Shown here: piece by piece, positions 1 to 51,134 of the stretch
Layout: every line of letters begins with the position of its first letter
Numbering within the stretch: position 1 is the first letter of the stretch
IMG/VR virus record: IMGVR_UViG_3300037247_000500
Span: 1 to 51,134 of that record
Source: a virus
Reading direction: 5' to 3' (one strand)
Length of the DNA: 51,134 bases
Notes under the pieces: model-generated
What the model was told of the DNA's origin: nothing
Databases searched by the model: none
Seen by the model: only the letters and a program-made list of their open reading frames with translations
Position numbers and translations under genes: made by a program

Positions 1-203
1 AGTATAATAATACGGATAATGATAGTTCTTTACCAGGATTCTGCCTAAATCCCAACCTGGACCATTTTTTTCCCACTTCAAAAATGGGAGCTTTCTCGGA
101 TTACTCCCGCCACACCACAGGGCTAAAGCAACAACCACTCTGGCGAATTCGTAAGGGGGTGTGTTTGCACAAGACCAGCAAGCAATTTTTTCTCCAGTTT
201 CTT
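1..203. repeat. Terminal repeat, left copy (circular-assembly overlap)
   Basis: These 203 bases recur at 50932-51134. The only difference is C at 79 versus T at 51010. The repeat lies inside the large terminase coding sequence and the difference is a silent leucine change (TTG/TTA on the minus strand). The simplest reading is a circular or circularly permuted genome of 50931 bp whose assembly closes on itself. A genuine packaging terminus would usually not sit within an intact terminase gene. Confidence 0.95.
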
Positions 204-1497
204 TGCATTTAATTGATACCACTGACTCGCTTGCTCCCTGCCCCTTACTTGTGTCGATTCCGAAGATGTAGTTTTTACTTTGATCAGGTCTACCGAGTAC
301 GAGATTTGTCCAGATTTGCAGTTTTCCATTCTTCGCCTTTCTGACATCTACCATCTTAGTGTCCCGTTGTTGTATAATCCTCGCCATCTTGGATTCAGGG
401 ACATTCTGTTTCATAATTATATTCAATCGAATCAATGAATCACGAGCAAACAACTGAATGTGTTTATCTATATTTGAGATTGTAAATATTGTCTCACCAG
501 ATTCAATATCCTCTGCAAGAATTTCCTGAGCTACTTCCTGTGGGCTTCTTACTGCTTCCTCTAAGTCAAACCAGGGTGATCTAATATGGTATCGTCCAAG
601 ATCATCCTGTCGAATATATCTGTCTTTTCCCTTTTCCGGGTGGTTCCAGTACATCAACTCGAAAACTTCTATTTGTCCTGAATTCTTCCATCGAGTATAT
701 TCTGTACCAGCACCAAACGGAGTTGAGTTCACAAGTCTACAAGGTGCAACATCTCTAGTAGCTGATCGAATTTGCTGACCGTTTTCAGTTTTTGCAAACT
801 CATCAAGAAACACTAAAGCTGCTCGACCACCAGATAAAGAAATAGCAGTTGTAGCTTCCCCCGCCAACGTATTACCCATAATTTCATTTACTATCTTTAA
901 TTTTGTCCTGTTATCCTTGCCCCTTGTCAGCACACCAAAAGGACGCATCCAAACAGGAAGCCACTGATTTATATAATCATGTTTCCAAAATAATGAGTCA
1001 GAAGTACCGTCAACCAAACCTTCTTTATGTGACATTTCACGAATTTCTGTTGATGGTCTAAACAACCAAAACCAATGCAAAAAAATCAAGCATAACCAAC
1101 TTGCACCCATATTACGAGATTTCTTTATAAGAAGATCTTTACCTTCTTTGAAACAATATTCCATTCTAGCAGCAACTAAATCCTGTATCGGCCAAGTTAT
1201 AAAAGGCCAATCAGCAACTTCCGCAGGTTTAGATCTATGTGTTTCTGGATCAACATCTTCCTGATGATAGGTCCATACAAACGTATTTACCCAATAAAGA
1301 AAACTGTTAGCACAAGCCGCCATTAAATCCTTTTGAAGCACTTGATCACCATCAGCTTCTCTCAAAAGTTCCTTTCTATATTCTATATTAGCATCAAGTC
1401 GCTTCGGAACCCATAATTCAGTAATAGGATCGAACCACATCTCAGGATGCTGCAAGGGAACATCAAATTGTGGTTTAGTTGTGTAACCTTCCGGCAT
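1..1497 (-). CDS. terL: Terminase large subunit, N-terminal and central part (runs off the left edge)
   Basis: ATPase/nuclease motor that packages DNA through the portal. Reading from ATG at 1497, a Walker A-like loop (KKSRNMGASW) lies near residues 125-134. A Walker B segment (ALVFLDEFAK) lies near residue 226 and is followed by a coupling motif containing NSTPFG. The nuclease domain begins with FGIDTSKG near position 260. The frame is open to base 1 and continues without a break at 50931-50512 when the sequence is closed into a circle. The joined protein is 638 residues, a normal TerL length. The start lies 5 bp after the stop of the small-subunit candidate, as in many terminase pairs. Motifs and placement beside the portal make the call firm. 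Confidence 0.93.
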   Translation of the reverse strand, partial: MPEGYTTKPQFDVPLQHPEMWFDPITELWVPKRLDANIEYRKELLREADGDQVLQKDLMAACANSFLYWVNTFVWTYHQEDVDPETHRSKPAEVADWPFITWPIQDLVAARMEYCFKEGKDLLIKKSRNMGASWLCLIFLHWFWLFRPSTEIREMSHKEGLVDGTSDSLFWKHDYINQWLPVWMRPFGVLTRGKDNRTKLKIVNEIMGNTLAGEATTAISLSGGRAALVFLDEFAKTENGQQIRSATRDVAPCRLVNSTPFGAGTEYTRWKNSGQIEVFELMYWNHPEKGKDRYIRQDDLGRYHIRSPWFDLEEAVRSPQEVAQEILAEDIESGETIFTISNIDKHIQLFARDSLIRLNIIMKQNVPESKMARIIQQRDTKMVDVRKAKNGKLQIWTNLVLGRPDQSKNYIFGIDTSKGQGASESVVSIKCKETGEKIACWSCANTPPYEFARVVVALALWCGGSNPRKLPFLKWEKNGPGWDLGRILVKNYHYPYYYT

Positions 1498-1502
1498 TTT
1501 TC

Positions 1503-1874
1503 CTATTCACTTTTTTTGGAGAGCTTGTTTATTCTGTTCTTGTTTTTACGAGAGATCTTATCAGGAATACTCTCGGATTTTTTCTTTTCATCCTCGAAAC
1601 TGCCAACCCGACCCTCCATGCGGTCTATTATAACATCCATTGCGTGTTTGTCAGGTGAAGAATATTCTGTTGTAATCTTACCAGTTTCCATATCTACAAC
1701 TTTAGACCTTCCTAAAGCCATATCCCAAAGCAACCGGGCTAAAGCCTCAGCTCTAGTTATTACAGTATCTTCACCAGCCACTTTCTCTTGAGCAACTGAA
1801 CGTATAAAACTCGAAATCAGATGCCCGGCTCGTTTCTTGTTCCCGGCTTCTAGTTTATCTTTAATAGTTTTCAT
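1503..1874 (-). CDS. terS: Putative terminase small subunit
   Basis: 123-residue charged, mostly helical protein immediately upstream of terL. TerS proteins bind DNA and regulate TerL. The sequence begins MKTIKDKLEAGNKKRAGHLI and ends in a lysine-rich tail. I see no confident HTH. The call rests mainly on size and on its place directly before the large subunit. Its ATG overlaps the stop of the preceding small membrane gene (ATGA) and has no strong Shine-Dalgarno site, so translation is probably coupled. Confidence 0.6.
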   Translation of the reverse strand: MKTIKDKLEAGNKKRAGHLISSFIRSVAQEKVAGEDTVITRAEALARLLWDMALGRSKVVDMETGKITTEYSSPDKHAMDVIIDRMEGRVGSFEDEKKKSESIPDKISRKNKNRINKLSKKSE

Positions 1875-1978
1875 TTATTATCTATAAATATGGCATATAT
1901 TAAAACTGCAAAGGGCAACCAAAGCGGCATAAAAGCAAAAAAACCTAAGAACAATATGTTAATTGGGTCGTATTTCAT
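1871..1978 (-). CDS. Small membrane protein (35 aa)
   Basis: A 35-residue frame with one long hydrophobic stretch (FFAFMPLWLPFAVLIYAIFI) and a short charged tail. Its ATG overlaps the protease stop (TAATG) and its own stop overlaps the terS start (ATGA). This double coupling is the main reason to believe it is a gene. Function is unknown; a small holin or protease accessory protein is possible but unproven. Confidence 0.62.
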   Translation of the reverse strand: MKYDPINILFLGFFAFMPLWLPFAVLIYAIFIDNK

Positions 1979-2766
1979 TATCTCATTTCTTGACTGTAAC
2001 CGTCCCAAATATATACTTGCGTTTCTTCAAACTCATAATTATCAAGTGCAAACATAATATCAATCAACACCAAATCTTTCACGACAAGATCAACAGGTAC
2101 GCAATAAATAAGAACCGGGCTAAATCCACCAACCAAAATTCCCCGTACCTTACCATCCATAGTGAAAATAGCACAACCGCTATTACCTGGGTGTCCAGCG
2201 GCATCAGTCGTAAATGTAACTGCCCAACCAAATTCCTCATATTCATAATCTGTTGCCCACTCATCAAAATTCCTATCTAATCCCGATATAATGCCAAGTG
2301 TTATTGAGTTAAAGTTTAGTTTCCCATACGGACTACCTATTACGAATACTTGCTGTCCAAGTCTACAGTCTTTAATACTATCTAACTTCGCAGGTTTTAA
2401 GACTTTTTTGTTTAACTTAATAAACCCCAAATCATATTTCTTACTGGATATTGCTTTAGTCGCTTTTAGTTCACATCCATTACTCAAAGTGATAGTAAAA
2501 TTAGTCCCGCCTTCAACAACATGCCTAGCAGTAAGAATTATATCTCTAGTTATTGCAACACCGCTTCCCTGCCAGTCCTGTGTTTCATTCATTATGTGAA
2601 CCACAGAATCAGACACTTGTTCGACTATATCAGGCAAGGTTACTTGTTGTGGAACTACAAGTTGCTCTGATTGCAGTAACTTCAAGCCAAACCAAAACCA
2701 AAAGCTGAGGGCAATTATCGCAACCATTATTGCCATAGTTATTAATTTATTTTCCCCCTTACTCAT
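1978..2766 (-). CDS. Membrane-anchored trypsin-like serine protease
   Basis: 262 residues. A single hydrophobic segment at about 9-30 after a basic N-terminus predicts an anchored protein with the catalytic domain outside the cytoplasm. The chymotrypsin-fold triad is visible: His82 in LTARHVV, Asp112 in KYDLGFIKL and Ser196 in GHPGNSGCAIF, spaced as in DegP/trypsin-like proteases. No PDZ domain follows, so it is a bare protease. It sits in the late operon four to five small genes downstream of an SPFH protein. Possible roles are processing of a virion or envelope protein, control of the SPFH protein, or help with lysis. The family call is strong; the role is inference. Confidence 0.88.
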   Translation of the reverse strand: MSKGENKLITMAIMVAIIALSFWFWFGLKLLQSEQLVVPQQVTLPDIVEQVSDSVVHIMNETQDWQGSGVAITRDIILTARHVVEGGTNFTITLSNGCELKATKAISSKKYDLGFIKLNKKVLKPAKLDSIKDCRLGQQVFVIGSPYGKLNFNSITLGIISGLDRNFDEWATDYEYEEFGWAVTFTTDAAGHPGNSGCAIFTMDGKVRGILVGGFSPVLIYCVPVDLVVKDLVLIDIMFALDNYEFEETQVYIWDGYSQEMR

Positions 2767-2774
2767 CTTACTCC

Positions 2775-3185
2775 CTACTCCACTCTCCTTAAATATCCAA
2801 TACCAGAAGTAGTATCAGTAGCATAATGCAACACATACCCATCAGCCGGGATCTTAAACAGAATCGTTTGATACAGTGGACACACCCACCGCACATTTCC
2901 AGCAACCTGTGTATCAACCAGACTAAAATAGAACCCACCGGTCACGAGAGATGTAAACACATAGGTCTTACCGGGCAACACACCAACTGAACCATCAGTG
3001 TTTGCTGTACCATTTGTCAACCTCTGAGTCTCGCCCGCTACCGTTGACGCTGCCATTACATCCACCTGGTCCTGAACTAGAAGTTTTAGTTCCTCTAATC
3101 GTGTTTCTATGTCACGCTGTTTATTTTCGGTACTTGGATCTATTCGTTCTTTTGTACTGCCTTTACTAATATAAACATCACTCAT
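2775..3185 (-). CDS. Hypothetical late protein, possibly virion-associated (136 aa)
   Basis: The protein has an N-terminal polar/coiled segment (about residues 10-45, ending ELKLLVQDQVDVM) followed by a small beta-rich domain with GKTYVFTS and ADGYVLHYATD. I place the start at ATG 3185, where GGGAGAG lies 6 nt upstream and the upstream stop overlaps by 8 nt; a longer start at 3218 would lie well inside the previous gene. The fold suggests a small structural or decoration protein. I do not recognise the family. Confidence 0.65.
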   Translation of the reverse strand: MSDVYISKGSTKERIDPSTENKQRDIETRLEELKLLVQDQVDVMAASTVAGETQRLTNGTANTDGSVGVLPGKTYVFTSLVTGGFYFSLVDTQVAGNVRWVCPLYQTILFKIPADGYVLHYATDTTSGIGYLRRVE

Positions 3186-3408
3186 TTCTTTCTCTCCCAT
3201 TGTGTAATGATCTATCAACCAGCAAACGATTACTATTAAATGTAGCTTGTCTTAACTGTATATCCATTAGATCCTCGTGCATTTTCGTCGAATCCGACAA
3301 GTCACTTAACTCTCTCGCAAAATCCTCAAAGCTCATATCCTGACCATCAGGCCCGAACATATCCCATGCTTCTTTGGCTTTCGCTATCTGTTTTGGTGTT
3401 AACGGCAT
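3178..3408 (-). CDS. Hypothetical protein (76 aa)
   Basis: Small, acidic, probably helical protein (MPLTPKQIAKAKEAWDMFG...). It has an AGGAAA ribosome-binding site before ATG 3408 and overlaps the next late gene by 8 nt. The middle segment looks superficially like an EF-hand, but the loop spacing is wrong, so I do not claim calcium binding. Function unknown. Confidence 0.65.
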   Translation of the reverse strand: MPLTPKQIAKAKEAWDMFGPDGQDMSFEDFARELSDLSDSTKMHEDLMDIQLRQATFNSNRLLVDRSLHNGRERNE

Positions 3409-3578
3409 ATCGGTTTCCTTTTAGATAAAAACCAGTATCGAATTCTTAACCTACCCAGTATCCAGTCTCCCCTAGATATGCTCCATCTACTTTTTCTATA
3501 AAACATCACCTTTAATTTCAAGATTTTTGAGGTAGGCCAATAATTCTCCCACCACCATATAATCGGAGATGTATTCAT
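3399..3578 (-). CDS. Possible small basic Trp-rich protein (59 aa)
   Basis: A 59-residue frame rich in Trp, Lys and Arg. Its ATG overlaps an upstream TGA (ATGA) and its end overlaps the gene at 3408 by 10 nt. The coupling geometry matches real genes in this operon, but the odd composition and lack of a recognised family keep confidence low. It may be translated only weakly, or be a chance frame across an otherwise empty gap. Confidence 0.35.
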   Translation of the reverse strand: MNTSPIIWWWENYWPTSKILKLKVMFYRKSRWSISRGDWILGRLRIRYWFLSKRKPICR

Positions 3579-3703
3579 TCTATGGGTTCTCCATCTTCAA
3601 GTGTATAAATATCTGGCTCATTTTCCCATAGAGTTTCTCAAGGATATAAAGCTCTCCAATTTTCAAAACCACCAACATTCGTTGCCGTTTCTATATCTTC
3701 CAC
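3575..3703 (-). pseudogene. Short frame split by an in-frame TGA
   Basis: A GTG at 3703 overlaps the SPFH stop (TAGTG) and has GGAGAG just upstream, the expected layout for a coupled gene. The frame reads 21 residues (ending ENWRALYP), meets TGA at 3640-3638, and would continue as a sensible acidic peptide (ENEPDIYTLEDGEPIE) to TGA at 3577-3575, which overlaps the next ATG. It could be a decayed gene, a 21-residue gene followed by remnant sequence, or a readthrough site. TGA is an ordinary stop elsewhere in this genome. Confidence 0.35.
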
Positions 3704-4242
3704 TAACTCTCCACACTCAATATTGGCTCATTCAACAACACTCGAAAATTCTGTGTCCGGCCAATATCTGTAATATACACAAATTCAATTCGGAGTCCCC
3801 ATCCCTGGCTTTCCTCTCGGAGTCCCTTAGTGATCACGGATTCAAGTTCTTCAATATCGAGGCCATCCGCAACCCGACCCCTTATATACCGCTGAATGAT
3901 CCCCAGAGCCAATGCCTGAATACAATCATCATAATCGAAAATCTCCAGGATCGCCTTCCGAGCATTACTAACCTTGTACCTAATTGCTCCAGATACAGTC
4001 ATCTCAGTATGATCGAGTGTCCACACAGACTGTGCTCGGAGATCTTTCACCTGTGTTCTGATCTTAATTGCCTCGCAGTCCTGAATCAAAGGCCAATACA
4101 CGTACCAGCCGGATTTCATTTCCGTGACTCTTGTCCCCAATGTGACCCGAACTCCAGCCTCATCCGGGTTGACCAGGAATATGCGAGGCACTAACCGTAA
4201 TACGGTACTAAACAGATCTGATATTTCACTTAGGAAGGCCAT
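3703..4242 (-). CDS. SPFH/stomatin/prohibitin-like (Band 7) protein
   Basis: 179 residues matching the SPFH core. A weakly hydrophobic N-terminus (LRLVPRIFLV) is followed by NPDEAGVRVTLG, the turn after the membrane hairpin, and GWYVYWPLIQ, the typical high-aromatic SPFH turn. Next come a beta segment (LDHTEMTVSGAIRYKV), then helices with RGRVADGLDIEELE and the family's late strand WGLRIEFVYITDI. SPFH proteins form membrane-bound oligomeric cages that often work with membrane proteases (HflKC with FtsH, stomatin with NfeD-type proteases). This copy lacks the long C-terminal coiled coil of bacterial members. Its ATG overlaps the upstream stop (TAATG). Such genes are uncommon in phages of this size. 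Confidence 0.85.
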   Translation of the reverse strand: MAFLSEISDLFSTVLRLVPRIFLVNPDEAGVRVTLGTRVTEMKSGWYVYWPLIQDCEAIKIRTQVKDLRAQSVWTLDHTEMTVSGAIRYKVSNARKAILEIFDYDDCIQALALGIIQRYIRGRVADGLDIEELESVITKGLREESQGWGLRIEFVYITDIGRTQNFRVLLNEPILSVES

Positions 4243-4454
4243 TAATTCCTACCTTGGTAGTTTATTGTTTGACGCGAACTTGATGCTGGTCTTGAAGTTG
4301 TATTGCAAGTTATACTGAGTTTTTCGGCTTCCCTCTTTTTAAAGTCTATACAGTTAGCTGGTCCACCTTTAATCCACGCTCTTAAGCAACCATAATGCCG
4401 TGAATTACATGAATACTTACTGCACTCAACTTTTTCTTCAGTCTCAATACTCAT
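4242..4454 (-). CDS. Cys-rich hypothetical protein (70 aa)
   Basis: Contains four cysteines in the first half (CSKYSC, GCLRAW, NCIDF) and one later, in a layout suggesting a small metal-binding or disulphide domain, followed by a Ser/Arg-rich tail. The ATG directly abuts the upstream TAG and the stop overlaps the SPFH start. Family unknown. Confidence 0.6.
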   Translation of the reverse strand: MSIETEEKVECSKYSCNSRHYGCLRAWIKGGPANCIDFKKREAEKLSITCNTTSRPASSSRQTINYQGRN

Positions 4455-4601
4455 CTATGCTTCTCCAAGTGGCTGTTTATATTCTACCTCATGGATCAAT
4501 ACAAGTTTTCCTGTTGAGGGATCTTTTATGGAAAATTTAATTGGCCTCGTTACCCACTGTTGGGGTATAACGATAGGTTTTTCGACTTCTTTCTTTTTCA
4601 T
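4455..4601 (-). CDS. Hypothetical protein (48 aa)
   Basis: The frame reads MKKKEVEKPIVIPQQWVTRP and ends in YKQPLGEA. Its ATG overlaps the stop of the first late gene (ATGA) and its TAG is followed immediately by the next ATG. The beta-like middle (KFSIKDPSTGKLVLIHEVEY) and tight coupling support a real small gene of unknown role. Confidence 0.6.
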   Translation of the reverse strand: MKKKEVEKPIVIPQQWVTRPIKFSIKDPSTGKLVLIHEVEYKQPLGEA

Positions 4602-4726
4602 CTATGCTTCTCCACGTATAATGCCTGATCCTGACGACCTTTACGATATGCACACTGCCAAACGGATCTCGAAACTAAGAGATGTACGACCAACAAGAAA
4701 ATCCACATGATAATTAGGAACCACAT
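4598..4726 (-). CDS. First late gene: small single-pass membrane protein (42 aa)
   Basis: The protein has a strong transmembrane helix (WFLIIMWIFLLVVHLLVS) and a basic tail. The frame extends back to a TTG at 4813, but that TTG is the -35 box of the late promoter and the -10 box lies within the extended frame. The true start must therefore lie downstream of about 4778. ATG 4726 is the first good candidate, with GGAGG 14 nt upstream; TTG at about 4743 is an alternative. Size and topology suit a holin, spanin-like or other envelope protein; no family is recognised. Confidence 0.6.
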   Translation of the reverse strand: MWFLIIMWIFLLVVHLLVSRSVWQCAYRKGRQDQALYVEKHR

Positions 4727-4784
4727 ATGTGCGTTTTTAGCCTCCAATCGAATGAAATCTCTAAAGACTGCTTGAGTATACTCT

Positions 4785-4813
4785 ATTATACCATATTCCA
4801 GCCCTAATGTCAA
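4785..4813 (-). promoter_or_regulatory. Late-arm sigma70 promoter
   Basis: Reading on the minus strand, TTGACA (4813-4808) is followed by a 17-bp spacer and TATAAT (4790-4785), with TGG before the -10 (extended -10). Both boxes are exact consensus. It is the only clear minus-strand promoter at the head of the late arm, with transcription expected to start near 4778. Confidence 0.88.
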
Positions 4814-4910
4814 ACATAATCTCAGAATTTTATAATATTTCTACCCCACACCACTCTATGTGCCTACGTTTTGTACCAGTTGTATTTCCATTTACAACCT
4901 TATTTGATCC

Positions 4911-4963
4911 AGTCCACATATATGTAGACAAAATTGCTATAAAGTCCACATATATATGGACTT
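4911..4963. promoter_or_regulatory. Pair of palindromic operator-like sites
   Basis: Two related near-palindromes occur 32 bp apart: AGTCCACATATATGTAGAC (4911-4929) and the better one at 4942-4963, with arms AAGTCCA and TGGACTT around CATATATA. They lie about 100-150 bp upstream of the late promoter, where a repressor or activator dimer could act in pairs. The binding protein is unknown. Confidence 0.55.
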
Positions 4964-4976
4964 GTTTGTTTGATCA

Positions 4977-5054
4977 TTAACCTCAGTCAACTAGGTTAAT
5001 GTACTTTACCCAGGTCAAACCTCCTATGTTACTTCAGTTTACTTTAGGTAACAT
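4977..5054. repeat. Two inverted repeats upstream of the late promoter
   Basis: TTAACCT (4977-4983) pairs with AGGTTAA (4993-4999). ATGTTAC (5026-5032) pairs with GTAACAT (5048-5054). Both are perfect 7-bp arms with loops of 9 and 15 nt. They may be operators or cruciform/RNA structures; nothing shows which. Confidence 0.45.
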
Positions 5055-5215
5055 AAGCTGTATAAAAGTCAGTTTTCATGCACATATCTAAACTGCTCCC
5101 TACCTCCCTATCCTATATTAGTGACTCATCTATGAACTACAAAGTCTGTTGTGGCTCATAAAACAGTATATAGTATCCACAACCCCTCACCCCCTTATAA
5201 ACACTATAACTCCTA

Positions 5216-5335
5216 TAACTGGATAGGGTCCCCCTGGAGATCTGTCGCTCGTTGCCGGGAGGGGGGAGGGACTCCTAGTCCCATAACACGAATTCGAAGG
5301 TGGTACGGGGCAGGTCTGCCTTTGCTTCGCTTACC
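5216..5335. other. GC-rich island with nested hairpins (possible ncRNA)
   Basis: An abrupt GC-rich block in the AT-rich control region, with a G-run near 5258-5270. It contains a 6-bp hairpin GGGACT/AGTCCC (5268-5282) and a small GGCA/TGCC hairpin (5311-5322). It has no convincing coding frame or start site. It could be a transcribed structured RNA, a packaging or replication signal, or acquired DNA. Confidence 0.35.
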
Positions 5336-5515
5336 TTCAGCTCTTGTCTGGTCTATGTATACTAGGTAAAATCCCAAACCCTAACACTCACGAGCTACCG
5401 AGCTGCATTAGTAGCAGGCTGTTGTCTGTTGTGTAAGTGACCGAGTCATGCTCTGTTGTATACGCGTTGCCTAGCACAACAACACATAACCAGCCAGACA
5501 CACGGCCCATCTATA

Positions 5516-5534
5516 TAGGACTATTTTAGTCCTA
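5516..5534. repeat. Short perfect inverted repeat
   Basis: Arms TAGGACT and AGTCCTA flank a 5-nt loop (ATTTT). It lies just before the TACCTAG repeat clusters. As RNA it would form a stable short hairpin, but no U-run follows, so it is not a clear terminator. Confidence 0.4.
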
Positions 5535-5564
5535 CTTTACAGCCTACTCAACTGCTGTCGATGT

Positions 5565-5849
5565 TACCTAGATTTACCTAGACTTACATAGACAGCTAAT
5601 CGGCCTTAATCTAGGTATTAACCTCTATATCTAGGTATACTAGGTATATTATAAAAAGATTATAAGAGTATAAATACGTGTATATAGAGAATATACGTGT
5701 ATATGGAATACGTGTATATATAGAGACTTTTGTAAAATACCTAGTATACCTAGACTTACCTAGTCCGAGCACTGTAAGTATATACTAGACAATATGTTAT
5801 GTGTTTTGTGTATTTTGGGTTTACCTAGTCTTTACCTAGTCTTACCTAG
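5565..5849. repeat. TACCTAG iteron clusters (candidate origin)
   Basis: Exact TACCTAG starts at 5565, 5575, 5738, 5747, 5757, 5822, 5833 and 5843. The complement CTAGGTA starts at 5611, 5631 and 5640, with an outlier at 5362. A degenerate copy (TACATAG) lies at 5585. Within groups the spacing is mostly 9-11 bp, close to one helical turn, so a protein could load on one face of the DNA. The groups flank an AT-rich stretch. This is the usual architecture of iteron origins or operator arrays; the binding protein is not identified. Confidence 0.75.
5640..5735. repeat. AT-rich segment with three TACGTGTATAT repeats
   Basis: Direct repeats start at 5675, 5694 and 5709 in a stretch that is almost entirely A, T and short TATA runs. 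Flanked on both sides by TACCTAG clusters, it is the likely unwinding element if the region is an origin. Confidence 0.6.
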
Positions 5850-5883
5850 ACCGAAATATTTTTTGAGTCTTACGAGATTATAC

Positions 5884-5912
5884 TTGACATTGACCTATTT
5901 ATGTGTTATACT
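5884..5912 (+). promoter_or_regulatory. Main early-arm sigma70 promoter
   Basis: TTGACA (5884-5889), a 17-bp spacer and TATACT (5907-5912), with TGT before the -10 as an extended element. Transcription should start near 5919, about 45 nt before the first early start codon. It lies right after the last TACCTAG group (to 5849), so the repeats could also control it. Confidence 0.9.
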
Positions 5913-5963
5913 TTACATATCAAGAACACCAACAAGCTATTTGATAATTTAAGGGGATTTAAG

Positions 5964-6146
5964 ATGTTAGCAAAAGACCTAATCGAACAGTTGGAACAGT
6001 TAGAACCAGATGCCGAATGTATGTTTGCAGAATATGACAAAAAGAATGGTCAAATAATATTATGGTGGTTAAATATCTGTTGTAATCAGGAACATCAAGC
6101 AGAACAACAACAGGTATGGTTCAACAAAGGATTTTTAGCACAATAA
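5964..6146 (+). CDS. First early gene, hypothetical (60 aa)
   Basis: The protein begins MLAKDLIEQLEQLEPDAECM, then KNGQIILWW, and ends in a Gln-rich segment. The start is set at ATG 5964, preceded by GGGG. A longer frame back to 5901 would begin inside the promoter's -10 region and could not be on the transcript. The N-terminus resembles short phage proteins of the type that begin with a helix rich in Leu/Glu before a beta strand. Function unknown; being first, it is probably highly expressed and host-directed. Confidence 0.7.
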   Translation: MLAKDLIEQLEQLEPDAECMFAEYDKKNGQIILWWLNICCNQEHQAEQQQVWFNKGFLAQ

Positions 6147-6196
6147 CAACCAGCAAAACCAGCCAGCTGTCAGGTTGGTTGGTCTTGTTGGCTGTT
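6145..6196 (+). other. Long imperfect RNA hairpin after the first early gene
   Basis: The 23-nt arms at 6145-6167 and 6174-6196 are complementary apart from two A-C mismatches and a few G-U pairs, with a 6-nt loop. The hairpin overlaps the stop codon of the first early gene. No U-run follows, so it is more likely an mRNA-stability or processing element than an intrinsic terminator. Confidence 0.5.
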
Positions 6197-6212
6197 AAAT
6201 TGGAGTATTAAA

Positions 6213-6320
6213 ATGAACAGACAAGAACAGATAATCAAAAACGGCATAGCCTACTTAATTATCTGGACAATAGCAATGGCATTAGTACTAATTGGGGGCG
6301 GTATTCTATACCGTAGTTAA
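6213..6320 (+). CDS. Small membrane protein (35 aa)
   Basis: A short polar N-terminus (MNRQEQIIKNG) is followed by one transmembrane helix (AYLIIWTIAMALVLIGGGIL). A GGAG site lies upstream of ATG 6213, and TAA is followed directly by the next ATG. Function unknown. Confidence 0.55.
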   Translation: MNRQEQIIKNGIAYLIIWTIAMALVLIGGGILYRS

Positions 6321-6404
6321 ATGATTAAGCGAATATGTAACTGGGTTGGTTTTGAGTATAGTATAGCAATACTAACCGTTTGGTGTTATTTGAGTTTATT
6401 GTAA
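6321..6404 (+). CDS. Very small membrane peptide (27 aa)
   Basis: Starts at the ATG immediately after the previous stop and encodes MIKRICNWVGFEYSIAIL followed by a hydrophobic tail. Only the abutting start and the hydrophobic helix support it; it may not be a functional gene. Confidence 0.4.
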   Translation: MIKRICNWVGFEYSIAILTVWCYLSLL

Positions 6405-6416
6405 GAGGATTGTAAA

Positions 6417-6632
6417 ATGTTTACTGAAAGTGAAAAACAAATCATTAGAAAAATAAGAATTTTTATCAAAAACAATAATGGTATTTATTATTTTTGGTTC
6501 CTTTATGATATGAAGGACAAAGCAATAAGCTGGGAGGGCGGGTTAAACCTACCTACTAATTCACTATTTCGTAATAGGTTTAACATAATACCAGGAAAAC
6601 ACGAAAGAGCAAAGAAAACAATTATTGGCTAA
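6417..6632 (+). CDS. Hypothetical protein (71 aa)
   Basis: Basic protein with an aromatic beta-like segment (GIYYFWFLYDMKDKAISWEG). An AGAGGA site precedes ATG 6417. No recognised family. It overlaps the start of the next frame by 8 nt. Confidence 0.55.
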   Translation: MFTESEKQIIRKIRIFIKNNNGIYYFWFLYDMKDKAISWEGGLNLPTNSLFRNRFNIIPGKHERAKKTIIG

Positions 6633-6882
6633 CAATCCACAATACCGATCAACAAGACGGCCGTTGTTGGTTGGTACTATGAATTGTCTAATAACACAAC
6701 AAGGCAAGGTTATCAGATGCGAAAGTAGTATGCATGAAATAGTTTGTAAACGTGAAACAGGACGTGACTTGATGCAATTTGTAACAAAAGATAACGGAGT
6801 CCGCGTGAAACCCCGTTATCCAGACAACGAGACTATTGCTGTTGAGTATAGCAGAAAACCGAATGCAAAGCAAATAAGGTAA
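6625..6882 (+). CDS. Hypothetical basic protein (85 aa, start uncertain)
   Basis: The frame opens with TTG 6625; the first ATG is at 6679. It reads MNCLITQQGKVIRCES and later DNGVRVKPRYPDNETIAVEY. Neither start has a strong ribosome-binding site. After the stop at 6880-6882 the +1 frame stays open to a TAA at about 6990 and reads like a natural continuation (TFVCIGKLPKN), so a frameshift, natural or from assembly, is possible. Confidence 0.45.
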   Translation: MANNPQYRSTRRPLLVGTMNCLITQQGKVIRCESSMHEIVCKRETGRDLMQFVTKDNGVRVKPRYPDNETIAVEYSRKPNAKQIR

Positions 6883-6992
6883 AAACAAAGGAACATTTGT
6901 TTGTATAGGTAAATTACCTAAAAATAAAACTGATAAAACCTGGAAAAAACATACAATAAAACGAGGTAAATTTACAGTAGAAAAGGTTTAAC

Positions 6993-7169
6993 ATGGGACG
7001 CAGACGAAAAGATGGTCTGACCGCACAAATAGAACAACGCCGCAAGGCGAGAACAACACAAGAGCACGCCGACTATCAGGCGAGTATTTGGGTTGCATTA
7101 CACGGCACTGTCAAGGCCGAGATTGTAGCGTTGTTGACTTTAGAAAAGATACGGGCACAAATAAAATAA
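6993..7169 (+). CDS. Hypothetical basic helical protein (58 aa)
   Basis: Begins MGRRRKDGLTAQIEQRRKAR and is predicted to be mainly helical with a basic N-terminus, so nucleic-acid binding is possible. It is followed 9 nt later by the next start codon, with GGGG between. Family not recognised. Confidence 0.55.
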   Translation: MGRRRKDGLTAQIEQRRKARTTQEHADYQASIWVALHGTVKAEIVALLTLEKIRAQIK

Positions 7170-7178
7170 GGGGATGAA

Positions 7179-7346
7179 ATGATAAGAAAGATAATGCAGG
7201 ATTTGAAAAAAGCGTATGGATTTACTATGGCTGATGCGATGGTCATAGTATTGGAAATCAGAGACTTAAATCAATGGCTGGACTTTAACGATTTGAAATT
7301 ACAATCGTTTAGGTTCGCCGCACGACTTGTGAACGGAGGATGTTAA
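7179..7346 (+). CDS. Hypothetical protein (55 aa)
   Basis: Helical protein (MIRKIMQDLKKAYGF ... DLNQWLDFNDL) with a good GGGG site before ATG 7179 and a stop that abuts the next ATG. Unknown function. Confidence 0.55.
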   Translation: MIRKIMQDLKKAYGFTMADAMVIVLEIRDLNQWLDFNDLKLQSFRFAARLVNGGC

Positions 7347-7544
7347 ATGACAAATTACATGGCAACAGCAATAGCAGAGGGTTTTTGTGAAGGTGAAGGT
7401 GTTACCGAACAAGAACAGATTGAAGCATGGCAGCATCTTATAAACACTGGATTAGCCTGGACGTTGCAAGGTTGGTTTGGACGTCAAGCAAAAGCTTTAA
7501 TAGAAGCTGGTATTTGTATTCCGGCTCAGAAGACGATAAGATGA
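7347..7544 (+). CDS. Small conserved phage protein (65 aa)
   Basis: Contains the segment EAWQHLINTGLAWTLQGWFG followed by RQAKALIEAGIC. This pattern recurs in small early proteins of many phages (a DUF7417-type protein from memory, not checked). GGAGG precedes ATG 7347. The stop overlaps the next start (ATGA). The family is widespread but its function is unknown. Confidence 0.7.
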   Translation: MTNYMATAIAEGFCEGEGVTEQEQIEAWQHLINTGLAWTLQGWFGRQAKALIEAGICIPAQKTIR

Positions 7545-7636
7545 AAGAATTGAGTTGTGAATGTGGAAATGAAAGCGAATTTATTGAAGAAACAAAAATA
7601 GCTTTAGAAGTATGTGGAGGTAAAGATGAAACATAA
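7541..7636 (+). CDS. Mini zinc-ribbon-like peptide (31 aa)
   Basis: Starts at ATG 7541 overlapping the previous TGA and reads MKELSCECGNESEFIEETKI with a final CGGKDET, giving a CxC pair and a third cysteine. A longer upstream frame would lie inside the preceding gene in another phase. Very short; supported by coupling only. Confidence 0.45.
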   Translation: MKELSCECGNESEFIEETKIALEVCGGKDET

Positions 7637-7790
7637 AGTCGAGATAATAGAAACATTGTCAAGAATTGTAGAAGTTGAAGCACAAACGCCGGACGATGCT
7701 ATTGATATAATTGCAGACCAATACAACAACGAAGGTATCGTTTTAGATGCAACAGATTACAATGATGTTGAAATCAATATTCAGGAATGA
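7626..7790 (+). CDS. DpnD/PcfM-like small protein (54 aa)
   Basis: Reads KVEIIETLSRIVEVEAQTPD, then DAIDIIADQYNNEGIVLDATDYNDVEI, matching the compact DpnD/PcfM-type domain: a strand with ETLSR, a strand ending in VEVEA, a helix and a C-terminal LDxxDY strand. GGAGG lies just before ATG 7626. Such domains are common in phages and conjugative elements; the biochemical role is not established. Confidence 0.7.
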   Translation: MKHKVEIIETLSRIVEVEAQTPDDAIDIIADQYNNEGIVLDATDYNDVEINIQE

Positions 7791-7799
7791 TGAACAATA

Positions 7800-7841
7800 G
7801 CCGAGCAGGAAACTAGTACGAGTTCAATTCTCGTACTCGGC
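7800..7841 (+). ncRNA. tRNA-like acceptor/T-arm minihelix
   Basis: GCCGA(G) at 7800-7805 pairs with (C)TCGGC at 7836-7841. Inside it, GTACGAG (7816-7822) pairs with CTCGTAC (7830-7836) around the loop TTCAATT. The loop fits the tRNA T-loop pattern TTCRANY and is closed by G-C. The two stems total 12 bp, the length of a tRNA acceptor plus T stem. Only about 10 nt replace the D and anticodon arms, and no CCA is encoded. It ends 3 nt before the HNH start codon. It may be a tRNA-like structure, a degraded tRNA or a chance composite hairpin. Confidence 0.5.
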
Positions 7842-7844
7842 TTT

Positions 7845-8156
7845 ATGAAAACAATAAAACTATCGAACAGTGAACAGATAGCAGTTGTTGACGATATTGA
7901 CTATGAACTTGTTAGTGGGTTTACATGGTATTTGAAATCTAACGGACACGGCACGTTCTACGTTTGCACATCTAAACGAACTGAATATGGTATTCGGACG
8001 ATACGTTTGCATCGGTTAATTATGAATCCGAAAAAAAATGAAGATATACATCATAAGAATTACAATCCACTGGATAACATCCGGTCGAATCTAGAACGAT
8101 TTGACCATAAATATCATGGGTATGAATTTAAGGGGGATGAAAATGTTAGAATGTAA
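7845..8156 (+). CDS. HNH homing-type endonuclease (103 aa)
   Basis: Compact free-standing HNH protein. The N-terminal strand pattern (KTIKLSNSEQIAVVDDIDYE) is typical of the family. The catalytic core includes RLHRLIM, DIHHKNYNPLDN and the final Asn in RSNLE. The start is convincing by homology, yet no Shine-Dalgarno site precedes it: the tRNA-like helix occupies that position. HNH enzymes of this kind nick DNA and spread within phage populations. It overlaps the next gene by 14 nt. Confidence 0.85.
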   Translation: MKTIKLSNSEQIAVVDDIDYELVSGFTWYLKSNGHGTFYVCTSKRTEYGIRTIRLHRLIMNPKKNEDIHHKNYNPLDNIRSNLERFDHKYHGYEFKGDENVRM

Positions 8157-8319
8157 TTTTAGAGATTGCGGAAACAAAATAGAATTTGTTCAAGAAGTAA
8201 TCACATCTTTTAGCTGTAATGCTAAAAAAGAACGTGAAGAAAAGAAAGAAGAATCGACCCGATATTTTTGTGCTATTTGTGGAGCAGAAGTATGGGATGA
8301 CGCGGAGGATATGACATGA
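8143..8319 (+). CDS. Zinc-ribbon-like protein (58 aa)
   Basis: Begins MLECNFRDCGNKIEFVQE and ends with CAICGAEVWDD, two CxxC-type pairs separated by a charged linker (KKEREEKKEE). I chose ATG 8143 because GGGGG lies 6 nt upstream; a longer start at 8101 lies well within the HNH gene. Probably a small metal-binding protein; role unknown. Confidence 0.6.
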   Translation: MLECNFRDCGNKIEFVQEVITSFSCNAKKEREEKKEESTRYFCAICGAEVWDDAEDMT

Positions 8320-8510
8320 AATTAAAAACCGGCGATAAAGTAAAAGTTATACAATGTATTGATAAAAGCAATCCTATTGAAAAGCAATTTATGAATAAAA
8401 CAGGTGAAATTATATTAATGAACGAACCTAATAATCCAGATATCCGTGTAAAATTTGACGGTGGCCTTGTCGAAGCGTTTTGGTTGGAGGAATTGGAGAA
8501 AATAAAATGA
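8316..8510 (+). CDS. Small SH3/KOW-like beta-barrel protein (64 aa)
   Basis: Begins LKTGDKVKVIQCID and continues with MNKTGEIILMNEP and IRVKFDGG. This alternation of strands and glycines is typical of small SH3-like or KOW-like barrels. The ATG overlaps the previous TGA. Ligand unknown. Confidence 0.6.
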   Translation: MKLKTGDKVKVIQCIDKSNPIEKQFMNKTGEIILMNEPNNPDIRVKFDGGLVEAFWLEELEKIK

Positions 8511-9082
8511 CAGACCCAAAAAACTGGTATCGTAATTGCGGCGATGCTATACGCAAAGAATTCGGCTCGGACGCTGACCTGTTCATTGATATACTGGCGG
8601 CAACGTCTCCGCGTAAACAGGTATCGGCTAATTGGCGATTAGCGATGCGGATATATCATATTTGGAAAATAGGTCATGGTTGGGCAAAACTGGCTTATGA
8701 CACAGAATATGATGCGAACCTTATGACCGGAACGCTGCCTGCACACCGGAAAAACATTATTAGAGCTTTATGGCGTGAGTCACTATCTGGCAATAAAGTG
8801 CGGGCTTTCGCGGCGAATCTTAAGGGTGATTTAGATGCCGTGACTATTGACGTTTGGATGCAGCGATATTATGGATGTGAGGGGACACTAACAGACAAGA
8901 AGTATAACGAGCTTGCCGACCGAATTCGACAAGATTCAGTAGCTAATGGATTAGAACCAGCAGAATATCAAGCAATAATCTGGTGTAAAGCAATAGAAGC
9001 GGCGGGACGAAAACCTAAGAGTTTTTTGACCGTGCCCAATAAGGGTCAACAGTATTTTGAGTTTTATTTTCAAGGGGATTAA
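8507..9082 (+). CDS. Conserved phage protein, possibly DNA-glycosylase-like helical fold (191 aa)
   Basis: Contains the conserved blocks DLFIDILAATSPRKQV, KVRAFAANLKGDLDAVTIDVWM and PAEYQAIIWCKAI. These occur in a family of phage proteins (DUF7178-type from memory). The arrangement, with a helix pair followed by a D-x-W segment, recalls HhH-GPD glycosylases, but I cannot confirm catalytic residues. ATG 8507 overlaps the previous TGA and has GGAG upstream. An earlier TTG at 8480 is less likely. Confidence 0.6.
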   Translation: MTDPKNWYRNCGDAIRKEFGSDADLFIDILAATSPRKQVSANWRLAMRIYHIWKIGHGWAKLAYDTEYDANLMTGTLPAHRKNIIRALWRESLSGNKVRAFAANLKGDLDAVTIDVWMQRYYGCEGTLTDKKYNELADRIRQDSVANGLEPAEYQAIIWCKAIEAAGRKPKSFLTVPNKGQQYFEFYFQGD

Positions 9083-9085
9083 AAG

Positions 9086-9175
9086 ATGAATGAATTTACA
9101 AAAGGATTGTTAGTCGGATGGTTCATGGGAATAGGAACTGCTTTTGGAATAGTAGTTATTTTAGTACATTTGTAG
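9086..9175 (+). CDS. Very small membrane peptide (29 aa)
   Basis: GGGG precedes ATG 9086; the product is essentially one transmembrane helix (LLVGWFMGIGTAFGIVVILV) after a short polar start. Coupled spacing of 3 nt after the preceding stop. Function unknown. Confidence 0.5.
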   Translation: MNEFTKGLLVGWFMGIGTAFGIVVILVHL

Positions 9176-9185
9176 AGCTTAAAAT

Positions 9186-9596
9186 ATGACCCATTATCGC
9201 GGCGTTAGTATAACACACGGACACTATCAGGCCCAGGTACGGGTACAGGGACGACTCGTATACCTGGGTCTGTTTCGTAGTCCTGGGCTTGCCGCAGCAG
9301 CTTACGACTTGGCAGCGACAGAATATCATGGTACGAAAGCAAAGCTAAACTTCACGGACAGGCAGATAACAATACGACAGGAGCAGATTTATCGTTTGTG
9401 TAGTCCTGATCACCATAATTTGACTTATAAAAATGCAGGGAAACTATTGGGTATTTCAGACAGTACAATCTGTCGAGAATTGAAGAAAATAAAGAAGAAA
9501 TGTCCAGGTTTATTTCCGTTGTATGTGCCACGTAGGGGCCGCCAATCTGTTCATTATCGGCCCTGGCAGGATTTTATGATTGCAGAGAAGTTTTGA
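9186..9596 (+). CDS. AP2-domain plus HTH DNA-binding protein (136 aa)
   Basis: Residues about 4-57 form an AP2/ERF domain: YRGVSITHGHYQAQVRV, VYLGLFRSPGLAAAAYD, then ATEYHGTKAKLNF, the canonical three strands plus helix. Residues about 75-115 carry a helix-turn-helix-like segment (NAGKLLGISDSTICRELKKI). AP2 domains in phages usually accompany HNH nuclease domains; here there is none, so the protein looks like a regulator or a homing enzyme that lost its nuclease. Its stop is directly followed by an early-type promoter (9598), a location that would suit autoregulation. Confidence 0.8.
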   Translation: MTHYRGVSITHGHYQAQVRVQGRLVYLGLFRSPGLAAAAYDLAATEYHGTKAKLNFTDRQITIRQEQIYRLCSPDHHNLTYKNAGKLLGISDSTICRELKKIKKKCPGLFPLYVPRRGRQSVHYRPWQDFMIAEKF

Positions 9597-9597
9597 C

Positions 9598-9626
9598 TTG
9601 ACTTTATAGTTTGGGTGTGGTATACT
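9598..9626 (+). promoter_or_regulatory. Second plus-strand sigma70 promoter
   Basis: TTGACT (9598-9603), 17-bp spacer, TATACT (9621-9626), with TGG before the -10. It lies 1 nt after the AP2/HTH stop codon. Transcription would start near 9633, 30 nt before the next start codon. Confidence 0.82.
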
Positions 9627-9663
9627 GGATAATAGAAATGATAACAATATTAAGGGGAATGAA

Positions 9664-9804
9664 ATGGAATATCACATATTAAATGATAACGGCGACAAGA
9701 TAGCTTCTTTTATGAACGCGTATGATAGAAATATGTGTCTGGATGCTTTTGAAGAAACATTTCCTGATTGCAAGTTTATCATAGAGGGGGAGGACGAGGA
9801 ATAA
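9664..9804 (+). CDS. Hypothetical acidic protein (46 aa)
   Basis: Begins MEYHILNDNGDKIASF and ends EGEDEE. A GGGG site lies before ATG 9664 and the gene is first after the 9598 promoter. Probably a small alpha/beta protein; unknown function. Its acidic character is compatible with DNA mimicry or inhibitor roles, but that is speculation. Confidence 0.6.
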   Translation: MEYHILNDNGDKIASFMNAYDRNMCLDAFEETFPDCKFIIEGEDEE

Positions 9805-9805
9805 A

Positions 9806-10357
9806 ATGATCGAAATTATATTGAGCACTTACAATCCTGAACGCGGGTGGTACATAAGACGTAAAGTTGGAGACCCTAAATGGGCTGAGTTTCTTCACAA
9901 AGACTTTACATGGTACGGCATTACAGGTTGGACTGGTGATTGCGAGTATACAGGTAGTGCACCAGGCTATTACCCGACACAAGCAATAGCACAAGCATAT
10001 TTGGATGAGTATTTAAGCAGAAACCAAATTAAAGGGGAACAGAAAATGAATAAATATGGTAAGAACAGGGTGTTTGAATTATCAAATGGTGTAGAAATTT
10101 CAGAAGATACAGTAATAAACGCATTGAAAAAAGCTGGTATTAGCGTGGAACCGCCGAAGCCATATTATGTTTTTAAAGCTGGTGATGTAGCCTATTATGG
10201 AAGTGACAGAGTATCTTCTAATTGGAGATTTATAGTAAAAATTAAAGATGATTTATATGGTATTAATCAATGCGGGGTATCCTGTTCTATAGGACAAAGT
10301 GACTTTGAAGAATGTAATTACAGATATGCTGGCAGACTAGCAAATCTATTAAAATAA
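9806..10357 (+). CDS. Hypothetical protein, apparent in-frame fusion (183 aa)
   Basis: Residues 1-80 form one aromatic-rich unit (ERGWYIRRKVGDPKW, FTWYGITGWTGDCEY). Residues 81-183 form a second unit (MNKYGKNRVFELSNGVEIS, later KAGDVAYYG). At the junction a GGGG ribosome-binding site sits 8 nt before ATG 10046, exactly as before real starts here. The frame therefore probably arose by loss of a stop between two genes and may yield both a 183- and a 103-residue product. No family recognised for either half. Confidence 0.65.
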   Translation: MIEIILSTYNPERGWYIRRKVGDPKWAEFLHKDFTWYGITGWTGDCEYTGSAPGYYPTQAIAQAYLDEYLSRNQIKGEQKMNKYGKNRVFELSNGVEISEDTVINALKKAGISVEPPKPYYVFKAGDVAYYGSDRVSSNWRFIVKIKDDLYGINQCGVSCSIGQSDFEECNYRYAGRLANLLK

Positions 10358-10375
10358 ATCCCCCTTTTATAACCG

Positions 10376-10405
10376 AAGGGCGAAGGATCGCCCTTTCTAA
10401 TTTTA
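10376..10405 (+). terminator. Intrinsic terminator
   Basis: AAGGGCGA (10376-10383) pairs perfectly with TCGCCCTT (10388-10395) around a 4-nt AGGA loop and is followed by T-rich TCTAATTTTA. It lies 19 nt after the stop at 10357, ending the transcript from the 9598 promoter. Confidence 0.75.
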
Positions 10406-10407
10406 CT

Positions 10408-10695
10408 ATGACTAAATCAAAAGAACAAATACATGTCAAATGTGACTATTGCGGTGAGATGTTCACTACTCCGCGTGAGCATTTAGATGTGCCAGTACAC
10501 GTGACCGCGATTACATCGCAGTTTAATATTTCATTGGAATTCCCGCACCCTGAATTAAGAGGTGTGAGCTGTCATTATTGTGTTGGAGCAAACAAGGGTG
10601 ATTATTGCATGAAATGCTGCATATTGTTCTTGGAAAACGGACTAATAAAATTATCAGAACAAGTGAATAATGGTGAGATTAAGCTTGACTTATGA
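10408..10695 (+). CDS. Zinc-finger-like protein (95 aa)
   Basis: Contains CDYCG near residue 12, CHYC near 56 and CMKCC near 68, suggesting one or two zinc sites. The start at 10408 is only 3 nt from the terminator tail and has no strong ribosome-binding site, so expression could depend on readthrough. The promoter for the next genes overlaps its last codons. Function unknown. Confidence 0.55.
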   Translation: MTKSKEQIHVKCDYCGEMFTTPREHLDVPVHVTAITSQFNISLEFPHPELRGVSCHYCVGANKGDYCMKCCILFLENGLIKLSEQVNNGEIKLDL

Positions 10696-10713
10696 TGTGG
10701 AATATGGTATACT
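10685..10713 (+). promoter_or_regulatory. Third plus-strand sigma70 promoter
   Basis: TTGACT (10685-10690), 17-bp spacer, TATACT (10708-10713), with TGG before the -10. Its spacer shares GGAATATGG with the late promoter at 4785. The expected start is near 10720, immediately before ATG 10721. Confidence 0.82.
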
Positions 10714-10720
10714 AGATAGT

Positions 10721-10798
10721 ATGAATGATATACTTTGGATTTTGATAATTTTGTTCCTTGTAGTATTAGCGATGTGGTTTGGTGCTGATTGGAGATAA
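10721..10798 (+). CDS. Small membrane peptide, possibly leaderless (25 aa)
   Basis: One transmembrane helix (ILWILIILFLVVLAMWFG) with short ends. The ATG lies almost exactly at the predicted transcription start of the 10685 promoter, so its mRNA would be leaderless. Supported by promoter geometry and hydrophobicity only. Confidence 0.5.
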   Translation: MNDILWILIILFLVVLAMWFGADWR

Positions 10799-10799
10799 A

Positions 10800-11147
10800 A
10801 TGAAAAAACTAAACTTAGAAGATACCTGGAAATACTGTATGCGAATGTGGCGATGGATCGCTGATCGAATCGGGGCGGGGGATAAACGCACGATAGTTGA
10901 TCTTAAAGACGCGTGGATAGAAAAACACAATGTTGAGTATTTAGTAAATAATTGTTTTTTCTGTCAATATAATTTTCGTCCAATTATTAGAGATAATTGT
11001 GATAATTGTGATAATTGTCCCGCAAGAAAGATTAATAAAGGTTTTCATTGTGGAAATGTTGGTTATGCGTGGCACTCTAAACCAATCAAATTCTACAACC
11101 AATTACGAAAATTAAACAAACTACGCAAACTTGGAAGGAAACTGTGA
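10800..11147 (+). CDS. Cys-rich basic protein (115 aa)
   Basis: Middle section reads NCFFCQYNF and later NCDNCDNCPARK, a cluster of CxxC pairs that probably binds zinc or an iron-sulphur centre; both ends are basic. The repeated GATAATTGT codons encode the DNCDNC segment. ATG 10800 has GGAG upstream; a GTG at 10779 lies inside the preceding peptide. Function unknown. Confidence 0.6.
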   Translation: MKKLNLEDTWKYCMRMWRWIADRIGAGDKRTIVDLKDAWIEKHNVEYLVNNCFFCQYNFRPIIRDNCDNCDNCPARKINKGFHCGNVGYAWHSKPIKFYNQLRKLNKLRKLGRKL

Positions 11148-11362
11148 GCGACTGGCAATACGATGAACATGGAATATATCGCTGCGTAAAATGCAATGTA
11201 CCGTTCAGTTCCGGACACAGTGTGCGTGAGCATCCAACTGAAGCAGATCGCCAGCCGTTGAAGTCTCGAAAAGAGAATGGTGAGAAGCTGGAGACTGGAA
11301 TGAAGATGATACATGCTAGTGAAAAAAATGATCCGCCGGAGCTTGGGAATTTATTGAGGTAA
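11144..11362 (+). CDS. Zinc-finger-like protein with GTG start (72 aa)
   Basis: GTG 11144 overlaps the previous stop (GTGA) with AAGGA upstream. The N-terminal segment GIYRCVKCNVPFSSGHSVRE has a CxxC followed by two histidines further on, resembling a C2H2-type finger. The C-terminal half is charged and probably disordered. Confidence 0.55.
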   Translation: MSDWQYDEHGIYRCVKCNVPFSSGHSVREHPTEADRQPLKSRKENGEKLETGMKMIHASEKNDPPELGNLLR

Positions 11363-11368
11363 GTGAAT

Positions 11369-11902
11369 ATGGCTAGATGTGTTGATTGTGAGATATACAA
11401 TAAAGTTAAACATACATGTCAAGGTTTTAATGTTGAAAATCCAATAAAAGATTCTTCTTGTGTTCTCTTTGAACCAAAACTAAAAGACACTACTCAAACG
11501 AGAAGGTTTTCAAGTATGCATGATAGCGGGAAACATAAAAAAACTATACCAGTAAGCCATGAAGATTATATGAAACTTGCAGATGCCTATGATAAACATT
11601 CACGAACATTAATGACATCAAAAGGAGAAGAATACTCCATAGACAATGATTTTCTTGCGATGGAAAATAGACTTGCGGGGATGCTCGGCGATACACCAGA
11701 ATATGTAAGTTTAGTAATGGCAGGAAAACATATAACAGCGTTAGGAATAATTTTAGAAAAAAACGATGTTACTAAAATTAAATTAGAGAAATTGGATGAG
11801 CGAATTCGTGATGCAACAAACTTACTTAAAATTACAAGTGCTTTTATTCATGCAAAACAAAATGATTTTTCACTACATTTAGGTAAGTCAGAGAATAAAT
11901 GA
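11369..11902 (+). CDS. Possible DUF1599/nucleotide-modification-associated protein (177 aa)
   Basis: An N-terminal CxxC (ARCVDCEIYNKVKHTC) and linker precede a helical domain: DAYDKHSRTLMTSKGEEYS, FLAMENRLAGMLG, VMAGKHITALGIIL, KLDERIRDATNLLKI. This order (KG-EY, KH, E-R-xD-xNxL) resembles DUF1599-type proteins linked to phage nucleotide metabolism. The neighbours (HAD, HD, phosphoesterase) fit. ATG 11369 is preferred over GTG 11363 because GAGG is better spaced. Confidence 0.5.
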   Translation: MARCVDCEIYNKVKHTCQGFNVENPIKDSSCVLFEPKLKDTTQTRRFSSMHDSGKHKKTIPVSHEDYMKLADAYDKHSRTLMTSKGEEYSIDNDFLAMENRLAGMLGDTPEYVSLVMAGKHITALGIILEKNDVTKIKLEKLDERIRDATNLLKITSAFIHAKQNDFSLHLGKSENK

Positions 11903-12048
11903 GAATTTTCTTAATCATAGGATTGATTTTAGTATATATTATGCTTGGAATTGTTGATCTTAAAAACCAGAGCATAGCAACGGGCATGTCAGCATTTTTA
12001 TTAGCGATAGTAAATGGTTTGCTGTTTTTTGTAGGTGGGAAAACATGA
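11899..12048 (+). CDS. Two-helix membrane protein (49 aa)
   Basis: Two hydrophobic helices (IFLIIGLILVYIMLGIV and MSAFLLAIVNGLLFFV) joined by a short polar loop. Both ends are coupled by ATGA overlaps. The topology would suit a small holin or membrane regulator, but it lies within an enzyme cluster, so its role is open. Confidence 0.6.
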   Translation: MRIFLIIGLILVYIMLGIVDLKNQSIATGMSAFLLAIVNGLLFFVGGKT

Positions 12049-12575
12049 TAAATACGGTGTTTCTTGATATGGATGGAGTGATTACAGATTTCAATAAATC
12101 TGTTTGTGAACAATTTAATTTGCCTTATCCTCCCCAAGTTTATTATTTTTTTCCAGAAATCCGACCTCAAGTTAATGCTTTTTGTGATAGGTTGTTCTGG
12201 CAAAACCTTGAGTGGATGCATGATGGTCGGGATATATTACGAGCGATTACGGAGTTATTTGAACCTGAGAAAGTATATCTTCTTACTAAAATAATGCCGA
12301 ATGTTGAATCTGCGTCGGGTAAAATGATATGGATACAGAATAATTTGCCTGTTTATTTTTCTCGTGTGATTATTACATCACTTGGGGTTCCGAAATCTTT
12401 TATGGCCCGCCCAGACGTTTTGTTAATTGATGATAATGATAAATTTGTAAATGAATTTCGAGAAGTGGGGGGGAAAGCAATTCTTGTCCCTCGTCCTTGG
12501 AATACTTCATGTTCATTAGCTGACAAAACAGTTTTAGAAATTACTAAGCAACTTAGGAAGATAAATGCCAGATAA
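12045..12575 (+). CDS. HAD-superfamily phosphatase, 5'-nucleotidase-like
   Basis: 176 residues. The N-terminal VFLDMDGVITDFN has the HAD nucleophile and acid Asp8/Asp10 followed by Gly-Val. The late motif LLIDDNDKFVNEF near 131-143 supplies the metal-binding acids. The length and cap-less layout resemble phage 5'(3')-deoxyribonucleotidases, which trim nucleotide pools; it could also act on other small phosphates. ATGA overlap with the previous gene and 11-nt overlap with the next. Confidence 0.8.
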   Translation: MINTVFLDMDGVITDFNKSVCEQFNLPYPPQVYYFFPEIRPQVNAFCDRLFWQNLEWMHDGRDILRAITELFEPEKVYLLTKIMPNVESASGKMIWIQNNLPVYFSRVIITSLGVPKSFMARPDVLLIDDNDKFVNEFREVGGKAILVPRPWNTSCSLADKTVLEITKQLRKINAR

Positions 12576-13470
12576 AGAAACTATTCATCAGGTATGCGTT
12601 GGTCTACGAAATGGCCTGGTTCATAGGGACATAGCTAAAAAGGTTAATTGTTCTATACACATTGTACAAAGAATATCTGCTATCAGACCAACTCGTGCAT
12701 TATTACCAGCCGATTTTCATAGCGGCAGCAATGTTGGACTCACTCCACCGGCATACCAATATAAGTATATTTCTAATCCAACATCAGAGGAACATCGCAG
12801 ACAGAATAAGTGGTCTAGATTACAAAAAGAATGTTGGAACTGGTATATTAACACATTAAATATATTAAAGCCTATTGACAAAGCATTTCTTCTTGGTGAT
12901 TTAGTTGAGGGCGATGGTAGCCGATCTGGTGGAACCGAGCTTATAACTACTGATAGAAAAAAACAAGTAAGCATGGCTATTGAAGTTATTGAAGCTATTG
13001 AAGCTGAGGGCATGGTGATGGTATTTGGCACGCCATACCATACCGGCCAAGCTGAAGATTTTGAAGATGATATAGCTAAACATTTCGGAATTAAGATCGG
13101 TGGTCATGAATGGGAAAATATTAATGGCTGTACTTTTGATCTTAAACATAAGCAAAGTAACTGCAAGAATCCAGCTACGAGTATCTGGAATGAAATAGTA
13201 GATAATAGAGAGTGGGCTGTACTCGGAGAACAACCTAAAGCTGACGTTCTTGTACGTGCTCATAGTCACCGTTTTTGTTGCATTAAAATTGAAGGTTGTG
13301 TTGGGATTTCTGTCCCTGCTTTACAGGCTTATGGTACTAAGTTTGGGGCTAGGGCGTGTTCACGTAAGGTCCAGTTTGGGTTAGTGGCAGTTGATGTATG
13401 GCCTGATGGTGAGATCGTAGAGCGTATTCATATAGCTAAACTTGCAGAACATATTACGCATGAGAATTAA
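12565..13470 (+). CDS. HTH plus calcineurin-like metallophosphoesterase
   Basis: 301 residues. An HTH-like segment occupies about 10-38 (NGLVHRDIAKKVNCSIHIVQ). It is followed by a metallophosphoesterase core: Asp50/His52 in PADFHSG, GDLVEGDG near 110, GTPYHTG near 156 replacing the usual GNH, and RAHSHRF near 232 giving the HxH metal ligands. Such HTH-phosphoesterase proteins recur in phages, with unknown substrates (nucleotides or DNA ends). The replacement of GNHD by GTPYH is a notable variation. Confidence 0.8.
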   Translation: MPDKETIHQVCVGLRNGLVHRDIAKKVNCSIHIVQRISAIRPTRALLPADFHSGSNVGLTPPAYQYKYISNPTSEEHRRQNKWSRLQKECWNWYINTLNILKPIDKAFLLGDLVEGDGSRSGGTELITTDRKKQVSMAIEVIEAIEAEGMVMVFGTPYHTGQAEDFEDDIAKHFGIKIGGHEWENINGCTFDLKHKQSNCKNPATSIWNEIVDNREWAVLGEQPKADVLVRAHSHRFCCIKIEGCVGISVPALQAYGTKFGARACSRKVQFGLVAVDVWPDGEIVERIHIAKLAEHITHEN

Positions 13471-13472
13471 GA

Positions 13473-13637
13473 ATGAGACATAACCCCTGTCCAAAACAAG
13501 TGTCACAGCAAGAGGAACAACTTCGTTGGTTACTTTATCAAAAGAAAATAACATTCGCACAATATGAAATAAAGCGTAAGAAGTTAATAGAACAGAATCT
13601 TTGGGGTCAAAGAAAGTCAAGGTCTAAATCAAAATGA
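13473..13637 (+). CDS. Small basic helical protein (54 aa)
   Basis: Reads QEEQLRWLLYQKKITFAQYE and ends in a basic tail (RKSRSKSK), the shape of short SHOCT-like or DNA-binding helical hairpins. Coupled to the next gene by ATGA. Function unknown. Confidence 0.55.
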   Translation: MRHNPCPKQVSQQEEQLRWLLYQKKITFAQYEIKRKKLIEQNLWGQRKSRSKSK

Positions 13638-13774
13638 TAACCGTTAGGCAGCTAATTGCAGAACTAGAAGAAAGAGATTTAGAAATGCCTGTTGAAGTGG
13701 CGGGTGGTGAGATTGTGGATATTGAATATACAGATAATGGCAAGTTACGATTGATTGGCGAGGATGAAGTATGA
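13634..13774 (+). CDS. Small acidic protein (46 aa)
   Basis: Begins MITVRQLIAELEERDLEMPV, then a beta segment VVDIEYTDNGKLRLIG-like. The pattern of a short helix followed by a strand pair is common among tiny phage proteins. ATGA overlaps at both ends. Function unknown. Confidence 0.6.
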   Translation: MITVRQLIAELEERDLEMPVEVAGGEIVDIEYTDNGKLRLIGEDEV

Positions 13775-14376
13775 AAGTTGAAGAAGTTTTTAAAAATGAA
13801 CTAGCAATGATAAAAGATCAAGATATAAAAGATTTTGTAATCGAGTGTTTTAAGCTTTTATGTCCCGATTATTTTTGGACTGTTCCATGTAGCACATCGG
13901 GAAAATATCATCCGCAAATTTCTTTAGGTGAGGGTGGTCTAATACGGCATGTTAAGCTTGCTGTATGGTGGGGGCTGGAATTAATGAAAGCTATGTCAGC
14001 CAATGCTGGTTTAAAAAATATTCCTACGTTGCAAGATGAAATTATCGCTACACTTTTACTGCATGATATAATTAAAAATGGTGAGGGTCTTGGAGCAGAT
14101 GGTCGTCCTCTTGATCGCAGTGTAACAGGCACTCATGGAGTAATATTAGCAGAAAAAATACAAACTATTAATATTTATTTAGATAATGATGATGTTTTTT
14201 ATAGAATACTTACTGGAATAGCATTGCATATGGGTATTTGGACTACTAAAATTTATAGTACAATAGACTGTACTGGTTTAGATCCTTTTGTAGATTTAAT
14301 TCATCTAGCTGATTATTGTGCAAGCAGAAAAGTTGATGAAATGTTTTCAGTATTAGAATCGGAGAAAATAGAATGA
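13771..14376 (+). CDS. HD-domain phosphohydrolase (201 aa)
   Basis: The metal-binding HD pattern is visible: His in GLIRHVKLAV near 59, the HD doublet in ATLLLHDIIKNG near 96, histidines in GTHGV and ALHMG, and a late Asp in LIHLADYC near 180. HD enzymes hydrolyse nucleotides, ppGpp-like signals or nucleic-acid ends; the order here resembles YfbR/phage nucleotide hydrolases, but the substrate cannot be told. It belongs with the HAD and phosphoesterase genes just upstream. Confidence 0.75.
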   Translation: MKVEEVFKNELAMIKDQDIKDFVIECFKLLCPDYFWTVPCSTSGKYHPQISLGEGGLIRHVKLAVWWGLELMKAMSANAGLKNIPTLQDEIIATLLLHDIIKNGEGLGADGRPLDRSVTGTHGVILAEKIQTINIYLDNDDVFYRILTGIALHMGIWTTKIYSTIDCTGLDPFVDLIHLADYCASRKVDEMFSVLESEKIE

Positions 14377-14774
14377 CCTTGACAGATGAAATCAAAATCA
14401 AAAAACGCAAGAAGTATCAAAAACGAGTGTTTTTTTTATTACGATCACTCTACCCTGTTTTCTTGGGATCAGCATTAAATATTCAAATGGTTGATCAATA
14501 TCAAAAGATATATCGTCCATTAACTGATCATGCTGACGGTGATCGCTTGCCATTCAAGAGCAAAGGCAAATTAGCTATTAAAAAGAAAAGGTCGCATTGT
14601 TTGTTTGCAATGTTGAATAATGTCATTGTGAACTTCTGGAGTTTTTGTGAAGATCAAGAAAATGAGGTCGACCTATTATCAGCATTGATAGAGACTGAAG
14701 ATATAGTGACAACTGGTTTGGAAAGTTATCGAGTGACTGGTACAACAGCAGAGGGGTTTTATCTTGTCAAATAA
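14373..14774 (+). CDS. Hypothetical protein upstream of DNA polymerase (133 aa)
   Basis: A very basic N-terminus (KIKKRKKYQKRVFFLL) is followed by a mixed region with GKLAIKKKRSHCLFAMLNNV and an acidic C-terminal part. ATGA overlap with the HD gene and 11-nt overlap with the polymerase frame. It may be a polymerase or DNA accessory protein by position alone. Confidence 0.55.
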   Translation: MTLTDEIKIKKRKKYQKRVFFLLRSLYPVFLGSALNIQMVDQYQKIYRPLTDHADGDRLPFKSKGKLAIKKKRSHCLFAMLNNVIVNFWSFCEDQENEVDLLSALIETEDIVTTGLESYRVTGTTAEGFYLVK

Positions 14775-16776
14775 TTGGCAAACCATATTACGAGATGTAG
14801 GCTACCCAACAGTAGCAGTCACGCTGGACTTCGAGACTTACTACGACAAGGATTATGGTTTAAAAGACTTGTCCATTGTAGAGTATGTCTGCGATTCGTG
14901 TTTCGAGTTTACTGGATTAGGTATATTTGTTAGTAGTCAGCCGTTTGATAATGAAGAAAATTGTAGATTTTGGGAACCAGAGCATATTGATCAACATATC
15001 AAGTGGCTCCAAAAGGAATATGGCAAAAACCTAGAACGCTGCACACTCGTTGGTCAAAATCTCATGTTCGATGCGTTAATCCTAACTGAGAAGTTCGGGA
15101 TTGTACCGAAGTATACGATAGACACGCTGAACCTAGCCAGGCATGAAGATAGCAAACGCAGAAACGGTCTTAAATATCTTTGTGAGTATTATGATATAGG
15201 AGTGAAAAAAGGTGACACTAGCCAATTCAAAGGATTACACTGGGAAGATGCCAGCCCCACACAACAAAAGAACTGGGCCAATTACTGTTGCGGAGATATT
15301 ATTGCCGAAACTAGATTGTTTCGTCTTTTACTTCCGTTACTTACCAACCCGATACTTGAAATTCCTTTACAACAACATACCCTGGAGCTTTACCTGCGGC
15401 CCCGTTTAGATTTTGATTTTGATTTAGCTGAAAATCTTGAAAAAGAAATGGAAGAAAAACTTGATTTGCTTCTTAGACCTGCTGGTTGGGTGTGGAAATA
15501 TCGAGATAAGAAACACAAACGTATTATAGAGGTAATCCGATCAGCTAAATTCGTAAAAGCTCTGGCTGATACACTTCCCGAAGGTGAGTATGTCCCGATG
15601 AAACCAGGAAAAAAGGGTAATATCCCGGCACTTGCAAAAGATGATGTGGAACTTCAGTACCTATTGGAACACCCGGAGCAAAAAGTACGAGAACTCGTAG
15701 CAGCACGAGTAGCAGCTAGGTCATGGCCTACATGGATCAAGCGATTACAATCTATGACTAATCAAGCCAGACTTCGGGGTGGTTTACTTGGAATTCCGCT
15801 GAATTACTACGGAGCACACACAGGAAGATGGAGTGGTACACAAAATATAAATCCACAGAATCTACCCGGACGCGGCAGAGCAGGAGAAGGTACGCACCCG
15901 TTACTTCAGAAAATGCGGAATTGTATAATTGCACCTGAAGAACATATCCTAGGTATTATTGACTTAGCACAAGTTGAAGCACGCGATTTGGCGGTGTTCG
16001 CTGGTCAAGAAGATCTTATTGAGGGGTTTAGAAATGGCGAAGATGTTTATAGTGAGTTTGCTACTACTTTATTTCGTTCTCCAGTTCGTAAAGCTCGCAA
16101 AAGTGATCCGAATGAAATACAGATTGTCCTTAAAATCAGACGAGGATTTGGAAAAGATGCTATCCTTGGATGCGGATACGGCATGGGATCTAGAAAGTTT
16201 TATGCTCGTTGTTTGGCGAACAATGATCTTAAACCGTCTTTTGATTCTGGTGATTTTGATTATACTTTTATTGATGGGCTAATTAAAACCTATCGAAGTA
16301 AGTTTTCTAAGATCCCTGAATTTTGGATCCAAGTAGAGAAAGCATTTCGATGGGTGATAAAGTATTCACACGAGAAAATGGAAGTAAGTGGTTTGGAACT
16401 TTATAATGACAATGGCACGGTAAATATCGTGCTACCATCAGGCCGTCACTTGAAGTACCCGCAGTCTAGAATTGTGAAGGATCAGTACAATGGTAGTATT
16501 AAATATCAATGGGGACACCTGTGGGGTGGTAGCATCACGGAAAATATTGTTCAGTCGAATTGCCGTGACATTTTTGCAGAAGGAATCCTTGCAGTTGAAA
16601 AAGCAGGATATTCAGTTGTAATGCACTCACATGATGAGATTATTTGCTTGTTCAAAAGGAAAACTGCTGAAAAAGATTTACAGAAAGTTATAAAAATAAT
16701 GTGTTGTAACCCTAGCTGGCGTAAGGAGTTACCATTAGCTGCGGAGGGTGGGCTTAGTGCTCATTATAAGAAATGA
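14764..16776 (+). CDS. polA: Family A DNA polymerase with 3'-5' exonuclease
   Basis: 670 residues. Exonuclease motifs: I at LDFETYYD (about 21-28), II at GQNLMFDAL (near 100), III at NYCCGDIIAETRLF (near 180). Polymerase motifs: template-contact segment TGRWSGTQNINPQNLPG near 360, motif A DLAQVEARDLAV near 398, motif B KIRRGFGKDAILGCGYG near 456 and motif C MHSHDEI near 620. The length fits a phage replicative PolA. The start is TTG at 14764 with GAGGGG 8 nt upstream; no suitable ATG exists before the exonuclease domain. It anchors the replication block. Confidence 0.95.
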   Translation: MSNNWQTILRDVGYPTVAVTLDFETYYDKDYGLKDLSIVEYVCDSCFEFTGLGIFVSSQPFDNEENCRFWEPEHIDQHIKWLQKEYGKNLERCTLVGQNLMFDALILTEKFGIVPKYTIDTLNLARHEDSKRRNGLKYLCEYYDIGVKKGDTSQFKGLHWEDASPTQQKNWANYCCGDIIAETRLFRLLLPLLTNPILEIPLQQHTLELYLRPRLDFDFDLAENLEKEMEEKLDLLLRPAGWVWKYRDKKHKRIIEVIRSAKFVKALADTLPEGEYVPMKPGKKGNIPALAKDDVELQYLLEHPEQKVRELVAARVAARSWPTWIKRLQSMTNQARLRGGLLGIPLNYYGAHTGRWSGTQNINPQNLPGRGRAGEGTHPLLQKMRNCIIAPEEHILGIIDLAQVEARDLAVFAGQEDLIEGFRNGEDVYSEFATTLFRSPVRKARKSDPNEIQIVLKIRRGFGKDAILGCGYGMGSRKFYARCLANNDLKPSFDSGDFDYTFIDGLIKTYRSKFSKIPEFWIQVEKAFRWVIKYSHEKMEVSGLELYNDNGTVNIVLPSGRHLKYPQSRIVKDQYNGSIKYQWGHLWGGSITENIVQSNCRDIFAEGILAVEKAGYSVVMHSHDEIICLFKRKTAEKDLQKVIKIMCCNPSWRKELPLAAEGGLSAHYKK

Positions 16777-16931
16777 AAGATTATATATCGGGTTTAATTC
16801 GATGTCGTTGTTCTAATTTAATGCGGCGTGGTAAATTCATAAAAATTTGTGAATACACGCCAGATAGAAAACGCTGTCTTAATTGTAATAAAAACTTAAA
16901 AATAATTATAGAAGCCGGAAGTAAATATTGA
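16773..16931 (+). CDS. Small zinc-ribbon protein (52 aa)
   Basis: Cysteines in LIRCRCSNLM, KICEYT and RCLNCNKNL suggest a small metal-binding domain. ATGA overlap with the polymerase; its stop overlaps the next TTG start. Function unknown. Confidence 0.55.
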   Translation: MKDYISGLIRCRCSNLMRRGKFIKICEYTPDRKRCLNCNKNLKIIIEAGSKY

Positions 16932-17068
16932 AACGCCTAAAAACAATAGTTTATAAAACACACAAACAGCTAATCAAAGCTACGATCAAGAAAGTGCTGG
17001 ATCGACCACCGATCACGAAACAGCAGCGATTGCAGAGTGCGGTTGATAGATTGCGGAGGGTGGAATGA
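16928..17068 (+). CDS. Small basic protein with TTG start (46 aa)
   Basis: TTG 16928 overlaps the previous TGA, with GGAAG upstream. The product is strongly basic and helical (KRLKTIVYKTHKQLIKATIK, then QRLQSAVDRLRRVE), suggesting nucleic-acid contact. Its stop overlaps the next ATG (ATGA). Confidence 0.5.
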   Translation: MKRLKTIVYKTHKQLIKATIKKVLDRPPITKQQRLQSAVDRLRRVE

Positions 17069-17289
17069 AAGAGTTTGAGAAGTGGTTTAATGAACTTGAT
17101 GATGTACAACATACAAGATTTACCAAACAAAATAGGTCAGTAGCAGCGATAAGTTGGGAAGCGGCTTTGGAGTGGATATATAAAGAAGCAAAAAAACTTT
17201 GTAAAAATCCAGATATGCCTGTAACTGCTTTTGATTTAATTGAAACTGCTTTTGATTTAATTGAAGATGAACTAAATGACCAAACGTAG
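17065..17289 (+). CDS. Hypothetical protein with internal duplication (74 aa)
   Basis: The N-terminal FEKWFNELDD segment and SWEAALEWIYKEAK resemble short phage proteins of unknown role. The C-terminus carries a perfect duplication (TAFDLIE twice) from a 21-bp tandem repeat at 17223-17264. Overlaps the nuclease gene by 14 nt. Confidence 0.6.
   Translation: MKEFEKWFNELDDVQHTRFTKQNRSVAAISWEAALEWIYKEAKKLCKNPDMPVTAFDLIETAFDLIEDELNDQT
17223..17264 (+). repeat. Perfect 21-bp tandem duplication
   Basis: Two identical 21-bp copies (17223-17243 and 17244-17264) within the 74-residue gene keep the frame and repeat seven residues. It looks recent because there are no differences. Confidence 0.9.
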
Positions 17290-17734
17290 ACCACGAGCAC
17301 TAGTATACGCCGATTTAGCAGATGCAGTGAAATGTATGAATGAAGGTAAAAAACCAAAACGGGCTACGAATAAAGATGGAAGTATAAGCACTAAGCCGCT
17401 ATTCATTGTTGAACCACAGCTAGAGTCAGAGGTTCTAAAAGAGTGCATGGCCTGGTTACGCAAACAAGGGTGTGTGGCCGATAGATTAGATGCCGGAACA
17501 GCTTATATGGACAATGGTCAGATCTATAGATATGGCATTGTTGGTGCTGGTGACATTATAGGTATACTTCCAACCGGTCAGCACTTCGAGATTGAGTGCA
17601 AGCGAAGCACCGGAGGGAAGTGGAGTATCAGCCAGCAAAGGCGTAAGAAGAAAATAGAACGTAATAACGCACTATATCTTATAGTACATAGTCTGGTTGA
17701 ATTACAACATTATATGAAAGGGGTTTTGGGATGA
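17276..17734 (+). CDS. VRR-NUC-type PD-(D/E)XK nuclease (152 aa)
   Basis: Core at about 65-135: QLESEVLKECMAWLRKQG, then GAGDIIGILPTGQHFEIECK, giving the PD-(D/E)XK residues Asp, Glu and Lys in GD...EIECK, followed by SISQQRRKKKIERNNALY with the conserved Gln. Phage VRR-NUC enzymes resolve or trim branched DNA. The N-terminal ~45 residues are basic. It lies between polymerase and recombination genes, consistent with a DNA-processing role. Confidence 0.85.
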   Translation: MTKRRPRALVYADLADAVKCMNEGKKPKRATNKDGSISTKPLFIVEPQLESEVLKECMAWLRKQGCVADRLDAGTAYMDNGQIYRYGIVGAGDIIGILPTGQHFEIECKRSTGGKWSISQQRRKKKIERNNALYLIVHSLVELQHYMKGVLG

Positions 17735-17877
17735 AGATACATTTTAGATGGTATTATGGAGTAGATGTAACCGCTTGTGGAGCGGAACAACAAATGAGTT
17801 TGGAATGTACTGTAATTCGTAAAAAAGTTACTTGTAAGCGATGTAAAAATACCAAACATTTTAGGAAAATTAAATGA
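17731..17877 (+). CDS. Small Cys-containing basic protein (48 aa)
   Basis: Contains VTCKRCKNTKHFRK near the C-terminus, a CxxC with nearby histidine, and a beta-like N-terminal half. Both ends are coupled by ATGA. Unknown function. Confidence 0.5.
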   Translation: MKIHFRWYYGVDVTACGAEQQMSLECTVIRKKVTCKRCKNTKHFRKIK

Positions 17878-18032
17878 CTCTAATTAAAAAGCTAATATGC
17901 TGGCTAAGGGGCTACCATCTCTGGCGAAAATGGATGTGGATTAGGTACTCAGATGGCAGAACTGTGTATTATATACGTGAATGTGGTTATTGTAGTGTAG
18001 ATGAATCTTGTGTGGAGGAACCGGAATGTTGA
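17874..18032 (+). CDS. Small Trp/Cys-rich protein (52 aa)
   Basis: A basic aromatic N-terminus (CWLRGYHLWRKWMWIRY) is followed by an acidic Cys-rich tail (CGYCSVDESC, PEC). Coupled by ATGA to the previous gene and overlapped by the next. Function unknown. Confidence 0.5.
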   Translation: MTLIKKLICWLRGYHLWRKWMWIRYSDGRTVYYIRECGYCSVDESCVEEPEC

Positions 18033-18304
18033 ATAAAAAATTTCAAGAGGAAGTAAATATATTATTGCAAGAAATTGTTCCTGACTTTAAAATAAATGCT
18101 CTTTTTGATTATCCTCAAATGGCTGTTCTAGTTTGTCCTAGTTTTATAAGTTTTTCTTTTACTATTAATAAACAAGAGTGGCAGCAGCAAAAGAATGATA
18201 AAAAAGCACAAAAAGATTTAGTGGAAACACGACTTTTGTTTGCATTAGAAAGTGCAAGGAGTTACATGGATATACAAATAGAGGATTTAAAAAATGCTAA
18301 ATAA
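18026..18304 (+). CDS. Hypothetical protein (92 aa)
   Basis: Begins MLNKKFQEEVNILLQEIVPD with a beta middle (MAVLVCPSFISFSFTINK) and a charged helical end. GGAGG lies upstream of ATG 18026; an earlier start at 18008 would remove that site. Overlaps the nuclease start by 11 nt. Confidence 0.6.
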   Translation: MLNKKFQEEVNILLQEIVPDFKINALFDYPQMAVLVCPSFISFSFTINKQEWQQQKNDKKAQKDLVETRLLFALESARSYMDIQIEDLKNAK

Positions 18305-19379
18305 AATAATCCTAAGTGCAACAGCAATAGACAATTTCCAAGCGTGCAATACACGTTGGAGAAACGCCAATCTCTATAGGTTGAGAAAGATAGACGAAAC
18401 TGACTCTAGGCGACAAGGAACCACCTGGCATAAGCTCCAGGAACTAACAGGTGACATGGACGCGATTACTGATTATATCAATGAGCAATATGACAGTGTG
18501 CCGCTAGGTAGAACTAAAGAAGAATGGGAGATCGAGCGAATAATCCTGCTCTACTGTATGGCCGGGTATAACTGGTACTATCAACAGCAACCAACGCAGT
18601 ATACAGTTATTGCTTCCGAGATTGAATTTGAAATACCAGTAGGTGATACTATCATTCGGGGAAAAATAGACCAGCTTGTGAAAGATGAATATGGAAATCT
18701 TTATATTCGGGAATTCAAAAGTTCATCTAAGTCACTGGATGATACTTACTGGGACCATCTTAATCTCGATCCACAAATTAGCACTTACATATTAGCAATT
18801 AACTATATGTTATTGAATGGGGATCTTGAACAGTATGGGACCGTTAAGGATGCGGGATTGATTAATAAGGTTCTCTATAATGTATGGCACAAGCCGAAGA
18901 TTGGTCCAAAGTTTATCACACAGAAGGTCAGTAAGGAGTTGGTTGAAACTGGTAAATATTGTGATACGGAATTTGAAATCATTGGTGTTGATGATGGAAC
19001 CCAAACTCTAACGGCTTCTTATGAAATCAACGGCACCCAAGCAATAACAGAACCAGGCAAGAAAGTCGGAACCTTTACAATCTACGAAACCCCGGAGATG
19101 TTCGGTGCTCGGCTGCTCCAGGATGTTGTAGAGCGTCCAGAGTTTTACTTCCAGGAAAAAGAGCTTGGGCGTACTGCTGATGAGATGAAGGATTTTGAAG
19201 GTCAGCTTCAGAATATCTATGAGATGATGAAGTTACAGTCAGAAAATGAATTATGGTATCCGTGTAGTAAAGAATGTAGATCACGGTGGAAGTGTGAGTA
19301 CACCGAGTTGTGTGAGCATAATATCGAAATAGATTTAGAGAACCCACCAGCAGGTTATGAAATTAGGAGAAGAAAATGA
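18294..19379 (+). CDS. RecB/Cas4-like PD-(D/E)XK exonuclease with Cys cluster
   Basis: 361 residues. The N-terminal SATAIDNFQACNTRWR resembles the start of PDDEXK_1 nucleases, with the first cysteine. A conserved His lies in GTTWHKLQE. The catalytic block is GKIDQLV (about 122) and REFKSSSK (about 138), supplying D...ExK. Near 323-341 CSKEC, KCEY and ELCEH form a cysteine cluster typical of Cas4/AddB-type nucleases carrying a 4Fe-4S centre. It probably resects DNA for the Sak4-like recombinase downstream. Stop overlaps next start (ATGA). Confidence 0.88.
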   Translation: MLNKIILSATAIDNFQACNTRWRNANLYRLRKIDETDSRRQGTTWHKLQELTGDMDAITDYINEQYDSVPLGRTKEEWEIERIILLYCMAGYNWYYQQQPTQYTVIASEIEFEIPVGDTIIRGKIDQLVKDEYGNLYIREFKSSSKSLDDTYWDHLNLDPQISTYILAINYMLLNGDLEQYGTVKDAGLINKVLYNVWHKPKIGPKFITQKVSKELVETGKYCDTEFEIIGVDDGTQTLTASYEINGTQAITEPGKKVGTFTIYETPEMFGARLLQDVVERPEFYFQEKELGRTADEMKDFEGQLQNIYEMMKLQSENELWYPCSKECRSRWKCEYTELCEHNIEIDLENPPAGYEIRRRK

Positions 19380-19576
19380 ATAATAATGCGGCTATAGCTA
19401 TGGAAATGGGAAATATTTGGATTCCTCCTAATGGTCGTCCATATTGGAAGGGCGGTTCAAATGCCGGTCCTCATTTAACAGACGAAGAATTAGATAAACA
19501 TGATTTATCATATTTCAAAAAGTATCCATTTGATGAAATATGGGTTAAAAGTTTAAAATTTAGGAGAAGAAAATGA
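19376..19576 (+). CDS. Hypothetical protein (66 aa)
   Basis: Short protein with GNIWIPPNGRPYWKGGSN and an acidic helix (TDEELDKHDLSYFKKY). It ends FRRRK because its last codons are also the ribosome-binding site of the next gene. Function unknown. Confidence 0.55.
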   Translation: MNNNAAIAMEMGNIWIPPNGRPYWKGGSNAGPHLTDEELDKHDLSYFKKYPFDEIWVKSLKFRRRK

Positions 19577-19806
19577 AAGTAATTCCAAGAACAAAAAACA
19601 GAAAGTCAGTCAAATTTTCCGTACTTAATCCAGGTGATGCTTTTATATGGCGTGATGGTATCTGTATTAAGGGTAGTGCAAATCAAATTCTAATAGATCT
19701 AAACACTGGGTTCACCTGTTATGATAATTGCGATGAACTTGTAGTACCAGTAGAAGCAACTGTAAACTGGAAGCATAAAGAATTTAAAAAGAGGAATAAA
19801 AAATGA
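19573..19806 (+). CDS. Small beta-rich protein (77 aa)
   Basis: Contains VKFSVLNPGDAFIWRDGICI and LIDLNTGFTCYDNCDELVVPV, a pattern of small beta barrels with paired strands widely seen next to phage recombination genes. AGGAGA precedes ATG 19573. Function unknown. Confidence 0.6.
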   Translation: MKVIPRTKNRKSVKFSVLNPGDAFIWRDGICIKGSANQILIDLNTGFTCYDNCDELVVPVEATVNWKHKEFKKRNKK

Positions 19807-20621
19807 GCAACGGACCACCTAAACTTAGTCAAGCAAAGAAACGATTCAGCATAGTTCCCTGGACCGGGGAAAATGAAGGAGAAAAGATCATCATTCATGG
19901 AGGGTCGGGTATAGGTAAAACTACACTTGCAGCATTAGCATCCAATCCTGTATTTATCGGTGTTGATGATGGTGGTCGTAAGATTAAGCATCCTGTTACC
20001 AGAAAACCACTTAATCATATTCCAGGGATCACAACTTTCGCAGATGTAAGAGCCGCTTTACAGCAACCAGGACTGTTCGATAAGTATGATACGGTGGTAA
20101 TTGATAATATCACTGAACTTGAACGTTGGGCGTTGCCACACTTGTTTAAGACAGTATCGAAAAGTCAATCAGGCGAAGTTGTTAAAAACATTGAAGATTA
20201 TGGATACCATAAAGGTTATCGCAGATGGTATGATATTATGCGGCTGATCCTTACAGACTGTGACCCACTTGTGCGGAAGGGCAAGAATATTATAATGGTA
20301 GCTCAAAGTACAATCTGTAAATATGTGCAAGCTGGAAGTGAAGATTTTGTGAAGGAAGGTCCAGCACTTCACCATGATAAGAATGTCAGCACTATGAATC
20401 AGTATATTGAATGGGCCGATCATGTGTTCCGCATTGCTAATTGTAGCGTAACAGTTAGTAAAAAAGGCAAAGCAAGTGGCACGAATGATCGTGCAGTATA
20501 TGTCCATCCAGAGCCACACTTCTATGCTAAGTCACGCACGATTCCTGCTGATCCGTATGCTGTTGTTGCGTTTAAGAATCAGAAAGATGATAGTATTTGG
20601 CGTGTTTTATTTGGAGAATGA
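19803..20621 (+). CDS. Sak4-like RecA-fold ATPase (single-strand annealing)
   Basis: 272 residues with Walker A HGGSGIGKTTLAALAS near 31-46 and Walker B DTVVIDNITELE near 96-107. A sensor-like MVAQS follows near 168. Compact RecA-like P-loop proteins of this size next to nucleases and SSBs are Sak4-type phage recombinases. Neighbouring RecB-like nuclease and possible SSB genes support the assignment. ATGA overlaps at both ends. Confidence 0.85.
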   Translation: MSNGPPKLSQAKKRFSIVPWTGENEGEKIIIHGGSGIGKTTLAALASNPVFIGVDDGGRKIKHPVTRKPLNHIPGITTFADVRAALQQPGLFDKYDTVVIDNITELERWALPHLFKTVSKSQSGEVVKNIEDYGYHKGYRRWYDIMRLILTDCDPLVRKGKNIIMVAQSTICKYVQAGSEDFVKEGPALHHDKNVSTMNQYIEWADHVFRIANCSVTVSKKGKASGTNDRAVYVHPEPHFYAKSRTIPADPYAVVAFKNQKDDSIWRVLFGE

Positions 20622-20764
20622 TTATGTGTTTACATAGCGGATGTAATGATGATGAACCTCCAACATTTTTTGAAGAACGCCCTATGTTTTGGCCTACATT
20701 TTGGGTATTATTGTGTGTTGGTTTCTTTGTTGTAAGTATAATTTGGATATATTGGAGCAAATAA
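20618..20764 (+). CDS. Small single-pass membrane protein (48 aa)
   Basis: A polar, Cys-containing N-terminus (CLHSGCNDDEPP) is followed by a transmembrane helix (FWVLLCVGFFVVSIIWIYW). Coupled to the Sak4 gene (ATGA) and abutting the next ATG. Function unknown. Confidence 0.55.
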   Translation: MIMCLHSGCNDDEPPTFFEERPMFWPTFWVLLCVGFFVVSIIWIYWSK

Positions 20765-21022
20765 ATGTCACTACAACTAAAAGGTAAATCACCAGGCAGG
20801 AACGATCAATGTCCCTGCGAATCGGGGTTGAAGTTTAAGAACTGCCACGGCGATCCAACAAAACAATCTATTTGTAATCGTTTAGTTCAAGAAGCAATGT
20901 TAACGTTAATTTTTAATGAGAGGATTAGACAAGGTATAATATGTGAACACGGTGTTGCTAAAGAAGATAAATGTATTGATTGTGAAAGTGTACAAGAACT
21001 TAATTTGGAGGATGGGGCATGA
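20765..21022 (+). CDS. SEC-C motif protein (85 aa)
   Basis: The N-terminus [20 protein letters not shown] is a textbook SEC-C zinc motif (CxC...CH). Two further pairs occur in CEHG and CIDCES. SEC-C domains bind zinc and often sit on proteins that touch nucleic acids or SecA-type partners; here it is nearly stand-alone. Confidence 0.75.
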
Positions 21023-21246
21023 ATTTACCAGAAAGTTGTGAAAAACATCAACCTGATTATAAAGCAAATATATGGAAACAGTATTCTATTGATGAACTTG
21101 GAATGTGGGTGCATCTTTTTGTAAAACGAGCTTTTCATCGTGACAATAAGGAAAAGGCCAAAAAAGATTTATATGATGCACAAAATTATTTAAATATGAT
21201 ACAATCTTATATTGACAATGCAAAATATAATTTGGAGGAAAATTAA
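21019..21246 (+). CDS. Hypothetical helical protein (75 aa)
   Basis: Resembles short helical phage proteins ([20 protein letters not shown], then [20 protein letters not shown]). ATGA overlap with the SEC-C gene; its last codons include the GGAGG site of the next gene. Function unknown. Confidence 0.6.
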
Positions 21247-22098
21247 ATGGGTTTAATCACAATGGCAAACAGTTACGTAGGTATTTATAGGGGACTTATT
21301 GTTGATCATGGAGTCGGTGAAACTACAAACAAGAATCCCCAGTGGATAGCCGCATTGCACGCTGAGGAATATTGGGACGAGTCGGAGAAAGTGTGGGTAA
21401 GCTATGCAGATCGAGAAGATACGGACATCACAGCTTATCTAGTGCTGGCTGGTAAAGAACAAAATGAGCTTTTCCATTGCAAGGCTCTTGAAAAGGCTAT
21501 TGGTTGGGATGGTCAATCTTTCGCAGCTTTAGCGGGAATGGATCTTTCGGAGACTAGGATTCAGTTTACAGTTGAGGAAAATGATTATAATGATAACATC
21601 ACTCTGAAAGTCACCAGAATAGATCATGCCGATGCTGAACCGGGTCGTTCTGTTCAGAAGCTTGATGCTGCTGCAGTTAAGGATCTCGATGCCAGGTTCG
21701 CTTCATTCTTCAGGAAACGTAAGGGTGAAACTAAGCCTGTGAAGCCAGTCGGTAAGCCGGTTGTTCCGGGTAAGAAGATAGAGAAGCCGAAGGTAGAGGA
21801 ACCTGTAGAGGAACCAACAGAAGATGCAGGACCACCGTCCAAAGCTAAGGCCAAGGCTAAACCGAAAGCTAATCCACCGAAGAAAGAAAAAGGCTGCACA
21901 CAAGCTGAAGCATGGAAAGCTTGTAAAGAAGCTAAAGATAAATCAGTAAGTGATAAGAAACTTGCTGAGGTATGGCTAGAAGCTGTTGAAACACTTGCCC
22001 CAGATGGTGATGAAGATAAAATGACACCCGAACTATGGGCACGGGTTAAAGTTGTAGTTAGTGAACGAGTTACTGGTGAGGAAGTGGCTCATTTATAA
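21247..22098 (+). CDS. Possible SSB-like protein with Pro/Lys linker (283 aa)
   Basis: Residues about 1-140 form a beta-rich domain (YVGIYRGLIVDHG, ITAYLVLAGKEQ, RIQFTVEENDYND NITLKV in sequence). A low-complexity Pro/Lys/Glu linker (about 157-215) and a helical C-terminal domain follow. Position after Sak4 and before the primase-helicase is where phages often encode their single-strand binding protein, but I cannot see a definite OB-fold signature. GGAGG fits ATG 21247; an internal ATG at 21262 is an alternative. Confidence 0.5.
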   Translation: MGLITMANSYVGIYRGLIVDHGVGETTNKNPQWIAALHAEEYWDESEKVWVSYADREDTDITAYLVLAGKEQNELFHCKALEKAIGWDGQSFAALAGMDLSETRIQFTVEENDYNDNITLKVTRIDHADAEPGRSVQKLDAAAVKDLDARFASFFRKRKGETKPVKPVGKPVVPGKKIEKPKVEEPVEEPTEDAGPPSKAKAKAKPKANPPKKEKGCTQAEAWKACKEAKDKSVSDKKLAEVWLEAVETLAPDGDEDKMTPELWARVKVVVSERVTGEEVAHL

Positions 22099-22115
22099 GA
22101 TGCTTTCCAAGGAGA

Positions 22116-22199
22116 ATGGTTGCTGATAGTCGGCAGGGGCGGCGTTCTCACGTCCGTTGGGACAGTGCAGCACTACCCGCCCCCATTTTTGGGGAATGA
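22116..22199 (+). CDS. Alternative reading: tiny basic peptide (27 aa)
   Basis: ATG 22116 to TGA 22199 would encode MVADSRQGRRSHVRWDSAAL followed by PAPIFGE. The only nearby AGGAG is too close to the ATG for efficient initiation, and the GC-rich block is better explained by RNA folding. Listed because it fills the gap and cannot be excluded. Confidence 0.25.
   Translation: MVADSRQGRRSHVRWDSAALPAPIFGE
22136..22183 (+). ncRNA. Candidate three-way-junction RNA
   Basis: GGGGCGG (22136-22142) pairs perfectly with CCGCCCC (22177-22183). Inside, GTCC/GGAC (22152-22163) and AGTG/CACT (22164-22174) form two adjacent hairpins. The block is much more GC-rich than its surroundings and lies in a 104-bp gap between two genes. 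A 27-codon frame (22116-22199) also crosses it, so a coding alternative exists. Confidence 0.45.
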
Positions 22200-22202
22200 A
22201 AT

Positions 22203-22457
22203 ATGAAAAGAGACGATGTTTATAATTTGATTGATGGAGAACGGCTCTATCAGGATTCAATGCCAGAACATCAGAATAGAAAACAACAAATAAATACTTC
22301 AGTAGCAGCCTGGATTATCTATATGGAAACCCAACTTGCTAGAGCACGAATAGAAATTTATAATATGAATGAACAGGAAGCATTAGAATTTATCAGAAAA
22401 TGCACTGCTGTTGGGGTTGCCTGTATGGAATATAATGAAACTCTGCCGAGAAAATAA
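22203..22457 (+). CDS. Conserved small phage helical protein (84 aa)
   Basis: The sequence runs DDVYNLIDGERLYQDSMPE, then AAWIIYMETQLARARIEIYN, then EALEFIRKCTAVGVACMEYN. This order (GER-YQ, long helix, IRK, A-V-A) recurs in small phage proteins sometimes grouped near nucleotide pyrophosphohydrolases, but catalytic residues are not clear. GGGG precedes ATG 22203. Function unknown. Confidence 0.6.
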   Translation: MKRDDVYNLIDGERLYQDSMPEHQNRKQQINTSVAAWIIYMETQLARARIEIYNMNEQEALEFIRKCTAVGVACMEYNETLPRK

Positions 22458-24731
22458 ATGAAAAACTTTCCTGATCTATTTCAAACTTATCAGGGCAATG
22501 TGACATCAGGGATGCTCCGTGAGTTCGCTGAATCGCTCAAGGTCAGTGTGGAATCACTTGAAGCCCTGGGTGTGGGTTACTATCCACTTGAGCAAGCCTG
22601 GGTGTTCGCTGAACGTGATGCTAAAGGTAAGATTATAGGTCTACTTAAAAGGTATTCAAATGGCAAGAAACGAATGGTTGACAGTTCCAGACGGGGACTT
22701 TACTATATCCTTAACCCGGAACACAAAGAGAATAAGAATACCAAATCACTTTTACATGATTTTGTCAGGATCTCGGAGGCTAAAGTACAGTGTCCTATTT
22801 GCGGAAAACCTGACTGGTGCTTGGTATCCCGCGATAATCCACATGATCCGTCCGAAGTTATTTGCAATCGGCCTATTGCTGAGCAAGGAAATATCGCACG
22901 AATTGGTGATGCTGGGTGGTTGCACATACTCGATAAGAATCGAGCCAAAAAATATACCGGCAAAGATCTGCTATTACCAACAGAACACTCATACCTGGTT
23001 GTGGAAGGTGCTACAGATGTTCTTGCGGCCTATGACTTGGGTTTTGTTGCGGTGGGCAGACCTTCGGCTCAAGGTGGAATTGATCAAGCCGGACGACTCT
23101 TGTTCGGAAAACGAGCAATAGTCATTGGTGAAAACGACAGTGGTGCTGGCAAGCAGGGAATGGAAATGACTTTCGCCAAGCTACAAAAGGCTTGTAAGAA
23201 GATTAGCAAGCTCCTGCCGCCGCCTGGGGTCAAAGATTTCCGTGATTGGGTTGATCATGGACTAACTGAACGATCGTTTTTTGAGTATTTGCCAGAACAT
23301 GCTAGCAGTAAAACCGATGATAATCTCCTAGAAGATCCCACACCACTAGGAATTGCAGAACAATGGCTTAAAGAAAAACACATCAATGGTATACATCTTC
23401 ACTTTAGACATCACCGCAGTGACTGGTGGGTGTATAACAACGGCCAGTATGATAAAGCTTATGATGATATTCTGGATAAAGAGTTTTATGATTACCTGGA
23501 AAAGAAGTATTATATTGACAGTGACGCAAAAGAACAAAGAACAAGGCGGTATGTACCAACTGAATTTGGTATCCGAAAAATAAAACATGCTCTTTTGAGA
23601 AAAGCTCAAATTCTCAATGGCCCCGATACAGATGAACCATTTATTATCTCTGGCTGCAAAAGTAAAATCGAATTTGATAGACAAAAATGTATTATATTTA
23701 AAAATGGAATTTTGAATATAGAAACGAGAAAGTTGTCTCTATTGTCACCAGAGTTCTTCACGACCTCTACTATTCCATATAACTATGATGAAGATGCAGC
23801 CTGTCCGTTGTGGGAAAGAACAGTTAAAGAATGGTTCAATGATGATAAAGATTCTATTTTACTTTTAAGTCAATGGTACGGTTATAACTTCCTTGCTACC
23901 AACTACTTAGAAGCAATGATGTTTTTGTTTGGTCAGCCCGGATCGGGGAAAAGTACAATAACAGAGATCTTGTCTAGACTCTTGGGACCAGAAAGATGTA
24001 GTGCGATTGAGTTTAAAGATCTCGGTTATACTCACGGCATGCAACAACTTGTGGGAAAGTATGCGGCTGTATTGTCTGAAGATCAAGTGACAAAGCGAAT
24101 GGATAATAGCCAAGTTCTTCAAATGATCAAGCGGCTAACTGGTAACAATCGAATTGTTATCAGGCCGAAGTATAAAGATTCTTTTACTACCAGGTTGTTC
24201 ACTCGGCTAACTTATGAGTGCGATACTCTGCCGCGTTTCATTGACAATTCACAGGCATTACAGCGGCGATTAAACATTTTATATACCCCCAATTCTTTCC
24301 GTGACTCACCAAATGTGTTTTTAAAAACTCAACTACTAAAAGAAATTCAGGGAATCGCAAATTGGTCATTGCGGGGATTGCAGAGTTTGCTTAAAAGCCA
24401 TAAGTTTGTGCAGCCTAAAGCATCAGATACAGTAAGAGAAGAATTTCAGTATATGACATCACCAATAGCGGCTATGGCTCATGACTGCTTAGAATTCGAT
24501 GATGAAAATATCTGCACTCCACGAGATCAACTCTATGATCTGCATCGGGCATGGTTTGAGGAAGCGGGTTATGCACTTTATAATCGAGTCTGGTTCTTCC
24601 GTACTTTCAGAACTACGTTTCCAAATATAGATCAGGCCCGTCCTCAAATTGGAAACAAGAAAGTGTATTGCTATCGTGGTGTTAAGATTACACCTGATGC
24701 GTTTGAGAAATATCTTGGGAGGCCAAAATAA
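22458..24731 (+). CDS. Primase-helicase (TOPRIM plus SF3 helicase)
   Basis: 757 residues. An N-terminal ~100-residue domain precedes a cysteine pair near 112 (CPICGKPDWC) and a later Cys in VICNRP, a likely zinc site. A TOPRIM segment follows (YLVVEGATDVLAAYDLG, about 177-193) with the downstream IGENDSG acid cluster. A D5-like linker leads to an SF3 helicase core: Walker A FGQPGSGKSTITEIL near 490 and LSEDQ near 538. It unwinds the fork and primes it for the family A polymerase. The stop overlaps the next start by 1 nt (TAATG). Confidence 0.92.
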   Translation: MKNFPDLFQTYQGNVTSGMLREFAESLKVSVESLEALGVGYYPLEQAWVFAERDAKGKIIGLLKRYSNGKKRMVDSSRRGLYYILNPEHKENKNTKSLLHDFVRISEAKVQCPICGKPDWCLVSRDNPHDPSEVICNRPIAEQGNIARIGDAGWLHILDKNRAKKYTGKDLLLPTEHSYLVVEGATDVLAAYDLGFVAVGRPSAQGGIDQAGRLLFGKRAIVIGENDSGAGKQGMEMTFAKLQKACKKISKLLPPPGVKDFRDWVDHGLTERSFFEYLPEHASSKTDDNLLEDPTPLGIAEQWLKEKHINGIHLHFRHHRSDWWVYNNGQYDKAYDDILDKEFYDYLEKKYYIDSDAKEQRTRRYVPTEFGIRKIKHALLRKAQILNGPDTDEPFIISGCKSKIEFDRQKCIIFKNGILNIETRKLSLLSPEFFTTSTIPYNYDEDAACPLWERTVKEWFNDDKDSILLLSQWYGYNFLATNYLEAMMFLFGQPGSGKSTITEILSRLLGPERCSAIEFKDLGYTHGMQQLVGKYAAVLSEDQVTKRMDNSQVLQMIKRLTGNNRIVIRPKYKDSFTTRLFTRLTYECDTLPRFIDNSQALQRRLNILYTPNSFRDSPNVFLKTQLLKEIQGIANWSLRGLQSLLKSHKFVQPKASDTVREEFQYMTSPIAAMAHDCLEFDDENICTPRDQLYDLHRAWFEEAGYALYNRVWFFRTFRTTFPNIDQARPQIGNKKVYCYRGVKITPDAFEKYLGRPK

Positions 24732-25006
24732 TGAAACTTTTGTATTGTCAGCAATGTAAATATATATGTCAATATAGTAGTGGTACAGTAGGAACTCCTA
24801 AAGTAGGAAAACCACCTAATATGTATTGTAATCATGCTGAAAATATCATTAGTAAATCATGGAATACGTGGTATCAAAATGTCAAAGACGTAAAATATAG
24901 TCGAAAACCATCGGAAATAAACAAGAATAATGATTGCTCATGGTTTGGACCGATTAATATTCCAATGGGCGGTTGTATAGGAACAAGATCATTAAAACAA
25001 ATATAA
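24731..25006 (+). CDS. Cys-containing hypothetical protein (91 aa)
   Basis: Starts YCQQCKYICQY and later has YCNHAENI, CSWFGP and GGCIGT, giving four or more cysteines that may bind metal. This pattern is seen in small phage proteins with a CxxC-x(n)-C-x-H start. TAATG coupling to the helicase gene. Function unknown. Confidence 0.6.
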   Translation: MKLLYCQQCKYICQYSSGTVGTPKVGKPPNMYCNHAENIISKSWNTWYQNVKDVKYSRKPSEINKNNDCSWFGPINIPMGGCIGTRSLKQI

Positions 25007-25021
25007 AGAAAGACCTAAATA

Positions 25022-25294
25022 ATGTGGAATATATTTTTAACTTTTTTTAAAAGACGTAAAAAATACCTAAAGAGAATTAATACCACGATCTGTCAGGATT
25101 TATTAATGGTTACCCTTCAAGAACTTTATGGTGGTCTGTGGGTAGTTCGTTATATAACCTGTGGAAATCTATTAAGAGCTTATGGTCCTAATCTTGAAAC
25201 AGCTGATTTTTTAATGGAAGAATTTAAAGAACATACTAACACATGTAGAAATTTTCTAGACTATGTAAAGAAAATTATGGAGGAAACAAAATGA
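25022..25294 (+). CDS. Hypothetical protein (90 aa)
   Basis: A hydrophobic, then basic N-terminus (NIFLTFFKRRKKYLKRI) is followed by helices (DLLMVTLQELYGGLWVVRYI). It could be membrane-peripheral. GGAGG at its end serves the next gene, whose ATG overlaps its TGA. Function unknown. Confidence 0.55.
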   Translation: MWNIFLTFFKRRKKYLKRINTTICQDLLMVTLQELYGGLWVVRYITCGNLLRAYGPNLETADFLMEEFKEHTNTCRNFLDYVKKIMEETK

Positions 25295-25881
25295 AAATTG
25301 ATTGGTGGTTTTGGACAATTTTTCTTGCTGGTATTGCGGCAATATTTCTTTCTATAGTATGTAGCGGCTGTACCACTGGCCGATCCATATTTGGAGGAAC
25401 AACTTCATCAGGTGGGATAGAAACAATCATACCATCCAGCCCTGCAGCACAGATGTGGAAAGTTGTGGCAAAGTCCAACTGGGTAGTGACAATCTGCTTG
25501 CTTGGATTCGGTGCTGGATTGTTCACATTTTTCAACGGTAAACCGCAACTTGGTCTGGCTATAGTATTTTCCAGTTTAGGTACTTTGTTCTTCGGGCTTG
25601 CAGTTCATAGATTTCCTACTTGGATGGCTGTTGTGGGGTTGCTCGGTGCTGTAGCTGGTGTCGTTGCAAGTATTCTGATGAAGCATCGAGCGATTATTGA
25701 GATTATTAAGGGTGGGCAGCTATTCAAAGGAAAACTTGAGAGTGATGCTGCTGTAACTAAAAGTGAAGCAAGTTTAATAAAACAGCAATTTACTAATAAA
25801 CAAAAACAAGAACAGTCACCAACTACGCAAAAGCTGGTGAAGAAAATTAAGAGTAATTTGAAACTTAAAGGAGAATTATAA
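25291..25881 (+). CDS. Membrane protein with lipoprotein-like N-terminus (196 aa)
   Basis: The N-terminal hydrophobic segment ends FLSIVCSGCTTG, similar to a lipobox but with Cys at -3, so lipidation is uncertain. Three hydrophobic helices follow (about 65-130: VVTICLLGFGAGLFTF, AIVFSSLGTLFFGLAV, MAVVGLLGAVAGVVASIL), then a charged ~65-residue tail, probably coiled. It could be an envelope or lysis protein; no family is recognised. ATGA overlap upstream. Confidence 0.6.
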   Translation: MKIDWWFWTIFLAGIAAIFLSIVCSGCTTGRSIFGGTTSSGGIETIIPSSPAAQMWKVVAKSNWVVTICLLGFGAGLFTFFNGKPQLGLAIVFSSLGTLFFGLAVHRFPTWMAVVGLLGAVAGVVASILMKHRAIIEIIKGGQLFKGKLESDAAVTKSEASLIKQQFTNKQKQEQSPTTQKLVKKIKSNLKLKGEL

Positions 25882-25946
25882 TGGGTATTGCGTTTATAAT
25901 TTGTATAACAATAGTAATAGTAGTTATTGTTGTTAGAATAACATGA
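25881..25946 (+). CDS. Tiny hydrophobic peptide (21 aa)
   Basis: One hydrophobic helix (GIAFIICITIVIVVIVVRI). GGAG lies upstream of ATG 25881 and the stop overlaps the next start (ATGA). Supported by coupling and SD only. Confidence 0.4.
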   Translation: MGIAFIICITIVIVVIVVRIT

Positions 25947-26260
25947 CTCACATCACCAACAGACAACAACTTCTAGAATGGTTGGAAGATAACGCCCCTT
26001 CTTCCACACTACGGGCGGTCAGAGATGGTCAGGTGGAGCTACTGGGATTATTCGACCCCATCCCTAGTAGCTCCAATCCTGGCTGGATACTTGTAGTTAC
26101 TTCTGCGATCACTAAGAGAATCTGGAATGTAGTTGTGTCGATGCAGAATGTCAAGCCGTTTTATTATACGTGGATGATTGAAGAAGTGCCTTGGAAGAAT
26201 TGGATAGGTTATCAGACAGATAATCCATTGCATTTGGGTGATCATCCCGGTAGGTTTTAG
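25943..26260 (+). CDS. Hypothetical protein (105 aa)
   Basis: Contains RQQLLEWLEDNAP, GWILVVTSAITKRIWNVVVS and EEVPWKNWIGYQTDNPLHLG. The sequence looks globular, with Trp-rich strands. It has no recognised family. Ends 8 nt before the next start. Confidence 0.6.
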   Translation: MTHITNRQQLLEWLEDNAPSSTLRAVRDGQVELLGLFDPIPSSSNPGWILVVTSAITKRIWNVVVSMQNVKPFYYTWMIEEVPWKNWIGYQTDNPLHLGDHPGRF

Positions 26261-26268
26261 GAGAAAAG

Positions 26269-26451
26269 ATGGAAAAGATTTGCAAAAACTGTGAATGGTG
26301 GCATTATTATGGTTTTGTCAGAAATAAGGCAACAGATGGTCATTGCTACCGCTATCCCCCAAGTATACTCGGAAAATATAATGGAGAAAACGCAACATGC
26401 CCCAAGACCGTTTGTGTTCATTCGTGTGGAGAATGGAAAAGTTATAAATGA
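26269..26451 (+). CDS. Small zinc-binding phage protein (60 aa)
   Basis: The layout CKNCEWW...GHCYRYPP...CPKTVCVHSCGEW matches a common short phage protein with a CxxC-x-WW start and a C-RYPP core, probably binding zinc. GGAGAA precedes the start. Function unknown. Confidence 0.7.
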   Translation: MEKICKNCEWWHYYGFVRNKATDGHCYRYPPSILGKYNGENATCPKTVCVHSCGEWKSYK

Positions 26452-26657
26452 AACAACTAAGGCTAATAGAAGCTAAAAAATACCTGAAGAAAACAACAGA
26501 TCTCGATGTATCCGTGACCCGCCTGCGTCATTGGATAGCGTATGGTCTGGTGAACTACAGCGGAGAAAAGGTGTTGCTCCGGGCCAGGAAGCGATTCGGA
26601 CAATGGTGGACAAGTGATGAATATATTAATGAGTTTATACGAGAACAAGGAGAATAG
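26448..26657 (+). CDS. Small helix-turn-helix DNA-binding protein (69 aa)
   Basis: Reads LIEAKKYLKKTTDLDVSVTR, LRHWIAYGLVN, then RFGQWWTSDEYINEFI, the order of MerR/excisionase-like winged HTH proteins and of the DUF1580-type proteins common in Planctomycetota. It could regulate the end of the early arm or act as an excisionase-like architectural factor. ATGA overlap with the previous gene. Confidence 0.65.
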   Translation: MKQLRLIEAKKYLKKTTDLDVSVTRLRHWIAYGLVNYSGEKVLLRARKRFGQWWTSDEYINEFIREQGE

Positions 26658-26936
26658 ATGCTAGATGTAAAAAAACTATATTATGTTAATTGCAAAAATC
26701 CAGCCCTTGCAGTAGATCGTGACTTTTTTGCTTATGGACCTTTGCCTTTACTATGGCATTTTGAAGGGTTGTATAGATTAGTTCCTGTTGAAGTAATAAC
26801 TAATATATTGCAATTACTTAAACCAAATGATTTTGGTAGAATTTTTTGGGATCAATCCATTCCAGTTCCACGAGAGATCGGTGATCAACTAACCAATAAG
26901 CAGTTTGATCACGACACCGATGAGGGCGAGGGTTAA
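26658..26936 (+). CDS. Last early gene, hypothetical (92 aa)
   Basis: Begins MLDVKKLYYVNCKNPALAVD and later VEVITNILQLLKPNDFG, with an acidic tail (DTDEGEG). GGAG precedes ATG 26658. Its final 48 bp overlap, tail to tail, the holin-like gene on the other strand, so the C-terminal tail and that gene's transmembrane helix share DNA. Confidence 0.6.
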   Translation: MLDVKKLYYVNCKNPALAVDRDFFAYGPLPLLWHFEGLYRLVPVEVITNILQLLKPNDFGRIFWDQSIPVPREIGDQLTNKQFDHDTDEGEG

Positions 26937-27047
26937 AGGAATAGTTAGCATCCAATGGTGTTTTATATGATTGTCAAAGTATTTAATAAGGGTGTCTACT
27001 TTAGTTTCTATTCTTATTAATCTATCATGGTCTGTATCTGCACCCAT
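26889..27047 (-). CDS. XhlA-like holin candidate (52 aa)
   Basis: Begins MGADTDHDRLIRIETKVDTL, a short coiled-coil-prone segment, followed by one transmembrane helix (MLTIPLTLALIGVVIKLLIG). This order matches XhlA/hemolysin-type phage holins. ATG 27047 overlaps the stop of the 1535-residue gene (TAATG), so it closes the late operon, a usual place for lysis genes. No endolysin is recognisable next to it. Confidence 0.68.
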   Translation of the reverse strand: MGADTDHDRLIRIETKVDTLIKYFDNHIKHHWMLTIPLTLALIGVVIKLLIG

Positions 27048-30000
27048 TAGTATGTCACCCTGCCTTTCCCTGTTTCTTCTTTAAGTCTCTCCGTCACTCT
27101 ACGAATCTCATAAATTGGTACACCTTGTAACAACCCTATGCTTTCGTATGTTCGTTTTAAAGCTTTCTTGTAATTTTCTTCTCCGCGTTCTTCATCACCA
27201 CGTAAGAAAAATGCTGTACCTGTAGCATAGTTATTTGTAGCATCAATCATTGTTTGAATAATAGAGAATGGAAGCTGTTCACCTATTTTACCATAGAACT
27301 GAACCTTCTCTCCCTTCGCTACTCGGACAAAATTCTCTACTGTTTGCTGTAGTTGTCTACCCAAAAGTGTTATCATTGAAAATGGTGATGTCACTAGATT
27401 CGTTAAATATTCCCAGGGTTCCTTGATCTTGCCAGTCATTGTAGCAAGAATTATCGCTCGGATTGCAGTATTAACAGCATAACTAGCCATAACTGCCCCG
27501 ATCTTGCGAGATGCACGAGTGTAATCCTGGCTATCTTTGGGGCTACCCTGAAACTCAACCAACGCTTGCTGTGTGACATTCAGGGCCTTTTCATGAAAGG
27601 ATCTAAATAACATACCAGAAGCGATCCGTGTTATAAGAACAGGCTGGCTAAGATTCCTGGATCTATTCCATTTATCCCACGAAGGCTGTGTCTGTTGCCA
27701 TAGAAACTCAGCACGTTCCGACACAGCCTGTCGCCAGGGTTCAGTGTCTTCTTTGAAATCTGCCCGGCGGTTAGCCCACCATATAGCAGATTCACCTTCT
27801 ACTGTACCCTTCTGAGCATCTAAATATTCAGCTTTAGCAATCTCCATGCCAGTCGTTAAAGCTGACAAGTCAGCCATTTTAAGACCCAGACCTGCCTTGT
27901 TCTTCCAGGATGCTTTACCTGTGAATCCCTGGAGCACATTATCTTGGGCCGCGACTTCGCCCAGTTCATAACTACTGTAACCCATGAAGAACCGGGTCCA
28001 AGCAATAGGTGACATCTGCAAGACAGCATCCATAGCTTTCCGCGATAGTGCTTCCTTCGCTGCTGCCGGGTAGTATTTAGGATTGGTGTATGCTGAATAC
28101 ACAATCTCGGATGTTTTCTGACTAGCAACGATCTTAGCACTAAAGTACAGTATAGCTCGATAAGCACCATGTAGCATGTCTCGTGTCAGCTTGCCAAACG
28201 ATCCTTCAGGTTCCGGTGTACTTTGGGCACGTTTTAGAATTGTAAGCATGTTGTCACGGACTCTGCCATAGCCTTTGTCCTTCAGTCCACGTGCTACTTT
28301 TTGATGATTCAGGACAGTTCGTACTGTACGAATTGGTTCAGCCATGCCAGTGTACTCAGCAATGGCCTTTTCAAACTTATCGAATCTGCTAAACGCATCC
28401 CGCAGCACTAGCGGAATAGAGCTTTTTGTACGTTCATGCAGGATTCTTTTATTTTCAAGCAGGTTTACATTGAATTTTCTTTTCTTGCCCGGAAGAATAT
28501 CTTCAACAGCTGGTTCCAACCCCCACCAATTTTCAACTGTGGCGATTTTTTTATTATCTAATTGCATAGAAGTCTGATTGATGCTTTGTTTCCATACGTT
28601 ATCGTCAACATTTCTGAATAACCTAATAACCTCCATAGCTTTAGAATTGCTCTCGACCTCTGCCCTGATGTCGTTAAGTTCATCATCTGTAAGTGCCCCA
28701 GTTTCGACACCCTCAATCTCCAGGCCACCGCCCAGGAGATGTGTTTCACCTTCCTCTTGCATACCAGTCAGATAGAGATCAATCATGTGACCCCATGTAA
28801 CATCGTATGTTCGATTACCGATACTAATCTTGAGCACTTCAGTTTCAATACCCAAGTTCGGCATTAGCTCACGATCTAAGAAAGTGAACCTAGGATTAGC
28901 ACCTCGACTCATTCGGGCTAGATCATCATCAGTGATCTTAGCCTCAGTCAGTTGCTTGCGGAGATACTGATACACACTCATTATGTGTGCATCTTGATTT
29001 TTCTTACCCCGTGCTATTTCATCTCGGAAGATGTCAGTGAATACTGAATCCTTACCGCCACCTAAGATCCAGGCTAGGGTAGACATATTTGAATTGTCGA
29101 TGCCCATTAGGAAATCCCAGGTGCGTTTTGCTCTGCCACCCTCTAGTTTCTTTCTATATCCACGAGTAATATGTTCGGGAATCTTCACACGATCCGGCAG
29201 CTTTTCAAGTTGTTCATCAATTTCCCGGAGAAGTGATACCATATTAGTAACGCGATTGCCAACCTGGATTGGCTTTTCAAGATCTTCTTTAGTGTACTCT
29301 ATACCACCATACTTTTCTTCGAGATAAGACACCCAGTTTGCCATCTCTGGCTGTGTCATTTTACCCATAGAGTCGATACCATCTCTGTCAGAGAACTGCT
29401 TAGTAACTCGGACCTTATCCTCTTTTAGTTCTGCTTCAGATAACCCGTTGCGTTTTGGTATCTCATGTCCTAGGTAGCGTAGAGCTTTTTTGGACTTCTT
29501 TTTGGGTATTTTTGCTTCATAGCGTTCTGTTGGAACAGGTAATAATTTATTTAATTCCGATTGAATTGCTCTTATTTCTTGTGATGCTAGAGCAGATTCT
29601 TCAGCAGCCAAACCATCGTAATATTCTGGAGCTGAAATTTCATCTAAGCGATAAACAGCATCCTCAACAGTCATGGTATCAGTACCTTCTACAGTTGCTA
29701 TTTTTATTTGTTGTGTCGGATCAAGTTTATCATATCTTGATTCTGTTGGCTTGGCAGGGAGTTGGGCTAAATACGTTTGTGCATAAGATTTTTCAGCAAG
29801 AATATCAGTAGGTAATTGCGAATGAAATTTACCTGTATTATCAACGAAACCAGTTACAACCTTTTTATAATCCAGCTCTTCTCGTATTGCTATATGAGCA
29901 TGTGTTTCACCAAGATTGCCAATATAGATTTTGCCTTCAGACCAATTTGCAACACGAAGCTTTGGATGCTCTTTCAATACAGTTTTTGCTGGTTTGTTCA

Positions 30001-31654
30001 AATCCTCGGCCATTGGCGGCGGTGCTTCTATTTCTTTTTCCTCGACTACCTTAGCCACTTCAGAAGCAGCAACCGTTATTCGTTTAGGATCAAGCACCTT
30101 TACTGCTTCGCTGACCCACTCTTTGAACTCTGGATAATGTATGGTTCGTCTCCGGGGAAACTGACGTTTACTGTTTATTGCCCGTAACGCCATTTTAGTA
30201 GCACCTTTTTTGGTATTGCTTAGACCTATTATTTCCCTTGTTTTTTCGTCAACAGCCCGCCAATTATCATTACCGTCTTGCTTAAAGATAATGCCTTTTG
30301 GTAAATGAAGCAACGGGGGTTTCTTATTTTCTTTAGGTGGTTTAACTATATGTCCAAATTCATGTACCAATGTTTCTTTCATTATTCGTTGCGTATTGTG
30401 TCCCGGTCTGGAATAAATAGTAATTGTATGTAAGTTTATAGCTTTTCCAACCTGGTGAAGCCCCCAATTTCCATTATCTTTTTTTACTTTAAATCTAAAT
30501 TCTACAGCATCTTCGATTCCAAAATCCTTAGCCATAGCATCGCCAAGCTCAGTTAAGGACTTATCATCTTCAATTAGCTGCGAATAACGCTCTATCAGAA
30601 CCTCTACTTGTTCTTCAATAATATCTTCTTCGATAATATCAATCGTGTTATTAATCTCTGTCTTAACAGCACCATCAAGAGAACCATCAATCTCAACTGT
30701 TTTCCTGATCTTATCTAGCCGCTGCATACGTTCTCGTGCAGAGTGCGGCGTTGAAATAAACCCGGCCCCGGCAAACACACCGGCATAAGCAGCTTCAAGT
30801 GGGCCACCTAATGAAGCAGACTTAATTACACCCTTCATTAGATCCGCACTTCGGTCAGTAAATACCCATCGCCACACGTTGCGGTTAAATTGCTGTGTTC
30901 CTTCCTCTGCTGTACCACGCCAATATGCCTTATTAACTTCCCAGGCCAGTCCTTTTAAGCCTCCTATAGACTTCCCACCCATAATACTACGCATTAAACC
31001 AAGTTTCTTACCCAATGTAAATTGCTCAATACCAGCTTCAATCGGAGCACCAATTATGGCCCTAGCTAATGCTTCATTTGGTGTAGCCCCTTCAGCACGG
31101 GCCTCATTATAGTAATCACCGAACAGCGGTATAGTCATAGCCCCACCACCGGCTAGCTGTGTTGCTATTAGACCACCACCCAACCCACCAGTCGCAACTG
31201 TAGCCAGCGTACCCTCCAAAAGCAGCGGTAGGTTCTCTATCATAGCACCAAGGAGCTTGTCCGGGTTAGAAAGTAGCTCTCCAATAACAGGTAACAGGCC
31301 GCTAGATTGTATATCAGTGATCCTCTCTGGATTCTCACGGAAATACTGATCCGCAGCGGCAACAGTTTGCTCACCCCATTCTTGTATGCGTGTTTGTAAA
31401 CCTGATGCTAAATCAAGAGAATACCCACCAGGTAGCTGTAATCTGTCCGGTATAGGTTCAGTGACACCCCTTGCTGCACCCCCCATCATTTTAACCTGTA
31501 TTATACCACCAACTTCCCAGGCATCCCGTGCTGCTTTACCTATACGCTGAAGCTTCTCTGGTACAGGTTCACGCCACCAACTTCGGCCTTGGCCTATTGG
31601 TTCGTCATCCTGACCCCAGGATTCCGTATCATTTTGTCCCCAGTCTACTATCAT
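27047..31654 (-). CDS. Large polyvalent internal virion protein with metallopeptidase motif
   Basis: 1535 residues. An N-terminal hydrophobic region (about 125-190, with GGLGGGLIATQLAGGGAM) suggests membrane insertion during ejection. Near 428-432 the zinc-peptidase motif HEFGH appears in ETLVHEFGHIV. The C-terminal third (from about 1000) has the long helical, aromatic character of LPD38-type large polyvalent protein domains: IAEYTGMAEPIRTVRTVL, ASQKTSEIVYSAYTNPKYY, LFRSFHEKALNVTQQALVEF. Such proteins travel inside the head and enter the host with the DNA. Domain names are from memory and need a profile search. It overlaps the next late gene by 4 nt. Confidence 0.75.
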   Translation of the reverse strand: MIVDWGQNDTESWGQDDEPIGQGRSWWREPVPEKLQRIGKAARDAWEVGGIIQVKMMGGAARGVTEPIPDRLQLPGGYSLDLASGLQTRIQEWGEQTVAAADQYFRENPERITDIQSSGLLPVIGELLSNPDKLLGAMIENLPLLLEGTLATVATGGLGGGLIATQLAGGGAMTIPLFGDYYNEARAEGATPNEALARAIIGAPIEAGIEQFTLGKKLGLMRSIMGGKSIGGLKGLAWEVNKAYWRGTAEEGTQQFNRNVWRWVFTDRSADLMKGVIKSASLGGPLEAAYAGVFAGAGFISTPHSARERMQRLDKIRKTVEIDGSLDGAVKTEINNTIDIIEEDIIEEQVEVLIERYSQLIEDDKSLTELGDAMAKDFGIEDAVEFRFKVKKDNGNWGLHQVGKAINLHTITIYSRPGHNTQRIMKETLVHEFGHIVKPPKENKKPPLLHLPKGIIFKQDGNDNWRAVDEKTREIIGLSNTKKGATKMALRAINSKRQFPRRRTIHYPEFKEWVSEAVKVLDPKRITVAASEVAKVVEEKEIEAPPPMAEDLNKPAKTVLKEHPKLRVANWSEGKIYIGNLGETHAHIAIREELDYKKVVTGFVDNTGKFHSQLPTDILAEKSYAQTYLAQLPAKPTESRYDKLDPTQQIKIATVEGTDTMTVEDAVYRLDEISAPEYYDGLAAEESALASQEIRAIQSELNKLLPVPTERYEAKIPKKKSKKALRYLGHEIPKRNGLSEAELKEDKVRVTKQFSDRDGIDSMGKMTQPEMANWVSYLEEKYGGIEYTKEDLEKPIQVGNRVTNMVSLLREIDEQLEKLPDRVKIPEHITRGYRKKLEGGRAKRTWDFLMGIDNSNMSTLAWILGGGKDSVFTDIFRDEIARGKKNQDAHIMSVYQYLRKQLTEAKITDDDLARMSRGANPRFTFLDRELMPNLGIETEVLKISIGNRTYDVTWGHMIDLYLTGMQEEGETHLLGGGLEIEGVETGALTDDELNDIRAEVESNSKAMEVIRLFRNVDDNVWKQSINQTSMQLDNKKIATVENWWGLEPAVEDILPGKKRKFNVNLLENKRILHERTKSSIPLVLRDAFSRFDKFEKAIAEYTGMAEPIRTVRTVLNHQKVARGLKDKGYGRVRDNMLTILKRAQSTPEPEGSFGKLTRDMLHGAYRAILYFSAKIVASQKTSEIVYSAYTNPKYYPAAAKEALSRKAMDAVLQMSPIAWTRFFMGYSSYELGEVAAQDNVLQGFTGKASWKNKAGLGLKMADLSALTTGMEIAKAEYLDAQKGTVEGESAIWWANRRADFKEDTEPWRQAVSERAEFLWQQTQPSWDKWNRSRNLSQPVLITRIASGMLFRSFHEKALNVTQQALVEFQGSPKDSQDYTRASRKIGAVMASYAVNTAIRAIILATMTGKIKEPWEYLTNLVTSPFSMITLLGRQLQQTVENFVRVAKGEKVQFYGKIGEQLPFSIIQTMIDATNNYATGTAFFLRGDEERGEENYKKALKRTYESIGLLQGVPIYEIRRVTERLKEETGKGRVTY

Positions 31655-32532
31655 CTTTTCGTTTGAGTACCTTTATCTGGATGAATATATCTCGTACCAG
31701 GTGCTAATCTGTCATATTCAGCTTTCGTTGTCGGCCGTGGCAAATCTGGTCCCATCAATACCTCTTTTGGTGTTATACCAGGTGCACCTAGTCCTTTAGC
31801 TAATAACCCCACACCAATCGTCCCTGGTACACCTGCTGTTCCAAGATGTTGAAACAGTCTATCCATCATACTAGGCTGCTCACTTGTTCTGTTAGTCGCT
31901 ACTCGTTCCATTTCAAGAGCAGCTTGCTCCATCGGATAGAGTTGTCCATAAATGCTACGTTCCTGTTGTTTATAATAGTCAAGCAAATTCAAGGCCATAT
32001 TATAATGCTGCACAACATCTGACCCTTCAGGATTTTTCTTATCAGCGATCTCTCCTTTACCCTTACCTTCAGTTATAACTGCGTAAAGTTTACCATCTGC
32101 AACTTGATACCTATTTAAGAAACCAGCAACATTCCTCTGAACACTAACATTACTCTGGTACTGCTGTACCCAGTTAACTTCCTCCGGTTCACCTGATAGT
32201 TGTTTCAATGCTTCACGATCTTGCACACCGGCCATACGAAAAGCAATCTTCTTAGCCTGATGATCCATCAATGAACCATCCTCTACAAGTTCGTCAAGCT
32301 GTTGAAGAAACTGAGCATTAGCCTGATGTTTGTTGAAGATCTGCATCGACTGTGTTTGGGCCTGTTTCATAAGTGCAGCGTATTGCTTCATGTGCTGCTC
32401 AGGTTCAAGTTCTTGTTGTTCGAGATTGAACCGCATAGAATCAAACCATTGAGTAATCTGGCGTTGTTCCATGCCGTATTGCTCGTTCATCATTTTAGCT
32501 GCTGGTAGATTTATAAATGGCTTACCTGGCAT
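31651..32532 (-). CDS. Internal virion protein candidate (293 aa)
   Basis: Highly helical, Gln-rich (FNLEQQELEPEQHMKQYAAL, IFNKHQANAQFLQQLDEL). The C-terminus reads KAEYDRLAPGTRYIHPDKGT, close to a short L-P-x-G-T-x-Y-x-x-P-x-G motif at the ends of many phage internal and ejection proteins. The last codons overlap the polyvalent protein start (ATGA-like), so the two probably act together in ejection. Confidence 0.65.
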   Translation of the reverse strand: MPGKPFINLPAAKMMNEQYGMEQRQITQWFDSMRFNLEQQELEPEQHMKQYAALMKQAQTQSMQIFNKHQANAQFLQQLDELVEDGSLMDHQAKKIAFRMAGVQDREALKQLSGEPEEVNWVQQYQSNVSVQRNVAGFLNRYQVADGKLYAVITEGKGKGEIADKKNPEGSDVVQHYNMALNLLDYYKQQERSIYGQLYPMEQAALEMERVATNRTSEQPSMMDRLFQHLGTAGVPGTIGVGLLAKGLGAPGITPKEVLMGPDLPRPTTKAEYDRLAPGTRYIHPDKGTQTKR

Positions 32533-32542
32533 TTTCTTTTCC

Positions 32543-34015
32543 TCAAAACAGTTCTAACCAATTCAATGATATTACACTGTCTACATTTCCACTTGATGAT
32601 TCAAGACTAACAGTAAGCGTTTCACCCGGATTGAGTTTTTCCATTACCTTAGTGAAATCAATTATAGGGGCTGCTCCCTCAGTTATGATTTGTGTAAATA
32701 CAAGAGTCCCGCCCGAAACCGCAGTGGCAGAGTTATCTGTGCGAACAACAGATGTATTAGCATCAACAGCAGAAAATGAAGCCGCTGTAAGCGTAGGATT
32801 AAGCCTTACCCTAATTGTTGATGGTTTGTTTGCACTAGCAGAATCTATTGAGGCGGTAAAGATAGTAGGTTCTACTCTTACGCGATTTACTTTGCTCTGG
32901 TAAACTGTATGATTGTGAATTGAGAATATGGGTGTTTCATTCGTTCCTGTATTAGCATCCTCAGCTGTAATGTTATTAACAATACCTTCCTCTAAATCCT
33001 TCCCTTCTATCGCACCCATCATGGATGCAGATTGCAATACTATATCAGTGTTATTATTTGTATTTTTTACTGCCATACACGTTGGTAGGGTAGGATTGTC
33101 TAAAGATGGAGCAGTATTTGCATCAGCATATTCAATTCTATGAACTAAGACAAATTTTCCTGTCGAGGGATTTTCTATGTAGAATTCAATTGCTCCAAAG
33201 CCGAGCCATTGATAACGAATTTCAAAAACATTTCCGTTTGTAAATGTCAAATTCGGCAATGTCTCTGCTCCTGCTGCCTTATCCTCACTCCAAGATGTTT
33301 GAGCAGTAATTGTATCAGTAGGAGCTACTCCTACTACACTCCGGGCGAATGTACCTGCTACTGGTGCTGTTCCACTTAATGAATAAGTACCTGTCTGTGA
33401 GGCAGCATTATATGATTCAAAAACTACATTAGCTCCCATAGCATGAGCTTTCCAACCTTGTCCTACATTAGAATAATCGTGAGCAGCTATTTCATTAGCC
33501 GTTGTTGTCACATCAGTAGCAGTTGCATCAGTTACAGTTACATCTGTCACTGCATCTCCATCTAAAGTAATTGTAATATCTTCAGCAGTAGTAGATTTAG
33601 TGGTAACTGTTAAAGTCCTTATTTCAGGTGAACCACCTTGTCGTCTCATTATTCCGAAGGTGGTTCCATTATAACCAAAGAAAAATCCTTCTGATGATGT
33701 TCCAATCCCTATATATTGTGTAGAATTAGCAGCTCCAGCGGTAAATACACCCGTGCCTCTCCACAAACCTCCTTGACCAGCATTATATTTTACTGCAATT
33801 CTCGAAAGTAAAGCTGATGATTGGTTCGCGAAAGCCCCCGTAGATACCTTGAACATATTATTAGCAATAGATGAAGAACCCTTGTTATCTCTTGCTTCCA
33901 TAATCCGTGTATTAACATTATACGCAGAATGAACTTGGACAATCGGAGTTAGTTCTGCTATCAGCAATTCACCAAATGCAGTTTTTTGATCTTCAACAAA
34001 GGGATTATAACTCAT
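32543..34015 (-). CDS. Tail fibre/receptor-binding-type beta protein (490 aa)
   Basis: Begins MSYNPFVEDQKTAFGELLIA. It has a Thr/Asp-rich repeat region around 140-200 (TVTDATATDVTTTANEIAAH) and a middle jelly-roll-like section (VFEIRYQWLGFGAIEFYIEN, FVLVHRIEYA) that recurs in many phage fibre and baseplate proteins. I use ATG 34015, which overlaps the stop of the preceding fibre gene (TAATG), with GGGAG upstream, rather than an earlier GTG/ATG 15 nt before. Likely a host-facing structural protein. Confidence 0.7.
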   Translation of the reverse strand: MSYNPFVEDQKTAFGELLIAELTPIVQVHSAYNVNTRIMEARDNKGSSSIANNMFKVSTGAFANQSSALLSRIAVKYNAGQGGLWRGTGVFTAGAANSTQYIGIGTSSEGFFFGYNGTTFGIMRRQGGSPEIRTLTVTTKSTTAEDITITLDGDAVTDVTVTDATATDVTTTANEIAAHDYSNVGQGWKAHAMGANVVFESYNAASQTGTYSLSGTAPVAGTFARSVVGVAPTDTITAQTSWSEDKAAGAETLPNLTFTNGNVFEIRYQWLGFGAIEFYIENPSTGKFVLVHRIEYADANTAPSLDNPTLPTCMAVKNTNNNTDIVLQSASMMGAIEGKDLEEGIVNNITAEDANTGTNETPIFSIHNHTVYQSKVNRVRVEPTIFTASIDSASANKPSTIRVRLNPTLTAASFSAVDANTSVVRTDNSATAVSGGTLVFTQIITEGAAPIIDFTKVMEKLNPGETLTVSLESSSGNVDSVISLNWLELF

Positions 34016-35496
34016 TATTGTATCTCCCAATTACTTGTAGTCAAATTACCCACCAAGGTTACAGATGCTCCATTTGTATTGATAGTCAAACTCGCGGCAT
34101 TCTCTACAGTATCACTGCCATCTGGAGAAACTGTTATATTTTTCCCCGCTGAATTTTCATCTTGGTCTTTGATATGATAAATTGCACCATCAATAATAGC
34201 AGGTAAATTCAATGTTATTGCTGTGGACGCTGTGGTAATACTAATATGCTCGTCAGATGCTAATACAGTATATGGAGAACTCGTAACAGAAGTTCTACTT
34301 ATAATCCTACCACCATTAATAATTAATTTAGCATTGATTCTTAAAGACTGGTCTGCTGCTGCCGCTGCAAAGATACCATACATCAGAGAAGTGGTTATCT
34401 CATTGGCGTCACTTCCCCTGTCTTGATTGTCTATGATGAGAAGGTTGTCATTCGTAGTTTGGTTGTAGCCCGCCCTATAACCAAAAAAAGCATTTGTTGA
34501 GCCAGTAGTAAGAGAATACCCTCCATAACTACCAACAACTGTATTATAATTATAGGTGTTACCATCTACTCCATAACCAGCATTGGAACCAATAAGTACA
34601 TTTTCATCTCCTGCTCCATAGCGACCAACGAATTTACCAATGCCAACATTCTCGCTGCTGCCAGCAATATTCCCAATGGCCCTTACGCCGATAGCAACAT
34701 TTGTACTGCCAGTAGATGTAGATAAAGCAAAATATCCAATACCAATATTATCATTACCATTTGCTGCTTGAAGTGCGTGAGTTCCTAAAGCAAAGTTACG
34801 AGAGCCAGATGTGGCATTTGTCAATGCAATTTCACCCAAGGCAATATTATCATCACCGGTGGTAATGTCTTGCATAGCTTGATAGCCTATGGCTGTATTT
34901 CTACTACCATCAATCGTTTTTAACAGTACCGAACTTCCTATGCCAATGTTTTTACTTGCTGTGCTCCCTCCTGCGTCACCGCGTCCGGCCTTAAAACCCA
35001 CATATGTATTTTGCGTACCGTTAATTCCACCTCCAGTAATGCTGTTGTTTAGTCCTGCTTCATAACCTATTCCTATATTACAAGTGCCTTCGTCACCAGC
35101 AAAAGCATTCGTACCAAGAAAGACATTGAAATTACTACCATCAAACTTGATAGTCTGAATACCGGCAACTTGTATTACCGACATAGCAGGCCAGTTTTGC
35201 ACCGCCGTAGCGAAAGTGCCGCCGGACATATCAAGGCCGATGGCAGTTGTTCCAGAAATAATAAGACCAGTTACACTAAGGATTTTAGTACTACTGTTAA
35301 ATAAGAATGTAGAATCATCAGACAGTGACCCGCCAGCACCAGCGTATATAACCCTACCATTCGTGAGATCACTCAACGTAAGACCAGCATGTGAAACAGC
35401 AGCTAATGGGCCAAGCAAGTGCGTTTTTATCTTATCAAAATTACGCCTTACTCCATCCCAATCATTTTTATGTATTTTGGTTAAAGCTAATCCCAT
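34015..35496 (-). CDS. YadA-head-like tail fibre (493 aa)
   Basis: The N-terminal ~40 residues (MGLALTKIHKNDWDGVRRNF) look like an attachment segment. Residues about 115-365 consist of at least ten left-handed beta-roll repeats of the YadA-head type, with cores such as NIGIGYEAG, NTAIGYQAM, NIALGEIAL and NVAIGVRAI spaced about 14-24 residues. The C-terminal ~100 residues form a beta domain. Repeats of this kind make trimeric fibres that bind receptors or polysaccharide. Proximal to internal virion genes, as in podoviruses. Confidence 0.85.
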   Translation of the reverse strand: MGLALTKIHKNDWDGVRRNFDKIKTHLLGPLAAVSHAGLTLSDLTNGRVIYAGAGGSLSDDSTFLFNSSTKILSVTGLIISGTTAIGLDMSGGTFATAVQNWPAMSVIQVAGIQTIKFDGSNFNVFLGTNAFAGDEGTCNIGIGYEAGLNNSITGGGINGTQNTYVGFKAGRGDAGGSTASKNIGIGSSVLLKTIDGSRNTAIGYQAMQDITTGDDNIALGEIALTNATSGSRNFALGTHALQAANGNDNIGIGYFALSTSTGSTNVAIGVRAIGNIAGSSENVGIGKFVGRYGAGDENVLIGSNAGYGVDGNTYNYNTVVGSYGGYSLTTGSTNAFFGYRAGYNQTTNDNLLIIDNQDRGSDANEITTSLMYGIFAAAAADQSLRINAKLIINGGRIISRTSVTSSPYTVLASDEHISITTASTAITLNLPAIIDGAIYHIKDQDENSAGKNITVSPDGSDTVENAASLTINTNGASVTLVGNLTTSNWEIQ

Positions 35497-35498
35497 TT

Positions 35499-36506
35499 TT
35501 ACATCGCCGCCGGATAACTACGTTGACCAGTTGGTTCCGCTATTAGCCACCTATCAAAATCAGTACCCACCCCTATCCTAATATGGCGGTTTGATGTTCT
35601 CCTTTGTCTTGCTTTTTGGGATTCGGTCATTGTTGAATAATTCTTAAACTGTCGTTTTGCTATTTGTGCTTTCACTCCTGTCTGATCACCAGTCGTTTCC
35701 CAAGGTACGCCAGCCTGACCTGTTTCTTCCCAACCTCCGGTAGCACCTGTTCCACCAAATTGTCCACCACCACCGCCGGCAAATTCACCAGTCTGACCCG
35801 CAGTAACTCCGGCCATTGTTCCAGCACCGCCGCCAGCACTACCACCAGTTAATGCCCCCCAATCAAGTTCTCCTTGTAATGCCCCAGCACTAATAGGAGA
35901 TGAACTACCGCCGCCACCGCCGCCATATCCACCCCAAGGCGAACCTGGCGTAGAGATTCCACCACTACCACCACTACCACCACTACCACCACTACCACCA
36001 CTACCACCACTCCATTGTGGTTGCCCAGCATCTGTATCACCCATAGGTCTACCAAACACATCAAGACCTTGTTCTGCAAATGATGGTGTTCTATCTGCCA
36101 ATGCTTGTTGTTGCATCCCCGCACCAAACCCGCCAGTTGCAAGATAAGCTAAATTAGCAGGTGTAGCCTCATCTTCTTGCCATCCGGCCATATAACTTGC
36201 TATATTAGTCATTGCCCCGGCCTTACCTGCTCGCCTAACATCCTCAAATCCGGCTTTCATACCAGCAGACACTCCCTGTGGTCGTGTAGTTCCACCAAGA
36301 CCTCGTGCGGCTAAGGCAGATTTAGCACCAGTTAGAGCCAGCCTTTCTTGTCCGGCCATATAACCAGGGCCATACATTCCTGCTACTTTTTGAAGTTCAC
36401 TCAAACCACCTTTGAGCATCCCTAGTTTTCTTTCTTTTGCTCCACGCCATCCTTGAAAAAGTGTTTCAAGTAAACGTGCCATTGTTTGTGCATCAACTAC
36501 AGCCAT
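35499..36506 (-). CDS. Gly-rich virion protein with SGG repeats (335 aa)
   Basis: N-terminal ~110 residues are helical (ARLLETLFQGWRGAKERKLG). Residues about 165-265 are Gly/Ser-rich, including six consecutive SGG units near 165-182 followed by more poly-Gly. A basic C-terminal segment follows (NYSTMTESQKARQRRTSNRH). Probably a flexible internal or connector protein of the virion; no enzymatic motif. The stop of the nozzle's neighbour overlaps its start by 1 nt. Confidence 0.6.
   Translation of the reverse strand: MAVVDAQTMARLLETLFQGWRGAKERKLGMLKGGLSELQKVAGMYGPGYMAGQERLALTGAKSALAARGLGGTTRPQGVSAGMKAGFEDVRRAGKAGAMTNIASYMAGWQEDEATPANLAYLATGGFGAGMQQQALADRTPSFAEQGLDVFGRPMGDTDAGQPQWSGGSGGSGGSGGSGGSGGISTPGSPWGGYGGGGGGSSSPISAGALQGELDWGALTGGSAGGGAGTMAGVTAGQTGEFAGGGGGQFGGTGATGGWEETGQAGVPWETTGDQTGVKAQIAKRQFKNYSTMTESQKARQRRTSNRHIRIGVGTDFDRWLIAEPTGQRSYPAAM
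35960..36012 (-). repeat. 9-bp microsatellite encoding SGG repeats
   Basis: About six tandem 9-bp units (on the plus strand, ACCACCACT) encode consecutive Ser-Gly-Gly. Near-perfect identity suggests recent slippage, so copy number may vary between relatives. Confidence 0.85.
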
Positions 36507-39040
36507 TATTTCACCCTTCCTTTTTGACTAGCACCAAGTATAAGCCTTTCAAGACCCCACGTTTCTTCTACCGTACTGTTTCCTATACGAATACCCGCAA
36601 ATGCCCCTCGTACTGATTGTCGTTTTTGGCTTCCCCTTCGTCTACCAGGAGCAGTTATTGTCCCCGCAATTTGTGGGCTTGCATTAGCAGCTAATTTTTC
36701 TACTATTTCATCTGCTGACAAACCAGTCCACAATCTATAATAGAGATCATTTGAGTCTGTCACAGTTCCACTCGCTTCACCGCCAGTAGTGATTCCAATA
36801 ATTGAATCTATTTTTCCTTCTCTGTTCTCACCACCTAATTTAAGTGGTCCAAATGTAACATAACTATCTATAGCTTGGTTTGTATCATCGGCTTTAATAT
36901 CGCTTTTAGAACTAGGATCAGAAAAACGGATGTAACCATCGTTGCAACCAAACAGAAGTTTATTATAAGTAGGATCAACAGCTTCATAATGAAACATCGA
37001 AAATATTCCGCATCCAGTATCAGCATAAGATTCTGGAGATAACCCTTCTGTTTTTAAATCATACCACCAACCTGAATTTGCACCGGAAGATATAGTAGTT
37101 TTAGCAATTTTAATTCCATGTCCAGTACGATCGTATCCCATTACTATTCGATGAGTCGAAGCATTATAAGCCAAATCCTTAATAAAATTGGGATAAGATA
37201 TTTCAGTTAAGTTTTCTGGTATACCAAATCCATTTGGGATTCGGAGCAAACCAGTAGTAGCTAAAATATAAAGGTTGCCTTTATTATCCCAACAAAAAGC
37301 ACGCACTCCAAGAATTCCTGCATTATTATCTAAATCAAGCATTGATCCACCTTCTGCCGGATTTCCAACAATGTACTGCAATGAATTCGCACAGGCAAGT
37401 ATAAGATAATCATTACTATAAGGAATAGCCGTAACTACAATGTCACCCGCTTGCCCCGCTTCAGCATCTTCACCAGCTACAGGTGACTGAGTATCATCGG
37501 CAGTAGTAACATAATTCCAATCCCAGGGGTTATTAACTCGCGGTAAATACCACTGATGGGGATAATCTGGATCAACAGTTAAACCTACTCGCCCTTGATA
37601 CCGAAATACTTTATTTGCCTGTGCTGGCATTACTCCATAAGTCGAACTATTACCATATACAGTCCAATCATACCAATGGGGCGGTTCTACTCCAACAACA
37701 GCAGTCATGGTAAACGATATAGCATTACCATCGTCATCTGTTCCAGTGACGGTTTCGCTAGCTTCAAAAGTAGCATCAGTAATGCGTTTTCCATAAATCG
37801 TACACGCACTACTAAGTGCCGTAATATAATCTACTACCATTTCTGCACCAGATGTCCCACCTGTCAAAACATTTGCATTATCAGGTGGGTTAGCACCTAA
37901 GTTAGCTGTAGCAATTTTCGTATTCCCAAAATCGGCTACTTTAAGATTTGTTTCATTAGCGATAAATACTTTTTCAAATGCTTCTACTATTGTAAGCGGA
38001 GCCGCGGTATTAACATCTCCGTTAGCTGCTGTTAATTCTGCTAACGTACCTGAAGATGATTCACGCCACACTTCATTATTTGATATTGAAATTAATTCTT
38101 TTGAAAACGTTTTTTCGCTTAATGTAACGGATGACCATGCTATTTGAATTAAAGCCCCGCCACTATTAAATAAATTTGTAAGTGTATATGCTGTTGTATC
38201 AACTGACCGCACATTATACGAACTTACAACATCCCCGCATATGTATACAGCATCCGAATTTGTTATAACAATATCTTCTATATCACCACTAGCAGTAGTA
38301 ACTCCTCCCTGCCGTGTGCCGCTATCATTAAGTTCTACAAATCTTTCTGCTGATGAACCCGAACCATTATACCGTACTGCAAAAATTTTATCATTGGAAT
38401 CAATATCTAAACGAGATTTAAGCCCGGCCCCCCCGAAAACATAAGACCATTCCCCACTATCACCACCTGTTCCATCAGCTTTATAACGATAAATGTCATT
38501 ATCAATACTAGCAATTATATCACCGCCACTAAGTATTCTAATACTACTACATGAGGTTGATGTTTGGGGATCTTTAGTCCACTGTTGAACTAAACTTGAA
38601 TTATATTTATATACATTTAATGGCGTACCACCGGAACCAATATAAATGTTGCCAGAAGAATCAACTCGAATAGCCTGATAAGCCCCACTTGTTGTAACGA
38701 TATTTTCAATAGAAGTGAAATTTTTAGATGTACGAATTGCTGAATCTGCAAGGGCAATATATAAATAATTTGAATCTCCATCTATATCCCATATATTCGC
38801 TTTAGAATTAATATATGCACCAGTTACATATTTACCATTACTTGTAAGTTTCCAACAATTTCGTGTTCCGTTTCCATCACTATTATCTGCTGCTGTTCCA
38901 CCAATATAAACTGTACCATTTGTTTCTGCATGAACTGTGTTTGTATTACCACCAGTATCATAATCCCACATCAAAGCACCGGAATCAGAATACGCCCAAA
39001 CAGATTTACTACTCGTTCTAGCACCAACTACAATAAGCAT
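36506..39040 (-). CDS. Tail nozzle/tubular-B-like beta-propeller protein (844 aa)
   Basis: Repeated propeller strands occur throughout (TNGTVYIGG, SGNIYIGSGG, NDKIFAVRYNG, GNLYILATTGLLRIP), suggesting six or more blades. The section YPHQWYLPRVNNPWDWNYVT followed by TAIPYSNDYLILACANSLQY resembles podovirus nozzle proteins (T7 gp12-like) with their N-P-x-D-W and L-I-L segments. The C-terminus ends ETWGLERLILGASQKGR. It starts directly after the stop of a 72-residue frame that may be its missing N-terminus. Confidence 0.72.
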   Translation of the reverse strand: MLIVVGARTSSKSVWAYSDSGALMWDYDTGGNTNTVHAETNGTVYIGGTAADNSDGNGTRNCWKLTSNGKYVTGAYINSKANIWDIDGDSNYLYIALADSAIRTSKNFTSIENIVTTSGAYQAIRVDSSGNIYIGSGGTPLNVYKYNSSLVQQWTKDPQTSTSCSSIRILSGGDIIASIDNDIYRYKADGTGGDSGEWSYVFGGAGLKSRLDIDSNDKIFAVRYNGSGSSAERFVELNDSGTRQGGVTTASGDIEDIVITNSDAVYICGDVVSSYNVRSVDTTAYTLTNLFNSGGALIQIAWSSVTLSEKTFSKELISISNNEVWRESSSGTLAELTAANGDVNTAAPLTIVEAFEKVFIANETNLKVADFGNTKIATANLGANPPDNANVLTGGTSGAEMVVDYITALSSACTIYGKRITDATFEASETVTGTDDDGNAISFTMTAVVGVEPPHWYDWTVYGNSSTYGVMPAQANKVFRYQGRVGLTVDPDYPHQWYLPRVNNPWDWNYVTTADDTQSPVAGEDAEAGQAGDIVVTAIPYSNDYLILACANSLQYIVGNPAEGGSMLDLDNNAGILGVRAFCWDNKGNLYILATTGLLRIPNGFGIPENLTEISYPNFIKDLAYNASTHRIVMGYDRTGHGIKIAKTTISSGANSGWWYDLKTEGLSPESYADTGCGIFSMFHYEAVDPTYNKLLFGCNDGYIRFSDPSSKSDIKADDTNQAIDSYVTFGPLKLGGENREGKIDSIIGITTGGEASGTVTDSNDLYYRLWTGLSADEIVEKLAANASPQIAGTITAPGRRRGSQKRQSVRGAFAGIRIGNSTVEETWGLERLILGASQKGRVK

Positions 39041-39259
39041 TTAATCCACCACTGTTACGCTGCACATGGCAACTACAGCCTTAGAATCACCGCCAACCTG
39101 TTGACTATATCGTTTATTTGCTCCATCACGCTGACCACCACAAGACCTACCATCAAAGTAAGGACGCACATTATTAAGATCCCTAGATGTCTGAGGCGGT
39201 TGTTTGCTTGCTGGTGAACCTACGTGTTTACCTTTTGTTGGAAATGTTAATTCGGGCAT
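39041..39259 (-). CDS. Small virion protein, possible split nozzle N-terminus (72 aa)
   Basis: Reads LNNVRPYFDGRSCGGQRDGA, then RYSQQVGGDSKAVVAMCSVT. A segment with N-V-R-P, G-R-x-x-G-G-Q-R and K/R-Y-S-Q-Q is typical of the beginning of large podovirus nozzle-like proteins, where it runs into the propeller. Here a TAA ends the frame and ATG of the 844-residue gene follows immediately. It may be a genuine split of one ancestral gene into two polypeptides. Confidence 0.6.
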   Translation of the reverse strand: MPELTFPTKGKHVGSPASKQPPQTSRDLNNVRPYFDGRSCGGQRDGANKRYSQQVGGDSKAVVAMCSVTVVD

Positions 39260-39486
39260 TATTTCTTTCCTCGTAGTTTTCTTATTTCTGCATTTGTTAA
39301 ACCAGCAGTTTTAAGACCCTTTGCTATACTCTTAGTTCTCACAGTATCTTTTACTTTTGTTTTTGCTTTCTCTTTAGCAAAGTATTTTTGCACATCTTTC
39401 ATCAAACGTGTAACCCAATCAGCAGATGGAGCAACTACACCAGAAACTTTCTTTATCACTTTTTTATGATACCTATGATCTGCCAT
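39259..39486 (-). CDS. Small very basic protein (75 aa)
   Basis: Rich in Lys/Arg (YFAKEKAKTKVKDTVRTKSI, NAEIRKLRGKK). GGGAG lies upstream of ATG 39486; a TTG at 39498 would use part of that site. TAATG coupling to the next late gene. It could be a DNA-condensing or internal head protein; function unknown. Confidence 0.6.
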   Translation of the reverse strand: MADHRYHKKVIKKVSGVVAPSADWVTRLMKDVQKYFAKEKAKTKVKDTVRTKSIAKGLKTAGLTNAEIRKLRGKK

Positions 39487-39503
39487 AATATCTCCCAAGA
39501 TGA

Positions 39504-39527
39504 GGCGGGGATACCTACTTCCCCGCC
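39504..39527 (-). other. GC-rich hairpin before the small basic gene
   Basis: GGCGGGG (39504-39510) pairs with CCCCGCC (39521-39527) around a 10-nt loop. No U-run follows on the minus strand. It sits about 18 nt upstream of the gene's start and could stabilise mRNA or limit transcription from the decoration genes. Confidence 0.5.
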
Positions 39528-39555
39528 CCTACACACGCCCACTATAAGGTATATA

Positions 39556-40842
39556 TTAACGAAGTTGTGCTACCCGTATCCAGTCGATCTTCAAATTATT
39601 ACTACTACCATTCTGTTCATTCCCCAGGAAAACCGACAGTGCCATCTCTATTCCATCAGCAATGTTTGCAGCTGTCGTACCAGTCTCGATCAATTTTCCA
39701 TCCTGGTAAAATTCAATCTGTGTAATACCAGTTACTTTGAAACCAAGATTAGTAGCTGAAGTTCCAACAGTTACATTATCTTCAGTAGTATCATTAGCAC
39801 CGGCCTTTTCCGTGATTGTACCACCTAGACCACTTCCAGAATTCTGATCAGTGAAAAAACCAATAAGACTAGGACTAGTTTCATCCATCACACCACTTGC
39901 AATCAAAGTCGTATCTGTACTTGACATGCCAATAAAAACATGATTATCTATCTCATTAACTTGTATCCTGGCTTCAAACCAAATCGTTTTACCAGCAGCA
40001 GGTTTTACACAACAGTTTAAAAGTTGTGCGTTGATAGACTGATCTTTTGTACCATCAAGTTCTGTAAACTGTATTTCACCACCAGCACCTATTACTGGCC
40101 CCATCTCGGCATCAGCTGCACTTGCTAGAAGTGTAGTTGTCCAACCAGCGGCATCTGCGGTTGCATCAGCACCAACCGTGACACCTGGTCCCATGAAATC
40201 ATCGAAGTAATAGAAACCAAATCCGGGGTCAATTATCATTTTCATTATTGGACAATCTTTCCAAAGCTGTGCACTTGGACCAACCTGATGATCTACAGCA
40301 GTAAACTTGGCATAGTCTGTAGTAATCACTTCCTTAAATTTACAACCCTGAGCTTGATCACCCACATTCGTATATAAACTATGTGGTGTCGATACTCTAA
40401 GAACCTTAAATGTAGAAGTCGCTGTTGGAAAAATAGTATTCGCAACAGCAACACTACTATAAGTTGTCCAGTCAGCTACCGTAACAACACCAGTTGACTG
40501 AACATAATCAGTGATTATTCCCATAATTTGCTTACTGGGAACAATAACAAGCAAACCAATAAGTTCATTGTCAGTATCAAAAGTAGCCGTAAGCGAACTA
40601 TCAGTTAGGGTAGTAGCAGTACCAACAGCACTACAGGTTCCTGAAAACAATACATCAGCATCGGTTTTATGAAACGTACAGCCCACCGCATAACCACTTG
40701 CAGCATCACTGGGTACGGTTGTACCATAGCAATCCATTATTCCATCCACTGTTTTGTGGATAACTATCGGCGTGGCTACACCAACTCTACCCGGAATCAT
40801 TTCGGATAACGTCCACGCTATATTGTGTCTATCAGCACTCAT
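39556..40842 (-). CDS. ConA/jelly-roll-like virion protein, paralogue A (428 aa)
   Basis: One of four related genes around the capsid gene. Shared N-terminal part: HKTVDGIMDCYGTTVP and VGCTFHKTDADVLFSG. Shared core: AQLWKDCPIMKMIIDPGFGF and YYFDDF, KTIWFEARIQVNEIDNHVFI, and the ending KIDWIRVAQLR. The core resembles LamG/ConA-like jelly-roll domains. Residues about 67-150 are an extra domain (TTLTDSSLTATFDTDNELIG, IITDYVQSTGVVTVADW) absent from the shorter paralogues. Likely head decoration or an outer virion layer. A conserved leader precedes it. Confidence 0.72.
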   Translation of the reverse strand: MSADRHNIAWTLSEMIPGRVGVATPIVIHKTVDGIMDCYGTTVPSDAASGYAVGCTFHKTDADVLFSGTCSAVGTATTLTDSSLTATFDTDNELIGLLVIVPSKQIMGIITDYVQSTGVVTVADWTTYSSVAVANTIFPTATSTFKVLRVSTPHSLYTNVGDQAQGCKFKEVITTDYAKFTAVDHQVGPSAQLWKDCPIMKMIIDPGFGFYYFDDFMGPGVTVGADATADAAGWTTTLLASAADAEMGPVIGAGGEIQFTELDGTKDQSINAQLLNCCVKPAAGKTIWFEARIQVNEIDNHVFIGMSSTDTTLIASGVMDETSPSLIGFFTDQNSGSGLGGTITEKAGANDTTEDNVTVGTSATNLGFKVTGITQIEFYQDGKLIETGTTAANIADGIEMALSVFLGNEQNGSSNNLKIDWIRVAQLR

Positions 40843-40848
40843 ATTAAT

Positions 40849-40901
40849 CTCCTTTTGTCAAAAACATGCACCAGGTAAGAGTTACCTCTTTAAGTGCTTT
40901 T
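40849..40901 (-). promoter_or_regulatory. Conserved leader of paralogue A
   Basis: Nearly the same 53 nt recur before paralogue B (42203-42255) with about three differences. It contains a Shine-Dalgarno AGGAG and a short hairpin (AGGTAA/TTACCT, loop CTC). The conservation outside coding sequence suggests control of translation or mRNA stability, or simply recent duplication of gene plus leader. Confidence 0.6.
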
Positions 40902-40909
40902 AATTAGTA

Positions 40910-42196
40910 TTAACGAAGTTGTGCTATTCGCACCCAATCAACTTTTAACGTATTAATATTAGATCCATCTTCATTTTGGCAAACAAGCGACAACGCCATC
41001 TCTATTCCATCAGCGATGTTTGCAGCTGTCGTACCAGTTTCAATTACTTTACCGTCAACATAAAATTCAACCTGTGTAATACCAGTCACTTTAAAGCCTA
41101 CATTATACCATGTAGTCGCTAACAAATCAAAATTATCTTCAGTGACATCAGATGTACCATTCTTCTGTGTAACTGTTCCACCTTTGAGTGTGGTAGAATT
41201 TACATCACTGAAGAATCCTATAGAACTTGCATCCGAACCAGCTTCATCCAATGCACCAGATGCAATAATGGCCGTAGCTGTTTCGGCTATACCAACAAAA
41301 ACCTGATTATCAACATGACTAATTTGTACCCTAGCTTCAAACCAAATTGTTTTGCCAGCGGTGGGCTTTACGCAACAGTTTAAAAGTTGACAGTTCATAC
41401 CCTGATCTGGAGTAGCAGCAGCAGCAATATGAAGTTCACCACCATGACCAAGAATGGTTCCAAAAGTACCGGCTGTTGATCTAGTAATAGTCCAACCTTG
41501 AACAGTATTATTTGCAGTGCTACCAGGAGCACCAGCCAAACCTGTAAAATCATCAAAGTGAAAGTAACCCATTCCAGGATCAACCACTATTTCCATCAAT
41601 GGGCAATCTTTCCAGAGTTGAGCACTGGGACCAACCTGATGATCTACAGCAGTAAATTTAGTAGCATCTGTACTAATCAAAGAATCAAATTTACTACCTT
41701 GAACTTGATCGCCTCTATTTACATGCAAACCTGTTGACGTTGATATTTTGATAATTCTATATGTTTCACCTTTTGCTGGAACAATAGTGTTTGTAACAGC
41801 AGTTCCACTATAATCTGTCCAATCAACAACTGTAATGACACCTGTAGTGGCGTTGTAATCACTAATCACGCCCATTATTTTCTTGTTTATATCAATAACT
41901 AACAGGCTATTCAATTCATTATCAGTGTCAAAGGTGCTAGCAACCACTATATCAGTTAAAGTAGTAGCAGTACCACTTTGTACTACCCCCTCAAACAGCG
42001 TGTCACCATCAGTCTGTGTAAACAAACCACCTACTGCATAAGCAGGATCAGTCGTACTATCAGCAGGTACAGTTATACCATAACATTCTATTTGTCCATC
42101 TTCCGATTTGTGTTTTGTCCGGGGTGCAGTTACACCAACTTTACCGGGAAACATTTCTGCTAATGTTCCCGCTATATTACCTCTATCAGCCCTCAT
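40910..42196 (-). CDS. ConA/jelly-roll-like virion protein, paralogue B (428 aa)
   Basis: Same length and order as paralogue A and clearly a tandem duplicate: shared TAVDHQVGPSAQLWKDCP, QLLNCCVKPTAGKTIWFEAR, GTTAANIADGIEMALS and the final KVDWVRIAQLR. It carries the same extra domain at about 70-152 (TTLTDIVVASTFDTDNELNS, ISDYNATTGVITVVDW). The copies differ at many positions, so the duplication is not very recent, unlike the better conserved leader. Role as for paralogue A. Confidence 0.72.
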   Translation of the reverse strand: MRADRGNIAGTLAEMFPGKVGVTAPRTKHKSEDGQIECYGITVPADSTTDPAYAVGGLFTQTDGDTLFEGVVQSGTATTLTDIVVASTFDTDNELNSLLVIDINKKIMGVISDYNATTGVITVVDWTDYSGTAVTNTIVPAKGETYRIIKISTSTGLHVNRGDQVQGSKFDSLISTDATKFTAVDHQVGPSAQLWKDCPLMEIVVDPGMGYFHFDDFTGLAGAPGSTANNTVQGWTITRSTAGTFGTILGHGGELHIAAAATPDQGMNCQLLNCCVKPTAGKTIWFEARVQISHVDNQVFVGIAETATAIIASGALDEAGSDASSIGFFSDVNSTTLKGGTVTQKNGTSDVTEDNFDLLATTWYNVGFKVTGITQVEFYVDGKVIETGTTAANIADGIEMALSLVCQNEDGSNINTLKVDWVRIAQLR

Positions 42197-42202
42197 TATT
42201 TT

Positions 42203-42255
42203 CTCCTTTTGTCAAAAACATGCACCAGGTAAGAGCTACCTTTTTGAGTGCTTTA
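42203..42255 (-). promoter_or_regulatory. Conserved leader of paralogue B
   Basis: Counterpart of the leader at 40849-40901; the first 33 nt (counted from the gene side) are identical. One arm of the hairpin carries a change that shortens the stem by a pair. Its AGGAG is the ribosome-binding site of paralogue B. Confidence 0.6.
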
Positions 42256-42262
42256 GTTAATT

Positions 42263-43291
42263 TTAATATTCTACAGCTAATCTCCACCAATCTATTGAAC
42301 CTATATGATCCGAATTTCCAACATCACCATTTTTGGTAAAGAGATAAATAGCCATTTCCTCGCCTAATGGCATATCAGCAGCCGCATACAATATAGTATC
42401 GGTTGTTGGAACACCATCTACATACGGAGTAACAGTTGTACCATCACCATAAAGACCAAGTTTGTTAAATGCACCCGAAGTTGGTACAGCAATACCGACA
42501 GCCTTTTCGACTACTTCACCAGTACCATCACCATGAATAAGGTCAATGGCATTACCATCATCAAGTTTCTGTAAAAAGCCAAGGACATCTTTACCAGTAA
42601 CAAACTCACCAGTATCTACATCAAGTGAATCAGCCGCACAAAGCCCTTCCTCTGCAAGACCGACGAAAAATGCAAGTTCATTATCAGCTACAGTGTCTCT
42701 TGACACACGAGCTTCAAACCAAAACTTTTTATTCGCTGTTAGCTTCATCACGCCGCCATTATGACCATACGCCATCGCAGAATCATCATTATCAGTGTCA
42801 CTATCTATAACTTGAAGCACACCGCGATGATCAGTAATAAGACCTCTATGAAGTACACCAGTATCACCAAAAAAGGCCAAACCACTATTATAATTTACAG
42901 CACCCGCTGCACCAAAGACGTCACCCTTAAAGTCCTCAAAATAATGTGAACCTAATTCCGGGTTTGCTACGTAATCCAGCACAGGGCAATTAGCCCATAT
43001 TGCAGGACTCGGACCACGACCACTTGTAGTTCCATACTGATCAGGTAGATACCTTATAGTATCAAAATTACAAGAAATTGCTGTACCCCCATTAATGAAA
43101 AGTACATCATTTCTACCAGAACCATCTATATGAACAAACCTACAGCCAGGTACAAATCCACCCGTACCATCAACTGGCACTTCCTTACCATAAGCCTCAA
43201 GTATTCCATCACTTGATTTTCTTAATATTTGCGGCGAAACCGTAGCCGCAGGAAACAATAAATTTTGTACTGTTTGCCATGTAAGAGACAT
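42263..43291 (-). CDS. ConA/jelly-roll-like virion protein, paralogue C (342 aa)
   Basis: Related to A and B but without the inserted domain: RKSSDGILEAYGKEVPVDGT, then PAIWANCPVLDYVANPELGS, HYFEDFKGD, KKFWFEARVSRDTVADNELA, FFVGLAEEG and the ending SIDWWRLAVEY. The lack of the insert shows where it enters the longer copies. Probably part of the same outer head layer or a different position in it. Confidence 0.72.
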   Translation of the reverse strand: MSLTWQTVQNLLFPAATVSPQILRKSSDGILEAYGKEVPVDGTGGFVPGCRFVHIDGSGRNDVLFINGGTAISCNFDTIRYLPDQYGTTSGRGPSPAIWANCPVLDYVANPELGSHYFEDFKGDVFGAAGAVNYNSGLAFFGDTGVLHRGLITDHRGVLQVIDSDTDNDDSAMAYGHNGGVMKLTANKKFWFEARVSRDTVADNELAFFVGLAEEGLCAADSLDVDTGEFVTGKDVLGFLQKLDDGNAIDLIHGDGTGEVVEKAVGIAVPTSGAFNKLGLYGDGTTVTPYVDGVPTTDTILYAAADMPLGEEMAIYLFTKNGDVGNSDHIGSIDWWRLAVEY

Positions 43292-43321
43292 AATTTACCC
43301 CTTTCCGGTTCAAGGACATTC

Positions 43322-43343
43322 CGGGAAGAACGTCCCACCAATT
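43322..43343 (-). other. Hairpin between adaptor and paralogue C
   Basis: On the minus strand GGACGTTC pairs with GAATGTCC (one G-U pair) around a 6-nt loop. No U-run follows, so it is not a standard terminator; it lies about 30 nt before the start of paralogue C. Confidence 0.4.
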
Positions 43344-43357
43344 CTTACATTTCTAGT

Positions 43358-44653
43358 TTAAGCTTCTTGGACCGTCCCACTAATATCAGAATATGGGGGA
43401 TTAATCCAACTACGTCCACTTCGCCTCAAACCGCCACGTCCCATTTTACCGAGTGTTCTCGGTGCTGAACGTTTATCAGCAGCATGAGCAAGTGGTAAGT
43501 CTACTTTATAAAATTTCTCCACATAACCAGCTTGTACATCATCAAACTCCATTTCAGTCTGTGCTTTACATGCTGAAAGAACCACATCATCAAAGAGCAA
43601 TCCCGCCGGATGTTTATTATAAGCAGGTTCAACATAATATGCAGTAGTAGCACCTGGATCAGTGCCAGCAGCAGCACCACTTCGTTCAAGCCAGTCTGCC
43701 ACATCAAATTTTCCACTAGACCCGGTATAGTCCGTCACTGGAGCATAACTAAATGCACCTGTTCCGTCTATTAATCTAATTGTCCACCCATTAAAATAAT
43801 CATCAGGATAAAGATTAGCTAAATCTGCATCAGTAATTGAAGTAGTATCACCTGCATTTCCAATCCCGCACTCCATTAACAATTCATCGAACCCTACTTC
43901 ATAAGGAAACAAAATCGTATCAGTTGCCGTTGGTGAAGGATCAAGAATTATCTCCCACCGTCTTTGATTCCGATACCGCCTAACAGCAGCAACCAACGGA
44001 TAACCCGTGTTTACAGTTATCTCGCGTCTGGCTCGGATTTCTGCTTCGTTTCTCCATTCAAGAAGGTGTCCTCTACTAGAACTTTTTGCAAAAGTAAGTT
44101 TGCCCATAATAGATCCAAAATCTTCAGAAAGCAAATACCGAGCTTTGTCACCTTCTACTGTTTGAACATCTGTAATAGCATAACTATCGCTTGCTGATGG
44201 AGTTGAAGTGCTAGACGCACCATCAAAGTCTAACCACCCTGCTACTGTTACTGTCCCACCCGAAGCAGTATAATCCGTTATTAGAGCGTAGATTCCAGCG
44301 GTAATATCATATACATAGTAACCATTTATATCATCATCAGTATCATATATGCTTTCAAGTGCATCATCTACCAACGTAGTAGAATTGCCACTATCAACTG
44401 TTCCAGTAGTTTCTACCGAGCCAAATGTCACTGACATTATACGCTTTTTCCATCTCCACCCATTCTCAGGAGCATTGGCAATAAACATTCTAACAGCACT
44501 ATTTACTACTCGTTTACATTTATCAAAATTATAAATGTCAACAGGAATTATGGCCCGTTGATCGCCACTAGCACCGTAGTATGCAACTCCGGCGAGTTCA
44601 GCAGTTCGCAAGATTAAATCATAAAAAGTTAATATTGAAGTTGGCTCTGCCAT
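43358..44653 (-). CDS. Head-tail adaptor (tubular-A-like) with two inserted domains (431 aa)
   Basis: The N-terminal LTFYDLILRTAELAGV and NFDKCKRVVNSAVRMFIANA and the C-terminal DDVVLSACKAQTEMEFDDVQ resemble podovirus adaptor proteins (gp11/P22 gp4-like helices). Two copies of the ~80-residue domain seen in paralogues A and B interrupt it, near residues 83-162 (TTLVDDALESIYDTDDDING, ITDYTASGGTVTVAGW) and 268-343 (VTDYTGSSGKFDVADW). Start set at ATG 44653, 1 nt after the previous stop, with GGAAGG upstream. Confidence 0.68.
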   Translation of the reverse strand: MAEPTSILTFYDLILRTAELAGVAYYGASGDQRAIIPVDIYNFDKCKRVVNSAVRMFIANAPENGWRWKKRIMSVTFGSVETTGTVDSGNSTTLVDDALESIYDTDDDINGYYVYDITAGIYALITDYTASGGTVTVAGWLDFDGASSTSTPSASDSYAITDVQTVEGDKARYLLSEDFGSIMGKLTFAKSSSRGHLLEWRNEAEIRARREITVNTGYPLVAAVRRYRNQRRWEIILDPSPTATDTILFPYEVGFDELLMECGIGNAGDTTSITDADLANLYPDDYFNGWTIRLIDGTGAFSYAPVTDYTGSSGKFDVADWLERSGAAAGTDPGATTAYYVEPAYNKHPAGLLFDDVVLSACKAQTEMEFDDVQAGYVEKFYKVDLPLAHAADKRSAPRTLGKMGRGGLRRSGRSWINPPYSDISGTVQEA

Positions 44654-44654
44654 C

Positions 44655-44990
44655 TTACTTACCTTCCAATAAATCCCATGCTTGAACAATTACAAGTGGT
44701 CCATAGGCTATACCAATACATTCTTTAAGTAGTGCGAGTTCCTCAATAGAAAGTTCTGCTTCATCAAGCGGCCAAAGTTTCATAGCTAGTTTGCCTTTTT
44801 CATATTTCTGATCTGAGCCATCTGGTTGTTTAGGACTAGTCATTAAGGCATTAGCACAGATCTTACCAAGAGTTATTGGCGTTTCCTTAAATTTTGGTTG
44901 CCCTTTATCATCCACTTCTTTAGTTTTAACCCTCTCTACAAGCTCCTCCCCTTCCATATCAACTAAAACATGATCTAATCTTACCTTCAT
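44655..44990 (-). CDS. Conserved small phage protein (111 aa)
   Basis: The sequence runs MKVRLDHVLVDMEGEELV, then ITLGKICANALMTSP, KLAMKLWPLDEAELSIEELA, LLKECIGIAYGPLVIVQAWD. This order (first strand, a TLGK-x-x-x-N-A-L segment and the final P-L-V-x-x-Q-A-W) recurs in phage late operons, sometimes described as tail-assembly chaperone-like; the true role is unclear. GGAAC precedes ATG 44990. Confidence 0.6.
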   Translation of the reverse strand: MKVRLDHVLVDMEGEELVERVKTKEVDDKGQPKFKETPITLGKICANALMTSPKQPDGSDQKYEKGKLAMKLWPLDEAELSIEELALLKECIGIAYGPLVIVQAWDLLEGK

Positions 44991-45002
44991 AATGTTCCTT
45001 TC

Positions 45003-45044
45003 AAAAAGGCCATCCTAGGTAGTATATATACTACCTAGGATGGC
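45003..45044 (-). terminator. Strong intrinsic terminator (36-bp perfect palindrome)
   Basis: Bases 45009-45044 are a perfect 36-bp palindrome whose RNA would form a stem of about 16 bp. On the minus strand it is followed by a run of five U. It lies just after the paralogue D stop, so it should end or thin the abundant capsid/decoration message before the adaptor genes. Confidence 0.9.
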
Positions 45045-45052
45045 TATTACGA

Positions 45053-45889
45053 TTAATACTCCTGAGCTACACGAACCCAGTCGACCAGTAAATGATCACC
45101 ATCTGCTCCAGCAGCACCGCTTGTTAAAGCAATCATAACATCCATATTAGTATTACTCGGAAAATTAGCCGAAGTAATATCTATTGCATAGGCGTCACCA
45201 AGGTCAACACCGTCTTTATAGACACGGAGTTTATCAGTATCTACATCAAGACGGAAACCAACGCGAACATAAGCAGCAGCAGTAAGAGTAATCTGACCTG
45301 TATCAGATTGTGCTACTCCTGCTGAAGCTTCATTATGAATAATGGTAAGGTCATTACCATCAGCTTCGGCTACAAAGAAACCAACATAATCAACATCAAC
45401 TGGTGCGGTGGGTGCGGTAGCCATAGGTGTAGCAGAACCTAATTTACCGGGTTCCATTAATCCAATGAAGAAAGCCAAATCAGTATCAGTAATTGTACTA
45501 ACCTGAAATCTAACTTCAAACCAGAGCCTTTTTCTCTCACCCTTTAACGGACTTCTGATAATACCAGTTAAATTATCACCAGTAGTAATACCACTAGTAT
45601 CATCATCAGTACCATCCTGGTCGATCCTCAAAGCACCAACATCATCGGCAGTAAGAAGAAAGTCCGTTATATCACCATCACTGTAGGTATACCAGTTCAT
45701 ATCACCGGCAATAGCTAACAGTAAAGATGTTGCCACTTTTTCCTTTGAAGAATTTTTAAAATCATCAAAAAGATGAATACCGCTTGCCGGTTCAGCTAAA
45801 AAGGTTAGCACCGGGCAATCAGCCCAAATCTTCGGACTTGGCATACGAGCCACAACGTCTTCTGCTCTTGCATATCTTACAACACTCAT
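45053..45889 (-). CDS. ConA/jelly-roll-like virion protein, paralogue D (278 aa)
   Basis: The shortest of the four. It begins directly with the shared core (SPKIWADCPVLTFLAEPASG, HLFDDF), then KRLWFEVRFQVSTITDTDLA, FFIGLMEPGK and the ending LVDWVRVAQEY. It lies immediately downstream of the major capsid gene and before a strong terminator, so it is probably made in large amounts: the best candidate for the capsid decoration protein itself. AGGAG precedes ATG 45889. Confidence 0.75.
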   Translation of the reverse strand: MSVVRYARAEDVVARMPSPKIWADCPVLTFLAEPASGIHLFDDFKNSSKEKVATSLLLAIAGDMNWYTYSDGDITDFLLTADDVGALRIDQDGTDDDTSGITTGDNLTGIIRSPLKGERKRLWFEVRFQVSTITDTDLAFFIGLMEPGKLGSATPMATAPTAPVDVDYVGFFVAEADGNDLTIIHNEASAGVAQSDTGQITLTAAAYVRVGFRLDVDTDKLRVYKDGVDLGDAYAIDITSANFPSNTNMDVMIALTSGAAGADGDHLLVDWVRVAQEY

Positions 45890-45951
45890 TTTATTCTCCT
45901 AAAATTTCTTCAACGTTATATATACGATCAATGCTGTTGTGTTATCAACGA

Positions 45952-47055
45952 TTAACTTGTAAGGGCTTTATGCAAAACGAAGCCCGCTTCACGAACATTA
46001 AGACATAAATTCTGATGCTGTCCATCAAGGTAAACTGTGAACGTAGTATGCTGCGTTCTATCTGTCATAGGTTCAGATTCTATCATCCAATATCCATCAT
46101 GTACATATGGAATGAACTTCTCAAAATTAATACAATAAATCGAATCTGGACTATCACCAGTTTCAGGATCAGTTTGTGTATTCAAATCCGGGATTGGAAC
46201 CACAGGCAGACGATTGACATACACCAAACCTGTGTCGTCCATCTTAATGTTACCCAAAACTTCCTTGCCAGTATGCTTATCATCCTTGGCATCCGCTAGA
46301 TCCTGAAGATCCACTACATTATCAAACGTGGTATAAATACGTTTTGCAGCGGCCCTGCTCTGTGAAGGATCATTTACAATCATCGGAGCTTTAAAATTAG
46401 TATACAGAAACGCCAATCTAAAAGTACGAAGCATAGCGTTATTAACTTCTGTATACAAAGCCGCATAATTTCGCCAAAGCGACTGAGCAGCAGAATCAAT
46501 ACCAGCACAGGTTGTGTTGGTATTACCATCCTGATAACGAATCGTTTGACCAACAAAACCATCAGTCGTACTATCCGCGTTCATCCAGCGAATATAATAC
46601 GGTACACCATTCGGGTACAGATCGTCAGTTGTAGTCGCAGGTGTTTTCCACGCACGATCTTCAATCAACTTTGCTAAGGACCACAGACCATCAACCCTGC
46701 GAACTTTCATTAGGCTAATAAAACCTTTAGCCGAATTCTTATTACGCAGAATCTCTACTTTGTCCCAAGAGTAATTTGTACTAAGCTGACACCAAGGGAC
46801 ACGAATTCGATACATCACATCGCCAACCGCAGGTTCATCAGTCTCATACATCCTGCGATACTTGGCATTACCAGTTGGATTCAGCATAACCTGACGCTGA
46901 ATCTGTTCACCGCCGTCAATGACCATACGCTCTGTTTGATATATACGACAGAATTCATAATCCTGTCTGTCCCAAGTAACCTCAAAATACTGCTTGGGTA
47001 GATCATCAAGTGTTAACATGATCAAGTCGGCTAATTGAGCATTTTTAACAGCCAT
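45952..47055 (-). CDS. Major capsid protein
   Basis: 367 residues between scaffold and decoration genes. The N-terminal part (QLADLIMLTLDDLPKQYFEV) is followed by a beta-rich body with long loop (GGEQIQRQVMLNPTGNAKYR) and by NAMLRTFRLAFLYTNFKAPM. The C-terminus contains FEKFIPYVHDGYWMIESEP and TFTVYLDGQHQNLCLNVREA, consistent with HK97-fold capsid proteins. Position after scaffold and portal supports the call. Coupled regulation with paralogue D is likely. Confidence 0.85.
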   Translation of the reverse strand: MAVKNAQLADLIMLTLDDLPKQYFEVTWDRQDYEFCRIYQTERMVIDGGEQIQRQVMLNPTGNAKYRRMYETDEPAVGDVMYRIRVPWCQLSTNYSWDKVEILRNKNSAKGFISLMKVRRVDGLWSLAKLIEDRAWKTPATTTDDLYPNGVPYYIRWMNADSTTDGFVGQTIRYQDGNTNTTCAGIDSAAQSLWRNYAALYTEVNNAMLRTFRLAFLYTNFKAPMIVNDPSQSRAAAKRIYTTFDNVVDLQDLADAKDDKHTGKEVLGNIKMDDTGLVYVNRLPVVPIPDLNTQTDPETGDSPDSIYCINFEKFIPYVHDGYWMIESEPMTDRTQHTTFTVYLDGQHQNLCLNVREAGFVLHKALTS

Positions 47056-47066
47056 CTTTTACCATC

Positions 47067-48158
47067 CTATTCTACGTGACCCCCGAAAACTTTTTTAAGA
47101 CGCTTGGCAGCATTGCCAAGTGCCGTTTTTTCAGATTTCTGTACGGAGGTCGTATCATCCTGGGTTTTCCTCCCCGTTGATTTTACAGTAATTCCTTTAC
47201 TGCGTTTTTTAGCTTTATCCTTCAACTCATTTCGGATTACAGTCTCTCGAACACTATCACTAGCTGCTAAATGTGCCCGGCGTAGTGCCTCACTACGATC
47301 CATCTCCCTTCCTGCTAACTTTGCACCAGCACTAATTTGATCGGCCATCACGATAACCTGATGTCGGTTTCGCATCTGCTCGCCTGTTAGCACCTGATCC
47401 CAATACTTATCCTTTTCTGACTTTCCATAGAACTCACCAAACGCTTCAAGACCTTTATCATCGAAGAAACCATTAATATCATTCCATATCCTGGTATCTT
47501 CATCTGACAATCCTGTTTGTGCAATCTGCGTTTGCGACTTTTTAAGCTCAGTAAATTGCTCGTGCAATGTTCTGTTTTGCTCATTTGCCGCTTTAAGCAA
47601 GGCTACAACAGCAGGTTCATCCTTAAACTGTTCTGCAACTGCATCTATATCCATGCCTTTGAATTTGTTTGCTTCGGCATCCTTCTTTGCTTGTTCGGCA
47701 GCTTCAGCTTCTTGTAACTGTTTCTGATTCGCTCGACCAAGCTCAACAAATTCGTTAGTTGCAACATTTGTAGAATCATAGATCTTCTTGAAGGTTTTTA
47801 GAGCCAATTCTGGATTAGTCTTAAAGAATCCCTGGATTTCTTCAGATGTCCAATCAGAATGAACAGCGGCTCGATAATAGTTTTCTGGTAATGTTACTTC
47901 ATCTTCTTTCCCTTTCTTATCATCATCCTCGTCTTTATCTAGATTTTCATCTAGATCTTCATCCTCAGTATCCTTAATATCCTCTATACCTAATGCTACT
48001 TCATCATCTGTTACATCCCTTTCCTTTTCCTCCTTCTGAGGAATATCAAGTAAATCTTCTTCAGTTGTATCAGGAACCTTGTCAAGATGTCCCTGAATCT
48101 TAGCCAACAATTCGGGGCTTGCTTCCTCGTCTACTTCTCGTTTATTTACATCTGGCAT
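47067..48158 (-). CDS. Scaffolding protein
   Basis: 363 residues, strongly acidic and helical. Acidic N-terminal region (about 55-95: IEDIKDTEDEDLDENLDKDE), central coiled-coil-like helices (QLQEAEAAEQAKKDAEAN-type), and a basic C-terminus (KDKAKKRSKGITVKSTGRK), which typically contacts the inner capsid surface. Placement directly upstream of the capsid gene fits. Confidence 0.82.
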   Translation of the reverse strand: MPDVNKREVDEEASPELLAKIQGHLDKVPDTTEEDLLDIPQKEEKERDVTDDEVALGIEDIKDTEDEDLDENLDKDEDDDKKGKEDEVTLPENYYRAAVHSDWTSEEIQGFFKTNPELALKTFKKIYDSTNVATNEFVELGRANQKQLQEAEAAEQAKKDAEANKFKGMDIDAVAEQFKDEPAVVALLKAANEQNRTLHEQFTELKKSQTQIAQTGLSDEDTRIWNDINGFFDDKGLEAFGEFYGKSEKDKYWDQVLTGEQMRNRHQVIVMADQISAGAKLAGREMDRSEALRRAHLAASDSVRETVIRNELKDKAKKRSKGITVKSTGRKTQDDTTSVQKSEKTALGNAAKRLKKVFGGHVE

Positions 48159-48184
48159 ATTGTTTTATCCTCTCTATCTCGTAG

Positions 48185-48199
48185 CCCACTACAAGTGGG
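48185..48199 (-). other. Short hairpin between zinc-ribbon and scaffold genes
   Basis: CCCAC (48185-48189) and GTGGG (48195-48199) form a 5-bp hairpin with a 5-nt loop in the 54-bp gap. No terminator-type U-run follows. Possibly an mRNA processing or stability element. Confidence 0.35.
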
Positions 48200-48212
48200 G
48201 GTAAGTTGATTT

Positions 48213-48566
48213 TCAGATAATTTTACCTTTTCTTTTTCGTTTACCCGGATGTTTTATAAATCCAGTCTGTTTCAAATAAGCCTCGTGTTTCTGAAAATTA
48301 TCAAGCACCGGCCTGCATTGTTCATCCAGCTTTATATCTGGGAACAATTTCTGATGTTCCGCAACCTGTGTCGGACTTATCGCAAGTGAATCTGAATGAA
48401 CAGGCCGCTTGTAATCTCCACTCGCAAAGAAATCCTCGGCCTGAAAATTACGCCGCATATTTCTGTTACCACAAACACAACTCCAAGGGTCATTAGATTC
48501 AACCATTGGCCTAATTACTTCTATTTTAATACCACATTTTGAACAAACAAAACAGTATCTAGGCAT
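48213..48566 (-). CDS. FmdB-like zinc-ribbon protein (117 aa)
   Basis: CSKCG near residue 8 and CVCG near 31 make a zinc ribbon of the FmdB type seen in phage head operons (RYCFVCSKCGIKIEVIRPM). The rest is a mixed polar domain (PDIKLDEQCRPVLDNFQKHE) ending in a basic tail. GGAGG precedes ATG 48566, which overlaps the portal stop (TGATG). Its exact job in head assembly is unknown. Confidence 0.75.
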   Translation of the reverse strand: MPRYCFVCSKCGIKIEVIRPMVESNDPWSCVCGNRNMRRNFQAEDFFASGDYKRPVHSDSLAISPTQVAEHQKLFPDIKLDEQCRPVLDNFQKHEAYLKQTGFIKHPGKRKRKGKII

Positions 48567-50371
48567 CAATATCCTCCAACAGTACGAGCACTCTGTGAAA
48601 TTCCAGCACTTTCCTGGGCCTTACCTCTACTCTCTTGCTTCGGTGTCTGCACATTCCGTGACATTGGGAACCCACCTTGAGTCGAAACTGCTCGTGGATT
48701 CATCGCGTTTGCTTTCCCCTGATCCTGTGGTCCCATTTCCAACATTTTCTCTAGTCTCTGTTGAAATTCGGGATCATTAAACATCTCAACTGTAATATCA
48801 CTAATATCTAATTCTTCAGCGATCATTGTCGCGGCTCTTTTTATATTAAACTCAATACCCATTTGTGTAAGAACCTGGGCCGTCATAGCAAGAGATGGAA
48901 GAACATTCTGAGCATATTCGATAATCCGTTTCGATCTTATCTGTGGATCTAATGTTGTCATTGAACGTTGCCGTATTTTAAAACCCGCATACTGCATAAA
49001 ATCAGGCTCTTGCTGTTCAGGCGTAAGCCACAACTGAACCTGTTCACCACCTATAGACCGCTTCGTATGCGGCACACTAATAAATGGATCGGTATGCAAA
49101 TACCAAGCCTGTTTTTTACTCACTTCACTTGTTTCATCATAAATGATACTACGCATATCATTCAGCGTAATACTCGAATTCGCTTGCATGATCTCTGACT
49201 GTGTAGCAGTTTTAGCCTGTTGTCGAATACCCGCCATCTGATCAGGATTACCAGCGATATAGTTATACCATGTCTGTAGTTGCATGGTCATTTCAACATT
49301 ATCCTGATTCTGACCACCAAGTGAAATTGTATTTATTCCAGCAGGATTAGTACAAGCAACAGTATGCAGATTTGGTGCATCTATTATATCCTGTACCGCG
49401 TCTGCATTTACCGGATCATAAAGTATTACATCTTTTTGTGCATCAACCTGTTCCATTAATTTCTTGAACACTCGGTTCGACATATCATGGAGATCATACC
49501 AAATCGAAACAGGAGCAACTGGCAACGGATTATTCGGTACGGGCGGTGTCAATGCTAAGAAATTATATGGCCCATCTTTCGGGCCATAAAATTCTTTCAC
49601 ACCAATGAAATCCTCAAAAGTAGAAATATGAGGATCGGGCATATAAATTATTGCATTTGCCGCTGGCATCCATACCTTAACGACTTCCACAAAATCCTCA
49701 ATGTCCTGCATTTCATAGTTATTAATATTGCGTTTACTAAGTTCCTCTATTCTTTTAGTTACATCTGCTGGTTTTTCTATCAAAGCTTTCGGCAACCGTT
49801 CAATTAATTCAGAATCCAAACCTTCAATCTCATGCAGTTTTGCTCGCGGCACTCGCACGATATGCCCAAGGAACAACACCTCGTCAAGTGCAGTACAATT
49901 CGGGTCCATTGTGAAATCATCAAGATCAATATTCTGAGTAAAAACCTGTCCGGGATCTATATCAACATCACCGAAGCTGATCAAGTTATCAGAAGAAGCC
50001 AGACCAGTCTCTAATATGCCTATCGCAAAAATTGCGTTTACAATCCACGCACGAAGTTCTTTTTTTAATTTAATCTGTTTTTGAAGATTATCAAGAGCAT
50101 ATCCTAATAACTCCGCGTAATCCTTGTGAACCAGAACCTCAGTAGTTATATCATTCACAGGTGACTTCATAACAAGATTAGGAACATAGGCTCTTATGGT
50201 ACTAAAAAGCAAATTTACCGGAGTATCTCCAGTAAGTCCCTTCGTTTCTCTGAAATATTGACCACAATATTCCTTGATAAAAAGGCCACGCATATTCCTA
50301 TAAGTCTTAATGCGATCAAAGCCTTTTTTCACAGCTTCCTGCAATTTTCTAGGATCTGCATTAATTATCAT
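48566..50371 (-). CDS. Portal protein (601 aa)
   Basis: Ring protein at the unique vertex through which TerL packages DNA. Characteristic helices near 95-130 (LGYALDNLQKQIKLKKELRA) lead into a stem/crown region with WYLHTDPFISVPHTK and LPSLAMTAQVLTQMGIEFNI, and a disordered C-terminus. The length fits podovirus portals. ATG 50371 follows GGGATAAAGAAG; an earlier TTG (50392) lies inside the small gene upstream. Placed two genes after terL. Confidence 0.85.
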   Translation of the reverse strand: MIINADPRKLQEAVKKGFDRIKTYRNMRGLFIKEYCGQYFRETKGLTGDTPVNLLFSTIRAYVPNLVMKSPVNDITTEVLVHKDYAELLGYALDNLQKQIKLKKELRAWIVNAIFAIGILETGLASSDNLISFGDVDIDPGQVFTQNIDLDDFTMDPNCTALDEVLFLGHIVRVPRAKLHEIEGLDSELIERLPKALIEKPADVTKRIEELSKRNINNYEMQDIEDFVEVVKVWMPAANAIIYMPDPHISTFEDFIGVKEFYGPKDGPYNFLALTPPVPNNPLPVAPVSIWYDLHDMSNRVFKKLMEQVDAQKDVILYDPVNADAVQDIIDAPNLHTVACTNPAGINTISLGGQNQDNVEMTMQLQTWYNYIAGNPDQMAGIRQQAKTATQSEIMQANSSITLNDMRSIIYDETSEVSKKQAWYLHTDPFISVPHTKRSIGGEQVQLWLTPEQQEPDFMQYAGFKIRQRSMTTLDPQIRSKRIIEYAQNVLPSLAMTAQVLTQMGIEFNIKRAATMIAEELDISDITVEMFNDPEFQQRLEKMLEMGPQDQGKANAMNPRAVSTQGGFPMSRNVQTPKQESRGKAQESAGISQSARTVGGY

Positions 50372-50531
50372 CTTCTTTATCCCTACCGTCAATAACTTGA
50401 TCTAACATAAAATAATCATTTGGACAATAAGCCTCTGGGATTTCAAAAAATCCATGTTCATTTGTTCTTATTTCATATACAACTTCAAAATCACACCCCA
50501 AGCATCTTGATCTAACTCGTACTGAAATCAA
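50361..50531 (-). CDS. Small zinc-ribbon-like protein with TTG start (56 aa)
   Basis: TTG 50531 has GGAGG about 7 nt upstream. The product reads LISVRVRSRCLGCDFEVVYE, later FFEIPEAYCPNDYFML, giving a CxxC and a later Cys. It overlaps the terL end by 20 nt and the portal start by 11 nt, filling what would otherwise be an empty gap between two key head genes. Confidence 0.6.
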   Translation of the reverse strand: MISVRVRSRCLGCDFEVVYEIRTNEHGFFEIPEAYCPNDYFMLDQVIDGRDKEDDN

Positions 50532-51134
50532 ATTTCTTCCTCCATCCAGTAGACTTTTTATTCTTTCTCATAAACCCTTGCTTTCTATATGCAAAACTAC
50601 CTGCCGGAGCAACTGGGCCGCTATGCTTTGTCTTAGGCACTTGATCATCCTCAAGTGTCAAAGCATCGGCCATTACCACATCACCATGTAACAACCTGGC
50701 AGATTTACTTTCAAATACTAATTCAGCTGGCCCACATCCACCACCAGGATAATGAATATATAATTTCATTTGTTCCAATCCTTTTTTGTCGTGGTTGATG
50801 TACCCTCCATGTGCTAACTTCTTATTATAAAGACCAAGCAATTCACTTTTTGTTTCAGTCGAATTATGCCAGCCGTATTTCTTTTCACCTTTTTTCGATA
50901 TGCCGGGGCCAGTAGTTCCAGTTTTTAATACAGTATAATAATACGGATAATGATAGTTCTTTACCAGGATTCTGCCTAAATCCCAACCTGGACCATTTTT
51001 TTCCCACTTTAAAAATGGGAGCTTTCTCGGATTACTCCCGCCACACCACAGGGCTAAAGCAACAACCACTCTGGCGAATTCGTAAGGGGGTGTGTTTGCA
51101 CAAGACCAGCAAGCAATTTTTTCTCCAGTTTCTT
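50512..51134 (-). CDS. terL: Terminase large subunit, C-terminal part (runs off the right edge)
   Basis: This is the continuation of the gene at 1-1497. Reading from the right edge it repeats the last ~68 codons of the left fragment and goes on through LGRILVKNYHYPYYYTVLKT and GHGGYINHDKKGLEQM-like sequence to the last nuclease acid segment HGDVVMADALTLEDD, ending KKFDFSTS. The nuclease domain is therefore complete only when the two ends are joined. Confidence 0.93.
   Translation of the reverse strand, partial: ETGEKIACWSCANTPPYEFARVVVALALWCGGSNPRKLPFLKWEKNGPGWDLGRILVKNYHYPYYYTVLKTGTTGPGISKKGEKKYGWHNSTETKSELLGLYNKKLAHGGYINHDKKGLEQMKLYIHYPGGGCGPAELVFESKSARLLHGDVVMADALTLEDDQVPKTKHSGPVAPAGSFAYRKQGFMRKNKKSTGWRKKFDFSTS
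50932..51134. repeat. Terminal repeat, right copy (circular-assembly overlap)
   Basis: Matches bases 1-203 except for T at 51010 instead of C at 79, a silent difference in terL. The single difference may be population variation or a sequencing error. Confidence 0.95.

Follow-up and report, generated by a model that had tools for sequence, protein, structure and literature searches.

A minimal stomatin-type SPFH protein and a PDZ-less Deg-type protease in a variable leader cassette of a phage lineage

Reports of SPFH proteins in phages go back to 2006. Such proteins were described in the T4-like phages Aeh1, 44RR and RB43 (PMC1524935), in Ackermann-type and other phages (PMC10892097, PMC13239085), in relatives of Bruynoghevirus (PMC8540360) and in the satellite AH14b (PMC4936722); the portions of these reports considered here give no tested function. 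Searches of an open-licence subset of papers gave no description of the minimal SPFH family analysed below or of a Deg-type protease paired with it.

The window, that is, the whole stretch of 51,134 bp, is a closed circular phage genome with a 203-bp end repeat. The minus strand carries, in this order, a promoter, a leader of small genes including those of an SPFH protein and a protease, and the genes of TerS, TerL and the portal protein. The promoter (4785-4813) is of the extended sigma70 type, TTGACA-17-TATAAT with an additional TG, and matches the consensus in 12 of 12 positions. Similar sites precede the same cassette in four relatives (L003, L007, L024, L029). To judge from its sequence, such a strong promoter at the head of the cassette may mean early expression. 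The initial annotation spoke of a late operon, which is right as to position, upstream of TerS-TerL-portal, but doubtful as to timing, since the cassette starts at a perfect sigma70-type promoter. The frame of the large terminase TerL (638 aa, 65% identical to that of L003) stays open through the circular junction, its N-terminal part occupying positions 1-1497 of the minus strand and the remainder continuing over the junction to 50512. The TerS-like small terminase gene (1503-1874, minus strand) was named by position and inspection; nearly all of its 72 family matches lie directly upstream of TerL.

The interval from the SPFH gene (3703-4242) to the protease gene (1978-2766) had been credited with four small genes; it holds only two solid ones, both on the minus strand, and one dubious ORF (3399-3578). 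The first, SM76 (3178-3408), encodes a conserved small protein of about 60-75 aa with 28 family matches among TerL loci and 43% identity to L003; it adjoins the SPFH and protease genes in many relatives and is also present where SPFH is missing. The second, D147 (2775-3218), encodes a conserved protein of about 115-147 aa with 30 family matches, usually directly upstream of the protease gene. It has no Pfam or NCBIfam match and, by inspection only, resembles virion proteins. The typical gene order in relatives is SPFH - SM76 - D147 - protease - TerS - TerL. The region 3410-3702, from the SPFH gene to the next solid gene, looks by eye like a decayed gene, with stretches that seem coding in more than one frame and are interrupted by stop codons.

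The leader between the promoter and the packaging genes is a variable, gene-swapping cassette. In relatives the same slot also holds genes of Cpn10 chaperonins and of recombination endonuclease VII-type nucleases, as would fit a leader whose exchangeable genes serve host interaction or assembly. The Cpn10 (GroES-like) genes occur in several relatives, L018:1873-2439 and L046:8091-8390 among them (Pfam 1e-19 and 3e-16). Another family of small leader proteins (c1, nine loci, for instance L010:424-720 and L023:7428-7697) has no Pfam match and carries an HExxH-like motif (HECMHAE or HESLHAE); from this motif, its members are possible metallopeptidases.

Two further regions of the window deserve mention. 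The gene-free region 5362-5849 between divergent promoters contains 12 copies of CTAGGTA, many of them as triplets spaced by about 10 bp; the whole window contains 17 copies, with 5 expected. These repeats are a candidate array of iterons or operators. Two tandem genes of 428 aa each (39556-40842 and 40910-42196) in the virion gene region are a recent duplication, their aligned blocks being 70-85% alike in DNA.

Relatives were collected by a TerL search, which yielded 80 related viral contigs; Band_7 domains were found in 15 of them and Trypsin_2 domains in 45. Direct viral scans with the window SPFH protein or a two-sequence alignment recovered only L003, so that the relatives come from the TerL route. 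Iterative models recovered the same SPFH set together with the neighbouring families SM76 and D147, and a second SPFH-based scan added more loci. The SPFH total is about 22 non-redundant loci, made up of TerL relatives and other loci. L144, an independent contig that was placed in a Neptuniibacter MAG, has the same gene order; this points weakly to a gammaproteobacterial host. The window SPFH protein and that of L038 had no match among 50,697 phage records, and the family consensus matched only two records of Acinetobacter phage MD-2021a, where the gene is named ybbK and is probably bacterial sequence. Thus no credible isolated phage carrying this SPFH family was seen in these records. The listed isolates have TerL proteins no more than about 32% identical to that of the window.

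The initial annotation assigned the product of 3703-4242 to the SPFH proteins and that of 1978-2766 to single-pass trypsin-like proteases with an intact triad. Profile searches upheld both families, and a non-SPFH fold was not seen; the gene boundaries given were exact. The SPFH protein (179 aa, encoded on the minus strand) matches Pfam Band_7 with E=5.3e-19 (69.4 bits at a cutoff of 23.6). It consists of an amphipathic helix (residues 2-15) and the SPFH1/2 region (about 20-162), with no coiled coil. The AlphaFold2 model, based on an alignment of 15 family members (pLDDT 89.7), matches PDB structures of stomatin, HflK/C, prohibitin and QmcA; it has the SPFH1/2 fold, with an E-value of about 1e-13 and a TM-score of 0.72 (by query) for stomatin. 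By profile ranking the family is nearer to stomatin and QmcA than to HflKC, prohibitin or flotillin: the family profile yields 2e-23 for stomatin and 5e-20 for QmcA, far above HflK/C (about 1e-9), and the NCBIfam equivalog cut-offs of HflK and HflC are missed (23.4 vs 159.4 and 20.1 vs 134.4 bits).

All members of the family are 149-195 aa long and stop just past SPFH2, and the C-terminal coiled coil of cage-type proteins is missing throughout. That the gene is split, with the coiled coil encoded by the ORF that follows, was ruled out, as this next gene belongs to an unrelated small family. Most members have a strongly amphipathic helix at the N-terminus (moment 0.5-0.76), there is no clear transmembrane segment, and the family profile places this helix on the membrane-hairpin region of stomatin. 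This suggests that the protein lies on the cytoplasmic membrane face. The SPFH gene is under purifying selection, with NG86 dN/dS of about 0.05 (L038/L064) and 0.17 (L026/L042) in the two measurable pairs, whose synonymous sites are near saturation; this rules out a relic or decaying gene. A known defence family was also considered, and PADLOC gave no match for this protein.

The protease (262 aa, encoded on the minus strand) matches Pfam Trypsin_2 with E=1.2e-21. A single transmembrane helix (residues 3-32) is followed by the catalytic domain (about 44-230) with the triad H82, D112 and S196, which is invariant in 31 of 31 aligned relatives; the PDZ domain is absent. The AlphaFold2 model (pLDDT 88.9) has a long N-terminal helix and a Deg/HtrA domain with no PDZ, and its closest fold matches are DegP, DegS-deltaPDZ and HtrA1. 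This is a trypsin-like Deg/HtrA domain with intact His-Asp-Ser, and not an equivalog of DegS or DegP, since it scores 47.8 bits where DegS requires 423 and its model contains no PDZ. Of the 38 N-termini scanned as possible complete starts, every one has a hydrophobic export or anchor segment, and the proteases of L053 and L054 have a plausible lipobox. From the invariant triad and these N-terminal segments, the protein is predicted most likely to be an active, tethered, periplasmic enzyme. Both this gene and the SPFH gene are real and under selection.

PADLOC matches of the protease look like generic trypsin domains, and its assignment to a known defence family was rejected. Several relatives are peculiar in this gene. 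In L060 (3-767) collagen-like repeats are in frame with the protease domain at a contig edge, which suggests a fibre fusion in this one relative. In L034 (3046-3795) the protease is spread over two frames (69 and 140 aa), either because the gene is broken or because the assembly is faulty. The otherwise distant phage L001/G001 has in common with the window the protease (52%) and the protein encoded at 12565-13470 (60%), which suggests gene exchange between lineages. It was rejected as a sister phage, as apart from these two strong proteins only weaker matches are common and no Band_7 domain is present.

The initial annotation had linked the SPFH protein and the protease functionally. The genes are indeed often close: the protease gene lies within 3 kb of the SPFH gene in 18 of about 22 non-redundant loci and is absent or distant in the other four. 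However, the pattern that would speak against such a link, relatives with one gene but not the other, is largely seen. L037 and L153 (records of 47.9 and 35.9 kb) have SPFH and no protease, the SPFH gene of L153 lying between TerL and the next large gene (583 aa), and in L157 the protease is distant; in turn, of the 25 loci that lack SPFH and extend at least 3.3 kb upstream, 17 have a protease. In all 36 loci with this upstream length, both genes are found in 10, SPFH alone in one, protease alone in 17 and neither in eight. Since the protease is common where SPFH is missing, the two are not significantly associated (Fisher p=0.22, and p=0.21 without near-duplicates).

The phylogeny agrees with the counts. 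On the TerL tree the SPFH state changed 12 times and that of the protease seven times. In 10 independent pairs discordant for SPFH, the protease state is the same in about 7.6, shifts with SPFH in about 2.4 and shifts in the opposite direction in none. TerL is at least 90% alike in L049, L023 and L034, where SPFH is found only in L049: SPFH was swapped and the protease slot retained. Distance matrices of the two proteins correlate with r=0.19 in 13 loci (p=0.10; partial 0.09) and with r=0.48 in all 18 loci (partial 0.21, p=0.058), but the latter value is driven by tight clades, and with one member per tight clade the co-variation is absent (r=-0.29, partial -0.28). Thus the two genes are not obligately co-inherited, and a dedicated co-evolving pair was rejected on the Fisher test, the TerL tree and the thinned correlation. 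The honest reading is that they are co-located in a shared, fast-exchanging leader, and these data suggest that they are most likely separately inherited accessory genes and not halves of one machine. Any loose functional preference is weak; it is indicated by the discordant protease changes, which always follow SPFH, and by the weakly positive partial correlation in 18 loci.

For these reasons a dedicated phage complex, in which the SPFH protein would organise the protease in a membrane microdomain or regulate it there, in the way HflKC acts on FtsH, seems quite unlikely, despite the common operon, the proximity of the genes even in the independent contig L144 and the weak same-direction changes on the tree. 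Apart from the patterns of presence and the loss of co-variation on thinning, the cage coiled coil is missing, and the two proteins are predicted probably to be on opposite membrane faces. The partner, moreover, is of the wrong class: to our knowledge, SPFH proteins in known systems are partnered by FtsH (AAA) or NfeD/ClpP-type proteins and not by Deg/HtrA proteases, whereas the phage protein is trypsin-like. Another possibility is that the SPFH protein is a platform for head assembly that brings the portal or the initiation of the prohead to the inner membrane, in a role like that of T4 gp40. The gene is near terminase and portal genes even where the protease is missing, preceding TerS in L058 and L069 and following TerL in L153. 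But it is dispensable, being missing in 25 of 36 loci and differing between close sister phages, so that this role is hardly probable.

The remaining alternatives concern the protease. Many phages keep lysis genes beside packaging genes, and the membrane-tethered protease adjoins packaging genes here; with or without SPFH, it might prepare the envelope for lysis and release by replacing or assisting the spanin/holin step. No endolysin was recognised among the scanned window proteins, a weak argument because many of them match no family. On the other hand, neither a lysis gene nor a holin was identified beside the protease, and the strong sigma70-type promoter may mean early expression; we consider a lysis role unlikely. 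That the protease is a virion component on fibres and not a host-cell envelope enzyme is very unlikely, as every other complete member starts with a hydrophobic export or anchor segment. The frame in L060 joining collagen-like repeats to the protease domain would fit it, but ends at the contig edge; D147 and fibre-like proteins adjoining the protease in relatives would fit it as well.

The explanation we favour, with a slightly better than even chance, is a variable leader cassette with two independent inner-membrane accessory functions, a periplasmic protease and a mini-stomatin binding host SPFH proteins. The protease would be exported and, held at the membrane by its N-terminal helix, would work in the periplasm in the manner of a DegS with no PDZ. 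As PDZ control is missing, its activity may be constitutive, and it would trim or degrade host envelope proteins in infection. The mini-stomatin would sit on the cytoplasmic membrane face via its amphipathic helix. Since it has kept the SPFH1/2 docking domain and lost the coiled coil that closes the dome, it could dock to SPFH neighbours and thus join host stomatin/QmcA/HflKC-type assemblies as a decoy or adaptor subunit, capping, perturbing or redirecting them; it would form no cage of its own around the phage protease. Taken by itself, the capping step is a tentative proposal, which we regard as doubtful. Rather improbable is the full scheme of a coiled-coil-less phage stomatin acting as a dominant-negative or adaptor that remodels host SPFH assemblies, while a DegS-like protease with no PDZ, expressed from the same promoter, reprograms the periplasmic side. 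If true, this would be the first phage "SPFH inhibitor".

The locus thus yields a compact SPFH family of about 22 sequences from one phage lineage, conserved by selection yet repeatedly gained and lost. Its reduction to the bare SPFH domain leads to a concrete, testable prediction, namely that host SPFH cages are capped or poisoned. A second candidate effector at the envelope is the conserved Deg protease, which is anchored in the membrane, has no PDZ and is commoner in this lineage than the SPFH gene.

Of the described systems, the SPFH "lipoproteins" of PHROG 200 in T4-like and Ackermann-type phages also represent a phage-borne SPFH domain, whose role is not described in the portions of the reports considered (PMC1524935, PMC10892097, PMC13239085). 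They form a different family (partial phrog_200 match, 3e-7) in a different type of phage, and the same portions mention no protease neighbour. HflK and HflC share the SPFH domain at the level of a weak profile match (about 1e-9), whereas the phage protein falls far short of their model cut-offs (23 vs 159 bits) and has neither their N-terminal transmembrane segment nor their coiled coil, and no FtsH is encoded in the cassette. Stomatin and QmcA are the best match in both profile and fold, with the SPFH1/2 fold in common and the membrane-associated N-terminal segment aligned. However, they are about 290-305 aa long, whereas the phage protein has 179 aa, a short amphipathic helix and no coiled coil or C-terminal region, and no NfeD partner is seen in the cassette. 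The protease, in turn, differs from DegS, DegP and HtrA in the missing PDZ, a C-terminal helix and scores below all HtrA equivalog cut-offs, but shares with them the trypsin-like Deg fold and the triad and, as in DegS, is anchored in the membrane by its N-terminus.
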